Assembly (NCBI RefSeq): GCF_003201675.2
Contig: NZ_CP029287.2
Span: forward strand, 372,001-436,000
Reading direction: 5' to 3'
Source: Metallosphaera hakonensis JCM 8857 = DSM 7519
GTDB taxonomy: Archaea > Thermoproteota > Thermoprotei_A > Sulfolobales > Sulfolobaceae
Length of the DNA stretch: 64,000 nt
Shown: one piece after another, positions 1 through 64,000 of the stretch
Numbering within the stretch: the first letter of the stretch is position 1
Layout: each line of letters begins with the position of its first letter
Program-made: the position numbers and the translations under genes
The notes under the pieces: generated by a model
The model's database searches: none
Seen by the model: the letters and a program-made list of their open reading frames with translations, nothing else
What the model was told of the DNA's origin: nothing

Positions 1-2
1 TA

Positions 3-851
3 GGGATAGCGGTGGTCTTCATTAGGGCTTTCATTTCCGAGATCTCGGCCCTCACGGGGTCAGTTTCCATTGTGACCCTTGTTCCCAGAGAGATGATGTC
101 CAGGGCAATCTTCATCAACAGGATGATTAAGGAACCCTCGACCCTTGTAACCACGTTGACCTGGCCCCTCATGTTCAACCTCCTGGGCCCGTATCTCCTC
201 CTGGTATCGGCCACCACTCTGGCCGTGGCGCTCCCCTTCGTCTACGGTCTCAAGGTTAGCGGTGGAAAGAAGAACGTGAGCCTCCTCACCGGTCTAAGGA
301 TCTTTGCCTCAAAGCAGGAGGTGAGAGGGGCCATCCTGGGGATCGTGGTGGACCAAATGGCCTTCGCCTTCCTGCTGTATTACACCCCGCTTATGGTGAC
401 GCTGGAGGGCGGATCGGAGATCTTCTACAGTTTGGCCAACGCTGCCTTCGCTCTGGGCGCGGTTCTGGGCTCCTACCTGGTTACAAAGATCAAGAGCTCA
501 GCGATAGCGGACATCATAAACTTGGCAGTGAAGGTCTCGCTATTTCCTCCACTCCTCTTCCACAACCCCTGGTCCCTCGTTTACTCCATGTTTGCCATAA
601 CCTTCGCTGACATGCACTTGGAAATAGTCTGGTTCAGGTCCTTGAGGACCGGGGCCACGGACGATTACCTGTCCAGCGTGATAGGGTTGGACGACACCCT
701 AACCAATCTGGGTAGAACCGGGGCTCTCGAGATCTTCCCTTTCCTTCTCTCTGACGGTCTATATACGGCCGTGGGCTTGGGCCTAATCTTGATAGGTGTT
801 GAGGGCATAATTCACCTGACCCATAAGTCCATGCTGGAGTTCGACTCTTGA
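3..851 (+). CDS. MFS-type transporter, C-terminal part (5' truncated by window)
   Basis: The frame is open from the first bases of the window, so the gene starts upstream; the GTG at 12 lies inside a hydrophobic helix and is not a credible start. About 280 residues remain, with roughly six to seven hydrophobic segments, including GPYLLLVSATTLAVALPFV and the glycine/alanine-rich NAAFALGAVLGSYLV, typical of the C-terminal half of a major-facilitator carrier. Charged loops such as KIKSS and RSLRTGATDD separate the helices. The protein is presumably in the cytoplasmic membrane; the substrate cannot be told. No downstream partner gene is seen. Confidence 0.75.
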   Translation, partial: GIAVVFIRAFISEISALTGSVSIVTLVPREMMSRAIFINRMIKEPSTLVTTLTWPLMFNLLGPYLLLVSATTLAVALPFVYGLKVSGGKKNVSLLTGLRIFASKQEVRGAILGIVVDQMAFAFLLYYTPLMVTLEGGSEIFYSLANAAFALGAVLGSYLVTKIKSSAIADIINLAVKVSLFPPLLFHNPWSLVYSMFAITFADMHLEIVWFRSLRTGATDDYLSSVIGLDDTLTNLGRTGALEIFPFLLSDGLYTAVGLGLILIGVEGIIHLTHKSMLEFDS

Positions 852-1360
852 TCATGGTCGATGAAGGAGCTCCGTGGTCTAACGGGAACTGGATTAGACC
901 GGACGTTTTGATGAATTTTTACAATAAGTCGAGTATCTTCCAGGGACAAGATTATGGCAATATCAATCATGATTGGAAATCCTTGTATTTCAGGATCATT
1001 GAAACCGTGATGACCAGGCTTGGGTCTTACTCCCTGCCTAGAAGATGGAAGAGAAGCCGTTGTTAGCAGTTTCGGATAATCATAAAGTTTGTGTTATTTC
1101 ATCATAAACTTCTGTCAATGCTTAGACCAAAGGGGATGTGTTAAAGAGGGAGATTTCGTGGGGCTTCCCTATATAGATTGTGTAGATAACGTCATTTTCA
1201 GGTGAAATATACAACTGTACCTGATAACCCCTGGCAAGTCCGACACCATTCGCAAGGAATGTGGACTTATGTAGCACATCGGACGTGACTAATTCCCATC
1301 TCCGAGTTCAGTATCTGAACCAAGATCTACCGTTAAAAACTCCCCTCATACATTTCATCA
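852..1360. other. Intergenic region with one R1 miniature element
   Basis: No convincing gene. It holds one copy of the R1 repeat (1162-1231), listed separately. An A/T-rich box (GTTAAAAAC, about 1331-1339) lies some 26 bp before the ATG at 1361, as expected for a leaderless archaeal promoter. Confidence 0.5.
1162..1231 (+). repeat. R1 miniature repeat, copy 1
   Basis: About 68-bp imperfect palindrome starting GGCTTCC and ending near GATAACCC, with the core AACGTCATTTTCAGGTGAAA. It is related to copies at 2284-2351, 21558-21624, 40180-40247 and 41003-41069. In the consensus the two ends are inverted repeats of about 22 bp (GGCTnCCnnGTAnAGnTGTG), so each copy could fold into a hairpin. It looks like a miniature inverted-repeat transposable element (MITE). 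Copies 1 and 2 face each other around the methyltransferase gene. Confidence 0.7.
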
Positions 1361-1960
1361 ATGATTCCAATATTTCAGACGCAGTTCAATGAAGATCTAT
1401 TTTACCTGGCCTATATCTTGGTCTTTACTCCCGACATCGCCGTTACTTACGGTATAGGATTGGTGAGAAGGAAGGCGGGAGTGAGGAGGAGGGAGTTCTC
1501 GACTTTTTTCCTCTTCATAGGGATGATATTTTTAGCCGTATTCTTCTCCTACTTCTTTGGCTATTACTCTTACTTCTCAGGAGTCGGGGAACTACCCTTA
1601 GGGTTCACATACGTGGGAATTTTCCTGATGATGGTGGGAGAGGCCTTCAGGATGTGGGGGATCATAACCCTTGGCAAGTTCTTTTCCCCAGTGGTCACGA
1701 TCTACTCTGACCAGAGAGTCGTGACCAAAGGACCCTATCGGCTTGTTAGACATCCTGCGTACGGTGGAGCCATCATCACGTTATTAGGAGTAGCCTTGTC
1801 CTTGAGGAGTGTCTTTTCACCGCTTATAATATTGGCCGTGATTGCATCGTATAACTATAGGGCAAACTTGGAGGAGAAGCTTTTGTTGGAGAGCGAGGGA
1901 GAGGAGTACGCTAACTACAGGAGAAAGGTGAGAAAGAAGTTCATTCCCTACCTGTTCTGA
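1361..1960 (+). CDS. Isoprenylcysteine carboxyl methyltransferase-like membrane enzyme
   Basis: The 199-residue protein has about five hydrophobic segments and ends with the family signature: GPYRLVRHPAYGG at residues 124-136, followed by E172, E181/E182 and Y183/Y186 near the C-terminus. This is the SAM- and substrate-binding half of ICMT/PEMT-type methyltransferases (PF04140/PF04191-like). The enzyme should act in the cytoplasmic membrane; whether it methylates a lipid, isoprenoid or protein is unknown in archaea. The ATG start is supported by an A/T box about 26 bp upstream. It stands alone, flanked by two inverted R1 repeats, so it may have moved as cargo or simply been bracketed by two insertions. 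Confidence 0.8.
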   Translation: MIPIFQTQFNEDLFYLAYILVFTPDIAVTYGIGLVRRKAGVRRREFSTFFLFIGMIFLAVFFSYFFGYYSYFSGVGELPLGFTYVGIFLMMVGEAFRMWGIITLGKFFSPVVTIYSDQRVVTKGPYRLVRHPAYGGAIITLLGVALSLRSVFSPLIILAVIASYNYRANLEEKLLLESEGEEYANYRRKVRKKFIPYLF

Positions 1961-2092
1961 ATTCCCTAAAAAGACAACAGGTTGTCTCTTCGCTCTTGGT
2001 GATCGCTCTTGATAGAGATGTCCAAATCGTCTTTACGTTATTTCCCTAATCTGGGAAACCTGTTTGATCACGTTTTCATAATCACGTAACGC

Positions 2093-2160
2093 TAGTGTAT
2101 CTGATAAATTCTTATCTAGCGACCAGAGGTGCTTAGGGTAAATATTTGCTGGAAATATTA
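2093..2160 (+). repeat. R2 68-bp miniature element, copy 1
   Basis: Exactly 68 bp, starting TAGTGTATC and ending GGAAATATTA. The length matches the copies at 41298-41365 and 43442-43509. The flanks carry a 2-bp GC duplication (AAC-GC before, GC-GATAGG after), as expected for transposition. More decayed relatives lie near 33225-33285 and 34855-34935. Confidence 0.75.
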
Positions 2161-2283
2161 GCGATAGGTTATGTTCTTTACGCAATTCCTGCTGGCAGTG
2201 AAGTTGCGTAAGATTCTGCGATCCGGTTCGCTTGATTTGTCGTGACAAGATGTGTTGACAGAAGTGAGACCTCCATTTTCTGG

Positions 2284-2351
2284 GGCTTATGGTGTACAGT
2301 TGTGTATTTAACTGGAAAATAACGTTATCTACACATCTATATAGGGAAGCC
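2284..2351 (-). repeat. R1 miniature repeat, copy 2 (inverted)
   Basis: Reverse-complement copy of R1; read on the minus strand it starts GGCTTCCCTATATAGATG. With copy 1 it forms an inverted pair about 1.1 kb apart around the methyltransferase gene. Confidence 0.7.
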
Positions 2352-2369
2352 TTTTCTCTAAATTAAGGC

Positions 2370-2680
2370 TTTGAACACAATCAAGCGCACTAGATCTCTT
2401 GACGAAATTAATCGGACTTGCTAATCTCCTGCCCATGATCCGTGGGAAGTCGTCTCAAGAACTCAAAATCGCGGAGTAAAACCCGTGGATACCTCAGGAC
2501 TTACCTGGGACACGAACTGATGACCCGTTCTCTTGACAAGGGTTAGTCATAAGCGACGTCATGATCTAGACGTTTAGCGAGGCTAACAAGGGCGTCTTAA
2601 CTTTCAAGAGATCAAAGACCAGCGCTTCGTCCTCAGGGATCTGCGGATCGTAGGAGACATGAGTGACCCCACCCTCAGTC
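2370..2680 (-). pseudogene. Decayed ORF, possibly ATP-grasp (LysX/RimK-like)
   Basis: On the minus strand from about 2680, a coding-like stretch (SYDPQIPEDEALVFDLLK, then TPLLASLNV) is followed after stops and frame changes by pieces reading GIHGFYSAILSS and GRRLASPINFVK. Order and spacing recall the N-terminal part of RimK/LysX ATP-grasp ligases, where a Y-D motif is followed by an FxxxYS segment and a V(I)NSP segment. No start codon or full domain remains. The identification is tentative; an alignment would be needed to decide. Confidence 0.25.
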
Positions 2681-2720
2681 TTTCATGAAACCATATTATT
2701 ATGTCATATAATCTTTACTT

Positions 2721-3443
2721 ATGGTTACCCACGGGAAATGCCTCTTTTGCGAAAAGAGGATCTCCTCTAATACAGCCTCGGCTCACTTCAAATCGTGCGA
2801 GAAAGTAAAGGAGGCCCTGAACGGAAATGTGGACGGCTTCATCCTGAAATGCAAGGATAGGTACTCCCCAGAATACTGGTTGTACATAGCCGTTCCCTCG
2901 TCCTTTACCTTGAAGGACTTGGACCAGTTCCTTAGGGCCATCTGGGTGGACTGCTGCGATCACTTAAGCGAATTCGAGATAGGTGACCAACGAGTCATTC
3001 CAGACGAAGATAAGGGTATTGAGATATTGACCGATCTTTTCGAGGAAGAGGGATTTGTCGCATCTAACGACAAACTCTCCAATGTCTTATACAAAGGATT
3101 GAGGTTCGGCTACGTATACGATTTCGGAAGCAGTACCGAGCTCGAGTTGAGCGTAGTCGACACGGTGAGGATGAAGGACAAGAACATATACGTCCTGGGA
3201 AGGAACGAGAAACCCAAGTATAAATGCGTTGAGTGCGGTAAGGAAGCAGAGAGTCTCTGCTATGACTGCTTAGCTGAGAGGGACATAAGCGAGTCAACCT
3301 ATTGCGAGGAGTGTCTCAAGAAACACGAACACGGAGATGAGAATGCTGGGATGATCCCCAACTCTCCGAGGATAGGAGTTTGCGGATACACGGGGAACGA
3401 GAAGATGGAGAAGATTAGGGTGTGGCCCCTCAGGTTGAAGTGA
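2721..3443 (+). CDS. pRiA4b ORF-3-like protein with zinc fingers
   Basis: 240 residues. The N-terminal CLFCEKRISS...HFKSC looks like a CCHC zinc finger (residues about 6-25). The middle, YWLYIAVPSSFTLKDLDQFL followed by IWVDCCDHLSEFEIG, is the signature of the plasmid pRiA4b ORF-3-like family (PF07929). The C-terminal third has cysteine pairs (KCVECGKEAESLCYDCL, YCEECLKKHEHGDE) forming two further zinc ribbons. The family's function is unknown; it is common near mobile elements. The ATG start has an A/T box about 25 bp upstream. It has no operon partners. Confidence 0.75.
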   Translation: MVTHGKCLFCEKRISSNTASAHFKSCEKVKEALNGNVDGFILKCKDRYSPEYWLYIAVPSSFTLKDLDQFLRAIWVDCCDHLSEFEIGDQRVIPDEDKGIEILTDLFEEEGFVASNDKLSNVLYKGLRFGYVYDFGSSTELELSVVDTVRMKDKNIYVLGRNEKPKYKCVECGKEAESLCYDCLAERDISESTYCEECLKKHEHGDENAGMIPNSPRIGVCGYTGNEKMEKIRVWPLRLK

Positions 3444-4057
3444 TCTCTTTGTCGGGCTTACCATGATTGAGGGAGTGTCCTTATACAATTTTCTTTTGTC
3501 ATAAAAAAGGAACAGTAAATTAACGCAAGAATCACTTCCTTGACCTCGTCAGGTGAAACGGATGAATTCAGTTAGGAGTTTACCCGTGGGAATTGGAAGC
3601 CTTGGAATGGACGTAGATAACGTCTCTTGTCCTTCTTAAGTTCAGAGGTCTAAATCTCAGACCATTTCAGTGAGGGAACTCCCTTAAGTCTGGCCTTCCC
3701 TAAAGAGGCATAGTATAGAAGTGAGTCTGGGGCAAATTAGTTCGAGCGGTCCGAATAAAATATATAGTTTCGAGATTTTTAGTCTAATTCTTTGGACCTC
3801 AGGAGGTCGTGAATCACGAACCTCGCCAGCACCGTTAGGTGGATCCCATCCTCACGAACCTTGTTTATGATCTGGTCCTCCTCTCTATGGAGGAGATCAG
3901 GGATTCCTTCTCGCGCTTAAAGTACTCGTGGAGATAGTCAAGGGGTTTCTCATGAACCTCAATGTCGTCTCCCTCCACCTCTTCCCTCCCTTGATTGCGT
4001 TGGATTCGGGTATTAGATAGACCGTGGATTATGGGAAGTTGTCGGGGTGGACTTGCC
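3444..4057. other. Gene-poor stretch with a transposase remnant
   Basis: No intact gene. The only recognisable content is a transposase fragment on the minus strand (3780-4020), listed separately, and A/T-rich sequence at 3750-3790. Confidence 0.45.
3780..4020 (-). pseudogene. Transposase fragment, paralogue of the 41080-41400 fragment
   Basis: Read on the minus strand it contains AIKGGKRWRE, RFMRNPLDYLHEYFKREK and SLISSIERRTRS, then a stop. It is closely related over about 200 bp to the plus-strand fragment at 41080-41400 (IKGGKKWRDM, RFMRNPLDYLHEYFKLEN). Both lack the rest of the gene. This copy is the 'empty site' that shows the R2 element at 41298-41365 is an insertion. Confidence 0.6.
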
Positions 4058-4282
4058 TTAGTACTTGTCGGCCCTCAGGGAGTCGATCTGAACTCTAAGG
4101 TCCTCCAAGACCTTAAGAATCTCATCGGCTTCCCTCTCACTTATGAGTAAATAGCCGTAAGCCACGATGAGGTTATTGTTTGAGTCGAAGATAAAGAAGG
4201 AGTACGCTAGTAATTCCACAAAATTCTTAACCGTTTGGATAGCGTAAAATATGAAATGATAAGACAAAATGATACTGCCCAT
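4058..4282 (-). CDS. Small hypothetical membrane-associated protein
   Basis: About 74 residues from the ATG at 4282 (a TTG at 4291 adds three). The N-terminal half is hydrophobic (GSIILSYHFIFYAIQTVKNF, then VELLAYSFFIFDSNNN). The C-terminal half, SEREADEILKVLEDLRVQID, is an amphipathic helix. No family recognised. It lies among decayed sequences and could be a fragment, but the frame and helix pattern look protein-like. Confidence 0.4.
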   Translation of the reverse strand: MGSIILSYHFIFYAIQTVKNFVELLAYSFFIFDSNNNLIVAYGYLLISEREADEILKVLEDLRVQIDSLRADKY

Positions 4283-4432
4283 AATATACAAACTGCTTTT
4301 ACTCGATCCTGTTACTTAATCTAAAAAATTTTTGATACTAGTCCTAAAATAAGCCGATTTTCTCTATTGCTATCCGATGTTTTCCCCATCGTAGAAATTG
4401 CATCATTTATAGTAAAGTTTGATTAAACACAA

Positions 4433-5536
4433 TTGGATGATGATATTGAAAACGTCCATAGGGTGGAGGCTCTCCTGATCAATTATATAATGTATAAAAG
4501 CGCTGTCGTTACATTAGAATTAATGAGAAAATTATTACCTCTCGCGATCCTGTTTATAATACTGGCCTCCATTTCCTACGCTTTTCTATACCTCCATCTA
4601 AGATCCTCATTCCCCAGTTCCTCAACCTTTCCTCACGAGTCCCATGACAACGCTAACAGTTCTGAATCCCTTGCATCCAACTCCCAGGTCCTTTACCTCT
4701 CTCCCTCAAACTCTTCGGCCTCCTTTACTATCTTAGGACGTTATCAGAGCGACAGCGCCTACTCCATGTCTGAGGTTTACACCCCCGATGGTTCCCTCCT
4801 GATCTCCCCGTTTATCTGGAACATGAAGTACGCAGAGGGATACTTGAACATGACCTATCATGGATCGACCCTGAACGTGGACATTAACTTGACCCACTTC
4901 AAACCTATCACGCCCACAATTTCAGTTGACGGTTACCCCGGAGTCATGTACGGACAGGAATGCTGGTTCCCCTTCGCAGGTAAATCGGTCTCCCCTATCC
5001 TGAAACTGCCCACTCCCGTGGAGGGACTACCACAGACCGAATCCTACCTGACCTATCGCCTGTGGGTGAAGAACGGCTCAATTCACGATTTCTCATATGA
5101 TATATGGTTGACCCAGAACCCCAACGTCACCTACTTGGAATATCCAGACGTGGAGATCATGATATGGTTGTACCACCAGGCCAACATCACGTCTAAGTAC
5201 TACGTCTACGAGGGCGAGATCACAGAGAGGGCCATAGTGAACGGAACCGAGATGAACCTAACCTTCTCAGTTTACGTGCTCTCGCACACAGGGTCTAGTA
5301 ACGGATGGATAGGAGTATATTACTTAAGCCATCAACAACTCGAGGGTGAAGTGGGAGTACCTTTAACCGACATGATTCAGGCTAGCTTCCATTTCATCGA
5401 TAGGGTTTTCCCTAACTTGAACGAGAGTTCCTTCTACCTCGACGCAATTCAAGCGGGGATGGAGTTCAGCAATGATATCACAGGCACGGCAGTCATGGGT
5501 TACTCCCTATATAATTGGACCATTCAGATTGGCTGA
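4433..5536 (+). CDS. Secreted or membrane-anchored glycoprotein-like protein
   Basis: An uncleaved-anchor-like hydrophobic segment (KLLPLAILFIILASISYAFL, residues about 33-52) is followed by a Ser/Thr/Asn-rich stretch and a large beta-rich extracellular domain with many N-x-S/T sequons (NSS, NMT, NLT, NGS, NVT, NIT, NGT, NES, NWT). This is typical of Sulfolobales cell-surface proteins. No catalytic motif recognised. Start: an A/T box at about 4406-4412 fits a leaderless TTG at 4433. The in-frame ATGs at 4490 and 4523 would place the hydrophobic helix nearer the N-terminus and remain possible. It is a single gene with no operon. Confidence 0.65.
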   Translation: MDDDIENVHRVEALLINYIMYKSAVVTLELMRKLLPLAILFIILASISYAFLYLHLRSSFPSSSTFPHESHDNANSSESLASNSQVLYLSPSNSSASFTILGRYQSDSAYSMSEVYTPDGSLLISPFIWNMKYAEGYLNMTYHGSTLNVDINLTHFKPITPTISVDGYPGVMYGQECWFPFAGKSVSPILKLPTPVEGLPQTESYLTYRLWVKNGSIHDFSYDIWLTQNPNVTYLEYPDVEIMIWLYHQANITSKYYVYEGEITERAIVNGTEMNLTFSVYVLSHTGSSNGWIGVYYLSHQQLEGEVGVPLTDMIQASFHFIDRVFPNLNESSFYLDAIQAGMEFSNDITGTAVMGYSLYNWTIQIG

Positions 5537-5769
5537 GTCAGTGAAATTTTGAAGTTAAGTTGTGTATATTTTCTGAGCTTACATTGAGGATCTCCCTAAG
5601 GCAAACAAATTCGTGATAAGTTAGACACTCTTTAGCTATACCATCTTCCTCATTTCTATAGGCTCGAGACTTAAGATTCGGACTCTTCATGAATTAGAAA
5701 TCCCTAAATGTTCTGCGGACTCCTAGCGGGACGATTCAGGAGATAATTGTAGTTGTGATGATAACAGGA

Positions 5770-5960
5770 ATAGATCTAGTGAACTCACCCCGCCCTTACG
5801 GACTGGGCTTCCTGCTTCCTAGCTCCACCTTGCCAGTACCGAAGTACCGGTAGAGGGCGGAACTCCACAGGCCCTAAGGGTCGCACCGACCCCGATCTAC
5901 GTAAGATGTTCAGGGAGGCGTTGTAATCACGGTCTGTGATCCATCCGCATCGTGGACAGG
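5770..5960 (-). ncRNA. Probable omega RNA / right end of TnpB element 1
   Basis: In IS200/IS605 elements the guide (omega) RNA overlaps the 3' end of tnpB and runs to the element end. Here the last codons and downstream bases are GC-rich and palindromic: CACCCCGCCC, a TTAC loop, then GGACTGGG at about 5786-5807, plus a CCAGTACCGAAGTACCGG hairpin upstream. The RNA's exact ends cannot be read from sequence alone. Confidence 0.4.
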
Positions 5961-7062
5961 AGAACACTCGATCGAGGAGGGTTAGGTCTTCCTTCACGTA
6001 ACCGCATTTGGCGCAGGTTTTAGACGTGTACGCCGGATCCACAAGGGCAATGGATTTACCGTGCTTCTCCATCTGATACTTCAAGATCATCTTGAGCTCG
6101 TGGAAGGCGACGTCGTGGAGCCTCATCCTCATCCTTCGGAGGGAGTTGCCCACGAGCTTCTTGACTTGTATGTCCTCCATAACGAGGACGTCGTAGTTCC
6201 TTGCAAAGTGTTTACCCAGCCTCATGTAGAGGTCTTTTCTCAGGTTCTTGAGGTGCTCGTAGGCCTTGGCTAACTTGACCTTCGCCTTGAACCAGTTCTT
6301 GGAGAGGAACTGCTTCCTGGACAGGATTCGGTGTAGGTGCTTCACCTTCCACAAGGCCTTCTCGTAAGGCTTCAGGTTGGGGAAGTACTCCCCATGGGAC
6401 GTCATGATGAGGGTCTTGACACCAACATCAAGTGCAGTTACCTTGTTGACCTGAGGTAGCTTGGGGAACTCGTAATCGACCACGAAGGAGATGTAGATCC
6501 TCCCCGAAGGCAACAACTTCACGATCACTCTCTTTACCTTATCCAGGGGAAAGTCCCTATGCACCAGAACCTTGAACACCCCAAGGTGGGAGAGGCTCAG
6601 CTTCATCAACTTCTTGGGGTGGCCCTCCCTCGCCTCCCTGCTATTCTTCCTGATTATCTTCGCGCTCAGCACCTTCCATCCGCTCTGCGGGTACACAAAC
6701 GAGTACCACCTGTGGGGCTTCCTCTCCTTGGGGAACCTGGATAGTCCCTTGAAGAACCTCTCCCTAGCCTCGTAGAAGCGATCTGCAACGTTCTGCGCCA
6801 CCTGAGAGTGCATTTGTTTATACTCCCCGTCCTGCTTCCTCAGGTCTAGGGCTAGTTGTCTCAACTGGGTTTGATTCAGACCTTTTCCATCTCTTGCATA
6901 GAAATAGGAGTCTGCCCAACGCAGGGTGTTGTACAGCTCACACGCCATCCTTAACTGGGCCTTTAACGCCCTCAACGTTTGCGAATTTGTGTAGGCTCGA
7001 AACCTGAATCCTACGTCAGGCATTAGGAGAATTTTGAAGAGCCGATATTTAACCTTATACAA
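5785..7062 (-). CDS. tnpB: TnpB, RNA-guided nuclease of an IS200/IS605-type element
   Basis: 425 residues. The probable true start is the Met at residue 14 ([11 protein letters not shown]), since the first 13 residues do not resemble the family. The RuvC-like catalytic triad looks intact: D212 in LDVGVKTL, E296 in [11 protein letters not shown]379 in [13 protein letters not shown] four-cysteine zinc ribbon is present (C350, C353, C369, C372). The family cuts DNA matching a guide RNA made from the element's right end and helps keep the element in place after excision. No tnpA neighbour is present, so this is a TnpB-only element. A strong hairpin just upstream (7060-7115) marks its left end. 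Confidence 0.93.
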
Positions 7063-7115
7063 AGGGGGCTATCCATCCCCTCCCTGACGGAAGGGGTCTT
7101 TCGCCCCCTTTGAAC
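7060..7115. repeat. Terminal hairpin of TnpB element 1 (left end)
   Basis: Nested inverted repeats: AAAGGGGGC pairs with GCCCCCTTTG, and inside it CCCCTCCC/GGAAGGGGT. Subterminal imperfect hairpins like this are recognised by HUH transposases at IS200/IS605 ends. Confidence 0.6.
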
Positions 7116-7599
7116 CCCCATTAAGATAAATGAAGCTTTTAGAACATGGTTCTCTAATAAGTTAATTTGAGGGTACCCAATTAAATTAACTCTAGCTCTT
7201 TAAAGAAACTGAATTCAGAAAGAATCCATGAATAGCCCGTTCGTGCCAGATCTAGAGATGACATGGGGCAAACGTCTTATGGAGTTTACTTGTGAGAAGG
7301 GACATGACGTAAAGGTCAATTCAATCTCTAACCCTCAAGATTTGAAACTCTTAAGCTAAGCTGTGTTCCTTGAGGAGAATCCCTTCAATGAGGTCCTTTT
7401 TACAGGGTCGTAGTGTATTAGAGATTATAATATCACGTACATTTCTAATAAAATCTGTAAAGGGATACACTTCTCTTTATTCGATATACCCATTTCGTAA
7501 AATTAGAATGGGTAACGTACTCTTCCAAATTATTCGAGTTTGTTAGTTCTTGATTGCATCATGAAAGAGACAACTGACTGACCTCCTCACCGCCCTAAA
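7116..7599. other. Non-coding A/T-rich stretch
   Basis: No gene seen. It contains an A/T-rich motif also found near 49820-49850 and 51740-51780 (CTTTAAA...AACTGAATTCA...AAAAGAA). The far end (7575-7599) is the half-hairpin of the second TnpB element, interrupted by the IS that follows. Confidence 0.4.
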
Positions 7600-8826
7600 C
7601 GGTAGACCCAAAATCATTTTACGAAAAATAATTCTGGTTGGGTAGTATCAGATTCGTAAAAAGTAATAGAATTTATTGCTTTGTCAAGAGCGCAACAAAT
7701 TGAAGAAAGGTTTAAGGCGAGGAACCCGGTATTATCACGTGGTGAACCTAAGGTGGTAACACCGGGTCTTCCTCACCAAAATAATCTACAACAAATAGGA
7801 TATAAATTACTTTCCATGTTAACCTTCAAGGGGAGAAGGGCGGAGGAGGTAGCGAGAGTCCTGGTCTCCGCGTGCTTATGGAAGGACTCCGTGGAGGGCA
7901 GGTCCAACGGGTACAACGTGTCACCTCAGACCGTGAGGAACTACGTGGAGGAGCAGGGAAACGAGGTTGTGGAGAAGCTCCTGGAGTCCATGAGGAGGAT
8001 TTCCATGGAGATGCTCAAGGGAGTGAAGGAGGTCGACGTTTCCATAGATTGGACCACGAAGACGTGGTACGGTAAGCCGGTGAACGGGTTGGGTAGTTCG
8101 GCCAAGGGGAGCTCGTGGAACTACGCCACCGCGACCACGAAGTATCAGGGAATGGTGCTCCTCCTGGCCTTCGTTCCCCAAGTTAACGGGATGACCAAGG
8201 ACGAGATCGTGAAGTTCCTCGTGGAGCAAATTGCGGGAATGGGCTTCAAGGTGAGGCTCGTAACCCTGGACGCGGGCTTCTACACCGTGGAAGTCCTCAG
8301 GTTCATATCGCAGTTCAAGTACGTGATAGGAGTCCCCGTGGGGGACGTGAAGATATACGAGGAGTTCGACGGGGAGTACGCGACCAATAGCAAGAGACGT
8401 AAGAAGGAAGAGCAGGTCAACTTCAGACTTCTGGTGTATGGTAAGGAAATCGTTAAGAAGAAGAGGAAGACCGTGGTGTACTTCGCGAGGGCGACCAACC
8501 TCAACCTAACCAAGAGGGAAGTGCTGAAGCTGTACAACAAGGTTAGGGGTCCCATTGAGACGTCTTACAGGAACATCAAGGCCTTCCTTCCCTTCACGAG
8601 CTCCACCAAGTTCGTCTTCCGCGAGTTGATCTTCGTGCTGGCCATGGTCTTCTACTCGCTTTACACCGTGTTCAAGGACGTCATGAGAAGGGAGGAGTTC
8701 AGGTTGCTGCTCATCCTCTGCTTTCTAGACGATCTATCGGATCTCAAGGATTTTATATTTACTCTTGAGAAAACACTTAATAACAAGATAGATTTATTTT
8801 TACGGAGGTGATTTTGGGGTCTACCG
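7600..8826 (+). mobile_element. 1227-bp IS (ISH3/ISC1225-like), copy 1
   Basis: The terminal inverted repeats are CGGTAGACCCAAAATCA at the left and the same with one extra C at the right. A TAAA duplication flanks it (7596-7599 and 8827-8830). Copy 2 at 16640-17866 has the same length and is nearly identical. The target is a perfect CGCCC/GGGCG hairpin whose loop is the TAAA. The length resembles the Sulfolobus ISC1225 group and the 4-bp duplication fits ISH3; the family name is inferred. Confidence 0.9.
7681..8811 (+). CDS. DDE transposase of the 1227-bp IS, copy 1
   Basis: 376 residues from TTG 7681. Candidate DDE residues are D in VDVSIDWTTK, D in VRLVTLDAGFY, and E in VRGPIETSYRNIK. That arrangement and the Y-(2)-R-like YRNIK region fit IS4-superfamily transposases (ISH3 branch). 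Copy 2 has TGA at the second codon of this frame and otherwise encodes the same protein, so the real start may be the GTG at 7753 (VVTPGLPHQNN), which both copies share. It looks intact and recently active. Confidence 0.9.
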   Translation: MSRAQQIEERFKARNPVLSRGEPKVVTPGLPHQNNLQQIGYKLLSMLTFKGRRAEEVARVLVSACLWKDSVEGRSNGYNVSPQTVRNYVEEQGNEVVEKLLESMRRISMEMLKGVKEVDVSIDWTTKTWYGKPVNGLGSSAKGSSWNYATATTKYQGMVLLLAFVPQVNGMTKDEIVKFLVEQIAGMGFKVRLVTLDAGFYTVEVLRFISQFKYVIGVPVGDVKIYEEFDGEYATNSKRRKKEEQVNFRLLVYGKEIVKKKRKTVVYFARATNLNLTKREVLKLYNKVRGPIETSYRNIKAFLPFTSSTKFVFRELIFVLAMVFYSLYTVFKDVMRREEFRLLLILCFLDDLSDLKDFIFTLEKTLNNKIDLFLRR

Positions 8827-8830
8827 TAAA

Positions 8831-9170
8831 CGGTAGACCCAAAATCATTTAACTAAATATAATAATAGTAGATTAATAATTCTGAATGATCCTATCTATG
8901 ATTAAATACGAAGGAAAAGGTTGATTTTATCTAAGATTTTCATGAGTTGAATGTATTCTTTTCCTTTTTTCATAAAATTTATAAGAAAAAATGAGAATAA
9001 TCTCTAGAATCATAATTCAGTCTCTTGAGCAATGTACACACTTCTGATCGTGTGATGAAGATTTTACTTTAAGTTTTTACTGACTATAATGAGATTATAT
9101 ACTTTAATTATAAAGATGATATAACATCTGAATATAAATTATTTCTGAAAATAGATTTTGGGGTCTACCG
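8831..9170. mobile_element. 340-bp non-autonomous element with the 1227-bp IS ends
   Basis: Begins CGGTAGACCCAAAATCATTT directly after the TAAA that follows IS copy 1, and ends GATTTTGGGGTCTACCG followed by another TAAA (9171-9174). The interior is A/T-rich, has no ORF and does not resemble the IS interior. It is therefore a MITE mobilised by the same transposase. The order TAAA-IS-TAAA-MITE-TAAA shows two successive insertions into one target loop. Confidence 0.85.
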
Positions 9171-9174
9171 TAAA

Positions 9175-9235
9175 GGGCGATGGTTCCCGAGGTCTCAAGG
9201 GTTACTCCCCTTTACGGGAGCTATTCGGTTATGGT
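9175..9235 (-). other. 3' end / probable omega RNA region of TnpB element 2
   Basis: GC-rich palindromic sequence just after the tnpB-like stop codon, ending in the half-hairpin GGGCG whose partner CGCCC lies at 7591-7595, on the far side of the IS and MITE. By analogy with element 1 it should contain the 3' part of a guide RNA, now separated from its natural end by 1.57 kb. Confidence 0.4.
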
Positions 9236-10571
9236 CTACGATGAAGGAGAGAGGCTTCTTTACAGCGTTGATGACCTTTCCCGTGGCCTGTCTTAGAATG
9301 TTCAAGGCGTTTAAGTCGCTGTGCAGTTTGTGGTCGAGTGGGCACGTTATTACTCCCCTAGGTTTCCTCCTCACCTCAACGTTATGATAAGCGCATAGTC
9401 TGAACGTGTTGTACTCAACTACTTCATACACCTTCATACCGTACTCCTGAGCCTTAAGTTCGATTGCGTCAATGAGCTTACGGTAAGACCATGCGTTCAC
9501 CGTGTACTTGCTACCCTTATCCTGCCCAATGTTGTAAGGATAGCCCAGGTAGAGGGTGGATACGCCAAGCTCGTGAAGTTCCTCAACGAGACCTCTCGCC
9601 AATGTTCTGTATAGATGGAGGAACCTCCTCTCTAACTTCTTGAACAACCTCCTCTTCTCTCTCGTTAACTCTTCGTAAGCCTCACACTCACCTACGTTTC
9701 TAGCTTTGTGGGCAAGTGATTGAACTTCAGCAACCCTCTTCTCGAAGTGAAAGTAGTCCTCCTTAGCTCTGATACCCTTGTATAACAACCAAGTGCCGTC
9801 GTCCACCACTGCACTTGCCAAAACGTTTACACCCAGGTCAATGGAAGCTACCTTATTACCTTTCGGTGAAACTTGAATTGACCTCCTCTCACCGTGAACT
9901 ACGTGTTTAGACTTTTTACCTCTCTTAGTGGTCTCAACGCCTACCTCAACGGGTATGTGGGCGTACCACCTGTCCGTGTCCTCATGGTAAATTATCTCCA
10001 GCCTACCTTGCTTACCGTACCATCTAAGTCTACCTTCAAAGTCGATCTCCATGAAGTCCTTGAGGACGATCTTATGACTCTCCTCATGCACTTCATAACG
10101 GTCTTGCCTAACCACCAGTATCTTCTCCCTCTCCTTGCTCTCCCTGTCCTTCAAATAACGTGGAGGAGAAACGCGACCCATGCGGGGCGGTAACTTTCCC
10201 TGTTTCTTCAGCTTCAGAAGGGAGAAGAAGGACCAAGCTTCGTTGTTCTTCATCACCGCCTGAGCGTTGACACCAAGTACACCCTTGTACTTCTCGTAGC
10301 ACTTACCCCACGTCCCCTTGAAGTCCACCTTTCCTTCTCGGAAGAATTGTTGCCTCCTCTCATAATTAAGCTCGTTGAACAACTTCGCTGAGGTGTCCGC
10401 TAACTTCAGTAGTTTTTTACGTTGTGAACCATTTGGAAGGAGACGAATCACGTTCGTCCTCATATTCTTAAACTCAACTTCGTAGACACCCCCCGGTATT
10501 GCGGGAGTAGAAGTCGGCTCCCGCTCCTCATCCCCAGTATGTTGACCAGGAGGTGTCACAAGAAAGTCCAT
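9195..10571 (-). CDS. TnpB-like protein with altered RuvC-II and zinc-ribbon motifs
   Basis: 458 residues. D245 (SIDLGVNVLA) and D419 (HSDLNALNIL) match the first and third RuvC positions. The usual second motif (acidic, as in VMEDI) is replaced by STLYLGYPYNIGQ, with no Glu at the expected place. The zinc ribbon is CAYH...CPLDH, not four cysteines. It may be a divergent subfamily using another Glu, such as VYEVVEYN at 381-388, or an inactive TnpB repurposed as a DNA binder. The first about 35 residues are family-atypical; Met 37 is an alternative start. A hairpin upstream (10590-10618) marks the element end. Confidence 0.85.
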   Translation of the reverse strand: MDFLVTPPGQHTGDEEREPTSTPAIPGGVYEVEFKNMRTNVIRLLPNGSQRKKLLKLADTSAKLFNELNYERRQQFFREGKVDFKGTWGKCYEKYKGVLGVNAQAVMKNNEAWSFFSLLKLKKQGKLPPRMGRVSPPRYLKDRESKEREKILVVRQDRYEVHEESHKIVLKDFMEIDFEGRLRWYGKQGRLEIIYHEDTDRWYAHIPVEVGVETTKRGKKSKHVVHGERRSIQVSPKGNKVASIDLGVNVLASAVVDDGTWLLYKGIRAKEDYFHFEKRVAEVQSLAHKARNVGECEAYEELTREKRRLFKKLERRFLHLYRTLARGLVEELHELGVSTLYLGYPYNIGQDKGSKYTVNAWSYRKLIDAIELKAQEYGMKVYEVVEYNTFRLCAYHNVEVRRKPRGVITCPLDHKLHSDLNALNILRQATGKVINAVKKPLSFIVDHNRIAPVKGSNP

Positions 10572-10589
10572 GTTAAGTTGGTTAAAAGG

Positions 10590-10618
10590 CTTTACCCCGC
10601 CTTAAAAAAGGCGAGGTT
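10590..10618. repeat. Terminal hairpin of TnpB element 2
   Basis: CCCCGCCTT / AAGGCGAGG inverted repeat around a short A-rich loop, just upstream of the tnpB-like gene. Typical of an IS200/IS605 left end. Confidence 0.55.
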
Positions 10619-10719
10619 TGTCGTTCATTTTATTATGCGCGTTCTATTTTACCTGATAATCATCGTGATCATGAGCCCGAAAGGGTAAGCCTCAGATTTC
10701 GCGTCCAGGAAACTTTAAG

Positions 10720-11397
10720 TTACGGGTTCACAATTTCTATTCTCATGTCGAGGGCCATCGCTTTAAGTTTCTCAGGGTATCTATCATGAATGAAAGGGGT
10801 TATTAGGACGATCTTATTAATCTTCCTGTTCTTGGCCTTCTCATAAAACTCCCTTTTCTTCTTAAGAATTCCCAAGTCTCCCCTCTTCACGGCTGACGTG
10901 ATCTCCACCATCAGGACCTGACCATCGCTCACCATGAGATCGTACTCAACGTCTGATGGGTCTCCATATACCTCGCCGGTCCTGTTATAGAGAATTTCCT
11001 TAGTAACCTGAACTCCCTCGGACTTCAATATCTCATATACTCCCTGCCTGAACGCGTCCTCGCTGAGTACACCTAAACTAGCCCCCAAGCCTGTAATTAT
11101 GGTTTCAAGCCTCTTTATGTCGTCCTTGGTGGCTATGTTCTTGGCCTTATCCTTGGTCAACAATTGCTTTATGTCGTCCTTGGTGGCGATGTTCTTGGCC
11201 TCATCCTTAAGCTCCTTAATTTCGCTCTCTAGCCTCTGGGTGGTGTTCTTTACCTCCTCAATCTCCCTAACCACGGTTTACCATGGCATAAGTTTCGCTA
11301 GAGCCTCTTAGAGGAGATCCGGTCTCTGCATCAGCGCCTCCACTATTATTGAAGGATTGTCCCTCAACACCTTCCTTATCTCGTCTGTGAGCGACAT
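10720..11397 (-). pseudogene. DUF3782-like PD-(D/E)XK protein broken by two TAA codons
   Basis: From ATG 11397 one uninterrupted frame reads MSLTDEIRKVLRDNPSIIVE..., a typical N-terminus of the DUF3782/coiled-coil nuclease-like family. It meets TAA at codons 30 (11308-11310) and 40, then continues in the same frame to 10720. The 184-residue remainder (from GTG 11274) has a coiled coil containing two copies of AKNIATKDDIK, then a PD-(D/E)XK-like core (DPSDVEYDLMVSDGQVLMVE, KK). No frameshift is needed, only two stop codons. The shorter product could still be made from the GTG. Confidence 0.75.
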
Positions 11398-12313
11398 GCC
11401 CAATAACTAGTTTGATCCGCGCAATAAAACCTTAACTAATACCTCGTTATGGGACCTTAAGTCACTTGACAAGAGTCATGGGTTGTTCCCAATTCAGTTT
11501 ATTCAAGATCTATAACTAATTTGTATCGAATACCGAGTATGGATTCAGATTTCCATTGTGAATTGTAATTATGGCAAAAAAGATCAAATAAAGGATATTG
11601 TTAAGCACGAATCTCTACTTTCAATACGAGAATATTCAGTAAAATTCATTTAATTTTCCTAAATGAGCTAAATTTCCTATGAAGATGTGAATAGACCAAG
11701 CATATTCTTCCCATTTTAGGATCTCTTCATCTTTCCATGTGACCAGTCCTTGATTTCCCTTAAATTAGAGATCGTGGGTTGATTTAAAAGTGAGCATGAC
11801 GTAAACATTGATGAAATCTGAAAAAATCCAAAAAGGATGTCGCGTTGGGGAGGAGAGAAGAAGTGAAACAAAAATTTCAAAGTTCCCTCAATGTCATTAA
11901 TCTAGCTAGACGTTTGTGGATATTCTGGTCTTACACGTGGTTTACTTTGGGATTCCATGGGTCTGCCTCAATGTGGTACTCATCAAAACCACGTCTAATC
12001 CGAGGAGGTGTCCTTCTTTGATTGGGACCATGGATACACTGAGTTCAACGGGGCCTGTAATCCTCTGTCCTCGTGGGCCGATCTGTTAAGTTTGACGAGC
12101 GATTCCTGAGCATAGAACCCCTGGGGTTTGTTACCCTCCGTGATATATTCCTAGCAGACGTGCCTATTTATAACTTCACGGTAGATGTAACGGAGACCGT
12201 GCTTGACCCCGCTCTCGAGAGCTTACATAGATGTGTGACATCATTTTTAGCAAATAGGCACCTGAACCCTCTCGATACCAAGGGTGGCTGTGGAGTCTAC
12301 CACAACTTCACTA
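11398..12313. other. Gene-poor region next to cas2, with repeat debris
   Basis: No supported gene. It contains an R4 dispersed repeat (11535-11608) and an A/T-rich segment (11740-11830) resembling the miniature-element sequences at 40545-40655 and 60225-60300. A plus-strand frame at 12073-12366 runs antisense into cas2 and was rejected. Confidence 0.45.
11535..11608 (+). repeat. R4 dispersed repeat, copy 1
   Basis: Shares AATTGTAATTATG, AAATAAAGGA and CACGAATC in order with sequences at 43520-43596 (best match) and 51640-51712. A weaker match is at 49725-49790. Ends are not sharply defined; it looks like debris of a mobile element. Confidence 0.5.
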
Positions 12314-12574
12314 TTATAGGAAGTTGTCGCTTCTATCCCTCTCCTTTCCAATGGAGACGACCCTGAAGTTCTTTTTCGTTGGGGTTAGATAGATCAAGAC
12401 GTTGTCCTGATCCTTGATAATTCTTTTCAATTCTTCTGAGAGTAGTTCTAAGTTCCCCTCAGTAATCTCACCTTCGAAGACGGATCTCTGAATCCACGTT
12501 AGATACTTTCTGCAGGTCTTTAGGACCTTGGAAACTCTGCTCTCATCTATGTCATAAACTAAAATGGCATACAT
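12314..12574 (-). CDS. cas2: Cas2, CRISPR adaptation protein
   Basis: 86 residues, the usual Cas2 length, beginning YAILVYDID with the conserved D8 after the first beta strand and carrying the R-(x)-Y-L-xx-WIQRSVFEGEIT stretch typical of the family. Cas2 bridges two Cas1 dimers and holds the pre-spacer during integration. It is transcribed in the same direction as inferred for the array but lies at the array's leader-distal end, 308 bp past the last repeat and 13 kb from cas1. Confidence 0.93.
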   Translation of the reverse strand: MYAILVYDIDESRVSKVLKTCRKYLTWIQRSVFEGEITEGNLELLSEELKRIIKDQDNVLIYLTPTKKNFRVVSIGKERDRSDNFL

Positions 12575-12882
12575 AAATATTTGATTACATCAGGGTAATA
12601 AGAACTTAATTGAGAGGGTCTCGGTTCACCGACGCACGGATTAAGTCGGCGCCGTTTAGGATAAGCTATTTCAAACCTTTAAAGGAGACCTATGGGATGT
12701 CTGCATTAGCAGAATGTAAGATGGAGACGGGCCGAATGATGAATGGCTGGCACTGCGGTTAGTTATAACTGACCGAGAGACTGATTCATTCACAATCCCC
12801 ACAATAAAAACGATATGGGGAATGTTATCATAAAGTCTAACTTGGACCCTCAAAAGGTCTTTACAATTTATAATCACCTCAT
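12575..12882. other. Array trailer region with a decayed repeat
   Basis: 308 bp between cas2 and the first plus-strand repeat. At 12668-12697 a sequence matches the CRISPR repeat at about 21 of 30 positions (TTTCAAACC, AAGGA, CCTA in register, same orientation). It is probably a relic of an older, longer array. No ORF. Confidence 0.5.
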
Positions 12883-15800
12883 GTTTCAAACCCTCTAAGG
12901 AACCCTACAAACACCCGAGAAGAAGGAGAGGAGGAGATTATGAGTCAAGGTTTCAAACCCTCTAAGGAACCCTACAAACTCTTCAGGATGTCTACTACGA
13001 GCTCTACGTCATCGTGTTTCAAACCCTCTAAGGAACCCTACAAACCCTGTCTCTGTAGAGAGTATTCTACTTTCTCAGGCGAGTTTCAAACCCTCTAAGG
13101 AACCCTACAAACCCAGGAGGAACCGAAACCGTGTCGGTAACCGTATGAGGCTTCAAACCCTCTAAGGAACCCTACAAACTCGTTGTCGCCTGTTTCTATT
13201 GTGAGGGCTAGGCAGATTGTTTCAAACCCTCTAAGGAACCCTACAAACTTCGTGGACCAGAACGGAACCACTACGTTTCTAGACGTTTCAAACCCTCTAA
13301 GGAACCCTACAAACCTGAAGGTCATCACCAGGAAGCAGGCCTTTGAACTGCGTTTCAAACCCTCTAAGGAACTCTACAAACTCAGTTGTGAGACCTTCCT
13401 TGAGTAGTAGATAGCTAGTTTCAAACCCTCTAAGGAACTCTACAAACCGGACACCTTGTTGTAGACAAGCTTACAGGAGAGCATGGTTTCAAACCCTCTA
13501 AGGAACCCTACAAACCTCAGGGTTTCAGGGAGCAGGGAAGACAACTTATGCGGGTTTCAAACCCTCTAAGGAACCCTACAAACCTCACTCTCTTGAGAAA
13601 ATCAATTTTCTTTTGTTTCGGTTTCAAACCCTCTAAGGAACCCTACAAACCGATATTGGGCGTTTCTACTTCTGCTATTACTTCCCGTTTCAAACCCTCT
13701 AAGGAACCCTACAAACTTAAGCATGCTAATGACCTCGGGAAGGGGAGGATCTCGTTTCAAACCCTCTAAGGAACCCTACAAACTCTGATAAGTGCCGGGA
13801 AATCGGTGCTGAAGGACTAGTTTCAAACCCTCTAAGGAACCCTACAAACTCTCTTTCTGCCGGATTAGCTAAATTGCTAGTTTCTCCGTTTCAAACCCTC
13901 TAAGGAACCCTACAAACTGATAACTCGGCATCAACAACTTCCTCATACTTTGAAGTTTCAAACCCTCTAAGGAACCCTACAAACGCTATTCCTCAGGGTT
14001 TTCAGCTTTTAAGATCCTTTGTAGTTTCAAACCCTCTAAGGAACCCTACAAACTGAAAATCTTAGTTGTCGATGGTGTAGACGGAGTGGGGTTTCAAACC
14101 CTCTAAGGAACCCTACAAACGAGATATTTAAATCTTTCTACCCCTTTCTCCTCTCCCCGTTTCAAACCCTCTAAGGAACCCTACAAACTGGAACAGCTGT
14201 ACACAGGGAAGTCCCTCACCTGGATGTTTCAAACCCTCTAAGGAACCCTACAAACATTTTCTTTCCTAGCGGTAAGTCTTGCGTGACAAACTGTTTCAAA
14301 CCCTCTAAGGAACCCTACAAACGAAAACAGAGGAAAATACGTGGGTCAGGTGGAGAGAGGTTTCAAACCCTCTAAGGAACCCTACAAACACACTGTGTCG
14401 TCTCTTGCCCCCATTCCCGTTCTGCGAGTTTCAAACCCTCTAAGGAACCCTACAAACTAAGAGATTTCAATAAGACGGTTATCGGTCTTATTCCGTTTCA
14501 AACCCTCTAAGGAACCCTACAAACATAACCCTGTAGACCTATCATCGTTCTGGAGTTCATGTTTCAAACCCTCTAAGGAACCCTACAAACAGTTCCATGG
14601 GGTTCAAAGTGGTATATATCCACTTCCCCATGTTTCAAACCCTCTAAGGAACCCTACAAACGGATCCACATAGAAAAGCGTTGGAAGAGGCAATGAGTTT
14701 CAAACCCTCTAAGGAACCCTACAAACAAGTAAGCATGGGTTTACTGTTGAACGCTATACTCGGTTTCAAACCCTCTAAGGAACCCTACAAACCAATCAAG
14801 TAGAATATCTTATACGAGAATTTAATATTCCGTTTCAAACCCTCTAAGGAACCCTACAAACCTGAGGATCCTCCTGGCTGCCCTATCTGTGCTCACGTTT
14901 CAAACCCTCTAAGGAACCCTACAAACTATGTATTTCCTAAATTACTCCGTGTGAATTCCCACGCGTTTCAAACCCTCTAAGGAACCCTACAAACTCAACG
15001 TCTGAAACCGCTTATAGATGCTGGACTATTGTTTCAAACCCTCTAAGGAACCCTACAAACCTTCAAAAGCAGATGAAGAACTACGTCTTTGTAAAGAAGT
15101 TTCAAACCCTCTAAGGAACCCTACAAACCTCCTTTTTCTATTTCTTCTCTTTTCTTTCTATTTCTCTGTTTCAAACCCTCTAAGGAACCCTACAAACTTC
15201 CATTGCCATGATGTAAATTCATCAAATGGTGGGATGTTTCAAACCCTCTAAGGAACCCTACAAACTATTTAACAGGTGGTAATACAGTTTCTCAAATTTT
15301 AGTTTCAAACCCTCTAAGGAACCCTACAAACTTCCACAAAATATTACGGCTCAACAAGGAAATTTTTGTTTCAAACCCTCTAAGGAACCCTACAAACTGA
15401 ATCTCTCCCGCCTGAAAAGAAGCAATCGAAAACATGTTTCAAACCCTCTAAGGAACCCTACAAACTCTTCACCAATAACCGTTTATCATGCTCAGAATAC
15501 AGTTTCAAACCCTCTAAGGAACCCTACAAACCGAATATTACATCGCTCCTCCGTGCCGTATATCCGGTTTCAAACCCTCTAAGGAACCCTACAAACAAGG
15601 TGACAATAAGGTAATGGATAGTACAGTGATAGCTAGTTTCAAACCCTCTAAGGAACCCTACAAACCTTCCTCTACCACCTCCCTTACCGTATCATAGTAC
15701 GGGTTTCAAACCCTCTAAGGAACCCTACAAACCTTCTATGTCGCGAGAGACATAGGAGACTCTCTCGCGAGTTTCAAACCCTCTAAGGAACCCTACAAAC

Positions 15801-16623
15801 AATATATCGAAATGCCTGATGATTTGATTGCATTTGTGTTTCAAACCCTCTAAGGAACCCTACAAACGCCTTATCTACTTTCTCACCTGACTGCTTCAAC
15901 TTCTCGTTTCAAACCCTCTAAGGAACCCTACAAACCATAGGATATGGTGGTAAAGGTGGTGGTGCCAGCACCATGTTTCAAACCCTCTAAGGAACCCTAC
16001 AAACTGAACGCCACAATCACATATGAGACCTACGATCAGCACGGTTTCAAACCCTCTAAGGAACCCTACAAACTACCAGAGAGTTTCTCGCTGACATTCG
16101 TGACTGCTTGTTTCAAACCCTCTAAGGAACCCTACAAACTTAAACCCCTGAGCACCATAGCACGTTTTAAGATCCTTGTTTCAAACCCTCTAAGGAACCC
16201 TACAAACACGTCCAAGGAAATCTCGGCACGTGGGGTGCCGGTGGGTTTCAAACCCTCTAAGGAACCCTACAAACTTTTTATGAAAATCCTTGTAGTAGAT
16301 GGAATAGACGGAGTGGGGTTTCAAACCCTCTAAGGAACCCTACAAACGGGAACCCGAGACTCTATTATGAGCGGGAAGTTCCCCACAGTTTCAAACCCTC
16401 TAAGGAACCCTACAAACATCGTTCGTAAACTATTTTTATAGTTTCTTTCCTGAACGGTTTCAAACCCTCTAAGGAACCCTACAAACAGAATCCACGCTTT
16501 TTAGTTGTGAAGCAAAAATCTACCGGTTTCAAACCCTCTAAGGAACCCTACAAACCTCCCGTGCGAGCATCCTGTCTTTAGTTGCCAGTGCCTGTTTCAA
16601 ACCCTCTAAGGAACCCTACAAAC
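12883..16623 (-). CRISPR. CRISPR array, leader-distal segment (about 56 repeats)
   Basis: 30-bp repeats; in the inferred RNA sense they start GTTTGTAGGG and end GGTTTGAAAC. By eye I count 56, spaced 65-73 bp (spacers mostly 35-41 nt, longest 43). Imperfect repeats occur only near 12883: one T-to-C at 13150 and a C-to-T shared by the repeats at 13352 and 13418. Old repeats decay at the leader-distal end, so this is the old end. The sense strand also follows from the TTTGAAAC 3' end, which resembles the ATTGAAAC/G tag of archaeal crRNAs. Confidence 0.97.
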
Positions 16624-16639
16624 ACTACCCCGCCCTCAC

Positions 16640-17866
16640 CGGTAGACCCCAAAATCACCTCCGTAAAAATAAATCTATCTTGTTATTAAGTGTTTTCTCA
16701 AGAGTAAATATAAAATCCTTGAGATCCGATAGATCGTCTAGAAAGCAGAGGATGAGCAGCAACCTGAACTCCTCCCTTCTCATGACGTCCTTGAACACGG
16801 TGTAAAGCGAGTAGAAGACCATGGCCAGCACGAAGATCAACTCGCGGAAGACGAACTTGGTGGAGCTCGTGAAGGGAAGGAAGGCCTTGATGTTCCTGTA
16901 AGACGTCTCAATGGGACCCCTAACCTTGTTGTACAGCTTCAGCACTTCCCTCTTGGTTAGGTTGAGGTTGGTCGCCCTCGCGAAGTACACCACGGTCTTC
17001 CTCTTCTTCTTAACGATTTCCTTACCATACACCAGAAGTCTGAAGTTGACCTGCTCTTCCTTCTTACGTCTCTTGCTATTGGTCGCGTACTCCCCGTCGA
17101 ACTCCTCGTATATCTTCACGTCCCCCACGGGGACTCCTATCACGTACTTGAACTGCGATATGAACCTGAGGACTTCCACGGTGTAGAAGCCCGCGTCCAG
17201 GGTTACGAGTCTCACCTTGAAGCCCATTCCCGCAATTTGCTCCACGAGGAACTTCACGATCTCGTCCTTGGTCATCCCGTTAACTTGGGGAACGAAGGCC
17301 AGGAGGAGCACCATTCCCTGATACTTCGTGGTCGCGGTGGCGTAGTTCCACGAGCTCCCCTTGGCCGAACTACCCAACCCGTTCACCGGCTTACCGTACC
17401 ACGTCTTCGTGGTCCAATCTATGGAGACGTCGACCTCCTTCACTCCCTTGAGCATCTCCATGGAAATCCTCCTCATGGACTCCAGGAGCTTCTCCACAAC
17501 CTCGTTTCCCTGCTCCTCCACGTAGTTCCTCACGGTCTGAGGTGACACGTTGTACCCGTTGGACCTGCCCTCCACGGAGTCCTTCCATAAGCACGCGGAG
17601 ACCAGAACTCTCGCTACCTCCTCCGCCCTTCTCCCCTTGAAGGTTAACAGGGAAAGTAATTTATATCCTATTTGTTGTAGATTATTTTGGTGAGGAAGAC
17701 CCGGTGTTACCACCTTAGGTTCACCACGTGATAATACCGGGTTCCTCGCCTTAAACCTTTCTTCAATTTGTTGCGCTCTTCACAAAGCAATAAATTCTAT
17801 TACTTTTTACGAATCTGATACTACCCAACCAGAATTATTTTTCGTAAAATGATTTTGGGTCTACCG
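16640..17866 (-). mobile_element. 1227-bp IS (ISH3/ISC1225-like), copy 2, inside the array
   Basis: Same inverted ends as copy 1 and a TCAC duplication (16636-16639 and 17867-17870). It is inserted on the minus strand within a spacer of the array. The transposase runs in the same direction as inferred array transcription, so it might affect expression of the 56 downstream repeats. Confidence 0.93.
16655..17713 (-). CDS. DDE transposase of the 1227-bp IS, copy 2
   Basis: 352 residues from GTG 17713, nearly identical to copy 1 (one seen difference is SLLTFKG for SMLTFKG). The upstream frame that is open in copy 1 is closed here: TTG is followed by TGA owing to one C-to-G change. Either this copy lost its first 24 residues or the GTG is the natural start in both. 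The DDE positions are unchanged. Confidence 0.88.
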   Translation of the reverse strand: MVTPGLPHQNNLQQIGYKLLSLLTFKGRRAEEVARVLVSACLWKDSVEGRSNGYNVSPQTVRNYVEEQGNEVVEKLLESMRRISMEMLKGVKEVDVSIDWTTKTWYGKPVNGLGSSAKGSSWNYATATTKYQGMVLLLAFVPQVNGMTKDEIVKFLVEQIAGMGFKVRLVTLDAGFYTVEVLRFISQFKYVIGVPVGDVKIYEEFDGEYATNSKRRKKEEQVNFRLLVYGKEIVKKKRKTVVYFARATNLNLTKREVLKLYNKVRGPIETSYRNIKAFLPFTSSTKFVFRELIFVLAMVFYSLYTVFKDVMRREEFRLLLILCFLDDLSDLKDFIFTLEKTLNNKIDLFLRR

Positions 17867-17889
17867 TCACGGACGGGGTCTCAGGTGAG

Positions 17890-20543
17890 GTTTCAAACCC
17901 TCTAAGGAACCCTACAAACTTTTCGAACGGGTAAGATAATCAATTCACGACTTCATAGTTTCAAACCCTCTAAGGAACCCTACAAACCATTATGAGCCTC
18001 TTCCTTTTTATGTATTTCTTTTTCGTTTCAAACCCTCTAAGGAACCCTACAAACATACAATTACTAAACAGAAATAAACCGAAAACAGAAAGTTTCAAAC
18101 CCTCTAAGGAACCCTACAAACATGATGATAGGTTCAAAACTCAACATCATCATCAAGTTTCAAACCCTCTAAGGAACCCTACAAACCTAGGAATCGAAGT
18201 CACGGTCTTTATCACCGGACTAGGTTTCAAACCCTCTAAGGAACCCTACAAACATGAGCCTCTTCCTTTTTTACGTATTCTTTGCGTCTTTGTTTCAAAC
18301 CCTCTAAGGAACCCTACAAACTTCTCTACACAGTTGATGATGTGTGTACCGACCACCAGTTTCAAACCCTCTAAGGAACCCTACAAACAGAACGAAAACA
18401 TTATCGATTTTACAATCAAGGGAATGTTTCAAACCCTCTAAGGAACCCTACAAACTTCAAATAGATGAAAATGGACAACTTCAAGAGGTGCAGTTTCAAA
18501 CCCTCTAAGGAACCCTACAAACTATCTCCTTGAATGCATTGAGCGTCAACATATTCAGTGGTTTCAAACCCTCTAAGGAACCCTACAAACCAATTTTGTC
18601 CGTCGGAAAGTTTTTCCATTCAAGTTTCAAACCCTCTAAGGAACCCTACAAACCGTAGCCGTCGCCCACTGGGGACACGGCCCACGTCACCGTTTCAAAC
18701 CCTCTAAGGAACCCTACAAACTAACCAGGGAGAGGCGATAATTCCTATACCTAGTGCCATGTTTCAAACCCTCTAAGGAACCCTACAAACTGAAGAGGAT
18801 GATGAAGAATGAAGACTTCAACTTGGTGGTTTCAAACCCTCTAAGGAACCCTACAAACCAAATGAAGTACCGACACAAACTTTCCAGACGAGAGTTGTTT
18901 CAAACCCTCTAAGGAACCCTACAAACCAAAGTGGTGAGAGCGAAATGACGTATGAGGAATGGGGTTTCAAACCCTCTAAGGAACCCTACAAACCGTGGCA
19001 ACTGGTTGCTTATTCCCCCCCACCCCGTTCAGTTTCAAACCCTCTAAGGAACCCTACAAACCCTGGCCCCGGTGGTCTGTTCCAGGCCACCGTGATAGGT
19101 TTCAAACCCTCTAAGGAACCCTACAAACTCTGTCGACGTTGGTTCATTGCCTAGGGAGGCGGTGTTTCAAACCCTCTAAGGAACCCTACAAACTGAAGAG
19201 CGAGGATCCTAGTGAGGCCCTTCCCCTCGTGTTTCAAACCCTCTAAGGAACCCTACAAACCGGATTGTAGAAAAAGACTCATATGTTATGAAGAAGAAGT
19301 TTCAAACCCTCTAAGGAACCCTACAAACTGTTGGCACTTGCAGAAACGCTTATCGCTTGAGAGAGGTTTCAAACCCTCTAAGGAACCCTACAAACTTTCC
19401 AACATCTTTTCAAATCCTTTCATGCATCGTTGTTTCAAACCCTCTAAGGAACCCTACAAACTTCTTCTGACATATTATTGAAATATTTATCGACTATCAC
19501 GGTTTCAAACCCTCTAAGGAACCCTACAAACATTACATAAACTACAAATATCAACATCTCTTTTTATGTTTCAAACCCTCTAAGGAACCCTACAAACTAC
19601 TCGGAGACAGTAGCGGAACGATTGAATTCTAGATGTTTCAAACCCTCTAAGGAACCCTACAAACACATAGAAGAGGAAGTTAAAAAACACGAACACTACG
19701 TGTTTCAAACCCTCTAAGGAACCCTACAAACTCAACATTCTACCTATATAGACTCCCACTATGACGGGTTTCAAACCCTCTAAGGAACCCTACAAACACA
19801 AGGTAAAGGCACAACAATTCGATAATAACGAGAAGGGTTTCAAACCCTCTAAGGAACCCTACAAACGAGAAGAAATTGCAGATTTGCCCCTGATTTATGA
19901 AAAAGTTTCAAACCCTCTAAGGAACCCTACAAACTGTTGGAGACATTTTTTATGAGAATCGTCACTTTACGGTTTCAAACCCTCTAAGGAACCCTACAAA
20001 CAGATGGTATCGTCTTTCCCACCATAACCAGTTCGCCTAGTTTCAAACCCTCTAAGGAACCCTACAAACTGTACAACTTGATGAGAACGAAAACATCATA
20101 GATTGTTTCAAACCCTCTAAGGAACCCTACAAACAAGTACCCATCACGGAGGTATTGAATCCCCCAAGTTCCCAGGTTTCAAACCCTCTAAGGAACCCTA
20201 CAAACAGGCATAAGCAGAAACGTAACGAACAACAGACACAGGGAGTTTCAAACCCTCTAAGGAACCCTACAAACCTATTTCTGTCTACTTTCTATCGAGG
20301 TGAGAACATTAGTTTCAAACCCTCTAAGGAACCCTACAAACGGTATATTACCTTTTCGGTGTCAGCAAGGTTTATATAGTTTCAAACCCTCTAAGGAACC
20401 CTACAAACAGAACGACATGAGGGCCTTCGCCCTGAAGAGGCACCAGTTTCAAACCCTCTAAGGAACCCTACAAACCACAGAGCTGAAGTCCGACCAGGAC
20501 AAACTGAACGCTAGTTTCAAACCCTCTAAGGAACCCTACAAAC
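17890..20543 (-). CRISPR. CRISPR array, leader-proximal segment (about 40 repeats)
   Basis: Continuation of the same array beyond the IS; by eye 40 repeats, all apparently canonical, spaced 63-71 bp. With the other segment this gives about 96 repeats and 95 spacers. Several spacers are related pairs (17988-18024 with 18254-18291; 18389-18425 with 20070-20104), showing repeated sampling of related viruses. Uniform repeats and the neighbouring leader and cas4 mark this as the young end. Confidence 0.97.
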
Positions 20544-20756
20544 CCTGCTTATTTTCATGTATTTTCTCCCTAAAAAACCTTTCTCCGAATTCGGCAGTGA
20601 GACTCCACCATGAACTTCCCTTTCACTGCCGAGGCAAAATCAAGGGAAAGAAATATGGTTTTTTCTGGATATTTCCTTTCTCCCTATCACTGCCGAATTT
20701 TTGACTTCCTACAACAAGGTGAAAAAATTTATACTTAAAAAATAACAATATATCCC
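20544..20756 (-). promoter_or_regulatory. Inferred CRISPR leader, divergent from cas4
   Basis: 213 bp without an ORF. Read toward the array it contains TTCGGCAGTGATAGGGA and CTCGGCAGTGAAAGGGA as direct repeats, plus an inverted copy (CACTGCCGAATTCGG) nearest the array. A T-run box (GGTTTTTTAGGG) lies about 25-35 bp before the first repeat and could be the array promoter. The opposite end holds the cas4 promoter (TTTATACTTA at 20728-20737, 26 bp before the ATG). The repeated boxes are candidate binding sites for adaptation or regulatory proteins. Confidence 0.7.
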
Positions 20757-21251
20757 ATGTCAATTAAGTTAAGAGAGGACGTAGTGGTAACTGGTACCTT
20801 GATCTGGTACCTTAAGATTTGCCCCAGGGAAGTTTGGTACATGGCGAGGCAGATCACACCCTATGAGGGTCATCCGAAACTGGAGAAGGGACGAGCGATT
20901 CATCAAATATACTCAGATCGAATTCAGATCTCTCTGGAGGGAATGAAGATTGACGGGTTTAGGAGAGAGGAAAGAACCGTGATTGAGATAAAATCGTCTT
21001 CAAGACATCTTGAATCTGCAAGGGCGCAGACAAACTACTACTTATATAGATTGAAGGAGGTTGGTTTGAATTGCGAAGGTGAGATTTACGTTCCCAAGAA
21101 AGGAGAGAGGCATAGGGTTACGCTCAACGAAGACCAGGTTAGGAGGGATCTTGAGGAGGTTAAGAGTATCGTAAATTCGGAAAATCCACCTCCAAGAGTC
21201 AGGATTAAGTATTGCAAAAAGTGCGCATACAAGGACTTCTGTTGGGGGTAA
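20757..21251 (+). CDS. cas4: Cas4, RecB-like nuclease of CRISPR adaptation
   Basis: 164 residues with the four iron-sulfur cysteines (C22; C153, C156, C162 in YCKKCAYKDFCWG) and the RecB-type nuclease residues H49 (RAIHQIY), D66 (KIDGF), E77 and K79 (VIEIKSS). Cas4 trims pre-spacers and helps choose PAM-adjacent ends. The ATG lies 26 bp after a TATA box, suggesting a leaderless mRNA. In most systems cas4 adjoins cas1; here cas1 is 4.4 kb downstream, the gap being mostly the IS nest. Confidence 0.92.
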   Translation: MSIKLREDVVVTGTLIWYLKICPREVWYMARQITPYEGHPKLEKGRAIHQIYSDRIQISLEGMKIDGFRREERTVIEIKSSSRHLESARAQTNYYLYRLKEVGLNCEGEIYVPKKGERHRVTLNEDQVRRDLEEVKSIVNSENPPPRVRIKYCKKCAYKDFCWG

Positions 21252-21269
21252 GGCACAGTTTCCCGATCA

Positions 21270-21455
21270 ATGATGAGTTGTTCGCTGATAACAGAAGAAG
21301 TTAAAGCAGAGTGGGGAAGGTATAACAACGCTCATTGGAGCTACCTCGGAAATACCGCTAGGGAATTAAGACCCGACCTTGACAAAGCGTTAGTTAAAAC
21401 CACAGGAAAGCTTCCTTTCACATCGTTGACCCAGTTCATTGAGGCAATCAGATAG
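21270..21455 (+). CDS. Small hypothetical protein or gene fragment after cas4
   Basis: 61 residues (or 60 from the second Met), 18 bp after cas4 and in the same direction. The sequence (WGRYNNAHWSYLGNTAREL, then RPDLDKALVKTTGKLPF) is protein-like, but I do not recognise it. It ends just before an R1 repeat and the IS nest, so it may be a C-terminal remnant of a larger gene once between cas4 and cas1. Confidence 0.4.
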   Translation: MMSCSLITEEVKAEWGRYNNAHWSYLGNTARELRPDLDKALVKTTGKLPFTSLTQFIEAIR

Positions 21456-21557
21456 GTCCAAATGACGCCTTTCAACGTCTTAATGACCTCTCTCCATCTT
21501 TTCATGGTACAATCCCTTACGCGGAAACAAGTTGCTCTGTGGATTACCTGTAACTGA

Positions 21558-21624
21558 GGTCTCCACTTATAGATATGTAAGAAACGTCATTTTCAGGTAA
21601 AATACACAACTGTACCCGGTAGCT
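21558..21624 (+). repeat. R1 miniature repeat, copy 3
   Basis: Starts GGTCTCC and ends GGTAGCTC; the core GAAACGTCATTTTCAGGTAA is almost identical to copy 5 at 41003-41069. Confidence 0.7.
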
Positions 21625-21738
21625 CCGTAATTTTCATCAAAGCTAACGTGAAATCCTCTTTTAAATCTATATGTGATTTCGAATTTAAGGGAAATCGGAG
21701 CTTTACAGCCTAGAAAATCGAATAGCAGTTGTTCTACT

Positions 21739-22593
21739 TTAACGTAGCTTAAACATTTTCATCAGACCCTGTGCGCCCCCTAAACCATTTTCAACGAATC
21801 TGAGGAGCTCCTCCACGCTCCTCAGCTTGAGGGACCCGATCAGGTCCCTCACCGCGTTTACTACCATCACGAAGAGGAGCAGGTAACCCTGAAGCCTTCT
21901 CCTCTTGAGGAAGGACGAGTCCTGCATTCCCAACGTCTTCACGTCCCTGTGTAACTTCTCTATCTCCCACCTGATCTTCCACGTCTCCTCGATCGTCTCG
22001 TCCTCCATGTTCAGGTCCGTGGTGTACAGGTTGAGCCTGCTATCTTTATATTCCAGTATCAACAACTTTACTGTAATGACCTGGTCTCCCAGGGTCAGGT
22101 CAGCGAAGTAAGATCCGGGAGGAAGATCTCCCACGTGGGGGTGACCCTCCACCTCCAACGCGTCCTTCCCCTCGGACCTGACCCTGAGGAGCCTCCTGTT
22201 GGACTTCAGCTCAGACACCACGTTACCCTTAACGAGCTTCTCCGACCAATACCAGGAGTCGAACACCACCCTTACCACGGGGAATCGGGTCTTGAGGACC
22301 TCAATCATCTCCGCAGCCATCTCGATCTTGGTTCGAAACTCGCTCACCTGCCCGCTCTCCCACATCTTCCTCGTGGCGTAGGGGAACGCCCCAACCATGT
22401 AGCTCCTTCCCGTACCCAAGTCGTGCAGGGCCACAGTGAGGACCTGCACTCCGGACTCGTACCCCTTGTGCATGGAGCACCAGGCGAAGTAGTTCCCGTA
22501 CCTGCTGGCAACGCTCTCAACCCTGGAGTAGAGCTTGTGATCGAAGGTGTCGTCAACTATCACCACGACCGGCCCAACTATCAGCGCCCTCAA
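21739..22593 (-). pseudogene. IS4-like transposase, C-terminal part (split by element B)
   Basis: 284 codons containing the DDE core: VVVIVDDTFDHK, VVFDSWYWSE, and WKIRWEIEKLHRDVKTLG with the catalytic Glu (YREK-like region). Together with 25124-25379 it rebuilds a continuous protein of about 369 residues, joining exactly at LEAL-RALIVG once B and one TCAA copy are removed. The frame downstream of the break is intact, so the inactivation is recent or purely insertional. Confidence 0.88.
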
Positions 22594-22669
22594 GAGAGTG
22601 TCCCGAACGCAAATAATTGAATAAATCTATGTACAAGTTCGTGGAGAATTTTTCAGAAGAGAAGATAAA

Positions 22670-23670
22670 TTGGTGAGAAATTTTGAATTTTCTTTTGACG
22701 TTAAAGGTCGCGTAATACTTATAGGGAACCGGGACGTTGTAATACCGATAGACATGAAACCGTGGATACAATACTACAACGGTCCGGTTCCCTACGAATA
22801 CTTGTCATCGTGGCATAAAACACTTGTGAAGATGAACTACATGTTGGTCACGTCGGAGGTGTTGTCGCGTCTAGATGACTTCGTGTTGAGGGCGTTGATA
22901 GTCATGGTCGTGTGGAGGTGTTCCTACAGGAACGTGCGGAGCTTCTACATGACTGACGTGGTGGTAAGGTGGTTCCTAGGGGAGTGCAAGTCCAGTTGAG
23001 ATCCACAGGAGAAGGGATTTAGGGAGGTGTTCAAGGAGGCCTTCAAGGAACATGTAAAGGAGTTGGAGGGGAAGTTGAGCGCGCTAACTGACTACCTGCC
23101 CAGTAGTGCGTTATATGGGAAGGTCTGGAAACTTTGGGCTGTGGACTCCTTCATAATCGAGGTCCCCTTCGGGAAGAGGAACAGGGAGACCTTGAAGAAG
23201 AAGATCCGGCTGAGCCTGAAGCAGAGGAAGTACAGGGACTTGCCCAAGTTGCTCTACCAATTCGTGAACTGCAAGATAAGCAGGAGGTTCAAGGGCGAGT
23301 TCACCAAGAAGAGGAATCGAAGTTACTTCGGCTTTAAGGTCTTCATAGCGATATCGCCTACCATGTTGGTCCACGAGATTCGGGTGAAACTAACTTCCCT
23401 GACAACGAGGTCGACTTCTTCCTAAGCGGTTACAAGATAGCCGACAGGGGATTCGTGGGGAAGTCCTCGACCTGGTTGATCGGCTTCCCCAGTTTCAGGA
23501 GGCACGTGGAGTTCTTCGGGACCTTCTTGAAGAACTACTGGAGACCCTACGCGGTTGACAGGGAGATGACCGAACTCTTCGTCTACGTCATCGCGTTGAT
23601 CTACAACTCCTCGATGTACACCTCGGTCCTGTCTAGGGTCCCCGAGGCTCAGCTCACCCATTGACTTCTC
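22670..23670 (+). pseudogene. Decayed transposase of element B
   Basis: Three frames together read as one DDE-type transposase: MVRNFEFSFDVKGR... (to 22999), VFKEAFKEHVKELEG...WAVDSFIIEVPFGK (23027 on), and DFFLSGYKIADRGFVG... to 23664. At least two frameshifts separate them (near 23000 and 23380). The VDSF and ADRGF segments look like the first two catalytic positions. C is inserted just after the 3' part. Confidence 0.7.
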
Positions 23671-24918
23671 GGGCGGCTCAGGAGTCCATTGCGATTTCAA
23701 TTTATTTCTATAGAATTAGATAGTAGAAATTGATTCTACATTTTCGGTAACACTAATAGGGGACGAGCATGAGGTAATATCATGGAACTATCAACTGTGA
23801 ACGAGGTAACCCTCTACGGGGTCCGGATTATGGAGCTCGTAGAGGGACCTGGGAAGATATCCCTCACGCTCGTCCCCAAGATATTATCCGATGACGCCTT
23901 ATTAAACAAACCGGTCCAGGAGATCGAGAGGATGGCCTTGGAGGAAGCTGAGAGGATTAGTCCCAGCTACCAGAGGGGTAAGGATGTGAAGAGGAAGGGT
24001 TACGCGAGCTACAGGTTCCTGAAGGGGTTCAAGATCGTGATGGAGGAGAGGGAGACGAAGTACGAGTTGGAGTGGATATCGGTGAAGTTGCCCGTGCTTT
24101 ACGGTGAAGAGAGGGTGAGGACCCAGGTCGAGGAGACTCTGTTAAGGGAGGAGAGGAAGGTCTTCGCGTCCCTAATGTTGGTCTACTCAGTGAAGGGAGG
24201 TAAGTTGAATGCCAAGCTCTAGATGCCCGAGATTGAAACGGGCAACGACTTCAAGTACGTTATAGTTGACGGGAAGTACGTGAAGCTCAAGGGACGAAAG
24301 GCGGTCCTCCTCGTGGCTATGGGCGTGACACGGGAGGGAAAGAGGGCGGTCCTCGAGGTCATCATAAGCGAGGCTGAGGACGCCATCTATTGGAGTCTCC
24401 TGGTCAGGGTCTGGAAGAAGACCAGCTTCGTCCTGGTGGTAGCTGACGGGATCAAGGCCTTGGACAGGGCGATCTCCCTAGCTGAACTTCACGTGGGGAG
24501 GCAGGGCTGCCTGGTCCACCTCAAGCGTCGCGCGACCAAGGAGGAAAGGGAGGCTTTAGACGCGATCACCTCGTCGAGCTCGGCAAGATCAAGCCCGAGA
24601 CCAACCCGACTCTTCTAAGCTACCTCATCGCCGACAAGAAGCTCTGGAAGTTAAAGTCCAACAACCTGGTCGAGTCCTTCAACTCCCTCCTGGAGAGGAG
24701 GAGGTTCGGGTTGTTTCACTCTCCCTGGAGGATACTACAGCTCGCGCGGGCCATAGCGCTCTACTACAACCTATCGGCCTATTTTCTCATCACTGTAATA
24801 ATATTACAGTCTTCTTCATTCCTCTCACTTTATCCGAAATATACCCAATAATTTGTACATTGGATAAGCCTAATTCAGAGCTAGAAAATACAATTCGCAA
24901 TGGACTCCTGAGCCGCCC
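23671..24918 (+). mobile_element. IS256-type element C nested in B
   Basis: Inverted ends GGGCGGCTCAGGAGTCCATT and complement, flanked by an 8-bp duplication GACTTCTC (23663-23670, 24919-24926), the size expected for IS256. Length 1248 bp. It is the innermost and youngest of the three. Confidence 0.9.
23782..24851 (+). pseudogene. IS256-family (mutator-type) transposase, disrupted
   Basis: The frame reads MELSTVNEVTLYGVRIMELV... to a TAG at 24220-24222, continues in the same frame from ATG 24223 (YVIVDGKYVKLKGRKAVLL, VLVVADGIKALDRAI), and then shifts near 24560 into ...NLVESFNSLLERRRFGLFHS with a stop at 24849. Asp in VDGKY, Asp in VADGIK and Glu in NLVESFNS fit the DDE of IS256. One nonsense codon and one frameshift inactivate it. 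Confidence 0.82.
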
Positions 24919-25120
24919 GACTTCTCGCGCGATTCGAGTGGGGTAGTGAGGGGTATGTTGAAAATTCTGTTTTTCTCCACAATTGGTTAATTTGCCTTAC
25001 AGTATAAGATCGATCTTCAGTTACACTGAAAGATATAACTGTATTTCATCCTTGAAATCTTATAATATTATATTTCTCTCTTGATATTTTTATTCAATTA
25101 TTTGCGTTCGGGACACTCTC

Positions 25121-25379
25121 TCAAAGCCTCCAGGTACTTCCCCCAAGCTTCCTCCAGGTGCTCCAGCGCCCTCAACAAGTTCGCGTAGTTCAGCCCGAAC
25201 GAGATGGAGGCGTTCCTAACGCTGGCCCTTCCTCCGATCAATATGAGCGCTAAACCCAATGCGACCTTCCTGCTCAGCCTCTTCATCCTAAGTATCCCAG
25301 TTACGAAATTGAAGGCCCTGATGAACTTGCTCCTCGCGACGTCCAGCTCGTTCTCTTTCTGGGACTTCACAATTTTCAC
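25121..25379 (-). pseudogene. IS4-like transposase, N-terminal part (split by element B)
   Basis: From GTG 25379, MKIVKSQKENELDVARSKFI... runs to ...WGKYLEAL, where element B begins. The frame then reads a few codons of B and stops at 25098. It joins in frame to the C-terminal part at 22593. Confidence 0.85.
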
Positions 25380-25622
25380 TCAACAAGACATCAATCTAAA
25401 AACTTTTTCGGTAGTATCATGAATTCCGTATTACCGAGGGAAAATAGAACAACTGCTAAATCGAATATGCGCACAACGATGATGTAAAGGGCGAGATTTA
25501 ACTCTCCCCTCAGGAAAACTCCGTACTCTTGCATGATATCTCACCACTTTACGACTCTTGGTTCAGATCCATACCCAAGTTCACGTACGAATAATTTTTA
25601 ACCCTTAAACGTATATTATTTC

Positions 25623-26573
25623 ATGAAAAGGCTCTTTATACTTGCCAACGGTACGCTGAAGAGAAAGGGGAACACACTCTCTCTGATCACCAAGGAGGGA
25701 ACAAAGTACGTACCCATCACCACCATCAGTTCAATTTACGTGTTCGGTGAGGTTAGGTTCAACAAGAGGCTCATTCAGTTCCTGAGCCGTAATCACATAC
25801 CCGTTCACTTTTTCGGGAAACGTTACCTGGGTACCTTCTACCCAAGACTATTCAACGCCTCAGGTTTCATGGTACTTAAACAGGTTCAGACTTACCTGGA
25901 CCCCAAGATGAGGGCTGGGCTTGCTAGAAAGTTCGTGGAGGGGGCCATTAAGAACATGGCCACCGTACTCAGGGAGAACAATTTTCAGGAGGACGCCGTG
26001 AAACTTAGGGAGTACCTCAAGTTACTGCCCGAAGACGTAGATGGGATCATGGGAGTTGAGGGGAACGCGAGGAGCTTCTACTTCGAGTCCCTGGATAAGA
26101 TCCTTGATCAGGACTTCAGGCTGGTAAGGAGGAGCAGGAGACCTCCCGAGAACATGGGGAACTCGCTCATGAGTTTAATGAACACGGTACTTTACGCTGC
26201 AGTTCTGGATGAGGTTTATCAAACCCACCTGGACCCCAGGGTTGGGTTTCTCCACTCAACCAATTTCCGAAGGTTCTCCCTGAACTTGGACGTGGCCGAA
26301 GTCTTCAGGCCGGTTATCGTCGATAGACTGATGATTTCCATGATAAATAGGAGGGAGATAACCAAGGACGACTTCGAGGAGATGACGGCTGGACTTAAGT
26401 TAACCCAAGGGGGGCTAAGGAAGGTGTTAACGGCTTTAGATAAGAGGCTCTCCTCAACGGTAAAGGTTGGGAACAGGAAAATGACGTACTCCAGGATTAT
26501 TAGGGCTGAACTGTATAAAATTGAGAGACATTTGTCCGGGGACGTGGAGTACTCCCCGTTCTTAATCAGGTAG
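25623..26573 (+). CDS. cas1: Cas1, CRISPR integrase
   Basis: 316 residues; the metal-binding residues are in place: E146 (MGVEGNARSFYF), H211 (GFLHSTNFRRFSL), E226 (LDVAEVFRP) and D234. Length and sequence fit the Cas1 of subtype I-B. Cas1 joins spacer ends to the leader-proximal repeat. It is transcribed away from the IS nest, from its own leaderless promoter (A/T-rich box near 25590-25600). Its partners are cas4 at 20757 and cas2 at 12314. Confidence 0.94.
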   Translation: MKRLFILANGTLKRKGNTLSLITKEGTKYVPITTISSIYVFGEVRFNKRLIQFLSRNHIPVHFFGKRYLGTFYPRLFNASGFMVLKQVQTYLDPKMRAGLARKFVEGAIKNMATVLRENNFQEDAVKLREYLKLLPEDVDGIMGVEGNARSFYFESLDKILDQDFRLVRRSRRPPENMGNSLMSLMNTVLYAAVLDEVYQTHLDPRVGFLHSTNFRRFSLNLDVAEVFRPVIVDRLMISMINRREITKDDFEEMTAGLKLTQGGLRKVLTALDKRLSSTVKVGNRKMTYSRIIRAELYKIERHLSGDVEYSPFLIR

Positions 26574-26574
26574 G

Positions 26575-26643
26575 AGGCCCCACAAGCCCTGCCTCTAACG
26601 ATTCGGACCGTGACAAAGACGTCAATTTTCTGCCACCGTAGGA
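26575..26643 (+). pseudogene. R3: end of a transposon ORF, shared with 40920-40988
   Basis: 26 bp are identical to 40963-40988 (ACGTCAATTTTCTGCCACCG with short extensions), and a further 40 bp upstream align. Both read in frame as ...DVNFLPP-stop, suggesting 3' termini of one transposon gene family, possibly tnpB. Confidence 0.45.
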
Positions 26644-26898
26644 GACTCTTCCATCCTTGCCTTGGGAAGGTGGCAAATCACGATTTCTAACTTCGAGTAG
26701 CTCTTCCCGCTTGAGTGTGTCAAACCAATGTGGCAGAGCGGTGGAGATTTGGGGTAGAATCGACACCCTCCTTCAAAAGGTCGTGCGATGTAAGAGAGGT
26801 ATTTCCACCAATGTTGAGGCCCCATTTATCCCTCTCAAAAGGTGAACCTGATTACTTACCGAAGATGATGAGAGTTGGACTATATGACGTAATTCGTA

Positions 26899-27060
26899 TC
26901 ACGTCATCGCTGGGTTCATTATGAGAGCCATTAACTTCTCATAACTCCCGGACACCGCCAACGCTTTGATTTCCAAGCTAGGACCGGAGGCGGTAGCAAT
27001 ACCTTTGGAAATACTAGCGTTACAATCGGGCGACGTTACTGCTACCTCACGAATCTTCAT
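26899..27060 (-). CDS. Possible small protein between cas1 and cas8b
   Basis: 53 codons, MKIREVAVTSPDCNASISKG then IATASGPSLEIKALAVSGSY, ending NPAMT. A TTTAAAAA box centred about 26 bp upstream of the ATG supports leaderless expression. No family recognised. It faces away from the cas8b operon. Confidence 0.4.
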   Translation of the reverse strand: MKIREVAVTSPDCNASISKGIATASGPSLEIKALAVSGSYEKLMALIMNPAMT

Positions 27061-27288
27061 GATAAATTAGTGAGAACTCATTTTTTAAATAAAACGTTCC
27101 TTTATATCAACTCTCTAAAACCCGCTCATATCCCCCTAGAATATCTAGGAAGTTTTCAACTCAGAGTCTTGTATCATAGAAGTTATGTAAAATATCGTAG
27201 CTAATTCTCCGAATTATATTTATATTTAACTTGAAACGTAACTAGGATATTCAAATATTTAAAGATGAACACTGCTAGTAAACAAAAA

Positions 27289-27302
27289 GGATAAATTTAT
27301 CC
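27289..27302 (+). promoter_or_regulatory. cas8b promoter: palindromic TATA region
   Basis: GGATAAATTTATCC is a perfect 14-bp palindrome whose AAATTTAT centre lies about 23-26 bp before the ATG at 27319. It can serve as TATA box and perhaps also as a regulator site. Confidence 0.55.
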
Positions 27303-27318
27303 CTTTCCAGTTAACATT

Positions 27319-29058
27319 ATGTTCGCATCGCTTAAGACAATTGGCGAGCTCAAGAGGACTACGGGAAGTAGCTTACCGGTGCAGGAGATTAAGCCCAAGG
27401 GAAAGGGGCCCCACGTGTTCAGGCTCATCATTTTTGACAATGACCAACACATGGTTACACATGAGGACATAGAGTTCACCTCTAACACGGTTCACGAGTG
27501 GAGGTACGTGGGGAACGCCAAGGCAAACAAACCCATGGACAGATTGACCACGACCGGACTCAACTACATCCTGGGGTTTGATAAGAATAAGGAGATCGAG
27601 AAGCCCAACAAGTGGGTCCTGAACGTGGCCCAATCCATACCCAAGGTTGGCGAATACCTGAAGAGGGTGACTTCTTGGTATAGTCCTGAGGAGTGGAAGG
27701 ACAAGATAGGGGAGGATTGGTTCAACGCGGTGCTTTACAGCGTGGCGGTCAAGGAGAAGGGTGAGAGAATTGACTTGGCTAAGCTCAAGGAGTACGAGGA
27801 GTACATCTTGGGAATGGGTGCGGACGAAAAGGGGGAAGTGAGATGCCAGCTATGCGGTCGTCCCACCTCCATGGACAACCCGGATTACCCTGGGGGTACT
27901 CTCCTGAAGATATACATAACTGACAAGAAGGGGTTCACCTCAGGTATCCACGACTCCAGGGAGGCGAGGTTCAGGACCCACGTGGTGTGCAGGGACTGCA
28001 AGAACCTATTGGAGCTGGGTCAGAGGTTCATCATGGATAAGATGCAAATAAGGGTGGGGAAGCTCAGCGCTTACGTAGTGCCCTCAATAGCTAAGGGAAA
28101 TAACCCCAAGGTGCTCGATCTTATCAAGGTGGAGGGGAGTGGTTGGATAGTGTCCTTTGAGTCGCTTAGGAAGACCGAGATAGAGGTCTACGATGAGGCC
28201 GACTTCATGAATTGGGTTTACGCTGTGACCTTGATCTGGGGTTCGGCCCAACAGTCCAAGTTCTCGGTCTCAAGGGTCATGTATGACATATCGTTCCCGA
28301 GGTTCCTGGAGGTGAAGAGGGTCTCTGGGGAACTGGAGAGGGGACTAAGCATTAAGGACTTAACTGGTTGGTCATTGGACGTAAACGCGCTGTATGCAGT
28401 TACCCCCATCAAGGAGTCCTCTAGGGGAGTGATTGCGACCCCATTCCTGGACATCATGTCCTCAATCTTAGAGGGTTACTCCCTTGATAGAACCTACGTT
28501 CTGTCCTCTTTCCTCCAGGTAATGAAGTGCGTGAGAACTGGGACTTGCCAGAACTCCCTCTCCATGAAGTTGAGCTTGGAGAAGGCTTCCTTAATATCAA
28601 CTGGATTTATAAGACTCCTTGAACAATTAAGTGATATGAGCTTAACTCAGACCTCCAAGGACTCAATTTCGGATCCCAAGGAGTACGCAGAGAGCCTGGG
28701 GCTCACCAAGGGAAAGAAGGGTCTCTTCCTTTTGGGAGTCGTGACAGCCAGCGTGGGCACGGCCCAATGGAAAAAGGGAGACAAGAAGAAGGCAGTCCTG
28801 GACAGAATAGACTTCGAGGGGATGGACCTGTCGGACGTCAGGGTTTACGCCTCTAGATTAATGGAGTCGCTCAGGGACTACAACATACTTAAGTATAATG
28901 AGGGCCTGCTGGGAGAGGCGGTATCCATGATCAATGAGGACAAGGAATCGCTCTCCTCCCCAGAGGAGAACGTGTTCTGGATACTCTCGGGCTACTCTTG
29001 GAGGACCTTAAACTTAATGAAGAGCGGAGAGATAAAGGAGGAGGAAGAGAATGACTAA
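27319..29058 (+). CDS. cas8b: Cas8b, large subunit of the type I-B Cascade
   Basis: 579 residues with a central zinc-finger pair, C176-x2-C179 (CQLCGRP) and C224-x2-C227 (CRDC), as in Csh1/Cas8b proteins, and no other recognisable domain. By position and size it is the large subunit, which recognises the PAM and helps recruit Cas3. It starts the operon cas8b-cas7-cas5 and overlaps cas7 by 8 bp. A leaderless promoter precedes it. Confidence 0.85.
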   Translation: MFASLKTIGELKRTTGSSLPVQEIKPKGKGPHVFRLIIFDNDQHMVTHEDIEFTSNTVHEWRYVGNAKANKPMDRLTTTGLNYILGFDKNKEIEKPNKWVLNVAQSIPKVGEYLKRVTSWYSPEEWKDKIGEDWFNAVLYSVAVKEKGERIDLAKLKEYEEYILGMGADEKGEVRCQLCGRPTSMDNPDYPGGTLLKIYITDKKGFTSGIHDSREARFRTHVVCRDCKNLLELGQRFIMDKMQIRVGKLSAYVVPSIAKGNNPKVLDLIKVEGSGWIVSFESLRKTEIEVYDEADFMNWVYAVTLIWGSAQQSKFSVSRVMYDISFPRFLEVKRVSGELERGLSIKDLTGWSLDVNALYAVTPIKESSRGVIATPFLDIMSSILEGYSLDRTYVLSSFLQVMKCVRTGTCQNSLSMKLSLEKASLISTGFIRLLEQLSDMSLTQTSKDSISDPKEYAESLGLTKGKKGLFLLGVVTASVGTAQWKKGDKKKAVLDRIDFEGMDLSDVRVYASRLMESLRDYNILKYNEGLLGEAVSMINEDKESLSSPEENVFWILSGYSWRTLNLMKSGEIKEEEEND

Positions 29059-29938
29059 GATAAACAACAACTCCGAGATCCTCTTCTTATATGAGGCAAA
29101 GCTCACCAACCCCAACGGGGATCCCGACGACGAGAACAGGCCCAGAATGGACCCCAAGACCAAGAGGAACCTGGTTAGCGATGTAAGGCTCAAGAGGTAT
29201 TTCAGGGATTACATCATTTCCAAACTCGGAGAGGACAGCGTATGGGTTACTAAGATTGAGGGTAAGAACGTCGATGCCACCGAGAGACTCAAGAGGATAG
29301 GTAGTCCCAAAGACGTCTTGGCCAAGTGTATAGACGCCAGGCTCTTCGGTGCCACCATACCTGAGAAGGGGGAACAGAAGGGGAAGTCCACGTCCTTCAC
29401 GGGACCGGTCCAGTTCACCTGGGGATATTCCCTCCACAAGGTTGACATGGTCGACTCCAGGTCCATTACTTCCCTATTCTCAGGAAGGGACACCGGGTAC
29501 GGTAACATAGGCAAGGACTACAGGGTATACTACTCCCTGATAGCGTTCCATGGGGCCGTGAGCGCCAAGAGGGCCGAAATCACGGGTGCCAGCGAGGAGG
29601 ACCTAAAGACGCTGGATAACTCCCTATGGGACTCCCTCGTTACTGAGACGGTAACCAGGAGCAAGCTGGGACAGAGGCCACTCCTCTACCTTAGAGTTGA
29701 GTACTCCTCCCCAGAGAAGATGAAGGGGGACCTGAGGAGGTTCGTGAAGGTTAAGGAGAAAAGTGAGAGCGTGAGGGACTTGACAGACTTGGAAGTGAAC
29801 CTCGACGCTTTGGTGAATCTCGTGAGCTCCAACGACGTGATCAAGGTTGTAGCGAGGTGTTCCGACGACTTCAAGGGATTCTGCGAACAAGTTAAGAGTG
29901 CCTGCGATGAGGGGAAGAAGAACTGCATCGTAGGGTAG
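29051..29938 (+). CDS. cas7: Cas7 (Csh2-type), crRNA-binding backbone subunit
   Basis: 295 residues. The N-terminal LTNPNGDPDDENRPRMD followed by RNLVSDVRLKRYFRDYI is the hallmark of Csh2/Cas7 of subtype I-B. FTGPVQFTWGYS and the glycine-rich loop near GRDTGYGNIGKDYR follow in the usual order. Several copies would line the crRNA spacer. It overlaps cas8b and is 13 bp from cas5. Confidence 0.93.
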   Translation: MTKINNNSEILFLYEAKLTNPNGDPDDENRPRMDPKTKRNLVSDVRLKRYFRDYIISKLGEDSVWVTKIEGKNVDATERLKRIGSPKDVLAKCIDARLFGATIPEKGEQKGKSTSFTGPVQFTWGYSLHKVDMVDSRSITSLFSGRDTGYGNIGKDYRVYYSLIAFHGAVSAKRAEITGASEEDLKTLDNSLWDSLVTETVTRSKLGQRPLLYLRVEYSSPEKMKGDLRRFVKVKEKSESVRDLTDLEVNLDALVNLVSSNDVIKVVARCSDDFKGFCEQVKSACDEGKKNCIVG

Positions 29939-29951
29939 AGAAGCATAGGGT

Positions 29952-30647
29952 ATGAGGGAAATGAAGGCCCTCCTGTTTCACGTGAAAGGGGCCATGGCCC
30001 ACTTCAGGAAAGTGTTCTCCAATTCCACCTCCCTCTCCTATTATTTTCCTCCAAGGACAACCCTGATGGGGATGATAGCTGGGGCCATGGGTAAGGAGAG
30101 GGACTCATATTACGAGGAGCTCAACCAATACGAGATCTCGGTTAACCCATTGACGGGATTGAGGAAGATAATGTTCGGTGAGACCTATCTGGACACGGAT
30201 GAGGTCAGCGTAACCTCTTTGAGGAAATTGAAGCAGGGGGTCCCCACGGGGAGGGAGTTCGTAGTTCCTGCGGGAGAGGAATTCCTAGGGTATGAGGTGG
30301 TGGTTTACCCGTTCAACGAAGTCATGATGAAGAGCCTGAGGGCACCGGTCTACCCCATATCCTTGGGACCGGCCAACATGTTGGGTTGGATAGACCAGGT
30401 CCAGGAGATACAGTGCGAGGAATTTAATTCAATTTCAGGGAAAATTAATTCGGTCTCCACGCTGAAGCCGGAGATCGAGAAGGACATAAGGATAGCCATT
30501 GAGGAAATGGTCCCCAGGGCCTTCGACTCGGGGAGGCACAGCGGACCCCTCACGACCTACTTCCTTGAGATAAGGGGAAAACCCGTCACAGTTAAGGGCT
30601 CAGCTAAGGGAGTGAAGTGTGGGGAAAGGAATTACCTGTTTCTTTAG
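29952..30647 (+). CDS. cas5: Cas5, crRNA 5'-handle binding subunit of type I-B
   Basis: 231 residues. The N-terminal KALLFHVKGAMAHFRKVFSN followed by SYYFPPRTTLMGMIAGAMG is the conserved ferredoxin-like start of Cas5 (Cas5h), including the P-P-R-T/x-T-xx-G motif. The second half is less conserved. The likely start is the ATG at 29952; MKALLF three codons later is also possible. Last gene of the I-B Cascade operon. Confidence 0.92.
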   Translation: MREMKALLFHVKGAMAHFRKVFSNSTSLSYYFPPRTTLMGMIAGAMGKERDSYYEELNQYEISVNPLTGLRKIMFGETYLDTDEVSVTSLRKLKQGVPTGREFVVPAGEEFLGYEVVVYPFNEVMMKSLRAPVYPISLGPANMLGWIDQVQEIQCEEFNSISGKINSVSTLKPEIEKDIRIAIEEMVPRAFDSGRHSGPLTTYFLEIRGKPVTVKGSAKGVKCGERNYLFL

Positions 30648-30998
30648 CCTTAACCCGCGGATACATCAAATCCGAGATTAACGTAATACCTTCCCTTTGA
30701 TTTACGTGCTATTCTATCACCAGAGAAACTATGAATGTGCCATCTGCGAAGGTTGAAGATTCGAAAAGAGGTTTACCTCAGCTTACCATATCTATTTACA
30801 AAGGTTGAGGCCAAACTTGGATTTGATATGTATTTGAAAGAAGATAAACTGTGGAACTTAATATCCTAGACCTTGAAGGACAACGCAACTTCTCCCATTG
30901 TGCCTTAATATGACTAAGTTTACATTCCGTGACGTGAAGAAATTTGCTACCCGGGAGAGCCGTAAACGTTTATTTAAGTGTAGTCCCCATTCACTATC
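30648..30998. other. Cas5-cas3 gap with cas3 promoter
   Basis: No ORF recognised in 351 bp. TAAACGTTTA (30963-30972), a 10-bp palindrome, overlaps the TATA-like TTTATTTAAG (30970-30979), which ends about 20 bp before the cas3 ATG. This suggests cas3 has its own promoter rather than belonging to the Cascade operon. Confidence 0.5.
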
Positions 30999-33131
30999 AT
31001 GAGCTTTAGGTCTCACCCCGACAAACTACTCATTGACCATCTCAGGGAGGTGGGAGAGGGTGCGGAGAACCTAGTTCCCTCAGATCTCAAGACCGCCTCC
31101 TACATCGCCGGATCGCATCACGATCTGGGGAAGTACACCGCGCAGTTTCAGACCCATTTGAAGACAGGGAAGGCTGTGAGATGTTCCTCTCACGCCTCCA
31201 TCTCGGCCCTCTTCGCTTTCAATACTGCCATTGAGAACAACCTGGACCCGCTCACCTCAGTCCTAGTCATGACGGCGGTGAAGTCCCATCACGGCAGGCT
31301 ACAGGGACTAACCTCGATCTCCAAGTGGCTCGATACCCTAAGGTATCAAGAGGACACGTGCATTCGTGAACAGTACGAGCAAGTCAGGAGGAACGGAACT
31401 GAGACCCGATCCCTCAAGTTTCCGCCCAACCTGGACATGGACCTGGATCAGGTCATTGAACGGGCCCGTAGAGCAGTAAGGGACGCGCGATTGAGGGACA
31501 ACGCCTGGAGAAACTATTTCCTGGGGACGTTGATCTTTTCCTCCTTGATTGACGCAGACAAACACAGCGCCTCCGGGAACGAGTTCACGGAGACCACTCC
31601 ACTTCACTTAGAGGAGGTCTACAGGTTCCACGATAACCTCCCAGGAAACAAGATGAAGGATCTTAGGGACGCCCTATTCGAGGCAGTGAGGAAGTGGGAC
31701 GCGAGGGGAGAGGTAGTGGGGATCATCTCGCCCACGGGGACCGGGAAGACCTTGGCCGGAATCCTGGCGGCGGTGAGAGATGGGAGAAGGGTGATCTACA
31801 GTCTCCCATTCATTAGCATTGTGGAACAGACCTTTGATGTGGCGAGCACAATTTTTCCTGATAGGGTTCTGAAGTTCCATCACATGGCTTACCCAGACGA
31901 GGATGACGAGAACAAGAGCCCCGAGGACCTGTTACTCATGGTGGAGTCGTGGGACTACCCCATGGTGGTCACTACCTTTGAGTCCCTCCTTTCCACCTTC
32001 CTCTCCTACAAGAACGTGAATCTAAAGAGACTTCACAGCCTCTACGGTTCCGTGGTGATACTCGATGAAGTTCAGGCGATCCCGGCCCACAAGTGGTACG
32101 TGGTGAAGGAGGCCCTCGATGAGATTTCTAAGGCCTTGGATATACACTTCATTCTCATGAGCGCCACCGTCCCCAGGCTCCTGACCCCGAGGGAAGTCAT
32201 TGATCCCTTGAAGGGGAGGGAACCCAACAGGGTCAGGGTGGGCTTTGAGAATCGAATTATCTCCCCGGAGGAGTTAGCCCAAGAGTTGGCGGAGAATTTC
32301 GAGGGGAGCGTAATGGTGGAGCTCAACACAATATCCTCGGCCGAGAGGGTTGCAGATGAGTTGGTGAAGTACAGGATCCCAGTGGAGTTTCTCTCAACTC
32401 ACGTGACCCCACACGACCGAAAGTTGAGGATAGACAGGATGAAGGAGAGACTTAGGAGAGGGGACACATTCGTTCTCGTGACGACCCAAGTTGTGGAGGC
32501 TGGGGTTGACCTGGACTTCCCGATGGTTTACAGGGACTTGGGACCATTGGATTCGATCATACAAGCTGCCGGGAGGTGCAATAGGAACTTCAACCTTGAG
32601 ATGGGGGAGGTCAGGGTCAAGAGGGTCAAGAGGGAGAGCGATAGAACGGACTTCTCCCTTGTTTACGGTAAGTTCACTGAGGACGTCACCCTAAGGGTGA
32701 TCAGGGAGAAGTTTGAGGAGAAGGACTTCAGAGGGATGTTGGATCAGTACTACGGTGAGCTTGAGAGGACCAGGGACCTTGTTCATCAGTCGGAGGATGT
32801 GAAAGAGATAGTTAAGATGCTAGATTACGACAAAATGAGCTTCTCCTTGATCGAGGAGGAGCCCAAGTACTCAGTGTTGATACTTGAGAACGAGGAGGCC
32901 GAGAGAAACTTAGAGGAGCTCAGGAGGGCCATGAACGTGAAGGGGTATGAGAGGAGGGCCCTGATCAAGAAATGGAGGGCTAAGGTTGAGGAGTATACGG
33001 TTAAGGTCTGGGAGGAACCCAAGGACCTTGAATATGACGATAGGTTGAACCTATACATCTCCCCAAAGGAGAAGTATCACAGGATAAAGGGATTCGTGAT
33101 GGGTGAAGACCAGGAGTCCCTCCTCTGGTGA
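30999..33131 (+). CDS. cas3: Cas3, HD nuclease-helicase of type I-B
   Basis: 710 residues. N-terminal HD domain: H14 (LIDHLREVG), H41-D42 (SHHDLGKY), with downstream His in the SHHGRL region. It is followed by an SF2 helicase: Walker A SPTGTGKT from residue 244, DEVQ at 356-359, SAT near 388, and the motif VI-like QAAGRCNRN. Cas3 is recruited by target-bound Cascade and degrades the DNA. The HD and helicase domains are fused and appear intact. Confidence 0.95.
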   Translation: MSFRSHPDKLLIDHLREVGEGAENLVPSDLKTASYIAGSHHDLGKYTAQFQTHLKTGKAVRCSSHASISALFAFNTAIENNLDPLTSVLVMTAVKSHHGRLQGLTSISKWLDTLRYQEDTCIREQYEQVRRNGTETRSLKFPPNLDMDLDQVIERARRAVRDARLRDNAWRNYFLGTLIFSSLIDADKHSASGNEFTETTPLHLEEVYRFHDNLPGNKMKDLRDALFEAVRKWDARGEVVGIISPTGTGKTLAGILAAVRDGRRVIYSLPFISIVEQTFDVASTIFPDRVLKFHHMAYPDEDDENKSPEDLLLMVESWDYPMVVTTFESLLSTFLSYKNVNLKRLHSLYGSVVILDEVQAIPAHKWYVVKEALDEISKALDIHFILMSATVPRLLTPREVIDPLKGREPNRVRVGFENRIISPEELAQELAENFEGSVMVELNTISSAERVADELVKYRIPVEFLSTHVTPHDRKLRIDRMKERLRRGDTFVLVTTQVVEAGVDLDFPMVYRDLGPLDSIIQAAGRCNRNFNLEMGEVRVKRVKRESDRTDFSLVYGKFTEDVTLRVIREKFEEKDFRGMLDQYYGELERTRDLVHQSEDVKEIVKMLDYDKMSFSLIEEEPKYSVLILENEEAERNLEELRRAMNVKGYERRALIKKWRAKVEEYTVKVWEEPKDLEYDDRLNLYISPKEKYHRIKGFVMGEDQESLLW

Positions 33132-33357
33132 CCGAGAGCCCTTGATCTAGAAATGGAGGTAGGGGATTAACGAGAGTGGTGAGGGATTAGCGGAACATGT
33201 GGATGAGCCCAGCGGTTATCATCCATATCTGACAAGTTCTCAATTAAGGACGAGAGGTGTCTGGGTCAAATAGTTATTGGATTTATAGTATTAAAGATTC
33301 AAGATTCAAGAATTGTAACCCACGAAAAACGTTAATTTTCCCCATCTCCTACCCCCT
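33132..33357. other. Short gap with a decayed R2 relative
   Basis: 33225-33285 resembles the R2 element (TCTGACAAGTTCTCA, GGTGTCTGGGTCAAATA, ATTGGA) but has lost its ends. No gene. Confidence 0.4.
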
Positions 33358-33405
33358 CTGGGAGTGTTCTCATGCAGTCATCTTATTCGATAACTACCTG
33401 TAAAA

Positions 33406-34245
33406 TTATATCAGATGTTCTCTAATATGCTGTACTCCCCTCAAATAGGCCAGGTTCAAGGGAGTCTCCTCGTCCGAGAAAACATGCGGGTTCATGACGT
33501 TCAACAGGGCCAGGCTGTAGTCCGTCATCCCTCTGCTCTTGTTGACGGCCTTCGTGTCCCTGGCTAGCCGAGCTAAGTGCGACCTACAGAACGAGTTGTA
33601 ACTCTCCGCGGTGTGGGTGTACTTCTTGCCCACGACGTGGTGATCTAGGACTTGATAGATTGAGTAGGCGTCGGTGTAGTGGACCTCGCACTTGGGAAGA
33701 GAACTCCAGAGGAAGCTGAAGGTGTTGTAGACCCTGTCGCCGGTGACGAAGAAGGGAACTCCGTCGACCAGGGCGTTCCAGATCCAGAGGTTCTGTCGTC
33801 TAGGACCGCGTCTCACGTGTACGTAAGTCCAGCTCTCGTCTAGGACTCCAAGCTTTGCCCTGAAGGCCTTCAATTGGGCTTGCAGGATCAACAGGTTAAC
33901 GTAGGCCTTCAAGCCGGCCCTCTTCACTAAGCTGTAAACCGTGGTCAAGGGCCTTCCCTCAACCTTGGATATCCCCCTCAAGCTCATCCTGTTGGTGTAC
34001 TCCTTCAAGATTCTCTCCCTCTGCTCCCTGCTCATCCTGTGACTCGCGTCGTAAAAGGTCCTCCCGCAGACCTTACACCTGTACTTACTCTTCCCTCTCG
34101 ACGAACCGTTCTTGACCACGCGGTCCGAGTTGCAGGAAGGACATCTCGGCCTCGCGTCCTTTCTTCTCTTGATCCCGAGTTTCTTGATGTAATAATACAA
34201 AGTGGAGGGCGGTATCTTGAGCTTGGTGACCTGCACTCCCAACAC
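33406..34245 (-). CDS. IS1-type DDE transposase
   Basis: About 279 residues from GTG 34245; the frame stays open 15 codons further up. It has a HTH-like start, a zinc ribbon (CPSCNSDRVV...CKVCGRTFYD), a second HTH (RGISKVEGRPLTTVYSLVK), and the catalytic region with VLDESWTYVHVRR, HYTDAYSIYQVL and HTAESYNSFCR, matching the IS1 InsA+InsB layout in a single frame. It seems complete. Confidence 0.88.
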   Translation of the reverse strand: MLGVQVTKLKIPPSTLYYYIKKLGIKRRKDARPRCPSCNSDRVVKNGSSRGKSKYRCKVCGRTFYDASHRMSREQRERILKEYTNRMSLRGISKVEGRPLTTVYSLVKRAGLKAYVNLLILQAQLKAFRAKLGVLDESWTYVHVRRGPRRQNLWIWNALVDGVPFFVTGDRVYNTFSFLWSSLPKCEVHYTDAYSIYQVLDHHVVGKKYTHTAESYNSFCRSHLARLARDTKAVNKSRGMTDYSLALLNVMNPHVFSDEETPLNLAYLRGVQHIREHLI

Positions 34246-34326
34246 GTAAGCGTGGCGAATGCGATTTCCTCTGGTCTGTGCTTTCGGGGCCTAAGGTTTA
34301 AATTTCTTAGGACGAGAAGTATAAGT

Positions 34327-34382
34327 TGTGCGAGGGCTACGAGGTTCATGGCACCTACCTAAAGAACCTCGAGGTCCTCGCA
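34327..34382. other. Strong hairpin inside the IS1-type element
   Basis: GTGCGAGG and CGAGGTT pair with AACCTCG and CCTCGCAC about 17 bp apart, upstream of the transposase start. It could insulate the gene from outside transcription or be a transposase site. Confidence 0.45.
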
Positions 34383-34528
34383 CATAAGTCTTTTCAATCC
34401 CACGCGTCCTCAAGTCTTCAAGTCCACTCGTTTCAACGACCACAAAAGTCCTTGAAGAGATTTCTGCCTCACATTAATATTTTTACAGATACTTATCGAA
34501 TAAGATGACTGCGTGAGAGCACACCCAG

Positions 34529-34947
34529 GGAAGGAGTTGCCTGGACCAGCTTCTCAGGTTCAGGGGAGATAAGTTTAAACTGCTCCAACATAACTTGAGC
34601 GAGGGACTCCAACCTCTCTTGGGAGTATACGGGAACCTGTACTCAGCTTAAGATGGTTTGTATAGTAGGGCTCTGGGGTCCCTCGCTTAAATCATTTCTC
34701 CCTCAACTCTCCACTTGATAATACTAAACATTTAGTATTACAGCACGCGGGAAAACACGTCTCCTCTCTCCTTCTTCGCGCGTAATTCAATCTTTCTCGT
34801 CCATTACAAGGAAATTAAACGTATTTCTCCAACTTAATGAGAGATATACCCGTGTTTAAGAAATTTCTTCTTAATGAGTAAAATTGGTGTAACACCACTG
34901 TCTTAGGGTAAACATTTACTGGAAATACTAACGAAAACAATTTAAGT
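34529..34947. other. Gap with a gene fragment, palindromes and an R2 relative
   Basis: On the minus strand 34529-34640 reads VPVYSQERLESLAQVMLEQF then KLISPEPEKLVQATPS, an unidentified gene fragment cut off by the IS end. AGCGAGGGAC (34602) and GTCCCTCGCT (34679) form a wide inverted repeat. At 34719-34740 a perfect palindrome with 10-bp arms TAATACTAAA surrounds CA. 34855-34935 is a decayed R2 relative ending GGAAATACTAACG. Confidence 0.4.
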
Positions 34948-34948
34948 A

Positions 34949-34977
34949 TGGGTACCCAGGAATCATGGGTACCCATG
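34949..34977 (+). promoter_or_regulatory. Paired palindromes at the start of the AAA ATPase gene
   Basis: TGGGTACCCA (34949-34958) and CATGGGTACCCATG (34964-34977) are two perfect palindromes sharing the core GGGTACCC. The second covers the ATG at 34975. They are probably binding sites of a dimeric regulator, perhaps the ATPase's own winged-helix domain. Confidence 0.55.
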
Positions 34978-36108
34978 AAATTCGTGTTTGGTAAACCCAC
35001 CGATGAGCCCTTTGATAGGGAGAATGAGACCAGGACCTTACTTTCCATGATTTCCAGGAACCAACCTATTTCGGTCTTGGGAGTCAGGAGAATAGGTAAG
35101 ACCTCAGTGATCTTGAAGGCCCTGAAGAGCGTGGAGAGGCCCGCAGTCTACCTGAACGCTGAGGAGTTCGTGGAGGGTAAAAGTTTCGATTTGACTTCCT
35201 TCATTACCTACTACTCCTCCTTGGTGTTGGCCGAGGCCATTAAGTTCATGGAACCCAAGAGGAAGTTCACCTTAGTGTTGAAGCAGAGGGGAGAGGAGGC
35301 AATGAACACATTGAGGGAGCTCTTGGGCTACGTTAAGCTTTCGTTCAACATTGACCTGGTGAGCGTGGGCCTTTCCCTTGAGGGGAGAGGGAGTAAAGAC
35401 AATATCAGGGAGTTAATGGACCTACCCCAGGAGATCGCTGGGAAGGTAGGGAAGGACTTCGTGGTAGTAATAGACGAGTTTCAATTCCTAAGGTTGGGAG
35501 AACAGAACTTTCCAGGGCTTTTTCACTTGATAAGGAGTAAATGGCAGTTCCATGGGAATGTGGAGTACGTGGTTTCGGGATCGTCGGTGGGGATGCTGGA
35601 GAGACTGTTCAGCTCCAGGGAAGAGTCCTTTTACCAGTTCTTCTTCCCCATTTACGTGAACCCCTTCTCCAGGGAAACTTCCCTGGACTTCCTAAGGAGG
35701 GGATTTGAGGACGAGGGAGTTAGATATGAGGCTGAGAGTCTGAAGTCCGTCGTTGAGGAGCTGGACGGTATCCCAGCATGGTTGAACTACTTCGGATTGA
35801 AGGCATTGGGATGCGGGAAAGTTAACGACCCCTGCGTTAGGAGAGTATTGGAGGAGATGTTGGTCGACCCCATGGTGGTGAACATAGTGAGGGAGGAGTA
35901 CAACAAACTCAGCGGAAACGCTAGGAAAGTGATCAAGTTCTTGGCTGAGAAGGGAGGGAGAGGAGATTTAAGGGGAATAAACTTGGGTAAGTCCAGCCTC
36001 AACGAGGGAATAAGGAAACTGATCAACGACGGATATATGAAGAGAGAGGAGAGAGGGATTTATTCGTTAACCGACCCATTGATGGCTAAGGTCTTGAAGG
36101 TCTTGTGA
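34975..36108 (+). CDS. Archaeal AAA+ ATPase with C-terminal winged helix
   Basis: 377 residues from ATG 34975 (MKFVFGKPTDEPFDRENETR); the ATG at 34948 would translate the palindromes and is less likely. N-terminal P-loop VLGVRRIGKTS, Walker B VVVIDEFQFL, then the arginine-containing region NVEYVVSGSSVGMLERLF, as in the archaeal ATPase family PF01637. The C-terminus (LSGNARKVIKFLAEKGGRGD..., IRKLINDGYMKREERGIYSL) is a winged helix. The family is abundant in Sulfolobales, often next to mobile or defence genes; its role is unknown. Confidence 0.85.
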   Translation: MKFVFGKPTDEPFDRENETRTLLSMISRNQPISVLGVRRIGKTSVILKALKSVERPAVYLNAEEFVEGKSFDLTSFITYYSSLVLAEAIKFMEPKRKFTLVLKQRGEEAMNTLRELLGYVKLSFNIDLVSVGLSLEGRGSKDNIRELMDLPQEIAGKVGKDFVVVIDEFQFLRLGEQNFPGLFHLIRSKWQFHGNVEYVVSGSSVGMLERLFSSREESFYQFFFPIYVNPFSRETSLDFLRRGFEDEGVRYEAESLKSVVEELDGIPAWLNYFGLKALGCGKVNDPCVRRVLEEMLVDPMVVNIVREEYNKLSGNARKVIKFLAEKGGRGDLRGINLGKSSLNEGIRKLINDGYMKREERGIYSLTDPLMAKVLKVL

Positions 36109-36277
36109 CAGTTTGATGATGGATAATTATGATGGTTTGCCGAGTGATAATCAAAGTCAGGTCCCCTCAGTTCTCGAGCAGGTCGTCATTACATTAATCC
36201 TTACCGTGGCCTCCTCTCAAGATCCATTTCCAGAGTAGCTTTGGAGGTTAAAGCAATTTAAGCCCATCCTGACTAGC
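36109..36277. other. Short convergent gap
   Basis: Lies between the ends of the ATPase gene (+) and herA (-). No terminator could be assigned with confidence. Confidence 0.3.
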
Positions 36278-37858
36278 TCACTTCCCAACGTACTTATCGG
36301 CCCTGAAGATCACGTCCTGAACCTTTAGGGAGAAGGTCCGGAGAACACCGTACCCCGGAGGAGAGGCCTGAAGCGTCTCAGTGTAGTCCCCCATTCCTAT
36401 CCTCTCCAAGGCATCCTCGTCAGCTCTCATGGCTACCTTTGTGTTGGAGAGCGTTAGGATTAGGTCGTTGAGGTCAGTGGGCCTATGGGTGGCCAGAATC
36501 GTGCCGATCCCCCTAACCCTCCCTAGCCTCATGATCCTGTTAATTAGCCTCTCCAAGGCCTCCTTTTCCTCGTCTCCCTTCCTTGACTGCGGGAAGTACT
36601 CATGGGCCTCGTCAAATATTAGAAGGAAAGGAGTCTCCCTCCCGCTCTCCTTGTACGCAGAATCGATCACCCTGAATATCCTGTTGGCTATAATGAAGGC
36701 TGCGGTTGTAGCTGACGAAACTCCCTTCTCCAGTACCCATCTCAGGTCTACCACGCTCTTCTCACGAAGGAGTTGATCGTAATCGGGTTCGCTTAACCTG
36801 TTTCCTCCCATCTCCACGTCTAAGATGCCGCTCTCCCTTAGAAGGGTTACAGACCTCAGTATGTTGTCCACGGTGGATTTATGCAAGTTGTAGTGGTCTA
36901 GGACGTCTCCACACTCCTCTATCCACGAGTCTATGTCGGTGAGGCAATTATCCGTCGCGATCCTGAAGAAGTGGGCCCCTTGCCCAGAGAAGAAAGGAGA
37001 CGTCTCTGGGATCAACTGATACGTGTCCTCAAGTCTGAAACCCATGAGCTCCAGATTGAAGGTCCTCTCCCCGTCACTGAGCCTGAACCTCCTCTCCCTC
37101 TGTTCCACAATTCTGAAGTTCGAAAGGTTGGACCTCCTCAGGAATTCCTGAACGAAGTCGGTGACCTTATCCCCACTACTCCTGGGAACCGGTACCAGGA
37201 CTGTCCCTCCTTCCCTGGCCATTAACCCAACGTAGTCCCCCTGAATGTCGTATACCATAAGGGGAACATCGCTCCTGGTTATCATCACCTTGAGGAAGTT
37301 AGTCTTTCCAGCCCCCGTCGTCCCAACAACCAGGACGTGATGCCTCAGGGTTTCAAGGGAGAGGGAGACCGGCACGTCCAGAACCCTGTAACCCTCAGTG
37401 AGTTTCCCGATCTCGATCCCCTGGTCCGGGAGTCCCAACATCTTGGAGATGAACTCCCTGTTGGGTATGAAGACCGGGCTCTGGGGATCAACGGGCGAAC
37501 TCACGGGAACCACCTCTCCCTCTACCTCTTCAGAGAGGAGCTGGATTATCAAGGTCAGGGGAGTAGTGAAACCCGAGGTGTCCTCCACTGGTGAGAGGGC
37601 GGGAATCCTCGAGATCGCCATTATGTCGGCCCTCTCGACCCCAGTTATCCTCCCCAGAACCAATGTTTTAGAAACGGGAAGCGCAATCCCTATGTAGCTC
37701 CCCACCAGGAACCTCTTTCTCAGGTAGACCTCGAAGGGGACCTCTGCCCTGATCTCCTTGTGGTCTATCCCGTGGGAGATAGGGGAGACCCTAGTCGCTA
37801 GCCCTACGACTTCGCCCGCTTGACTTGCCCTTGCCTTAGCCTCCTCTACAAGACTCAT
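36278..37858 (-). CDS. herA: HerA-like DNA translocase ATPase
   Basis: 526 residues: an N-terminal HAS-barrel-like domain (residues about 1-150), Walker A VGTTGAGKT at 178-186, Walker B FLLIFDEAHEYF at 411-422, followed by RLGRVRGIGTILATHRPTDL and the arginine-finger region. This is the HerA/FtsK-type hexameric DNA pump that works with NurA in DNA end resection. The gene overlaps the preceding nurA by 4 bp (ATGA), so the two are translationally coupled. It is not next to mre11-rad50, which suggests a second, accessory HerA-NurA pair. Confidence 0.92.
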   Translation of the reverse strand: MSLVEEAKARASQAGEVVGLATRVSPISHGIDHKEIRAEVPFEVYLRKRFLVGSYIGIALPVSKTLVLGRITGVERADIMAISRIPALSPVEDTSGFTTPLTLIIQLLSEEVEGEVVPVSSPVDPQSPVFIPNREFISKMLGLPDQGIEIGKLTEGYRVLDVPVSLSLETLRHHVLVVGTTGAGKTNFLKVMITRSDVPLMVYDIQGDYVGLMAREGGTVLVPVPRSSGDKVTDFVQEFLRRSNLSNFRIVEQRERRFRLSDGERTFNLELMGFRLEDTYQLIPETSPFFSGQGAHFFRIATDNCLTDIDSWIEECGDVLDHYNLHKSTVDNILRSVTLLRESGILDVEMGGNRLSEPDYDQLLREKSVVDLRWVLEKGVSSATTAAFIIANRIFRVIDSAYKESGRETPFLLIFDEAHEYFPQSRKGDEEKEALERLINRIMRLGRVRGIGTILATHRPTDLNDLILTLSNTKVAMRADEDALERIGMGDYTETLQASPPGYGVLRTFSLKVQDVIFRADKYVGK

Positions 37859-38868
37859 GACGAGGTCACCTCTAGATCAAGAGTGGCCAATTTAAGCCTA
37901 TTCCACTCGTCGTAGGTAACACCCAACTTGGAGTGGGCGTGAATGAAGGACAGGAGGTAAACCGATGCCCCTAGTTTCCTGGAGATCGAGTCCGCGACCT
38001 CAATGAAGTCAGGTATCCCTCGGTAGGACGCATGACGGATAGCGGTGGAGACTCCAGAACACAGGAGGTCCTGGGACACGCTCTCGACCCTGAATACCGA
38101 GTCCCTGACCTTAACGTAAACCATATACCTGGTCAAGGTAGACGAGGAGAGATGGAAGTCCTCCCTGAGGACGGGGGTGACGTACCTCTCCCTACCTCTC
38201 CCCAACTCCAGGGTTACGACATCGTCTGTGAATCCCTTCTCTCCCTTCCATAGCTCGCTCCTCTGCAACTTCCTGCTCATGTTCAACCTCTTCACTATCC
38301 CCACCAGGTTCTCGGTTCTCCTCTCCCTGATCAGGGACTCATAGGCCGAGCGGTAGGGTTCTCCCACGACCGGGAGATAGGGACCGGGGAAAACCGGGCC
38401 GTCAATTATGGCCCTCCTGGACTTGGAGATGGCCACGTTCTCAAGGGATATCCTGAGTTCGTCCAGTATGTTGTCGTCCTTATAACCTGCGTCGTAGGGG
38501 ACGCCGTTCACGTTCTTAGTTCTCACGAAACGTGAAAGGGGAGAGCTTTCCACCTCAGATATTACCTCCCCAGAACCTTTTATGGCCAGGAAAGGGTAGG
38601 AAGTGTCCACAGGGACGGTCAAGTGAACTCCTTCCAAGTTCGCGTATAGTGAGGCCATGTAAACGTTGGCTCCCCTCACCGAGATAACCCTGGAAGAGGA
38701 GTCCAGATAGGAGAACCACGGGAGAGGATCGCACTCTTCCAGATCTTCCGCAACTTCTACGGGCTCCGCGTCCTCGGGCTCGGACAAGGAAACTCCAAGG
38801 AATGGCTTATTCCTAGCAACCTTGGAGAGTAGGGTGGTCAATTGGTCTATGACCTCATGTACCTCCAA
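37855..38868 (-). CDS. nurA: NurA-domain nuclease
   Basis: 337 residues with the NurA start of the catalytic core, WFSYLDSSSRVI, where D56 is the expected metal-binding Asp, and a later VYVKVRDSVFRVE and ASYRGIPDFIEVADSISRK region in the usual order. NurA is a 5'-3' exonuclease/endonuclease that sits on the HerA ring. Located 23 bp after csa3 and overlapping herA, it is the middle gene of an apparent operon csa3-nurA-herA. Confidence 0.88.
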   Translation of the reverse strand: MEVHEVIDQLTTLLSKVARNKPFLGVSLSEPEDAEPVEVAEDLEECDPLPWFSYLDSSSRVISVRGANVYMASLYANLEGVHLTVPVDTSYPFLAIKGSGEVISEVESSPLSRFVRTKNVNGVPYDAGYKDDNILDELRISLENVAISKSRRAIIDGPVFPGPYLPVVGEPYRSAYESLIRERRTENLVGIVKRLNMSRKLQRSELWKGEKGFTDDVVTLELGRGRERYVTPVLREDFHLSSSTLTRYMVYVKVRDSVFRVESVSQDLLCSGVSTAIRHASYRGIPDFIEVADSISRKLGASVYLLSFIHAHSKLGVTYDEWNRLKLATLDLEVTSS

Positions 38869-38891
38869 TTTGACTCACCGTCCATGCCAAT

Positions 38892-39524
38892 CTAGATGCC
38901 AGGGAGTGATGAAAGAACTCCGCTAACGTAGATTTCGCCCTTGATAGCGAGCTCAATCTCATCATTGGAGCTTAAGTACCTCATTCTCTGCAAGTCCAGG
39001 ACATGTCTCCAGGCAGTCGTCATGGGAATTTTCAACTTTCGTGAAATGTCCGACACCCTATTTTCATCTTCATGAATAGCCAGGAGGATTTTTCGGTCAG
39101 AGAGGGAAGGGTTTTGAGCGATCACGTCCTTAACCCTGAGGGTGGTCTCGCCGAAGTCTTTCTCGGCCTTGACCTCGGCGTCGAGTCCAAGGAAAAGAAA
39201 GGAGGAGAAGATCTCTAGGTTTAGTACTCTCAATCCACTGGACAGGTTCAGGATATAAGACGTGTGCTTTGATTTCTTCAACCAGGAAATTATGGTGATA
39301 AGGGCCGTGAGAAAGTTCCTGTAGTCAGCCTCCAACACCTCCATGAGAATGGTGGCCTCGGAGAGCAAACTCCCCAAGGAGTGAAGGGCCTTCACGGTCC
39401 TCTCATCGTCGGGAGAGGGAGGCTTCAGTATTAGAACGTGATCGATTTGACTCTTCCCTCTCCTCAATACGCTCCTGAAGACGAACTTCTCATCAAATCC
39501 AATGGCCGATATTAGACATGCCAC
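38892..39524 (-). CDS. csa3: Csa3-like CARF-HTH regulator
   Basis: 210 residues. The N-terminal Rossmann-like CARF domain includes ISAIGFDEKFVFRSVLR and, later, SYILNLSSGLRVLNLEIFSS, equivalent to the ligand-binding loop of Csa3/Csx1. The C-terminal winged helix (SDRKILLAIHEDENRVSDIS, RKLKIPMTTAWRHVLDLQRM) should bind DNA. In Sulfolobus, Csa3 proteins control adaptation and interference genes and bind cyclic tetra-adenylate. Here it opens an operon with nurA and herA. The ATG at 39524 is preceded by an A/T-rich sequence (GATAAATAAG on the plus strand at about 39544). Confidence 0.85.
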   Translation of the reverse strand: MACLISAIGFDEKFVFRSVLRRGKSQIDHVLILKPPSPDDERTVKALHSLGSLLSEATILMEVLEADYRNFLTALITIISWLKKSKHTSYILNLSSGLRVLNLEIFSSFLFLGLDAEVKAEKDFGETTLRVKDVIAQNPSLSDRKILLAIHEDENRVSDISRKLKIPMTTAWRHVLDLQRMRYLSSNDEIELAIKGEIYVSGVLSSLPGI

Positions 39525-39924
39525 GAGGTAATTACTTCACCACGATAAATAAGCACTTCGTCCAGGTAATCTGTCCTGGGAAGTTAAAATGTGGAGATTA
39601 AGGCTTCCCTGCATTGATGTGAAGGAAACGCCATTTTCTGACGAAATGCACAAATGAACCCTGTTACATCGATTGTCGAGTCCTTGAGAGCGTTGGGAAA
39701 ACGATCCTAGAGAAAGCTGTGAGTTACTTGTCCGAGTGCGAAGATATCGGGGGCTCAACAATAACATTTCTCAAGTTCTTGGTCGGAATCGGAGGCCTCA
39801 AGGAATATTTACGGATAGGTTAGGTGAGGCTTCGCCTTCAAAGACGTCAGTTATCATCAATGAAATTCTATTTCGTGGAACAATTCATCGTGATCTACTG
39901 TGCTAGCAGTTCCAGATCCAAGGG

Positions 39925-40125
39925 TTTCTGGGAGTGTTCTCATGCAGTCATCTTATTCGATAACTACCTGTAAAATTATATTAGATGAGCTCTAATATAC
40001 TGTACTCCCCTCAAATAGGCCAGGTTCAAGGGAGTCTCCTCGCTGAAGAAAACATGCGGGTTCATGACGTTCAACAGGGCCAGGCTGTAGTTCGTCATCC
40101 CTCTGCTCCTGTTGACGGCCTTCGT
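39925..40125 (-). pseudogene. 3' fragment of the IS1-type transposase
   Basis: Nearly identical to 33358-33560: the terminal CTGGGAGTGTTCTCATGCAG and the last about 45 codons (NRSRGMTNYSLALLNVMNPH, then LNLAYLRGVQYI). The homology stops abruptly at TTCGT and continues as an R2-like end (TAGTATTTCCGG). A truncated copy. Confidence 0.8.
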
Positions 40126-40179
40126 TAGTATTTCCGGAAAGTTATGAACGCTCAATTTTATCAAGTCCCAAGTATTTTG

Positions 40180-40247
40180 GGACTATCAATTATAGTTGCG
40201 TACTTTACCTGAAAACGACGTTTCTTACACATCTATACACGGAAGCC
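40180..40247 (-). repeat. R1 miniature repeat, copy 4 (inverted)
   Basis: On the minus strand it begins GGCTTCCGTGTATAGATGTG and ends near AGTCCC. It forms an inverted pair with copy 5, 0.75 kb away. Confidence 0.68.
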
Positions 40248-40734
40248 TCATTCTCCCTCACCTTAACGTCCTTTTCCATCTCGCAAGCCCCTACTAAATT
40301 TTCTGTTCTTCTAGATCATTACAGAACGTTTTAAACTTTTCGGAAGTACTAACGTTAGATGTTAGTGTTTAAGGAAATCCTTGGAGGAATCAACGCAAGG
40401 AGTTCCATCCAGTTCGTCACCTAAGGACTTCTGATATCTACCTACGGAGTTATTTTCCTTAAGGGGTTCGAGATAGCCTTACATAGAAGGAGAGCGTCAC
40501 TATCCTCTACTAAATATCCTCCTAGTATTTTGTGAATCTATTCAATTTTCCTAGATGTTAAGCTCCTGGGTTTATCTTGAATTCGAATCGCTCATAGATT
40601 TAAAAGTAAGTTTGACGTTGACCTTGATAAAAATTTGAAGTAATCAACAAAGTGTTTGATAGGAGTCTGGGACAAAAAGCTTAGATGCCTCTTATTTTGT
40701 ATTATGAACCCACGAATAAGAAGTTAAACCCAGA

Positions 40735-40988
40735 AGGATTTCCATAACTTCAAGGAGTCCATAGGGGATTTGATCAAGCTGCACAAGGAGAGTAGGCTCG
40801 GCAAGGAGAGCCCTGAAGAGAGCGAGGACGAGAGGTCGGAAAGGTTGAGGAGGTTCGGTCAGGAGCTGAAGGAGTTGGAGGATGTGAAGTTCGTGAAAGT
40901 CAGGGAAGGGCTAGGGAGGAGGCGCCACGCACTTCGTCTCTGACGAACCGGAGCGTGGCACTGACGTCAATTTTCTGCCACCGTAGGA
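40735..40988 (+). pseudogene. Unidentified ORF fragment ending in the R3 sequence
   Basis: Coding-like run FHNFKESIGDLIKLHKESRL then RLRRFGQELKELEDVKFV; after a frame change it reads GGATHFVSDEPERGTDVNFL-PP-stop. The last part matches the terminus at 26643. Two different mobile-element remnants may be joined here. Confidence 0.4.
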
Positions 40989-41002
40989 CGAGCAAGCTAG
41001 GA

Positions 41003-41069
41003 GGATTCCATGTATAGATGTGTAAGAAACGTTATTTTCAGGTAAAATACACAACTGTACCCGGTAGCC
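41003..41069 (+). repeat. R1 miniature repeat, copy 5
   Basis: GGATTCC start, GGTAGCC end; read inward, the two ends match at GTA-AG-TGTGTA. It is the cleanest copy for defining the family ends. Confidence 0.7.
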
Positions 41070-41079
41070 CCACTACAGT

Positions 41080-41400
41080 AAGTCCACACTCGACGAGTTC
41101 CCGGACTCCACGGTCTACCTGATACCTAAATCCAACATGATTAAGGGAGGGAAGAAGTGGAGGGATATGATAGTGCGGTTCATGAGGAACCCCCTTGACT
41201 ATCTTCACGAGTACTTCAAGCTGGAGAATAAGTCCCTAATCTCCTCCATAAAGAGGACGACCAGATCATAAACAAGGTTCGTGAGGAGAGGATACACTAG
41301 TGTTTCTGACAAGTTCTCAGCTAGGGACAAGAGATGTCTAGGTCAAATACCTACCGGAAACACTAACCTAACGGTGCCGACGAAGGTTGTGATCCACAAC
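41080..41400 (+). pseudogene. Transposase fragment interrupted by R2
   Basis: Reads STLDEFPDSTVYLIPKSNMI then RFMRNPLDYLHEYFKLEN and SLISSIKRTTRS-stop, parallel to 3780-4020. After GGATACAC the R2 element is inserted; beyond it the homology resumes with CTAACGGTGC. Confidence 0.6.
41298..41365 (+). repeat. R2 68-bp miniature element, copy 2 (insertion proven by empty site)
   Basis: TAGTGTTTC at one end and GAAACACTA at the other are perfect 9-bp inverted repeats, with AC duplicated on both sides (41296-41297, 41366-41367). The paralogous sequence on the minus strand at 3780-4020 lacks exactly these 68 bp plus one AC. Confidence 0.85.
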
Positions 41401-41450
41401 TCAATCTGGTCTAAGTCGTTAGATTAAAAATCCCGAAACACTATTCCTAC

Positions 41451-43355
41451 TTGGGACTGCTGGACCTAATTTGTCCCAGACCCGCCGGGCTAGTGAAGCT
41501 TATTAATTCCACGGCTCCTTTAACTCCCATGTCATTGAACCAAAAGGTCCAACAATGCCTCTTGGATTACCTCAAAGCAGTAGACCTAGATCTGTTAAGG
41601 GACGAATTGACATTGCACGCCACATACGCTCAAAATGAGGGACTGTACCAGGTCTTCCTGAATTCCGATGACCTCAGGGTTAGAGAGAACGCGTGGTGGT
41701 TCTTCATTACCTCAGCAGATAACGATCAGATAAAGTCCCGTATGGACATGCTCCTGGAAACCCTCGACAGGGGGGCAGACCTCTGGCCCGAGGTCATGAA
41801 TTTGGTTGACAAGGGAGTACTCAACAAGAGAGATATCCTTCCCTTCTTTAAGCACCAGAACCATAAGGTAAGAATTGGGCCGTGGAGATATGTGAAGAGC
41901 GGGAGAATAACCCAGGCTGACCTTAAGCCCTTCCTTGGCTACTTCATTGAACTCCTCAAGTCCAACGACCTCGAAGTGAGGGCCAAGGCGTGGTCTCAAA
42001 TTTCCAGACTCGACGAGCTGAGGATCATGAAAAAGGAAGAAAGCGGAAAATACAAGTCCTACCTCGAGGAGGTGTTCAAGGACGACAGATTCCTCAACGA
42101 CCTTGAGGGCACCTATCTGGATCTCCTGGACGGGATTACCAGGAAGGACTTCCTCCCGTTCCTATGGAACGGTGATCCCAGGGTAAGGATAGCCACGTGG
42201 TGGATAATCAGTGACTCTCCTAATCTCCTGGAACTCGTGGAGAGGAAGGTTAACGTGATTCTGGACACCATCTCCTACCCTGATCCCAAGTTCAGGGTGA
42301 TCGCGTGGAACGTCATCAAGGACTTGGGAAAGGTCGGCCTCGTGGACAGTAAGAACCTAGACCTTAAGCCCCTTCTTGAACTCCTCAGGGATCCAGATGT
42401 AAACGTGAGACTGTCAGCTTGGGCAGTGGCCACAGCCCTAGCTGAGACTAAGGACCTGAAACCTTACCTCGACGGACTGAGGGAGGTGGTGAGCCGGGAG
42501 GACCTGAAGGAAACTCTGTCCTTCAGCTTGGAGTTGAAACAGATTCTGAGGTCAGGCAAATTACCAAAGGAGGACGTAATCCAGATAATCAAGTTAATCC
42601 CTTTCCAGTTGGTGAACGGGCTCTCGAAACTTTGGGTGGAAGACGTGGAGAAGCTGCTCGTTGAGGGGGATGAGAATATATGGATTCAACTCGAAGGTAT
42701 TAGAAAAGATCGGCGCCAAAGGTCGAGGATTAGATCTAAACTCAAGGGAATTCGAGAGATTACCAGGAGGTTCATGACCCATGAGGACCTGAGACTGAGA
42801 GCGTTAGCATGGTCATATCTCCACAGGTTCCTTTCAAGAAAGGAAGTAACATCGCTCCTGGAACATCTTATATCCCTGCTGACTGCAGGTGATGACAAGA
42901 TAGAGGAGCTGGCCTGGAGCGCAATAATTAAGCTTAATCCCTTCATTGACCGATCACTATGGCAGGGATATTCTAAAAGGACATTGAGTAAGCTTGAGAG
43001 CCTGTGGTCAATCGCTCTCACTCTCCTGAAACTGAAGGTTCTTTCCCCCTCCGACTTCTTGGAGGTCAAGGAGAAGGTGATAGAGGTAGCGAAGAGTAAG
43101 CTGGTGACGTCCGATGACGTGGAAATGTTGGTAAAGGAAAATATAATTAGCATGGACGACCTCTGGAGGATAGTGATGGAGACCCAGTACCACGAAGTAG
43201 TGATCGCCGTAGGGATGGCTTATCCTTCAGTCTTTGCAGGCAAAGTTAACGAAAGTGTGGACATACTTCTAAGACATTGGGATAAAGAGAACGTGGACTT
43301 AATGGACATTACACTTTTCATTATGCTACGTGTAATGTACGGAGAGCCCTCATAG
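41451..43355 (+). CDS. HEAT-repeat protein of unknown function
   Basis: 634 residues built of repeated two-helix units with the consensus (D/N)xx(V/L)RxxAWxxI: LRVRENAWWFF, HKVRIGPWRYV, LEVRAKAWSQI, PRVRIATWWII, PKFRVIAWNVI, VNVRLSAWAVA, LRLRALAWSYL, DKIEELAWSAI. Such alpha-solenoids bind proteins or nucleic acids; there is no catalytic motif. Start: TTG 41451 lies 26 bp after GATTAAAAA; ATG 41529 is an alternative. Two inverted R2 elements bracket the gene, and a crRNA-like relic begins 2 bp after its stop. It lies between the I-B and type III modules, next to the 816-aa repeat protein. Confidence 0.75.
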   Translation: MGLLDLICPRPAGLVKLINSTAPLTPMSLNQKVQQCLLDYLKAVDLDLLRDELTLHATYAQNEGLYQVFLNSDDLRVRENAWWFFITSADNDQIKSRMDMLLETLDRGADLWPEVMNLVDKGVLNKRDILPFFKHQNHKVRIGPWRYVKSGRITQADLKPFLGYFIELLKSNDLEVRAKAWSQISRLDELRIMKKEESGKYKSYLEEVFKDDRFLNDLEGTYLDLLDGITRKDFLPFLWNGDPRVRIATWWIISDSPNLLELVERKVNVILDTISYPDPKFRVIAWNVIKDLGKVGLVDSKNLDLKPLLELLRDPDVNVRLSAWAVATALAETKDLKPYLDGLREVVSREDLKETLSFSLELKQILRSGKLPKEDVIQIIKLIPFQLVNGLSKLWVEDVEKLLVEGDENIWIQLEGIRKDRRQRSRIRSKLKGIREITRRFMTHEDLRLRALAWSYLHRFLSRKEVTSLLEHLISLLTAGDDKIEELAWSAIIKLNPFIDRSLWQGYSKRTLSKLESLWSIALTLLKLKVLSPSDFLEVKEKVIEVAKSKLVTSDDVEMLVKENIISMDDLWRIVMETQYHEVVIAVGMAYPSVFAGKVNESVDILLRHWDKENVDLMDITLFIMLRVMYGEPS

Positions 43356-43357
43356 AA

Positions 43358-43439
43358 GCCTGTAGAGTTCCTTAGAGGGTTTAAAACCTGATGATGGGAG
43401 AAAGATCTTCTTGTGTTGTAATTTCGTTTGTAGGGTTCC
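43358..43439 (+). CRISPR. One-spacer CRISPR relic (repeat - 38-nt spacer - half repeat)
   Basis: 43358-43387 matches the array repeat in crRNA orientation at about 26 of 30 positions (start GCCTGTAGAG instead of GTTTGTAGGG; end GGTTTAAAAC). It is followed by a 38-nt spacer-like sequence (43388-43425, typical length), then GTTTGTAGGGTTCC, the first 14 nt of a second repeat. An R2 element begins 2 bp later and may have cut it off. It could be a decayed mini-array or a CreA-like regulatory RNA. Confidence 0.8.
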
Positions 43440-43441
43440 AC

Positions 43442-43509
43442 TAGTGTTTCCAGTAGGTATTTGACCTAGACATCTCTTGTCCCTAACTAAGAACTTGTCA
43501 GAAACACTA
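43442..43509 (-). repeat. R2 68-bp miniature element, copy 3
   Basis: Reverse complement of copy 2 with few changes and the same 68-bp length and TAGTGTTTC/GAAACACTA ends. It lies between the CRISPR relic and the 816-aa protein gene. Confidence 0.8.
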
Positions 43510-43519
43510 ATGTATCCTG

Positions 43520-43596
43520 AGCGATTCTGGTTTCTGTTGTAAATTGTAATTATGACAAAGATAGATTAAATAAAGGAAATTATTAAACACGAATCA
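43520..43596 (+). repeat. R4 dispersed repeat, copy 2
   Basis: TGTAAATTGTAATTATG, AAATAAAGGA and CACGAATCACTAC in the same order as at 11535-11608. It provides part of the upstream region of the next gene. Confidence 0.5.
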
Positions 43597-43669
43597 CTAC
43601 CTGGCCCATTCAGAACATTTAATCACTTTCCCTAACGTTATTATCGAGAAAGTTATCCCATTTATATTA

Positions 43670-46120
43670 ATGGCACCTGTGTTTTACCAAGACAGTGAGA
43701 TTGGAGAGATGTTTCGTAAACTAGGGAGGCAGGGTAGGAGAGAATTCCTAGATATAACTAAGACCGATTGGGACCTAGCGGAGAGGATCGGAGGGAGTTT
43801 GGGCATAGTGTTCCACAAACTAGACGATGAGGGGAGGAGGATGGTGTTGGAGTTGGTAAGGCAAGAATTGAAGGGTGAAGATCTCAGGTTCACTAAGATG
43901 TTTGGGCTGAGTGTAAGTCGAATTTTCCATAGACTAGATAACGAGGGGAGGAGGAGTGTTCTAGAGTTAGCCAGGGAGGATCATAGGTTTGCCTACTGGA
44001 TCTCTCAGGGAATGGGTATCATGTTCCACAAACTAGACGACGAGGGTAGGAGGATGGTGTTGGAGTTGGTAAAGGAGAGCGAAATTTCCGCTGGCATGAT
44101 CGGTTATGGAATGGGGATATTGTTCGCTGAGTCGGACTTAGAAGGGAGGAGGTTAACCATAGATTTAGCTAAGACCAACATGCACTTCGCGCATTGGTTT
44201 TTAGTAAGTTTAAGCAACACGTTTCTCCGGATAGACGAAGATGGTAGGAAAATGGTATTAGAGCTAGCAAAAGAAAGCGAGATTTTGGCCAAGAACATAG
44301 GTTTCTGGTTGGGGCGGTTCTTCCACGAGTTGAGCAGTGAAGAGAAGAGGACAGTGTTGGAGTTGGCAAAGCGAAACGAGGGATTAACCAATGAGATGGG
44401 CCTTTCGGTGGGAAGGTTCTTCCACGAGTTGAGCAGTGAAGAGAAGAGGACAGTGTTGGAGTTGGCAAAGCGAAACCAGAAGTTCGCCCAATGGTTCGGA
44501 TACAGTCTGGGGGAGAGGTTTCACAAACTAGACAATGAGGGGAGGAAAATGGTTCTGGAGTTAGCCAAGGAGAGCGAAAGTTTCGCTGGAGGATTCGGAC
44601 AGAGTATGGGTATCTCATTTCATAAACTAAACGGAGAGGAGAGGAGGTTAATTTTCAATCTGGCTGAAGTTAAAGAGAAATTTGCCGAAAATTTGGGGCT
44701 GGGCCTAAGGGAGTCCTTCAGCGTGCTGAATGAAGAGGAGAGGTCTCACGTCCTAGAGATGGCTAGGATTAATGACCATTTTGCCCAGGGAATTTCACAC
44801 AAATTGGGATTGGCTTTTTACGAGCTAAGCTGGGGGCACAAGAAACTAGTCCTGGATATTGCCAAAGGTAACAATCGCGTGACTGAACTCATTGCCGATG
44901 GAATAGGGTCAGTTTTTCATAAGCTAAATGCAGAAGAGAAACAGTTAGTCCTTGACCTCGCTAAGACCAATGGGGATTTCACCAGGAGTTTAGTAAAGAG
45001 TATGGCAAAGATAATTCATGAACTCGATGAAGATGACAGAAGTTTTCTCTTACAGATAGCAAAGAGCGATAAGAATCTCGCCAAAATTATTTCCATATAC
45101 CTTGGGCGTGGCTTTCATGATCTCAGCAGGGAGCACAAAAAGCTACTCCTGGAGATTGCCAGGACTAACACAGATTTCTATAATATTTCTATAAATGTAG
45201 GAAGAGATTTCAATAATCTCGATAGCAGAATGAGGAAGCTGGTCTTTGACTTGGCGGAGAGCGTAAATGGTTTCGCTTCAGGTCTTGGAGCGGGTATGGG
45301 AGAGATCATCGGGAATCTGAGCTATGAGGAAATATGGGTTGCCCTGGAGAAGGCTAAGGTAAACGTCAGCTTCGCTAGGGGTATTTCTTTTGGCCTGGGT
45401 AAAGGATTCGATGAACTAAGTAATAGGCAGAGGGAGGTAGTCTTGGAGATGGTCAAGTCAGACAAGGAATTCGCTAGATCATTTGGACGAGGTATGGGAA
45501 CCGTGTTCTACGAACTTAACTCCAGGGATAGGGAGTTGGTGACGCGAATAGCTGAGAGTAACCCGGAGTTCGCTGGGGGTTTGGGACTAGGAGTGGGAGG
45601 AGTGTTTCACCATCTCACCCGAGAGGAGGATAGGAGGCAGGCCCTTGATTGGGTTAACACTAGCCCAGAGTTCGCTAAGGAGTTCGGAGATACTTTGGAA
45701 AATACGTTTCCCTTGGTCTCCCTTGAGGACAAGAGGTTGCTGATAGAGATGGCTAAGGTCAAGGAGGAGCTCGTTCAGGGAATCGGAAAAGGATTGGTGA
45801 GGCTGATAAGTTCAAGCTGTAAAGAGGACTCGTTAAGTTCGACCTGTGGAAAGAGTATGAAGTTGTTTTTGGACGCGATTAAGATTAACCCACAGATAGC
45901 CCGAATCGCCGGCCGTGAAATAGTGACTGAATTACGGAATTTGAGCAGAGAGAGGAGGAAGGCTATCCTGGAGATGGCTAAGGAAAATAGGGATTTCGCA
46001 GAGGGATTGGGTGAAGGGTTAGCTGAATTTTCCAATAATCTAAATGAGGAAATTAAGAAGGAACTTCTAGAACAGGGTATACCTCTTCCTGCCTCAAGTG
46101 AGGAAGGTCAGGAGGAGTGA
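43670..46120 (+). CDS. 816-aa protein of about 23 tandem 33-residue repeats
   Basis: Almost the whole protein is a repeat with the pattern FAxxxGxxxGxxFHxLxxExRRxVLELAKxN: for example FHKLDDEGRRMVLELVKESE, FHELSSEEKRTVLELAKRNE, FHDLSREHKKLLLEIARTNT, FYELNSRDRELVTRIAESNP. Each unit predicts one amphipathic helix (xxRRxVLELAK) and one Gly-rich helix (FAxxxGxxxG). Two neighbouring units share about 60 identical bases (44319-44378 and 44418-44477), indicating recent duplication. There is no signal peptide or catalytic motif. I do not recognise the family; an alpha-solenoid scaffold or an oligomerising GxxxG array is possible. It is encoded alone, between Csx1 and the HEAT protein. Confidence 0.75.
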   Translation: MAPVFYQDSEIGEMFRKLGRQGRREFLDITKTDWDLAERIGGSLGIVFHKLDDEGRRMVLELVRQELKGEDLRFTKMFGLSVSRIFHRLDNEGRRSVLELAREDHRFAYWISQGMGIMFHKLDDEGRRMVLELVKESEISAGMIGYGMGILFAESDLEGRRLTIDLAKTNMHFAHWFLVSLSNTFLRIDEDGRKMVLELAKESEILAKNIGFWLGRFFHELSSEEKRTVLELAKRNEGLTNEMGLSVGRFFHELSSEEKRTVLELAKRNQKFAQWFGYSLGERFHKLDNEGRKMVLELAKESESFAGGFGQSMGISFHKLNGEERRLIFNLAEVKEKFAENLGLGLRESFSVLNEEERSHVLEMARINDHFAQGISHKLGLAFYELSWGHKKLVLDIAKGNNRVTELIADGIGSVFHKLNAEEKQLVLDLAKTNGDFTRSLVKSMAKIIHELDEDDRSFLLQIAKSDKNLAKIISIYLGRGFHDLSREHKKLLLEIARTNTDFYNISINVGRDFNNLDSRMRKLVFDLAESVNGFASGLGAGMGEIIGNLSYEEIWVALEKAKVNVSFARGISFGLGKGFDELSNRQREVVLEMVKSDKEFARSFGRGMGTVFYELNSRDRELVTRIAESNPEFAGGLGLGVGGVFHHLTREEDRRQALDWVNTSPEFAKEFGDTLENTFPLVSLEDKRLLIEMAKVKEELVQGIGKGLVRLISSSCKEDSLSSTCGKSMKLFLDAIKINPQIARIAGREIVTELRNLSRERRKAILEMAKENRDFAEGLGEGLAEFSNNLNEEIKKELLEQGIPLPASSEEGQEE

Positions 46121-46459
46121 AGCTGAAAGCGTGGTGGATGTCATGGATAAAGAAGAGGTGAATTGTTTATTTGATAGAGAGAAATATTCTAGACTGTAAC
46201 GGGTTTGGGTAACTTTTAATCGTTTCTCATGATCTTGTCATGATTATGTTTATACATTATTACCTCAATACCGTGAATTGATGAACTCCACATGACGACG
46301 GGCTGTGCTCACGAGGTTTTGTGAGTGATAAATGCCCATGGGAGGGCCGCGGTGTTTCCTAGACTGGCACCAATGAGTTAAGGGCGACTGTATATGATCC
46401 CCAAGAGGTGTGACCGTGGCTGGATTAAAAGTAAGGAAAAGTTACGTCACGGGTAAACG
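46121..46459. other. Convergent intergenic region
   Basis: Between the 3' ends of the repeat-protein gene (+) and csx1 (-). No ORF or clear terminator; T-rich stretches near 46150-46215 may end transcription. Confidence 0.35.
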
Positions 46460-47887
46460 CTATCTTACTTCCTCAGAGGAGGATAGGCCTTTCTTCGAAT
46501 TACTTTCAATTCTGTTTATTACTTTGTCAACCTTGTTGCCTAAGTCCTTAATTAGATCTTCTATACTTTTCCTTTTCAACGTATTGCCCACGTTTAGTCT
46601 ACCCTCACCGTCCACGCTTACCTTAAGGTCCTCCGATAGTCCTCCATGCATCAATATATTCCTATATTGTATGATAGCGTTTTGCTCCTCGCCGTAATAG
46701 TTTGTTACAAGGTTCTTACACTCTTCGTACTCATTCCCCTTCACTTCCTTGGCATTCCCTTGGGAATTGTTCCCCTCTTGAGACTTCTTTTCAAAGGTCC
46801 CACCTCCGCGGAATTTCAAGCAAAAGGCCACTGGAAGTTCTCTAGCTAAAGATAAAGCCTTATCGTAAAGTTTTGCCTTAACGTAAAGGTCTAAGAGGTG
46901 CCTCAAGACGCTAAGATCGTCTGTCCTCCCGAGGATATCCTCAACCTTTAACGTTGAGTAAAAGTGAGGTAATACTATCTCCTTGACATCGAGGTCTGGG
47001 TTGTTGCTCCAGTCTATGAAGTGGGAGGTGAGTTTTCGCGTGTCGCCTTTGAGTTCCTGAACTCTGAGGCTTACGTCTTTCATGGCCTTTATAGCGTTGA
47101 CAGTGAAACCGTTTCTTATGTTCCACAGTAGGTCTATTATCATGCCTGGTTCCGAACCTTTAATTCTGGAGATGAGTTCCCTTTTATCCTTAAAGTTGTT
47201 GGGATTAAGTTTTTCTAAATTACTCTTGTAGTCCCTAAAGTACCTCTCGTCAAGCATCTCTATGGACGAAGCGATCATGAGCGAGTCCCTCATGGCCTCC
47301 ACTAGTTCGGTAAGCTCAACGACCTTGACTTTACTATTCCTTTCTGGAGGACCCATGACTGGCGCAGAATAGAAGGTGGAGTTAAATAGGGAACCTGCGG
47401 TCAATAGGGCAGTGGTCAAGACGTTAGTTCCGTGAGTTAGATCGATTATATAACTGTCGCAGGAATAATCCTGCAAGATAGAGTATATCACGTTGAAGAT
47501 GAATACCGCGCCTCTGTCCTTGCTGTAGGGTATAGTTGGTTTAGTATCTTTAATTTCACCGTTTTCACCTTTAAATGCCTTAGCTATTCCCGCATTTGGA
47601 ATCGGGTAGATCTCGAGCTTGTTAATAAAGGACTTGATATCATCCAGTTGTTCGAAATTAATATTCCTGGCTTGGAAGAGGATCATATTTTTATAGGCCT
47701 TCTTGACGTTTTCCCAGTCAGAATCCTGTATTAAGCTATCCGGTAACAGTGTTACTACTCTGTCGGGGTTGAAAGCTTTATAAAGTGCGTGTGCAGCGAA
47801 GAAGGTTCGTATTTCCTTATCATGGATCACGTAATCCACTACCTGATAATTCATCAGGTTGCCGGCGATGTAAAACAGGCAGTTCAT
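46460..47887 (-). CDS. csx1: Csx1, CARF-HEPN ribonuclease of type III signalling
   Basis: 475 residues. N-terminal CARF domain with the ligand-loop motif DLTHGTN at 149-155 (preceded by YSCDSYIID). The C-terminal HEPN domain has the catalytic R-x4-H, R409-NILM-H414. Csx1 is a nonspecific RNase activated by cyclic tetra-adenylate from Cas10. A linker of about 60 polar residues near 355-390 (GGGTFEKKSQEGNNSQGN) is unusual. Its ATG overlaps the TGA of the small ORF upstream by ATGA, so it is the last gene of a minus-strand operon beginning at 49427. Confidence 0.92.
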   Translation of the reverse strand: MNCLFYIAGNLMNYQVVDYVIHDKEIRTFFAAHALYKAFNPDRVVTLLPDSLIQDSDWENVKKAYKNMILFQARNINFEQLDDIKSFINKLEIYPIPNAGIAKAFKGENGEIKDTKPTIPYSKDRGAVFIFNVIYSILQDYSCDSYIIDLTHGTNVLTTALLTAGSLFNSTFYSAPVMGPPERNSKVKVVELTELVEAMRDSLMIASSIEMLDERYFRDYKSNLEKLNPNNFKDKRELISRIKGSEPGMIIDLLWNIRNGFTVNAIKAMKDVSLRVQELKGDTRKLTSHFIDWSNNPDLDVKEIVLPHFYSTLKVEDILGRTDDLSVLRHLLDLYVKAKLYDKALSLARELPVAFCLKFRGGGTFEKKSQEGNNSQGNAKEVKGNEYEECKNLVTNYYGEEQNAIIQYRNILMHGGLSEDLKVSVDGEGRLNVGNTLKRKSIEDLIKDLGNKVDKVINRIESNSKKGLSSSEEVR

Positions 47888-48084
47888 AATTCGAGAAGGT
47901 AGAAGGAGTTAATAAGATGCTCTCCATCCTTTACCCTTCTAAAGCTTCCTAATGATATGGATTCCGCAATACACAATTTTCTTAGCCATTGTTCCAATAT
48001 TTCTTCCTTAGCTAAGTTGAACGTCAGTTTAAAGGGAGTATAGACTTGACTATCTGAAATCTGAAATTGTTCCTTAAAGTGTTT
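47884..48084 (-). CDS. Short ORF coupled to csx1
   Basis: Open frame between the Cas6-like gene and csx1, reading ...SDSQVYTPFKLTFNLAKEEI, LEQWLRKLCIAESI, then FRRVKDGEHLINSFYLLEL-stop. Its stop overlaps the csx1 start (ATGA), typical of a real operon gene. There is no ATG, GTG or TTG in the first half; the only standard start is a TTG giving about 37 residues. It may start at a rare codon or be the remnant of a longer gene. Unknown function. Confidence 0.4.
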   Translation of the reverse strand, partial: KHFKEQFQISDSQVYTPFKLTFNLAKEEILEQWLRKLCIAESISLGSFRRVKDGEHLINSFYLLEL

Positions 48085-48114
48085 TTAGGAAAAACTCTCT
48101 TGTGCAACAAAGAC

Positions 48115-48846
48115 TCAATCCCAAACTCTGATCTCAATCCTTCCAAATCCGTTCTTTCTAGAAGATCCAATTCCCTTAGCTAACGCGTCGTTGAGAATAT
48201 GGTATACCATCTCATCCTGATTCAAGATGGAGTATGTGAACCTTCCCATCATACCTACGACCCGTTTCCCAGCGTAAGTTATGGTGCTATATTTCATGAC
48301 TGATGGTTCTGGCCATAGCAAAAGGTCCAGAGCACTTAGGGTTTCCCTCAACTTATCTTCCCCCCTTTCCGCCTGGATAACGTCTATCGCGTTTGTGAAG
48401 AAGAGGACCGATGGGCAATTGGTGAACACCTTTCTCTTGCTCTTAACGTAGGGACTCACAAGGAGAGCGGGAGTCTTTATCTCCAAGACGAATTTGGAGG
48501 ACTTGGGGACGCATGCTTTAGTGAGAGTGACGTCCTCAACAGTCCATTTACTGTTGAAAACCGTCCTTGCAGTCAAGTTGAGGAGGGCGGACATTACCTT
48601 CTCCTCCTCTCCTCCGACTTCGAAGGAGTATATCTCACCTCCCCTCACCTCCAAGACCACTTGATCTTTTGCGAGTTTGAACAGGTATTCGTTGTCCTTC
48701 TTTAGGGGAGAGATGGAGACTCCGCTAGGATTACCTAGGAGCGACTTCCCGACCTTACTTGTGAAGGGAGGGACTATGGCGTCTCTATCTGGTGAGACGA
48801 AAATTTGGGCGATCATCATAGGTACTTCAGTCTCCTCCTTTTTCAT
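48115..48846 (-). CDS. Cas6-like RAMP protein in the csx1 operon
   Basis: 243 residues ending in a glycine-rich loop with a basic patch, ALAKGIGSSRKNGFGRIEIR, the typical C-terminal signature of Cas6-type RAMPs. The middle (LVSPYVKSKRKVFTNCPSVL) matches the region before the second ferredoxin fold. It would be a second Cas6 besides the one at 62694, or a non-processing RAMP serving the signalling operon. No His at the usual catalytic N-terminal position could be assigned. It is 21 bp after the upstream small gene. Confidence 0.7.
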   Translation of the reverse strand: MKKEETEVPMMIAQIFVSPDRDAIVPPFTSKVGKSLLGNPSGVSISPLKKDNEYLFKLAKDQVVLEVRGGEIYSFEVGGEEEKVMSALLNLTARTVFNSKWTVEDVTLTKACVPKSSKFVLEIKTPALLVSPYVKSKRKVFTNCPSVLFFTNAIDVIQAERGEDKLRETLSALDLLLWPEPSVMKYSTITYAGKRVVGMMGRFTYSILNQDEMVYHILNDALAKGIGSSRKNGFGRIEIRVWD

Positions 48847-48867
48847 ATTAAAGTCCCGTTACCTCGT

Positions 48868-49149
48868 TTAGTTGAGAAATCTTTCGATAGCTTCTCGAAT
48901 TATTTTCATATTATGGGCATTTACCAATTTAACATTAGATCCAGTATTTTTCCTCATATAGATAATTAACTGGACTAAATCAGGTACTGTCATTTTTACG
49001 CAGCGCCTGTTAGGTTTATACGGGATTATGTGAAGGAATTCTCTACCAACCTTATAAACTAGTGCTGGGAGGTCTAATTCAGGTCTGTCGCTTATGAAAA
49101 CATACACGTCCTCTATCTCCACGCTTGGGAAGAAGATCGAATTGCTCAT
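48868..49149 (-). CDS. Small protein of unknown function in the csx1 operon (orfB)
   Basis: 93 residues, mixed alpha/beta, beginning SNSIFFPSVEIEDVYVFISD and ending in a helix NAHNMKIIREAIERFLN. No family recognised. Its ATG overlaps the stop of orfA by 4 bp, and the Cas6-like gene follows after 21 bp. Co-transcription with csx1 suggests an accessory role in cyclic-oligonucleotide defence; this is inference. Confidence 0.6.
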   Translation of the reverse strand: MSNSIFFPSVEIEDVYVFISDRPELDLPALVYKVGREFLHIIPYKPNRRCVKMTVPDLVQLIIYMRKNTGSNVKLVNAHNMKIIREAIERFLN

Positions 49150-49427
49150 TGAACTATCGCCTTCATCTCCTTGTCAGCTGCATTCTCTAAGTTCCTTATC
49201 TCTATTTTATTCGATTTTCCAATATTAGCCAGCTCGAGTGACTGTAATTGGTAGTGGCCTCTATAATTTTGATCTAGGAGGATTATGTCTACAATATCTG
49301 ATATGAAAATAAAATTTTTCCATTCCTTCTCGTAGTTATAAACAGGTTCAAAGTCTTCAGGAAACTGAATGCAAAACCTCTTGCATAAAGTTATCTCATT
49401 TCTCAACTGAAGATTCATCGCGACCAT
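49146..49427 (-). CDS. Small protein of unknown function in the csx1 operon (orfA)
   Basis: 93 residues, beginning MVAMNLQLRNEITLCKRFCI; the second Met at residue 4 is an alternative start. The C-terminal half is polar (SNKIEIRNLENAADKEMKAI). A GAGG ribosome-binding-like sequence precedes the ATG. No family recognised. First gene of the operon orfA-orfB-cas6-like-ORF-csx1. Confidence 0.6.
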   Translation of the reverse strand: MVAMNLQLRNEITLCKRFCIQFPEDFEPVYNYEKEWKNFIFISDIVDIILLDQNYRGHYQLQSLELANIGKSNKIEIRNLENAADKEMKAIVQ

Positions 49428-50173
49428 CCTCTTCAGCTTTCAAAACTTTGAACTACGTTTGATATTAAAAAAATAAAACTTTTGACCCCTATTATGGGAT
49501 TTATCTTGCTAAAACTTTTGAATAGTTTCATACATTATATTTTAACAAGACATCTTATAAACTTTTCGTTGAATTTTTCCTGATACAATTTAATTTTTAT
49601 CAAGCGTAGTTTATTTCCAATTATTGGTTTCTTTCAATTTTCTAATGAGAAGAAACCAATGAACTAAACTCCTAGGAAAAGATGGGAGAGAGCGACCCCG
49701 GTGTCAATTCCCAGATAGTTATTGTGGCAAAGATATATCAAATAAGGTGAATTGCAAAGCAGGAAACCCCTGCCTAAAATTTGAGGAGAGCATAATTAAA
49801 TTCGTTATTTATCTTTAAATAAATTGAATTTAAAAAGAATATATGAACCCTTTTTTGAGAATTTTAAGTTTATCTAGCTCTAATTTAGATAAATTCAGAA
49901 GAAACTGAACTCATAATTGTTAGATGTGTTAACTGGGGTAATGAACTTACCTGGAAAAACCTTCATTCCGGGGACACCACGTTGGTACTATACAAAAAAT
50001 GTATCAAGAGAAACTAGCTTCCTATCAATTCATTTAGGGAATGTACGAATAGTATTAGTTTTGAATCCATTAATAAAGTTTTGTGTTACGTCGTTTATAG
50101 ATTCATAGAGTTAAATTGTACTTAGTAACTATCTAAAGCGCAATATAGCATCCGAGCCTATTAGGCGTATCAG

Positions 50174-50514
50174 GAGGACTGTTCTCATGCAGTCATCTTA
50201 TTCGATAATTAATAGTAAAAATATTAGAGTATAGCGAAAATTATTCCTTTAACGATGGTTAAACCAGAAGGCCTAGGAATGTATGAGGAATAAGCGTAAT
50301 TCAATAAACGTTTACTGGTAAGGACTGGGAGATTTGGCACTTATGCCGTTGTATATTGTTATAGTTACGGAGTTTAAAAATATCGAGCGTAAACGTTTTT
50401 TGGGGAGAACTCCCTTAAACGGACCCTCGCTTGAGGAGTTGCAGTATATTGAGATAGTATGATATAATTTTACTGATATATTTCGAATGAGATGACTGCA
50501 TGAGAACAGTCCTC
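50174..50514. mobile_element. MITE with IS1-type ends
   Basis: Perfectly inverted ends GAGGACTGTTCTCATGCAGT running into CATCTTATTCGATA (left) and CATCTCATTCGAAA (right), like the ends of the IS1-type element at 33358-34528. 341 bp with no ORF. Confidence 0.75.
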
Positions 50515-50745
50515 AAGGGATAAACGTAATCTGGTGAACGTTTACTCCCAGGGACAGAGGAACTTAACGCAGATACCAGCGAATTCTCTTCATATTGCTA
50601 ATTTTAGGAAAACCTCAAGCCTAAACCACATTTGTTGGAGAGAACTCCCTCAAAGGAGCCTCTATTTTAGGGATTGTTATGTATTAGTAGTGATCTGATA
50701 TAATATTTCAGATAAATATCGAATAAGATGACTGCACTACAACAC
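50515..50745 (+). repeat. Tandem, diverged half-copy of the preceding MITE
   Basis: Aligns with about 50280-50510: GTAAACGTTTAC-like and GAACTCCCT...AGGA blocks and the IS1-type end ATATCGAATAAGATGACTGC recur in the same order about 230 bp on. It lacks a left inverted end. Confidence 0.6.
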
Positions 50746-50870
50746 TCGCTACTAGAGAAGGTTACGTCGACCTTTAAAGTCTCAGTAAGTGTAATTCACA
50801 ATGGACGTGTAAATCGCCCAACATATACATCAGATTTTTATTAGTTGTATAACAACCTATATGGTAGGGA

Positions 50871-51077
50871 ATGGGATTGGCGATAGCAATTAGAGATGAG
50901 GACAAAGATATTTTAAAAAGAATGCATGAAAGGGTTGATCATGTCCTATCTTCACACAGGGAGTATTTTGATGCACTAAAAGAGTTCGATAAAACCGGAG
51001 TTCTAAAGATTAGGGGAAAGATCCTTTATGTAAGAAGATATCAGGAAACGGAGGATGGAAATCTTAACCTTCAATAA
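50871..51077 (+). CDS. Small hypothetical protein beside a Doc/Fic gene
   Basis: 68 residues, MGLAIAIRDEDKDILKRMHE then HVLSSHREYFDALKEFDKTG and VLKIRGKILYVRRYQET; highly charged, mainly helical, with a short beta end. No family recognised. Convergent with the Doc gene (23 bp between ends), so not a classic toxin-antitoxin operon order. The A/T-rich ATTTTTATT lies about 33 bp upstream. Confidence 0.55.
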   Translation: MGLAIAIRDEDKDILKRMHERVDHVLSSHREYFDALKEFDKTGVLKIRGKILYVRRYQETEDGNLNLQ

Positions 51078-51100
51078 TTCCTCGCTTTTTACTCACACGT

Positions 51101-51586
51101 TTAAAACAGTATTCCGTGGATGATGTCCTCTATAATATTTCTTATTCTGTTTATTCCATCTTCGTCTTCCTCTGGAGGATAATCGGAAATCTCTATTAAT
51201 ACTCGTATCAGCTGATCTTCCAGGTCTTGCGGAATCTCCATTTTGTCTTCAAATAACTCGTAAAGAATGTTTAATAGTAAACCTAGCGCTGTCCTCTTGT
51301 TACCATCAATAAAAGGATGAGAAACTACTAAATGGTATGTTAACACAGCTAAACTTCTACTAATGTCGTAATTTCTCATTAGATCTGTTATTGCAGAATA
51401 TATTGTAAGACCTATATTATCTCGATTCATTATTCCCTGTGCAGAAGTGGGATCATTGGCTACGACTTTATCATGGATGTTGATTATGAGAGGCTCCTCT
51501 TGGCTTTCTCCTTTCCTCCAGATATTGAATTCTTTTAACAAAGCGTTAAATATCTCTAGCAGTTTCTGTTCTAACAAGTTACTCAC
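51101..51586 (-). CDS. Doc/Fic-family protein
   Basis: 161 residues from GTG 51586. The Fic motif HPFIDGNKRT is at 90-99 (HPFx(D/E)GN(K/G)R), with the conserved upstream helix (IGLTIYSAITDLMRNYD, LAVLTYHLVVS). Fic proteins transfer AMP to proteins, and Doc phosphorylates EF-Tu; the product here could be either. No antitoxin with the (S/T)xxxE(G/N) inhibitory motif is evident next to it. It is isolated between miniature elements and the type III operon. Confidence 0.85.
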   Translation of the reverse strand: MSNLLEQKLLEIFNALLKEFNIWRKGESQEEPLIINIHDKVVANDPTSAQGIMNRDNIGLTIYSAITDLMRNYDISRSLAVLTYHLVVSHPFIDGNKRTALGLLLNILYELFEDKMEIPQDLEDQLIRVLIEISDYPPEEDEDGINRIRNIIEDIIHGILF

Positions 51587-52078
51587 TTTTTATGAGGTGA
51601 ATTCAATCAAGTCATATAACTCTTTAGGTCATTAACTTAGAATCAATTACAAATTATAATTATGTCCAGAATAAACAAAATAAAGGAGGCTCTAAAACTT
51701 GAATCCAACTAACCGATATGAAATCATAAAATTCGTTCTATTTCTTTAAATAAAGTGAATTCGAAAAGAAGATGCGAATCCCCAATGACATATCTTAGAA
51801 CAACTAACTAATCTTTGGGTAATATCAGGAGTTGGTAAGTCATGTTCCGAAGGACTAAGTTTACTCGTTAAATATCAATAATACGTTGTCCGTAGATTAT
51901 TCAAAGATTTACAGAAACTCGTGTTTATTTATTAAAAAATAGACGTGAGTAACCAGGCTTAGACTATATACGTTCTAAGGTTCCAGTATAGCGATCATGA
52001 CTACTCCTATATAATGTAATTTCCCCTTTTTAGAAGCCACCGAAATATTAATAAATAGAAAATATGCTAAATTTAGTC
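51587..52078. other. Upstream region of the type III operon with an R4 relative
   Basis: R4-like sequence at 51640-51712 (ATTATAATTATG, AAATAAAGGA, TTGAATCC). The TATA-like AATAAATA at about 52049-52056 lies some 26 bp before ATG 52079. No gene. Confidence 0.5.
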
Positions 52079-52519
52079 ATGTCTTCTCTTTCTAAATCCT
52101 CAACTGACGACCTCGAGAAGTTTCTTTTGGACAGAGCCTCAGAAGTGGCTTGTTTAGCTAAGGGTGGAGGTGGTAAAGTAGTAGATAAGACCCAAGTCAA
52201 TAACTTGCTAACGTCTATGCAGAACTTTAAGAACGTTGAAAAACTGGAGCTCCTCATTATGAGACAGATGGGTAGAGGAGAGATCAACCAGGGAGCAGGA
52301 AAGAGGCTTATTGAGACCATTGAGGAAATAAAGAAACGTGGAGTAAACGACGTGGTTGAGAGGGTCCTGGACTTCCTGGGATACGTTAAGTGGGCTTTCG
52401 AGAGCATGGAGAAAATGGAAGCGTGCTCAGGCGTGAACAACCTCTCCTCCCTAGTGGATAAGGTCATCAAGGGAGGAGAACCGCAACATCGCAACTTTCA
52501 AGGACCAAAAAATAGGTAA
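52079..52519 (+). CDS. csm2: Csm2/Cas11, small subunit of a type III complex
   Basis: About 146 residues from ATG 52079, preferred over ATG 52064 because the TATA box then sits at -26. KVVDKTQVNNLLTSMQNFKN matches the Csm2 motif K-x-T-T-x-Q-(I/L)-R near the first helix; the rest is helical (LLIMRQMGRGEINQGAGKRL). Cas11 proteins form the inner filament next to the Cas7 backbone. First gene of the effector operon, 9 bp before the next gene. Confidence 0.8.
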   Translation: MSSLSKSSTDDLEKFLLDRASEVACLAKGGGGKVVDKTQVNNLLTSMQNFKNVEKLELLIMRQMGRGEINQGAGKRLIETIEEIKKRGVNDVVERVLDFLGYVKWAFESMEKMEACSGVNNLSSLVDKVIKGGEPQHRNFQGPKNR

Positions 52520-52528
52520 GGTGGTTAT

Positions 52529-53251
52529 TTGAACTCCGAATTTCTGCCCTGCTACGACTTGGACAAGATAAGGGTAGTCACTGAAGTGACCGGGACACTG
52601 GTCAATGAAACGAGGTTGAGAATAGGATCGGGCAGAGGCTCCGCGACTTTTCGCGACGCCTCTGACAACCCTATCCTAACTAGAAGGGGTAGGCCCTATA
52701 TCCCGGGCAGCAGCTTGAAGGGCTCCCTCAGGTCCTGGTTGGAGTCCAACATTGAGGTTATCTTCGAGGAGAAGAAGTATCAGTATTTGGTGGACTTAAG
52801 CGAGAAAGATCCCAAGAGCTGCAAAAAAGAAAACGATGAGATGCACTTCTGTATCCCCTGCATAATCTTCGGCCACAAGGACCTCTCAGGGAGAATGAAC
52901 ATCATGGATGCCGAAGTCGAGGGGAACTTCGAACTTGAGAGCTACACCGGCGTCTCAATAAACAGGTTCTTTGGAGGTCAGCAATCGGGTAATCTCTATA
53001 ACCTTGATTACGTGTCTCCCGGGGCGAACTTCAGGTTTAAGACCATCATTTTCAACGTTAACCTTGAGAAAGAGGACGAGGAGTGGAGAGAGAGGGTCAG
53101 GGAGGGAGTTCTGTTCCTGATTAGATCTCTAACACAAGGGATTTTCGTTGGTGGAAGGAAGAGTACAGGGGCAGGTTTAGTGAAGCTCACGAACCTCGAG
53201 GTCAGGGCGTTCACTCAGGGATCGTGGAAAGAGGTGAAGATTTCATGGTAG
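52529..53251 (+). CDS. Cas7-family RAMP (Csm3-like), type III backbone subunit
   Basis: 240 residues from TTG 52529, preceded by GGTAAGGTGG as ribosome-binding site. Typical type III Cas7 motifs: LRIGSGRGSATFRDASDNPIL (with candidate catalytic Asp), the G-rich YIPGSSLKGSLRSWLES, a CIPCIIFGHKD zinc/thumb segment, and the terminal VGGRKSTGAGLVKL. It cleaves or holds target RNA at 6-nt intervals in the family. Overlaps the next gene by 4 bp. Confidence 0.9.
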   Translation: MNSEFLPCYDLDKIRVVTEVTGTLVNETRLRIGSGRGSATFRDASDNPILTRRGRPYIPGSSLKGSLRSWLESNIEVIFEEKKYQYLVDLSEKDPKSCKKENDEMHFCIPCIIFGHKDLSGRMNIMDAEVEGNFELESYTGVSINRFFGGQQSGNLYNLDYVSPGANFRFKTIIFNVNLEKEDEEWRERVREGVLFLIRSLTQGIFVGGRKSTGAGLVKLTNLEVRAFTQGSWKEVKISW

Positions 53252-54072
53252 AAATGTACCTTATAAGGAAGGACGTAGTGAAGAGAGTGGTCAAGTTCGA
53301 GGGTGTCCTTAGGGCCGATTCGCCAATCCTGGTTGGAACTGGCGAGAGGGGCCCGATCAAGGAGGTAATGAAGGACCTCGAGGGGAGGCCAATGATCCCT
53401 GGGAGCTCGTGGAAGGGAGTTTTCAGATCCTCGGGGGAAAGGATAGCTAGGAGGAAGGGCCTCAAGGTCTGCTCAGGGTTGACCAACGATAATTGCCTTA
53501 AGAACGGCGGATTAGACAAGGTGTTCCTTAACTCCTTGAGATCGGACATGGACCAGGCCAAGAGGATAGCCTGGAACAATACCTGTATCAACTGCAAGGT
53601 GTTCGGCACGATCTCGATCTTGGGCCAGGTTCGCTTCCTGGACTCGATTTCCCAAGACTTCAAGTTGAACACTAGGGCCATGACCGCCATTAGTAGGAAG
53701 GACGGATCAGTGGTGGGAGGGGCGCTGGTAACGTTAGAATACGCCGACGTTGGATCACGTTTCCCATTCACGCTCTTCACCTACAACCTCCCCAACTACG
53801 CCTTAGGTTACATGATACTCATCATGGAGGAGATCCATAATCACCTCGTTCAAGTGGGCGGGAATAAGTCGAGAGGTTTCGGATTCCTCTCCTTTGAGAA
53901 GCTATCCATGGAGGTTCTGAGCGGAGACCAATCCCTTCCCAAACTTGACGAAGACGACATGGAGGTAAAGGGGAGCTTGGATCTGAGGAACTTGAGCGGT
54001 AAGGAATTCTTTGAGAGAGCTAAGCCCCTGATGGAGGCTTTTCGTAATGTCAAGATCTCATACCCTAGTTAG
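53248..54072 (+). CDS. Cas7-family RAMP (Csm3-like), second copy
   Basis: About 274 residues from ATG 53248, which overlaps the previous stop (ATGGTAG); an upstream GTG at 53224 is less likely. Motifs: SPILVGTGERGPIKEV, MIPGSSWKGVFRSSGER, NTCINCKVFGTISILGQVRF, and GGNKSRGFGFLSFEKL as the C-terminal glycine loop. Divergent from its neighbours, so a separate position in the complex is likely. Confidence 0.88.
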   Translation, partial: VEMYLIRKDVVKRVVKFEGVLRADSPILVGTGERGPIKEVMKDLEGRPMIPGSSWKGVFRSSGERIARRKGLKVCSGLTNDNCLKNGGLDKVFLNSLRSDMDQAKRIAWNNTCINCKVFGTISILGQVRFLDSISQDFKLNTRAMTAISRKDGSVVGGALVTLEYADVGSRFPFTLFTYNLPNYALGYMILIMEEIHNHLVQVGGNKSRGFGFLSFEKLSMEVLSGDQSLPKLDEDDMEVKGSLDLRNLSGKEFFERAKPLMEAFRNVKISYPS

Positions 54073-54868
54073 AACCCCGAGAGACCTAGGGACGCCCACC
54101 AGGGTGGAGATAACCCTAGAGGTGATATCTGACTACCTTCACGTGGGCGCGGGGAGAAGAGTGGTACAGGCTAAGGAGCTCGACGTTGACTTCAATCAGG
54201 TCCTGAGCATGTTCCTGAAGGGAGATCCCCAGGCTTACGCGATCGTGGATCCCTACTTCGAGGAGTTTAACGCTCTACCGAGGACTGGGGACAAGGTAGT
54301 GATCCCAGGTAGCACAGTGAAGGGGGCAGTGAGGACAAGGCTCGAGATGTCAATCCCCAACTCATGCTACATCGTGGATAAGCCTGGGGTGGCAAAATCT
54401 CAAGGTTACGTTCAGCTGTTTAAGCCCGATCCCAACAGGAGGAGCGATAACTACAGTAAGGGTATAGCCATCAACCACGACAGGGTCTGCCCAGTATGCG
54501 ATATCATGGGTAGTCCCGGGTTGGGGAGTAAGGTCTCCTTTAGTGATCTGGTAATGGTTTCTGGTAAATTGGGGAATGCGACCATAGATCAAGTTCAGTA
54601 CGAGTTAGCCCTGAAGGGATCCAAGTTCGTTGGGTCTTTCCTGGTGAACCAGAGCAAAAACGAGGTGGGCGCAATACTATACGGACTCGGTATTAGATGC
54701 GAATCGGGGAAGGTGAACTCAAGGACCTTCCTCCTTGGGAGGTTCAAGTTCGATAAACCTCAATTCGGTAGGGTGAAGTTCACGGCTAAGCTCGATGAGA
54801 GAGAACAGTGCACTAGGATAAGCGACTTCGTTCGCGAGTTCAAGGTGAGGGACATATGGGAGAAGTGA
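54047..54868 (+). CDS. Cas7-family RAMP, third copy
   Basis: 273 residues; the start at ATG 54047 overlaps the preceding gene by 26 bp. Motifs: DYLHVGAGRRVVQAKELDVD, VVIPGSTVKGAVRTRLEMSI, and the Cys pair RVCPVCDIMGSPGLGSKVSF. The C-terminal glycine loop is weak. Probably the end-capping or Csm5-like Cas7. Confidence 0.85.
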   Translation: MSRSHTLVRTPRDLGTPTRVEITLEVISDYLHVGAGRRVVQAKELDVDFNQVLSMFLKGDPQAYAIVDPYFEEFNALPRTGDKVVIPGSTVKGAVRTRLEMSIPNSCYIVDKPGVAKSQGYVQLFKPDPNRRSDNYSKGIAINHDRVCPVCDIMGSPGLGSKVSFSDLVMVSGKLGNATIDQVQYELALKGSKFVGSFLVNQSKNEVGAILYGLGIRCESGKVNSRTFLLGRFKFDKPQFGRVKFTAKLDEREQCTRISDFVREFKVRDIWEK

Positions 54869-55041
54869 TCTGTCTTTCCAGATCTCTCGCAATTTTAAGG
54901 GGGGAAGAATGCGAGAGGGGAGAGAAGGAGGGAATAGTCATTGGGAGAATTCCCATTGAGAGAAGTGAACGCACAGTTAAGGCGAAGTTGCCTGACCGAG
55001 AATTAACATATGATGTTAGGGGTGGAGAAAATGAGGGGTAA
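54856..55041 (+). CDS. Small protein between RAMP and cas10 genes
   Basis: 61 residues overlapping the previous gene by 13 bp and the beginning of cas10, in the same direction. Beta-rich and charged: VICLSRSLAILRGEECERGE then IVIGRIPIERSERTVKAKLP. Overlaps on both sides suggest a real, coupled gene; no family recognised. It could also be a chance frame. Confidence 0.4.
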   Translation: MGEVICLSRSLAILRGEECERGEKEGIVIGRIPIERSERTVKAKLPDRELTYDVRGGENEG

Positions 55042-57751
55042 ACTGATCTTAACCGAGGGAGGAGAGGAAGTTCTCGAGGTAGATGAGAGCAAAGTGGAGG
55101 ACACCCTTAATCAGATAATTGATATTTTAGCGGATTTAGCAAATATAATTGATATATTAAAAGCTGATGTATCCACGATCGATGTAAAGCAGAAAATTAG
55201 GCTTTACTCCGATATCGTCGTCGCAGTCTTCAATTTCCCAATGATCACTGGCTACTCTGAGGTGAGCGGTCAAGGTAGGAGACCTTTGATCAACAGCTTC
55301 GAATACCTGGTTGCTTACGCTCTTGGAAGACATATAGACATCAAGCCAGAGGAGATATACGGACTACTCAAGGCAGGGAAACTAATGGAGGCATTGACTA
55401 AGATAGACGAGAGTCAGGCCAGACAAATATTAAATTATCTAAACTCCAAGAGAGAAAAACTAGCAGAGATATACGAAGTGCTCAGGAAGATCCCCGCCGA
55501 TACCAGACCTGGTTATAACATCTCCTCATTACCTTCACACATGTTGCTTACCTCTGCGATTCAGTGGGGATTGCAACAAGAGGGGGCGGATCTGCCAATC
55601 CTAAGGCTAGCTTCTGTGTTACACGATGTGGGCAAAATTAAGGATTACAAGAATCACGTGAAGGGAACGGAGGAGTTCTTTAATAGGCTCATGAAAAAGT
55701 TACAGGTCTCAGAGGATTTCAGAAGGCAACTTGAGTATGCTGCTCAGAAGGCTAAAACTCACCATCAAGGTGAGGGTTACATAGATAGAGCAGACGATAT
55801 GGCGTCAATGATGGACAGGATCGATCCCAAGAATAACCCTGAAATAGGAGTTAAGAACATCCTCAAGGAACTGGGCCTGAATGAGGTGTTAAATTGCATG
55901 GAAAAGAGTGACTTCGACTGCATAGATAACCTGAAGGAAGATGTCTACAAGGACTCCACCGTTAAGATCTTCAGGAGACTTGAAGAGAAGTTCAAGAAAA
56001 TGCGCTCCCAAGAACTACCGTTAAGGGATGTGAAAGCCACATCTATGAACCTGCTCTACGTGGACTTCCAAGGAGTTCAGAAGTTCATAAATTATTTCCC
56101 TAAGCTGAAGGACTTGGCCACTGCAAGCTTCCTGGTGGACTTTCTAGTCTCCACCCTCCCCTTCGTGATATTGGATGCCATGATAAGGGGAATTGGGAAT
56201 GAGGGCAAGCAGGGAGATAGCGCATGGAAGGGGAATTATCTCCCCCTGGAGGCGCTTCTATCTGGATATGGGGGACATTCCATGATAGTGGTACCATCTC
56301 CCTCCCAAAACTCTAAGATGACCCTAGAAGAGATCAGGAAGGAGATCCTATCCTCTGAGATCCTGAATAGGCTGGACGTTTCCCTAGGAGTATACCTGGC
56401 TCCCCTGGTGGGCAAGACAGGTAAGGTTTGGCTTTACCCGGAGATTTGGGACGAGATTTCGGCTCAGATGAGGGCCAGATCCAGCGTGGATTGGTCGGAA
56501 AAAATATTGGCAGTAAGCGATCACAGGCCCTGCGATAACTGCGGAATAAGGCCTGGAACAGAGATGATAGATAAGGGACCTGGAGGTAAGGAGATTCTTT
56601 GCACAAGGTGCGCTACCGTAAGGGAAATCTCTAATCTAAGGGGGTTGACCCCAAAACTGAAGGTCAATTATAAGGTAGGGGATAAGTTAATTGGCTTGGG
56701 AACGAAGTCAGAAGGTGATGGGAAAAGCATCGATCTGAGCGTTGTCCAGGAGAACGCCATGCAGATCATAGCGGGTACTCCCTTGGATATCAAGGAAGAT
56801 GAGAGGACTCACCCCCACTACGTGTCCATTCTGAAGTTCGATGCCAACAACGCCTCGAGAGTGTACAAGAGAACCCTTACCATCGGCCTATTCCTTGACA
56901 CCAGCTTCTCCATGGACTACTCTGTAAAGGTAGGCTTCTCTGAAACTCTCAAGGAACTCATTAACGCAAAGGGACCAGGAAGGGAGACTGACCAATTGGA
57001 TCCAGGAGAAGAATTGGCCCTCAGGATCTTGATCGGGGTACTCTACCTGGGAGGTGACGAAGGTCTAATCCTACTTCCGGCCGTGGTGTCGATCCCGTTC
57101 GCCACAAGGTTTCTGGAGAACGTATCCAGGCTCTCCAATTTCAAGTTCAAATCAGGAGTCGTCATAGTTAAGCCCAAACACCCCGTTCAATTCGCCATTA
57201 CCGGAGCAGGGACTGTTATGGAGGAGGCTAAGTTAACCAAGGAGCCGGTGCCGAAAAGGGACAGATCCACCAAGGAGGAGGCCAGTGAGAACTCCTTGGG
57301 AATAATGTTCGCCTCCTCCGGCCTAATCACCGACGAGACCGTTGAAACCACTGCGAAGAACTATAGCGAGATACTTAGGTTGAAAAACGACCTAGGATTC
57401 ATGGAAGAGGTTATCAGGAAGGCTTTGAACTCCAAAAACAACTCCCTCTTAAGGGACGTGGCCAATCTATACGGCGAGATCATAGAGAGGGAACCGGGAG
57501 ATCTAACTAAGCGCGCAAAGGAGACCATTAAGGTCTTGGAAGACGTGACTTCAGTTTACGTCCAGAACAGGAATAGGCTTCATCTCATAGCTTACATGGT
57601 TAAGGAGAGGGCCAAGACTCAGGACGAATCAATTAGGGACCTCCTGACCCTTCTCCTGAAGGAGGTGGCGAATTCCCCAGACCTTCGGGGAGTCATCCCT
57701 CTCCTGGACGCCTTATTCGTAGTTAAAACCTTAAGGAGTGGTATGTCATGA
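55031..57751 (+). CDS. cas10: Cas10, large subunit of the type III complex
   Basis: Start at ATG 55031 (MRGKLILTEGG); ATG 55010 would add 7 residues. Numbered from 55010: HD nuclease domain with H205-D206 (VLHDVGKI), THHQGEG near 254 and DRADDM; zinc ribbon C-DNC...C-TRC at about 507-531; the first Palm (YVSILKFDANNASRVYKRTL); and the second Palm with GGDE at 681-684 (LYLGGDEGLILLP) where most Cas10 have GGDD. The acidic pair is preserved in type, so cyclase activity is plausible. It cuts ssDNA via HD and should make cyclic oligoadenylate for Csx1. Confidence 0.93.
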   Translation: MRGKLILTEGGEEVLEVDESKVEDTLNQIIDILADLANIIDILKADVSTIDVKQKIRLYSDIVVAVFNFPMITGYSEVSGQGRRPLINSFEYLVAYALGRHIDIKPEEIYGLLKAGKLMEALTKIDESQARQILNYLNSKREKLAEIYEVLRKIPADTRPGYNISSLPSHMLLTSAIQWGLQQEGADLPILRLASVLHDVGKIKDYKNHVKGTEEFFNRLMKKLQVSEDFRRQLEYAAQKAKTHHQGEGYIDRADDMASMMDRIDPKNNPEIGVKNILKELGLNEVLNCMEKSDFDCIDNLKEDVYKDSTVKIFRRLEEKFKKMRSQELPLRDVKATSMNLLYVDFQGVQKFINYFPKLKDLATASFLVDFLVSTLPFVILDAMIRGIGNEGKQGDSAWKGNYLPLEALLSGYGGHSMIVVPSPSQNSKMTLEEIRKEILSSEILNRLDVSLGVYLAPLVGKTGKVWLYPEIWDEISAQMRARSSVDWSEKILAVSDHRPCDNCGIRPGTEMIDKGPGGKEILCTRCATVREISNLRGLTPKLKVNYKVGDKLIGLGTKSEGDGKSIDLSVVQENAMQIIAGTPLDIKEDERTHPHYVSILKFDANNASRVYKRTLTIGLFLDTSFSMDYSVKVGFSETLKELINAKGPGRETDQLDPGEELALRILIGVLYLGGDEGLILLPAVVSIPFATRFLENVSRLSNFKFKSGVVIVKPKHPVQFAITGAGTVMEEAKLTKEPVPKRDRSTKEEASENSLGIMFASSGLITDETVETTAKNYSEILRLKNDLGFMEEVIRKALNSKNNSLLRDVANLYGEIIEREPGDLTKRAKETIKVLEDVTSVYVQNRNRLHLIAYMVKERAKTQDESIRDLLTLLLKEVANSPDLRGVIPLLDALFVVKTLRSGMS

Positions 57752-58383
57752 AGTTCAAGATCTGGATTAAGAACTTGAGTTCCCTGACCGTGGGGGGCTC
57801 CACAGACCTCGGGGAAGTGGACGTTCCCATGAATAGGATGGGTTTCCCAGCGTCTTCAGTGAAGGGCGCCATGCGGACTGCGCTTCACAGAGCCGTGAAG
57901 GAGTGGGGAGAGGAGATGAAGGAATATAACCTGAGACTCACATCGTGTGGCGAGATAGACCCTGACTTCATGAAGAGGGCTCACCGCGGTAAACCCTGCG
58001 ACGTATGCAATCTTTTCGGAACCCCATCGTCCTCAGTGGAGGGTAGAAGTAGGGTGAGAATTTATCAGGTGGAGGTGCCCAATGAAGTCCATAAGTTGAC
58101 CAGGGTTAGCATTGATAGGAAGACCAGAACCAAGAGAGAGGGGGCTCTCTTCTCCCAGGAGGTGTACAAACCCAAGGAGGTATTCCAATTTGAAATTGAG
58201 CTGGAGGATCCCCGCGATCACGACCTCACCATGGTCCTATTATCCCTCCTGTACATGAGGTACTTTAGGGTTGGGAGAGGCGGTATGATAGACGTGAAAG
58301 TGGAGAACCCCTGTTCCAATGGATGCGACGAGTTTACCAAGAAGTTGGCTGAGAGACTAGGGGAATGGGAGGTGGAAATATGA
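57748..58383 (+). CDS. Cas7-family RAMP, fourth copy
   Basis: 211 residues; ATGA overlap with cas10. Motifs: LTVGGSTDLGEVDVPMNRMG, FPASSVKGAMRTALHRAVKE, PCDVCNLFGTPSS, VSIDRKTRTKREGALFSQE, and a terminal RYFRVGRGGMIDVKVE. This arrangement (SIDRKT.....ALF..E) is typical of Csm3/Cmr4-like backbone subunits. Confidence 0.88.
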   Translation: MKFKIWIKNLSSLTVGGSTDLGEVDVPMNRMGFPASSVKGAMRTALHRAVKEWGEEMKEYNLRLTSCGEIDPDFMKRAHRGKPCDVCNLFGTPSSSVEGRSRVRIYQVEVPNEVHKLTRVSIDRKTRTKREGALFSQEVYKPKEVFQFEIELEDPRDHDLTMVLLSLLYMRYFRVGRGGMIDVKVENPCSNGCDEFTKKLAERLGEWEVEI

Positions 58384-59339
58384 GCTCCATTGAGCTGAAC
58401 CTTATGGAAGTGGAGATCGGGTACGCGTCCGTGAGCACCAGGAGAACCATGAATTACTACTTCTCTGAGAGGGACTACATACCCTCCCCAACCATGAGGG
58501 GGGCTTTCCTATATCCCTTGATTAAGAGGGGTAGGAAACTGGAGGAGCTGGAGAAGTACTTCTTCACTCCCGGTTACCCCCTCACGGGCTCTGGGGGAAA
58601 CTCGCCGGGACTTCCCGTCCATCCCCTGGCCCCCGCCAAGGACAGGAAATCCGGTGAGTACATAGAGGTGAAGGGGGTACTCTCGAGATGGGCTTTGGAG
58701 GATTTCGAGAGGTTGATCTCAGAATATTCTAAGTTACCTACGGAGGAGGCTATGTCGCCAAAACCCAGGGTAGGCAACATCGTGACTCTACACGAAAGCA
58801 AAAGTAACCTGAATCGCTACAATGGGATATCCCTGGACGCCTTCGTCCAGGATAGCGTGGCCATAGGGAAGAGGTCTAACTCCAGTAAGGCCCAGATGCT
58901 CTTCTCTTATGAGGTCAAGAAATTCGATTCGGTTTGGTTGCTGACCAACCTGGACGAGGAGGTAGAGGAGATCCATGTGGGGAGGGGGAACACCAGGGGA
59001 CTGGGTCGAGGTAAGGTGAGGAGAGTGAGAAAGGTTACCCTGGAGATCCCGGGGAAGGACGACGTGGGTTACTGCCTTACCCCATGCGTTCCCACTTTCC
59101 TTAAGAAACAGTACTTCGTCCCCCAGGAGATCAGAGGAGATACGGACATTTACATGAGCTGGTTCACTTGGGGAGACCCTCCAAGGGGAGGACTGAGGCC
59201 ATCGTTCAAGGTACTCAAGGAGGGCACGATCGTGAGAATGAAAGAGGTGGGAGACCTTGAGCAACTCTGGCCTGCCGGTCTTAACTTCGTGGTTAAGATC
59301 AAGGACTTGGGAGAACTTAGCGAGAGGGTGAGGCCATGA
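58380..59339 (+). CDS. csx10: Cas5-type RAMP of type III (Csx10/Csm4-like)
   Basis: About 319 residues from ATG 58380 (MSSIELNLMEVEIGYASVST), which overlaps the previous stop (ATGA). The N-terminal YIPSPTMRGAFLYPLIKRG and the glycine-rich VGRGNTRGLGRGKVRRVRKV mark a large RAMP of the Cas5/Csx10 group, which caps the crRNA 5' handle and touches Cas10. The SIxLDAFVQDSVAIGKRSNSSKAQMLFSYE region parallels other type III RAMPs. Its presence favours subtype III-D. Confidence 0.82.
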   Translation: MSSIELNLMEVEIGYASVSTRRTMNYYFSERDYIPSPTMRGAFLYPLIKRGRKLEELEKYFFTPGYPLTGSGGNSPGLPVHPLAPAKDRKSGEYIEVKGVLSRWALEDFERLISEYSKLPTEEAMSPKPRVGNIVTLHESKSNLNRYNGISLDAFVQDSVAIGKRSNSSKAQMLFSYEVKKFDSVWLLTNLDEEVEEIHVGRGNTRGLGRGKVRRVRKVTLEIPGKDDVGYCLTPCVPTFLKKQYFVPQEIRGDTDIYMSWFTWGDPPRGGLRPSFKVLKEGTIVRMKEVGDLEQLWPAGLNFVVKIKDLGELSERVRP

Positions 59340-60100
59340 ACGTCTTCGACCTGGTCTTTAAGTTAGACGAAGTGAGAATCGGGACCAACTCCGAGGGGAA
59401 CTTCCTGGAGGCCCTCAAATACGGTCAGATGTACGTAATACCATTCTCCACCTGGAAGGGAGTCTTCAGGTCCGTAACAGAGATGTTGGAGGGATCTCAA
59501 GCCAACTTAGATGACCTACTGAAGACGATAGACCAACTTAATGAAACTGGGACAGGGAAGGACCCAATTTGGAGGGTAACCGAGGAAATTGAGAGGAAAT
59601 TCCCAGGACTTGGGGGAGTGTTGAGGGACGTCCTTAACCCCGAGGAGACTGTGAACAAGGAGACCATAAGGGAGATCGCTGAGGCGTACTTGAATCCAGT
59701 TTACAGGCTGTACGGACATCAAAGCTTCTCAGGAGCCCTGATCTTCTCGGATAGCGTTCTACAAGGGGTAAGGGGTGTGATGACCAGGACGTCTATAGAT
59801 CGGAAAACCGGGAAAGCTAAAGAGGACATGCTCTTTAGTGAGGAGGTGGTGTACCCGGGAAACGTTAGGGTTAGGGTAGTCCTCCACGACGTTCCTGATT
59901 TCGCCATGAAGGCCTGGATCGGAACCCTCAAGTTCATGGAGGAGGTCGGGGTAGGAATTGGATCTGGGCAGTCAAGGAGATCGTGGGCAGTCCTGGATGA
60001 TGAGGACAGCAGAGTTGCTAGGATCAGCCTGCGTGCCATATTGGATGGGGGCTCTTGGGTATCCCTTAGGGATTGGTTAAAGGCTACGGGAAAAGGTTAG
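59336..60100 (+). CDS. Cas7-family RAMP, fifth copy (last gene of the operon)
   Basis: 254 residues; ATGA overlap. MYVIPFSTWKGVFRSVTEML is the glycine/lysine helix start, TRTSIDRKTGKAKEDMLFSE the thumb, and VGVGIGSGQSRRSWAVLDD the C-terminal glycine loop. A helical insert of about 75 residues between these (DDLLKTIDQLNETGTGKDPI...) is unusual. Probably a terminal backbone subunit. Confidence 0.85.
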   Translation: MNVFDLVFKLDEVRIGTNSEGNFLEALKYGQMYVIPFSTWKGVFRSVTEMLEGSQANLDDLLKTIDQLNETGTGKDPIWRVTEEIERKFPGLGGVLRDVLNPEETVNKETIREIAEAYLNPVYRLYGHQSFSGALIFSDSVLQGVRGVMTRTSIDRKTGKAKEDMLFSEEVVYPGNVRVRVVLHDVPDFAMKAWIGTLKFMEEVGVGIGSGQSRRSWAVLDDEDSRVARISLRAILDGGSWVSLRDWLKATGKG

Positions 60101-60503
60101 GTTCTTGAGGCGCTGAATGGCCTTTCTTGGCTGTGATCCTCCTCCTGTTTTTATGGAGATCCCATGCTTTGAACAACGGATTCAAGGAGCGAACATACGT
60201 TGTGTGTTACTTCAATTTCTATCAAGATTGACTTCAAACATACTTGATTTTTCTCGAATTCTAAATCATGGGTAGATTTAAAATGACCTTAATATCTAAA
60301 AATAAAAGAGATCCATGAAACGGACCAAATATGCTTTGTGGATCGCTTCAATTTTCTCAGGTGTTAAGCTTATAGATTTTTCTTAAATTCTAAATCACAC
60401 GTTAATTAAGAAGTAATTTTCACAATTATCTTAATAAAAATTGAAGTAATCCACAAAGCAGATCAAATAAGAAACCTTTTATTTCCGCATCCCATCATCT
60501 CCC
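60101..60503. other. Gap with a miniature element and the crn1 promoter
   Basis: 60333-60459 is bounded by GCTTTGTGGAT...CTTCAATTTT and its inverted copy. 60225-60300 is a related A/T-rich block. TTTTATTT at about 60475-60483 lies 26 bp before the crn1 ATG. Confidence 0.5.
60333..60459. repeat. R5 miniature element with inverted ends
   Basis: 127 bp between GCTTTGTGGATcgCTTCAAT and its inverted copy ending CCACAAAGC. The interior TGTTAAGCTTATAGATTTTT also occurs around 40545-40600 and 63505-63530, with degenerate ends. No coding capacity. Confidence 0.65.
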
Positions 60504-61049
60504 ATGCCCAAACTTCTGGTTACCTTGGGGACGACTCCAGGCGGTATATTTGAGACCTTTGAGAATCTAAAGAGGGGAAATTACGAGGCAGAAAATCATC
60601 CACCAGTTCATATATCCGAAGTTTACGTGATTAGGACCTCAGACCCGGCAGTGAACCTTGCCTGGAAACTGGTCAAGGCCGTATTCGCCTGTTGCGGAGG
60701 AAAGGAGGTAACTATAGCCGATATCCCCCTGGAAATCAACGATATAAACTCGAAACAGGACTTCCTGACCTTTAAGAGAGCCATTAAGGCTAGGCTTTCC
60801 CCCGGGGACTTCGTGGACTTCACGGGTGGAAGGAAGGCCATGAGCGTGGCGGCAGCTATCGAGGCTAGGGAGGCGGGGGCGAAAGTGGTTACTACCATAA
60901 TTCCGCAACAGGAGTACGTGAGAATAACTAACTTGCTAAACTCTCTCAAGGGACAGGAAAGCGCCGTTGAGGCTGGAGGTAGAGGGGAGTGCGTCCTCAG
61001 CTTCTGTGACCTTGTTTCAAAGGAGTCCAGAACAGTTCAACTGTATTAA
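60504..61049 (+). CDS. crn1: Crn1-type CARF ring nuclease
   Basis: 181 residues forming a stand-alone CARF domain: VTLGTTPGGIFETFENL (6-22) and DFTGGRKAMSVAAAIEAREA (105-124) are the two ligand loops. In Sulfolobus ring nucleases these bind and cut cyclic tetra-adenylate, switching Csx1 off. T11 replaces the Ser usually seen in the GTSPGG loop; K111 follows the second loop. It is leaderless, 400 bp after the Cas10 operon, a fitting place for the off-switch. Confidence 0.85.
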   Translation: MPKLLVTLGTTPGGIFETFENLKRGNYEAENHPPVHISEVYVIRTSDPAVNLAWKLVKAVFACCGGKEVTIADIPLEINDINSKQDFLTFKRAIKARLSPGDFVDFTGGRKAMSVAAAIEAREAGAKVVTTIIPQQEYVRITNLLNSLKGQESAVEAGGRGECVLSFCDLVSKESRTVQLY

Positions 61050-61403
61050 AGGAGGAAAGCCGAATCAGGGAATTTCCGTCTCTCCATACCGTTAACGCTT
61101 TCAGGATCGGCTCTTGAGATACACCTAAGAGCATCCAATCCGTGAAGGTGACAGTTGCGTTAGTAGTTCCATAAAGTTCACATTCATTCGAATAGCGTAA
61201 AATAGGACAAGAACTTATTGGAACTGCTAGTCTAATGGGTCGTCCTGGGATGCTTGAGATCCACCTAAGAGCATCCAATCCCGTCCCAATCACTCATGAA
61301 AGTGGGACGCGGTAGCCACTGGGTATAGGACAAGTTAGCGTAAATGAACCTTTTTGAAAGTAATTCTTCCATTCAAATTTAACTGGTCTCCTAATAAGAA
61401 CCT
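61050..61403. other. Gap with a 28-bp direct repeat
   Basis: CTTGAGAT-nCACCTAAGAGCATCCAATC occurs at 61113-61140 and 61253-61280 with one mismatch. ATAGGACAAG recurs at 61202 and 61325, the same distance or less. TCAAATTTAAC (61373-61383) is a TATA-like box 26 bp before the uvsE GTG. No ORF. Confidence 0.5.
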
Positions 61404-62285
61404 GTGAAAGTGGGATACGTCTCCACCAACTACTCCCTTTGTAAAGCTGACTCGACTTTCAGACTCTCAAGTCTGTCTAGGGAAAGAGTCCTCAAAACAG
61501 CCATCTCGAACCTGGAGTGCCTCAAGAGGATTCTCCTATGGAACTTGGATCACGAAATCCTGTTCTTTAGGATAAGTTCCAATACAGTGCCCTTCGCCTC
61601 TCATCCTAAGGTTACCTTTGACTGGAGAGAGGAGCTTTCAAGTTTGCTAGGGGAAGCGGGAGACGTAGTGAGGGAGAACGGAATTAGGATTTCCATGCAC
61701 CCAGGTCAATATGTGGTAATAAATTCCCAGAGAAGGGATGTAGTGGAATCCTCGATCGCCGAGCTAAGGTATCACGCGGATCTACTGGACGCCATGGAGG
61801 TTGAAGGGCGGATTCAGGTTCACGTGGGGGGTTCGTTCGGCGGAAAGGTGGAGGCATTGAGGAGATTTGAAACCAACTTTTCATTACTTCCCGATAACGT
61901 CAAGAGGAGACTGGTCATTGAGAACGACGATAGGATCTTCACGGTTAAGGACTGCTTAAGTCTGTTCACCTCCCTAAATGTGCCCGTGGTCCTAGATAAC
62001 TTGCACCAATCCCTTAACAACGATGGGGAGACCTTCGGTGAGGCACTGGATATGGTGAGGAGGACGTGGAAGGAGAGACCCATGATTGATTACAGTACCC
62101 AGGAGGGGAGTAAGAGGGGAGTTCATGCCTCCACGTTGGACGAGAACCACTTTAGGGAGTTCATTAAGTCCGTGGATGATGTCGACATTATGCTTGAGAT
62201 CAGGGATAAGGAGAGGAGCGCTCTTAGGGCGGTTGAGATATTGAGGGAGATGGGCAAGCTGGATAGGATCAAGAATCGGGGATGA
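61404..62285 (+). CDS. uvsE: UvsE, UV DNA-damage endonuclease
   Basis: 293 residues from GTG 61404 (VKVGYVSTNYSLCKADSTFR). TIM-barrel metal-site motifs of the family: ISMHPGQYVVINSQ, HVGGSFGGKVEALRRF, VIENDDRIF, VVLDNLHQSLN and DIMLEIRDKERSAL. UvsE nicks DNA 5' of UV photoproducts and some other lesions. The length is normal. It is transcribed alone, between crn1 and cas6; it may be a chance neighbour or a repair gene kept with the defence cluster. Confidence 0.92.
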   Translation: MKVGYVSTNYSLCKADSTFRLSSLSRERVLKTAISNLECLKRILLWNLDHEILFFRISSNTVPFASHPKVTFDWREELSSLLGEAGDVVRENGIRISMHPGQYVVINSQRRDVVESSIAELRYHADLLDAMEVEGRIQVHVGGSFGGKVEALRRFETNFSLLPDNVKRRLVIENDDRIFTVKDCLSLFTSLNVPVVLDNLHQSLNNDGETFGEALDMVRRTWKERPMIDYSTQEGSKRGVHASTLDENHFREFIKSVDDVDIMLEIRDKERSALRAVEILREMGKLDRIKNRG

Positions 62286-62693
62286 GATTGCAGGTTAATA
62301 AAAATGATAATTTTAACTCATTTTTGTATGTAACAAGACGAGATAACGTTCTGCAGTACCGAATTGAACCTTGAAGCGTACTTATCTTAGTAAATATTTT
62401 GTATAGGAAGTAATGTCCCAGTTACTAAAAACCCTATCTTAGAACTGAGAAATCCCATCAAGATATAGTGATTCAGAGTTACGATTGTAATCACGCAAAG
62501 GCGGTTCAAATCAACCTAGCGCTGGAAGATTTCAGACACGTGAACTCAGGTCCACTCAACTCTCCCTAACATAAGTGATCTCTTCACCGATTAATCCGTT
62601 AAGTTTCCGATCCTCTGAAGACTTCGAGTGTACGAGGAGAAGGAATCCCGTCCCTGATTCCCGCAAAGTTTAACTGTAATTCGGTTCTTTCTC
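62286..62693. other. Non-coding region upstream of cas6
   Basis: No ORF or RNA recognised. AAGTTTAACTG (62666-62676) is TATA-like and lies 26 bp before ATG 62694. Confidence 0.4.
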
Positions 62694-63428
62694 ATGTTAA
62701 TGAGAATCTGCATGTCCTTCTCTCCGAAGGGACCTGTCCCCCTGCATTACAACTATTTAGTTCAATCGGCAATCTACAATCGCCTTCCCAAGAGGCTCTC
62801 AAATACCCTTCACGACAAGGGGATAATGGAGGGACCCAGAAGGTTCAAAATGTTCACCTTCTCCAAGCTAATGGGGGACTTTAAGAGAGAAGGGGACCAT
62901 TTGATTTACATCGATAGATGTTTCCTATGCATCTCATCCCCTCTTGATCGAGTAATCAAGGAAATCTATCGTTCCTTCTTAGTGGACCCCGACTTGATCC
63001 TCGGGAGGTCAAAGCTTGTGTTGGAGGTTATCAACGTTGTTCAAGACCCTGAGTTTAGGGAGACGAATAGGGTTTACACCCTATCTCCCATAGCGGTCTA
63101 CAGGAGGAACGGGAACCAGACTAGGTATTACAATCCCTTTGAGCTCGAGTGGGGTAGCCTGGTGGATCTTAATGCAAGGAGGAAATTCCTAGCCCTTGAG
63201 GGAAGAAATTTAAGGAACGGACTCTCGGTGAGACCTTTGAGGGCATTCATTAGCTTGGTAAGATACAAGGATAACGTGGTTGAGGCCTGGAGAGGGGAGT
63301 TCATCATGAGAGGGCCCAAATCCCTCCAGAGGGTGGTTTACGAGACCGGACTAGGTAGCAAGAACAGCCAGGGTTTCGGGATGGTTGAGATGGTGGGGAG
63401 GAACGTAAGGGAGTTCCTGAACATATAG
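62694..63428 (+). CDS. cas6: Cas6, pre-crRNA endoribonuclease
   Basis: 244 residues. Two ferredoxin-like folds: the start MRICMSFSPKGPVPLHYNYL-VQSAIYNRL is the typical Cas6 N-terminus (I/L-x-F-xx-x-P-xHYNxxLQSxIY), and the C-terminal glycine loop is YETGLGSKNSQGFGMVEM. It cuts array transcripts within the repeat to give crRNAs with an 8-nt 5' tag (expected TTTGAAAC here). The ATGs at 62694, 62700 and 62712 are close; the TATA spacing favours 62694. It is not in the I-B operon, so it may serve both effector complexes. Confidence 0.92.
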   Translation: MLMRICMSFSPKGPVPLHYNYLVQSAIYNRLPKRLSNTLHDKGIMEGPRRFKMFTFSKLMGDFKREGDHLIYIDRCFLCISSPLDRVIKEIYRSFLVDPDLILGRSKLVLEVINVVQDPEFRETNRVYTLSPIAVYRRNGNQTRYYNPFELEWGSLVDLNARRKFLALEGRNLRNGLSVRPLRAFISLVRYKDNVVEAWRGEFIMRGPKSLQRVVYETGLGSKNSQGFGMVEMVGRNVREFLNI

Positions 63429-63686
63429 AGCACTACGCATTCAGGTCTGGGCAGAGATAACTGGAGAGTCGTGAAAATAATGTGCGTGTTGCTTGTTCTT
63501 ATGGATGTTAAGCTTATTAGATTTTCCTCTATTTCAAGATCAAAGCTTAGAAAGTGTTCTTATTCAGCTATCCTCGGTACGTTTTATATTTTAGATATGT
63601 CGCCTCAAAGGGCTCAAACATATTTTTAAACTATTTGATATTTCAAGTATCAAGACTTTTTAAACCTCTTGATATTCCAAGTATCA
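63429..63686 (+). promoter_or_regulatory. Upstream region with two operator-like palindromes
   Basis: TTGATATTTCAAGTATCAA (63635-63653) and TTGATATTCCAAGTATCAA (63669-63687) are near-identical imperfect palindromes, TTGATA/TATCAA arms. The second ends on the ATG. A similar pair of a different palindrome precedes the ATPase at 34975. An R5-like fragment lies at 63505-63530. Confidence 0.6.
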
Positions 63687-64000
63687 ATGGAAGAGAACAT
63701 TTGGTGGAGAGGAAAGGATTACATAGAGGAGGACGTAGATATCAAGAAGTGGAACTCCGCTAAATTTAGGTGGATACCAAGGGAAACGAACCGGATCTCT
63801 CTTCAACCCTTCTCCTTAAACTTCATCGTTGGACCCAGACAAGCGGGAAAGACAACTCTCATGAAACTTCTAATTAAGAGGCTTCTTGAGTCCAATCACA
63901 ACCCCTTGTCAATATTCTACTGTAGTTGCGATCTCGTGTCCGATTATAAAGAACTTCTGGAAAAAATGAAGGAGTATCTAAAAATAAAGAAAAGGGAGGG
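63687..64000 (+). CDS. AAA+ ATPase, N-terminal part (3' truncated by window)
   Basis: From ATG 63687: MEENIWWRGKDYIEEDVDIK, WNSAKFRWIPRETNRISL, then LNFIVGPRQAGKTTLMKLLI with Walker A GPRQAGKTT near residue 51. About 105 residues are present and the frame is open to the end of the window. The fold matches archaeal AAA_14/DUF4143-type ATPases. The start is set by the palindrome and a TATA-like T-run (CTTTTTAAA, 63654-63663). Confidence 0.8.
   Translation, partial: MEENIWWRGKDYIEEDVDIKKWNSAKFRWIPRETNRISLQPFSLNFIVGPRQAGKTTLMKLLIKRLLESNHNPLSIFYCSCDLVSDYKELLEKMKEYLKIKKRE

Follow-up and report, generated by a model that had tools for sequence, protein, structure and literature searches.

STAND anti-viral NTPases such as Avs are built from an effector, an NTPase and a solenoid sensor; to our knowledge, sensing by archaeal STANDs is poorly described. 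Solenoids are also formed by HEAT-repeat proteins (PF02985, PF13646), including the alphaRep scaffolds, class III cyclases are found in Pycsar, among others, and HerA and NurA form a pair associated with type III CRISPR systems. We compared with these systems two adjacent genes of the archaeon Metallosphaera hakonensis, one encoding a HEAT-repeat protein of 634 residues and the other a protein of 816 residues composed of 33-residue repeats. Both lie in the stretch of 64,000 nucleotides that we analysed (contig NZ_CP029287.2, positions 372,001 to 436,000; hereafter the window, to which coordinates without a locus number refer). A sequence-only reading of this DNA had proposed that the two proteins constitute a new defence system and that they lie alone between a type I-B and a type III CRISPR module.

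The location was correctly given, as the I-B genes for Cas1b, Cas8b, Csh2, Cas5b and Cas3 are upstream of the pair and those for Csx1, Cas6, Cas10 and Crn1 downstream, but the pair has further neighbours. Upstream are genes for an archaeal ATPase of family PF01637 (34948-36108, plus strand), HerA and NurA of the kind termed "Type III coevolved" by PADLOC (36278-38868, minus strand) and Csa3, and the gene for Csx1, a CARF protein (46460-47887, minus strand), is convergent with the 816-residue protein gene and directly follows it. We treat HerA-NurA and Csx1 as context only; the ATPase, 5.3 kb from the HEAT gene, would be a purely hypothetical NTPase partner in trans. The approximately 1.9 kb at 39525-41450 hold no convincing gene and include inverted repeats (40178-40249 and 41001-41072); this segment looks like IS debris.

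The first gene of the pair (41451-43355, plus strand) is an intact open reading frame and does encode a HEAT protein, with scores above the Pfam cut-offs for PF02985 (34.2 bits, cut-off 23.5) and PF13646 (29.4 bits, cut-off 27.7) and about 10 detectable units carrying a VRxxAW signature. The annotated TTG start, which gives 634 residues, is doubtful because the only full-length relative aligns from codon 27 and the predicted model is disordered before that codon; translation probably begins at the ATG at 41529, giving 608 residues. Searches of Pfam, NCBIfam and PADLOC found no domain besides HEAT. The predicted structure, of moderate confidence (pLDDT 76), is an alpha-solenoid whose nearest folds are PP2A-A and karyopherins, including importin-beta, and the protein's profile also matches alphaRep designs. 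It differs from these HEAT-repeat proteins in its large size and in belonging to a Sulfolobales VRxxAW subtype. A search with a HEAT-unit model, built from this protein and its full-length relative, showed that the same subtype also makes up many small proteins of 150-250 residues and is hence not specific to STANDs. Searches of plasmids and viral contigs with the HEAT protein found nothing.

The second gene (43670-46120, plus strand) is likewise intact. The sequence-only reading had counted about 23 units of 33 residues; our unit model detects 22, with the consensus L[DS]xEx[RK][RK]xVLELAKxNxxFAxxiGxxLGxxFH[EK], at an exact spacing of 33 residues over most of the length, and the period is confirmed by an identity of 0.286 at offset 33 versus about 0.10 at other offsets. 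The repeats run almost from end to end, and the predicted model (mean pLDDT 86) is a single continuous alpha-solenoid superhelix of regular helix pairs. Its nearest folds, at low TM-scores, are CAND1 and karyopherin solenoids. A possible likeness of the 33-34 residue unit to TALE repeats was rejected; the fold search ranked karyopherins and CAND1 at the top. The variable positions of the unit include 17, 18, 21, 22, 25 and 29, which we take to form a single exposed face on helix B. Since duplicated units are still nearly identical at the DNA level, the growth of the array looks recent. Scattered matches in Pfam and NCBIfam (DUF2582, SdpR, aat and others) come from unrelated families matched piecemeal by the repeats and were discarded as artefacts, and the view that the family is unrecognised is borne out within Pfam, NCBIfam, PADLOC and PHROGs. 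Searches of phages, plasmids and viral contigs with this protein returned nothing, a viral fold library yielded weak matches only (DUF4116 proteins and other solenoids), and a literature search of incomplete coverage retrieved no paper recognisably about the family. Neither window protein matches a P-loop or STAND NTPase family, and no effector domain was found in either with Pfam, NCBIfam or PADLOC; the earlier observation that both lack a catalytic motif agrees with the fact that no catalytic family fits either of them.

Might these two solenoids work together as a dedicated two-protein defence system? Their adjacency and common orientation between the I-B and type III modules would suit such a system, which we nevertheless consider very unlikely. 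The 314 bp gap between the genes is occupied by a CRISPR relic and a MITE-like element, making an operon unlikely. The relic includes a degenerate repeat (43358-43387, minus strand, opposite to the arrays) that matches 26 of the 30 bases of the repeat of the local arrays, GTTTCAAACCCTCTAAGGAACCCTACAAAC, whereas the best match in 200 shuffles had 9 mismatches. There follow a 38-nt spacer relic (43388-43425) and 14 perfectly matching bases of a second repeat (43426-43439), also on the minus strand, before the relic is interrupted by a copy of the dispersed repeat R2. This relic had been recognised before, and its spacer gave no exact viral match. Two R2 elements had also been placed between the genes; only one is intergenic (43423-43518, minus strand), and the other precedes the HEAT gene and has the inverse orientation (41289-41384, plus strand). 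R2 has a core of about 70 bp and, being short, dispersed and multi-copy, is MITE-like. We counted about 40 copies in its own genome, none in five sampled congeners and one partial copy in another genome (G167); given its copy number in the own genome, R2 was rejected as a component of a system. Rfam had no match in the window.

The distribution of the genes also speaks against a two-protein system and largely refutes it. In the order, 197 genomes were compared, and the two genes occur together in that of the window alone. Homologues of the two proteins are scattered apart from each other, and relatives of the 816-residue protein in one genus lie outside defence loci, the outcome that the sequence-only reading had itself named as refuting its proposal; we conclude that the two genes do not form a conserved system. 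A single full-length relative of the HEAT protein was found (in genome G084; 32% identity over about 600 residues). Weak relatives of the 816-residue protein occur in nine further genomes, each belonging to one of two genera of the family, of which one is Candidatus Aramenus (Sulfolobaceae). A scan of genome contigs named only Candidatus Aramenus when the family of these relatives was used as the query, and found nothing when the 816-residue protein was used. The nearest relatives are stand-alone genes of about 445 codons, present in all nine genomes. In one genus (g4), five such genes share the same set of transporter and metabolic neighbours; they evolve like these housekeeping neighbours, with identities between close species of 89-91% versus 84-98% for the neighbours. 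A short paralogue in G175 is a fragment of 100 residues with three 33-mer-like units (L052, 9258-9560).

Because the nearest relatives of the 816-residue protein stand alone in metabolic synteny, a sensing role is not required for that protein, and housekeeping function is the strongest rival to any reading in terms of sensors. The 816-residue protein would then be a repeat-expanded paralogue of the Sulfolobaceae 445-residue gene; the HEAT protein would belong, as a large representative, to a common Sulfolobales HEAT group; and both would have been moved into the island by IS-driven rearrangement and would lack a role in defence. This explanation is consistent with the conserved non-defence synteny and housekeeping rates of the relatives, with the abundance of small HEAT proteins of this subtype, with the R2 copies and non-coding debris that fill the flanks, and with the recent look of the array growth. 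However, the full-length relative of the HEAT protein also has HerA-NurA at a distance of 13 kb and a PF01637 ATPase at 600 bp, and the same repeats occur in NTPases linked to SIR2 and to cyclases, as described below. On balance, we regard a pure housekeeping function as possible but doubtful.

The vicinity of HerA-NurA was considered further. The pair of genes is located a few kb upstream in the window, near the HEAT relative in G084, where HerA is 69% identical to that of the window, and beside a STAND-HEAT fusion in G081. Among the close HerA loci that we examined, a HEAT protein is nearby in four (the window, G084, G072 and G081), whereas most have no HEAT neighbour, which also counts against a two-protein system, and the HEAT protein was rejected as a fixed partner of HerA-NurA. 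In G084, a P-loop protein of 766 residues with a weak nSTAND3 match is also present near the HEAT relative (L055, 62-2362). The recurring ATPase raises the alternative that the solenoids act in trans with the PF01637 ATPase of the island as the sensor arms of an NTPase switch. Such an ATPase is close to the HEAT gene in both G084 and the window, and in G081 a one-protein STAND-HEAT version adjoins NurA-HerA. Nevertheless, each genome has about 15-17 PF01637 matches, so that chance alone is estimated to place one within 1 kb in about 3% of cases and within 6 kb in about 9%. The ATPases of the window and G084 share only 28% identity, and that of the window falls outside the STAND family bearing these repeats. 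A split STAND of this kind therefore seems improbable to us.

It is that STAND family which connects the two repeat types. In G081, a protein of 683 residues (L058, 53-2104) directly adjoins NurA and HerA and consists of a STAND region followed by HEAT repeats; in G167, a SIR2-STAND-HEAT protein of 1439 residues (L153, 9674-13993) is encoded between type III-like RAMP genes and cas3. The HEAT-unit model matches both tails (1.5e-15 for G081 and 2e-9 for G167), with no matches to reversed sequences. A third protein, of 1226 residues in G529, bears the 33-residue repeat; its STAND region is homologous to those of G081 and G167 (E=4e-17 for the latter). The homology of the STAND regions together with the matches of the unit models shows that homologous STANDs carry either tail, the 33-mer in G529 or the HEAT subtype of the window in G081 and G167. 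As both repeat types serve as STAND tails, the two proteins of the window resemble sensor arms detached from STANDs, which lends indirect support to the earlier suggestion that they sense or scaffold. The likeness to Avs is limited to this C-terminal solenoid, since the window proteins have neither NTPase nor effector. The STAND family is also represented in the window genome itself, by a protein of 1652 residues about 1.4 Mb away with a different tail (L204, 7711-12669; C1, approximately 1853710-1858668), in which a hydrophobic stretch precedes the NTPase.

The 33-residue repeat extends beyond the order. With a 33-mer profile, it was detected in 14 genomes out of 300 from the class to which G518 belongs; judging from gene content, we call this class Nitrososphaeria. 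For confirmation, a model was built solely from the units of the window protein; it matched the G529 protein with E=1.6e-53 and most of the other Nitrososphaeria NTPases between 1e-16 and 1e-46 (best 2.2e-46), and one weak match to a reversed sequence (7.6e-6) marks the limit of the method. The period of 33 was found in the three long Nitrososphaeria members tested. These proteins share the unit sequence and period of the 816-residue protein and differ from it in that their long members carry an N-terminal P-loop NTPase, the repeat being C-terminal to it.

Several of these NTPases are associated with class III cyclases. A cyclase model made from three of the long 33-mer proteins and applied to 18 fetched loci detected the domain in 13 proteins from 13 loci. 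Cyclase and repeat protein are one fusion in L183, L186, L189, L190, L194 and L196; in L184, L185 and L193 the cyclase is encoded by the immediately neighbouring gene, and in L188, L192 and the decayed L198 it is no more than 3 kb away. This gives 12 of the 18 loci with a fused or nearby cyclase; L200 is a weaker and less clear case. One of these cyclases scores on PycC models (E 1.4e-12). The two window proteins differ in this respect: neither contains or adjoins a cyclase or a Pycsar effector. The combination of P-loop NTPase, 33-residue solenoid and cyclase, seen for example at L183 (3764-8797), L184 (7283-12825) and L185 (7347-11943) and also at L186, L188-L190, L193, L194 and L196, looks like an undescribed signalling architecture; the proteins of L183 and L184 also have a receiver domain. 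Because the P-loop NTPases of the cyclase-linked proteins show merely loose similarity to the STAND family of G529 and G167, we use the term STAND-like for them with caution. Two further STAND-like proteins (L191, 7923-10601, and L192, 7300-9987) have a few 33-mer units and an N-terminal nuclease-like stretch, a putative restriction-type PD-(D/E)XK nuclease to judge by its motifs, for which Pfam gave no confirmation.

Taking the local and distant evidence together, we lean towards the window pair being two independently acquired, stand-alone alpha-solenoid binding proteins, made of the repeat kinds that occur in STAND sensor arms and lying side by side in an island rich in IS elements and CRISPR loci; the metabolic synteny of the 445-residue relatives counts against this reading. 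Each solenoid would most likely wrap its superhelix around a partner protein. In other proteins, the 33-mer family to which the 816-residue protein belongs is the C-terminal arm of STAND-like NTPases, presumably a ligand-sensing one, and the HEAT protein is made of the subtype used by homologous STANDs in the same C-terminal position, so that both most plausibly act as stand-alone sensor or adaptor solenoids. We infer that the window proteins bind proteins and that this binding serves sensing or scaffolding; a role of either in defence is only putative. A bolder version, in which archaeal STANDs swap two solenoid sensors, HEAT and the undescribed 33-mer, and the window proteins, as detached arms of that family, detect invaders in trans and signal to a shared NTPase or to the CRISPR accessory proteins nearby, strikes us as quite unlikely.

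In summary, the window pair is probably no system, yet it leads to a repeat family that is absent from Pfam, NCBIfam, PADLOC and PHROGs. This 33-mer family is the tail of archaeal STAND-like NTPases, some of which are apparently wired to class III cyclases, and its members are concrete candidates for testing ligand binding and cyclase switching.
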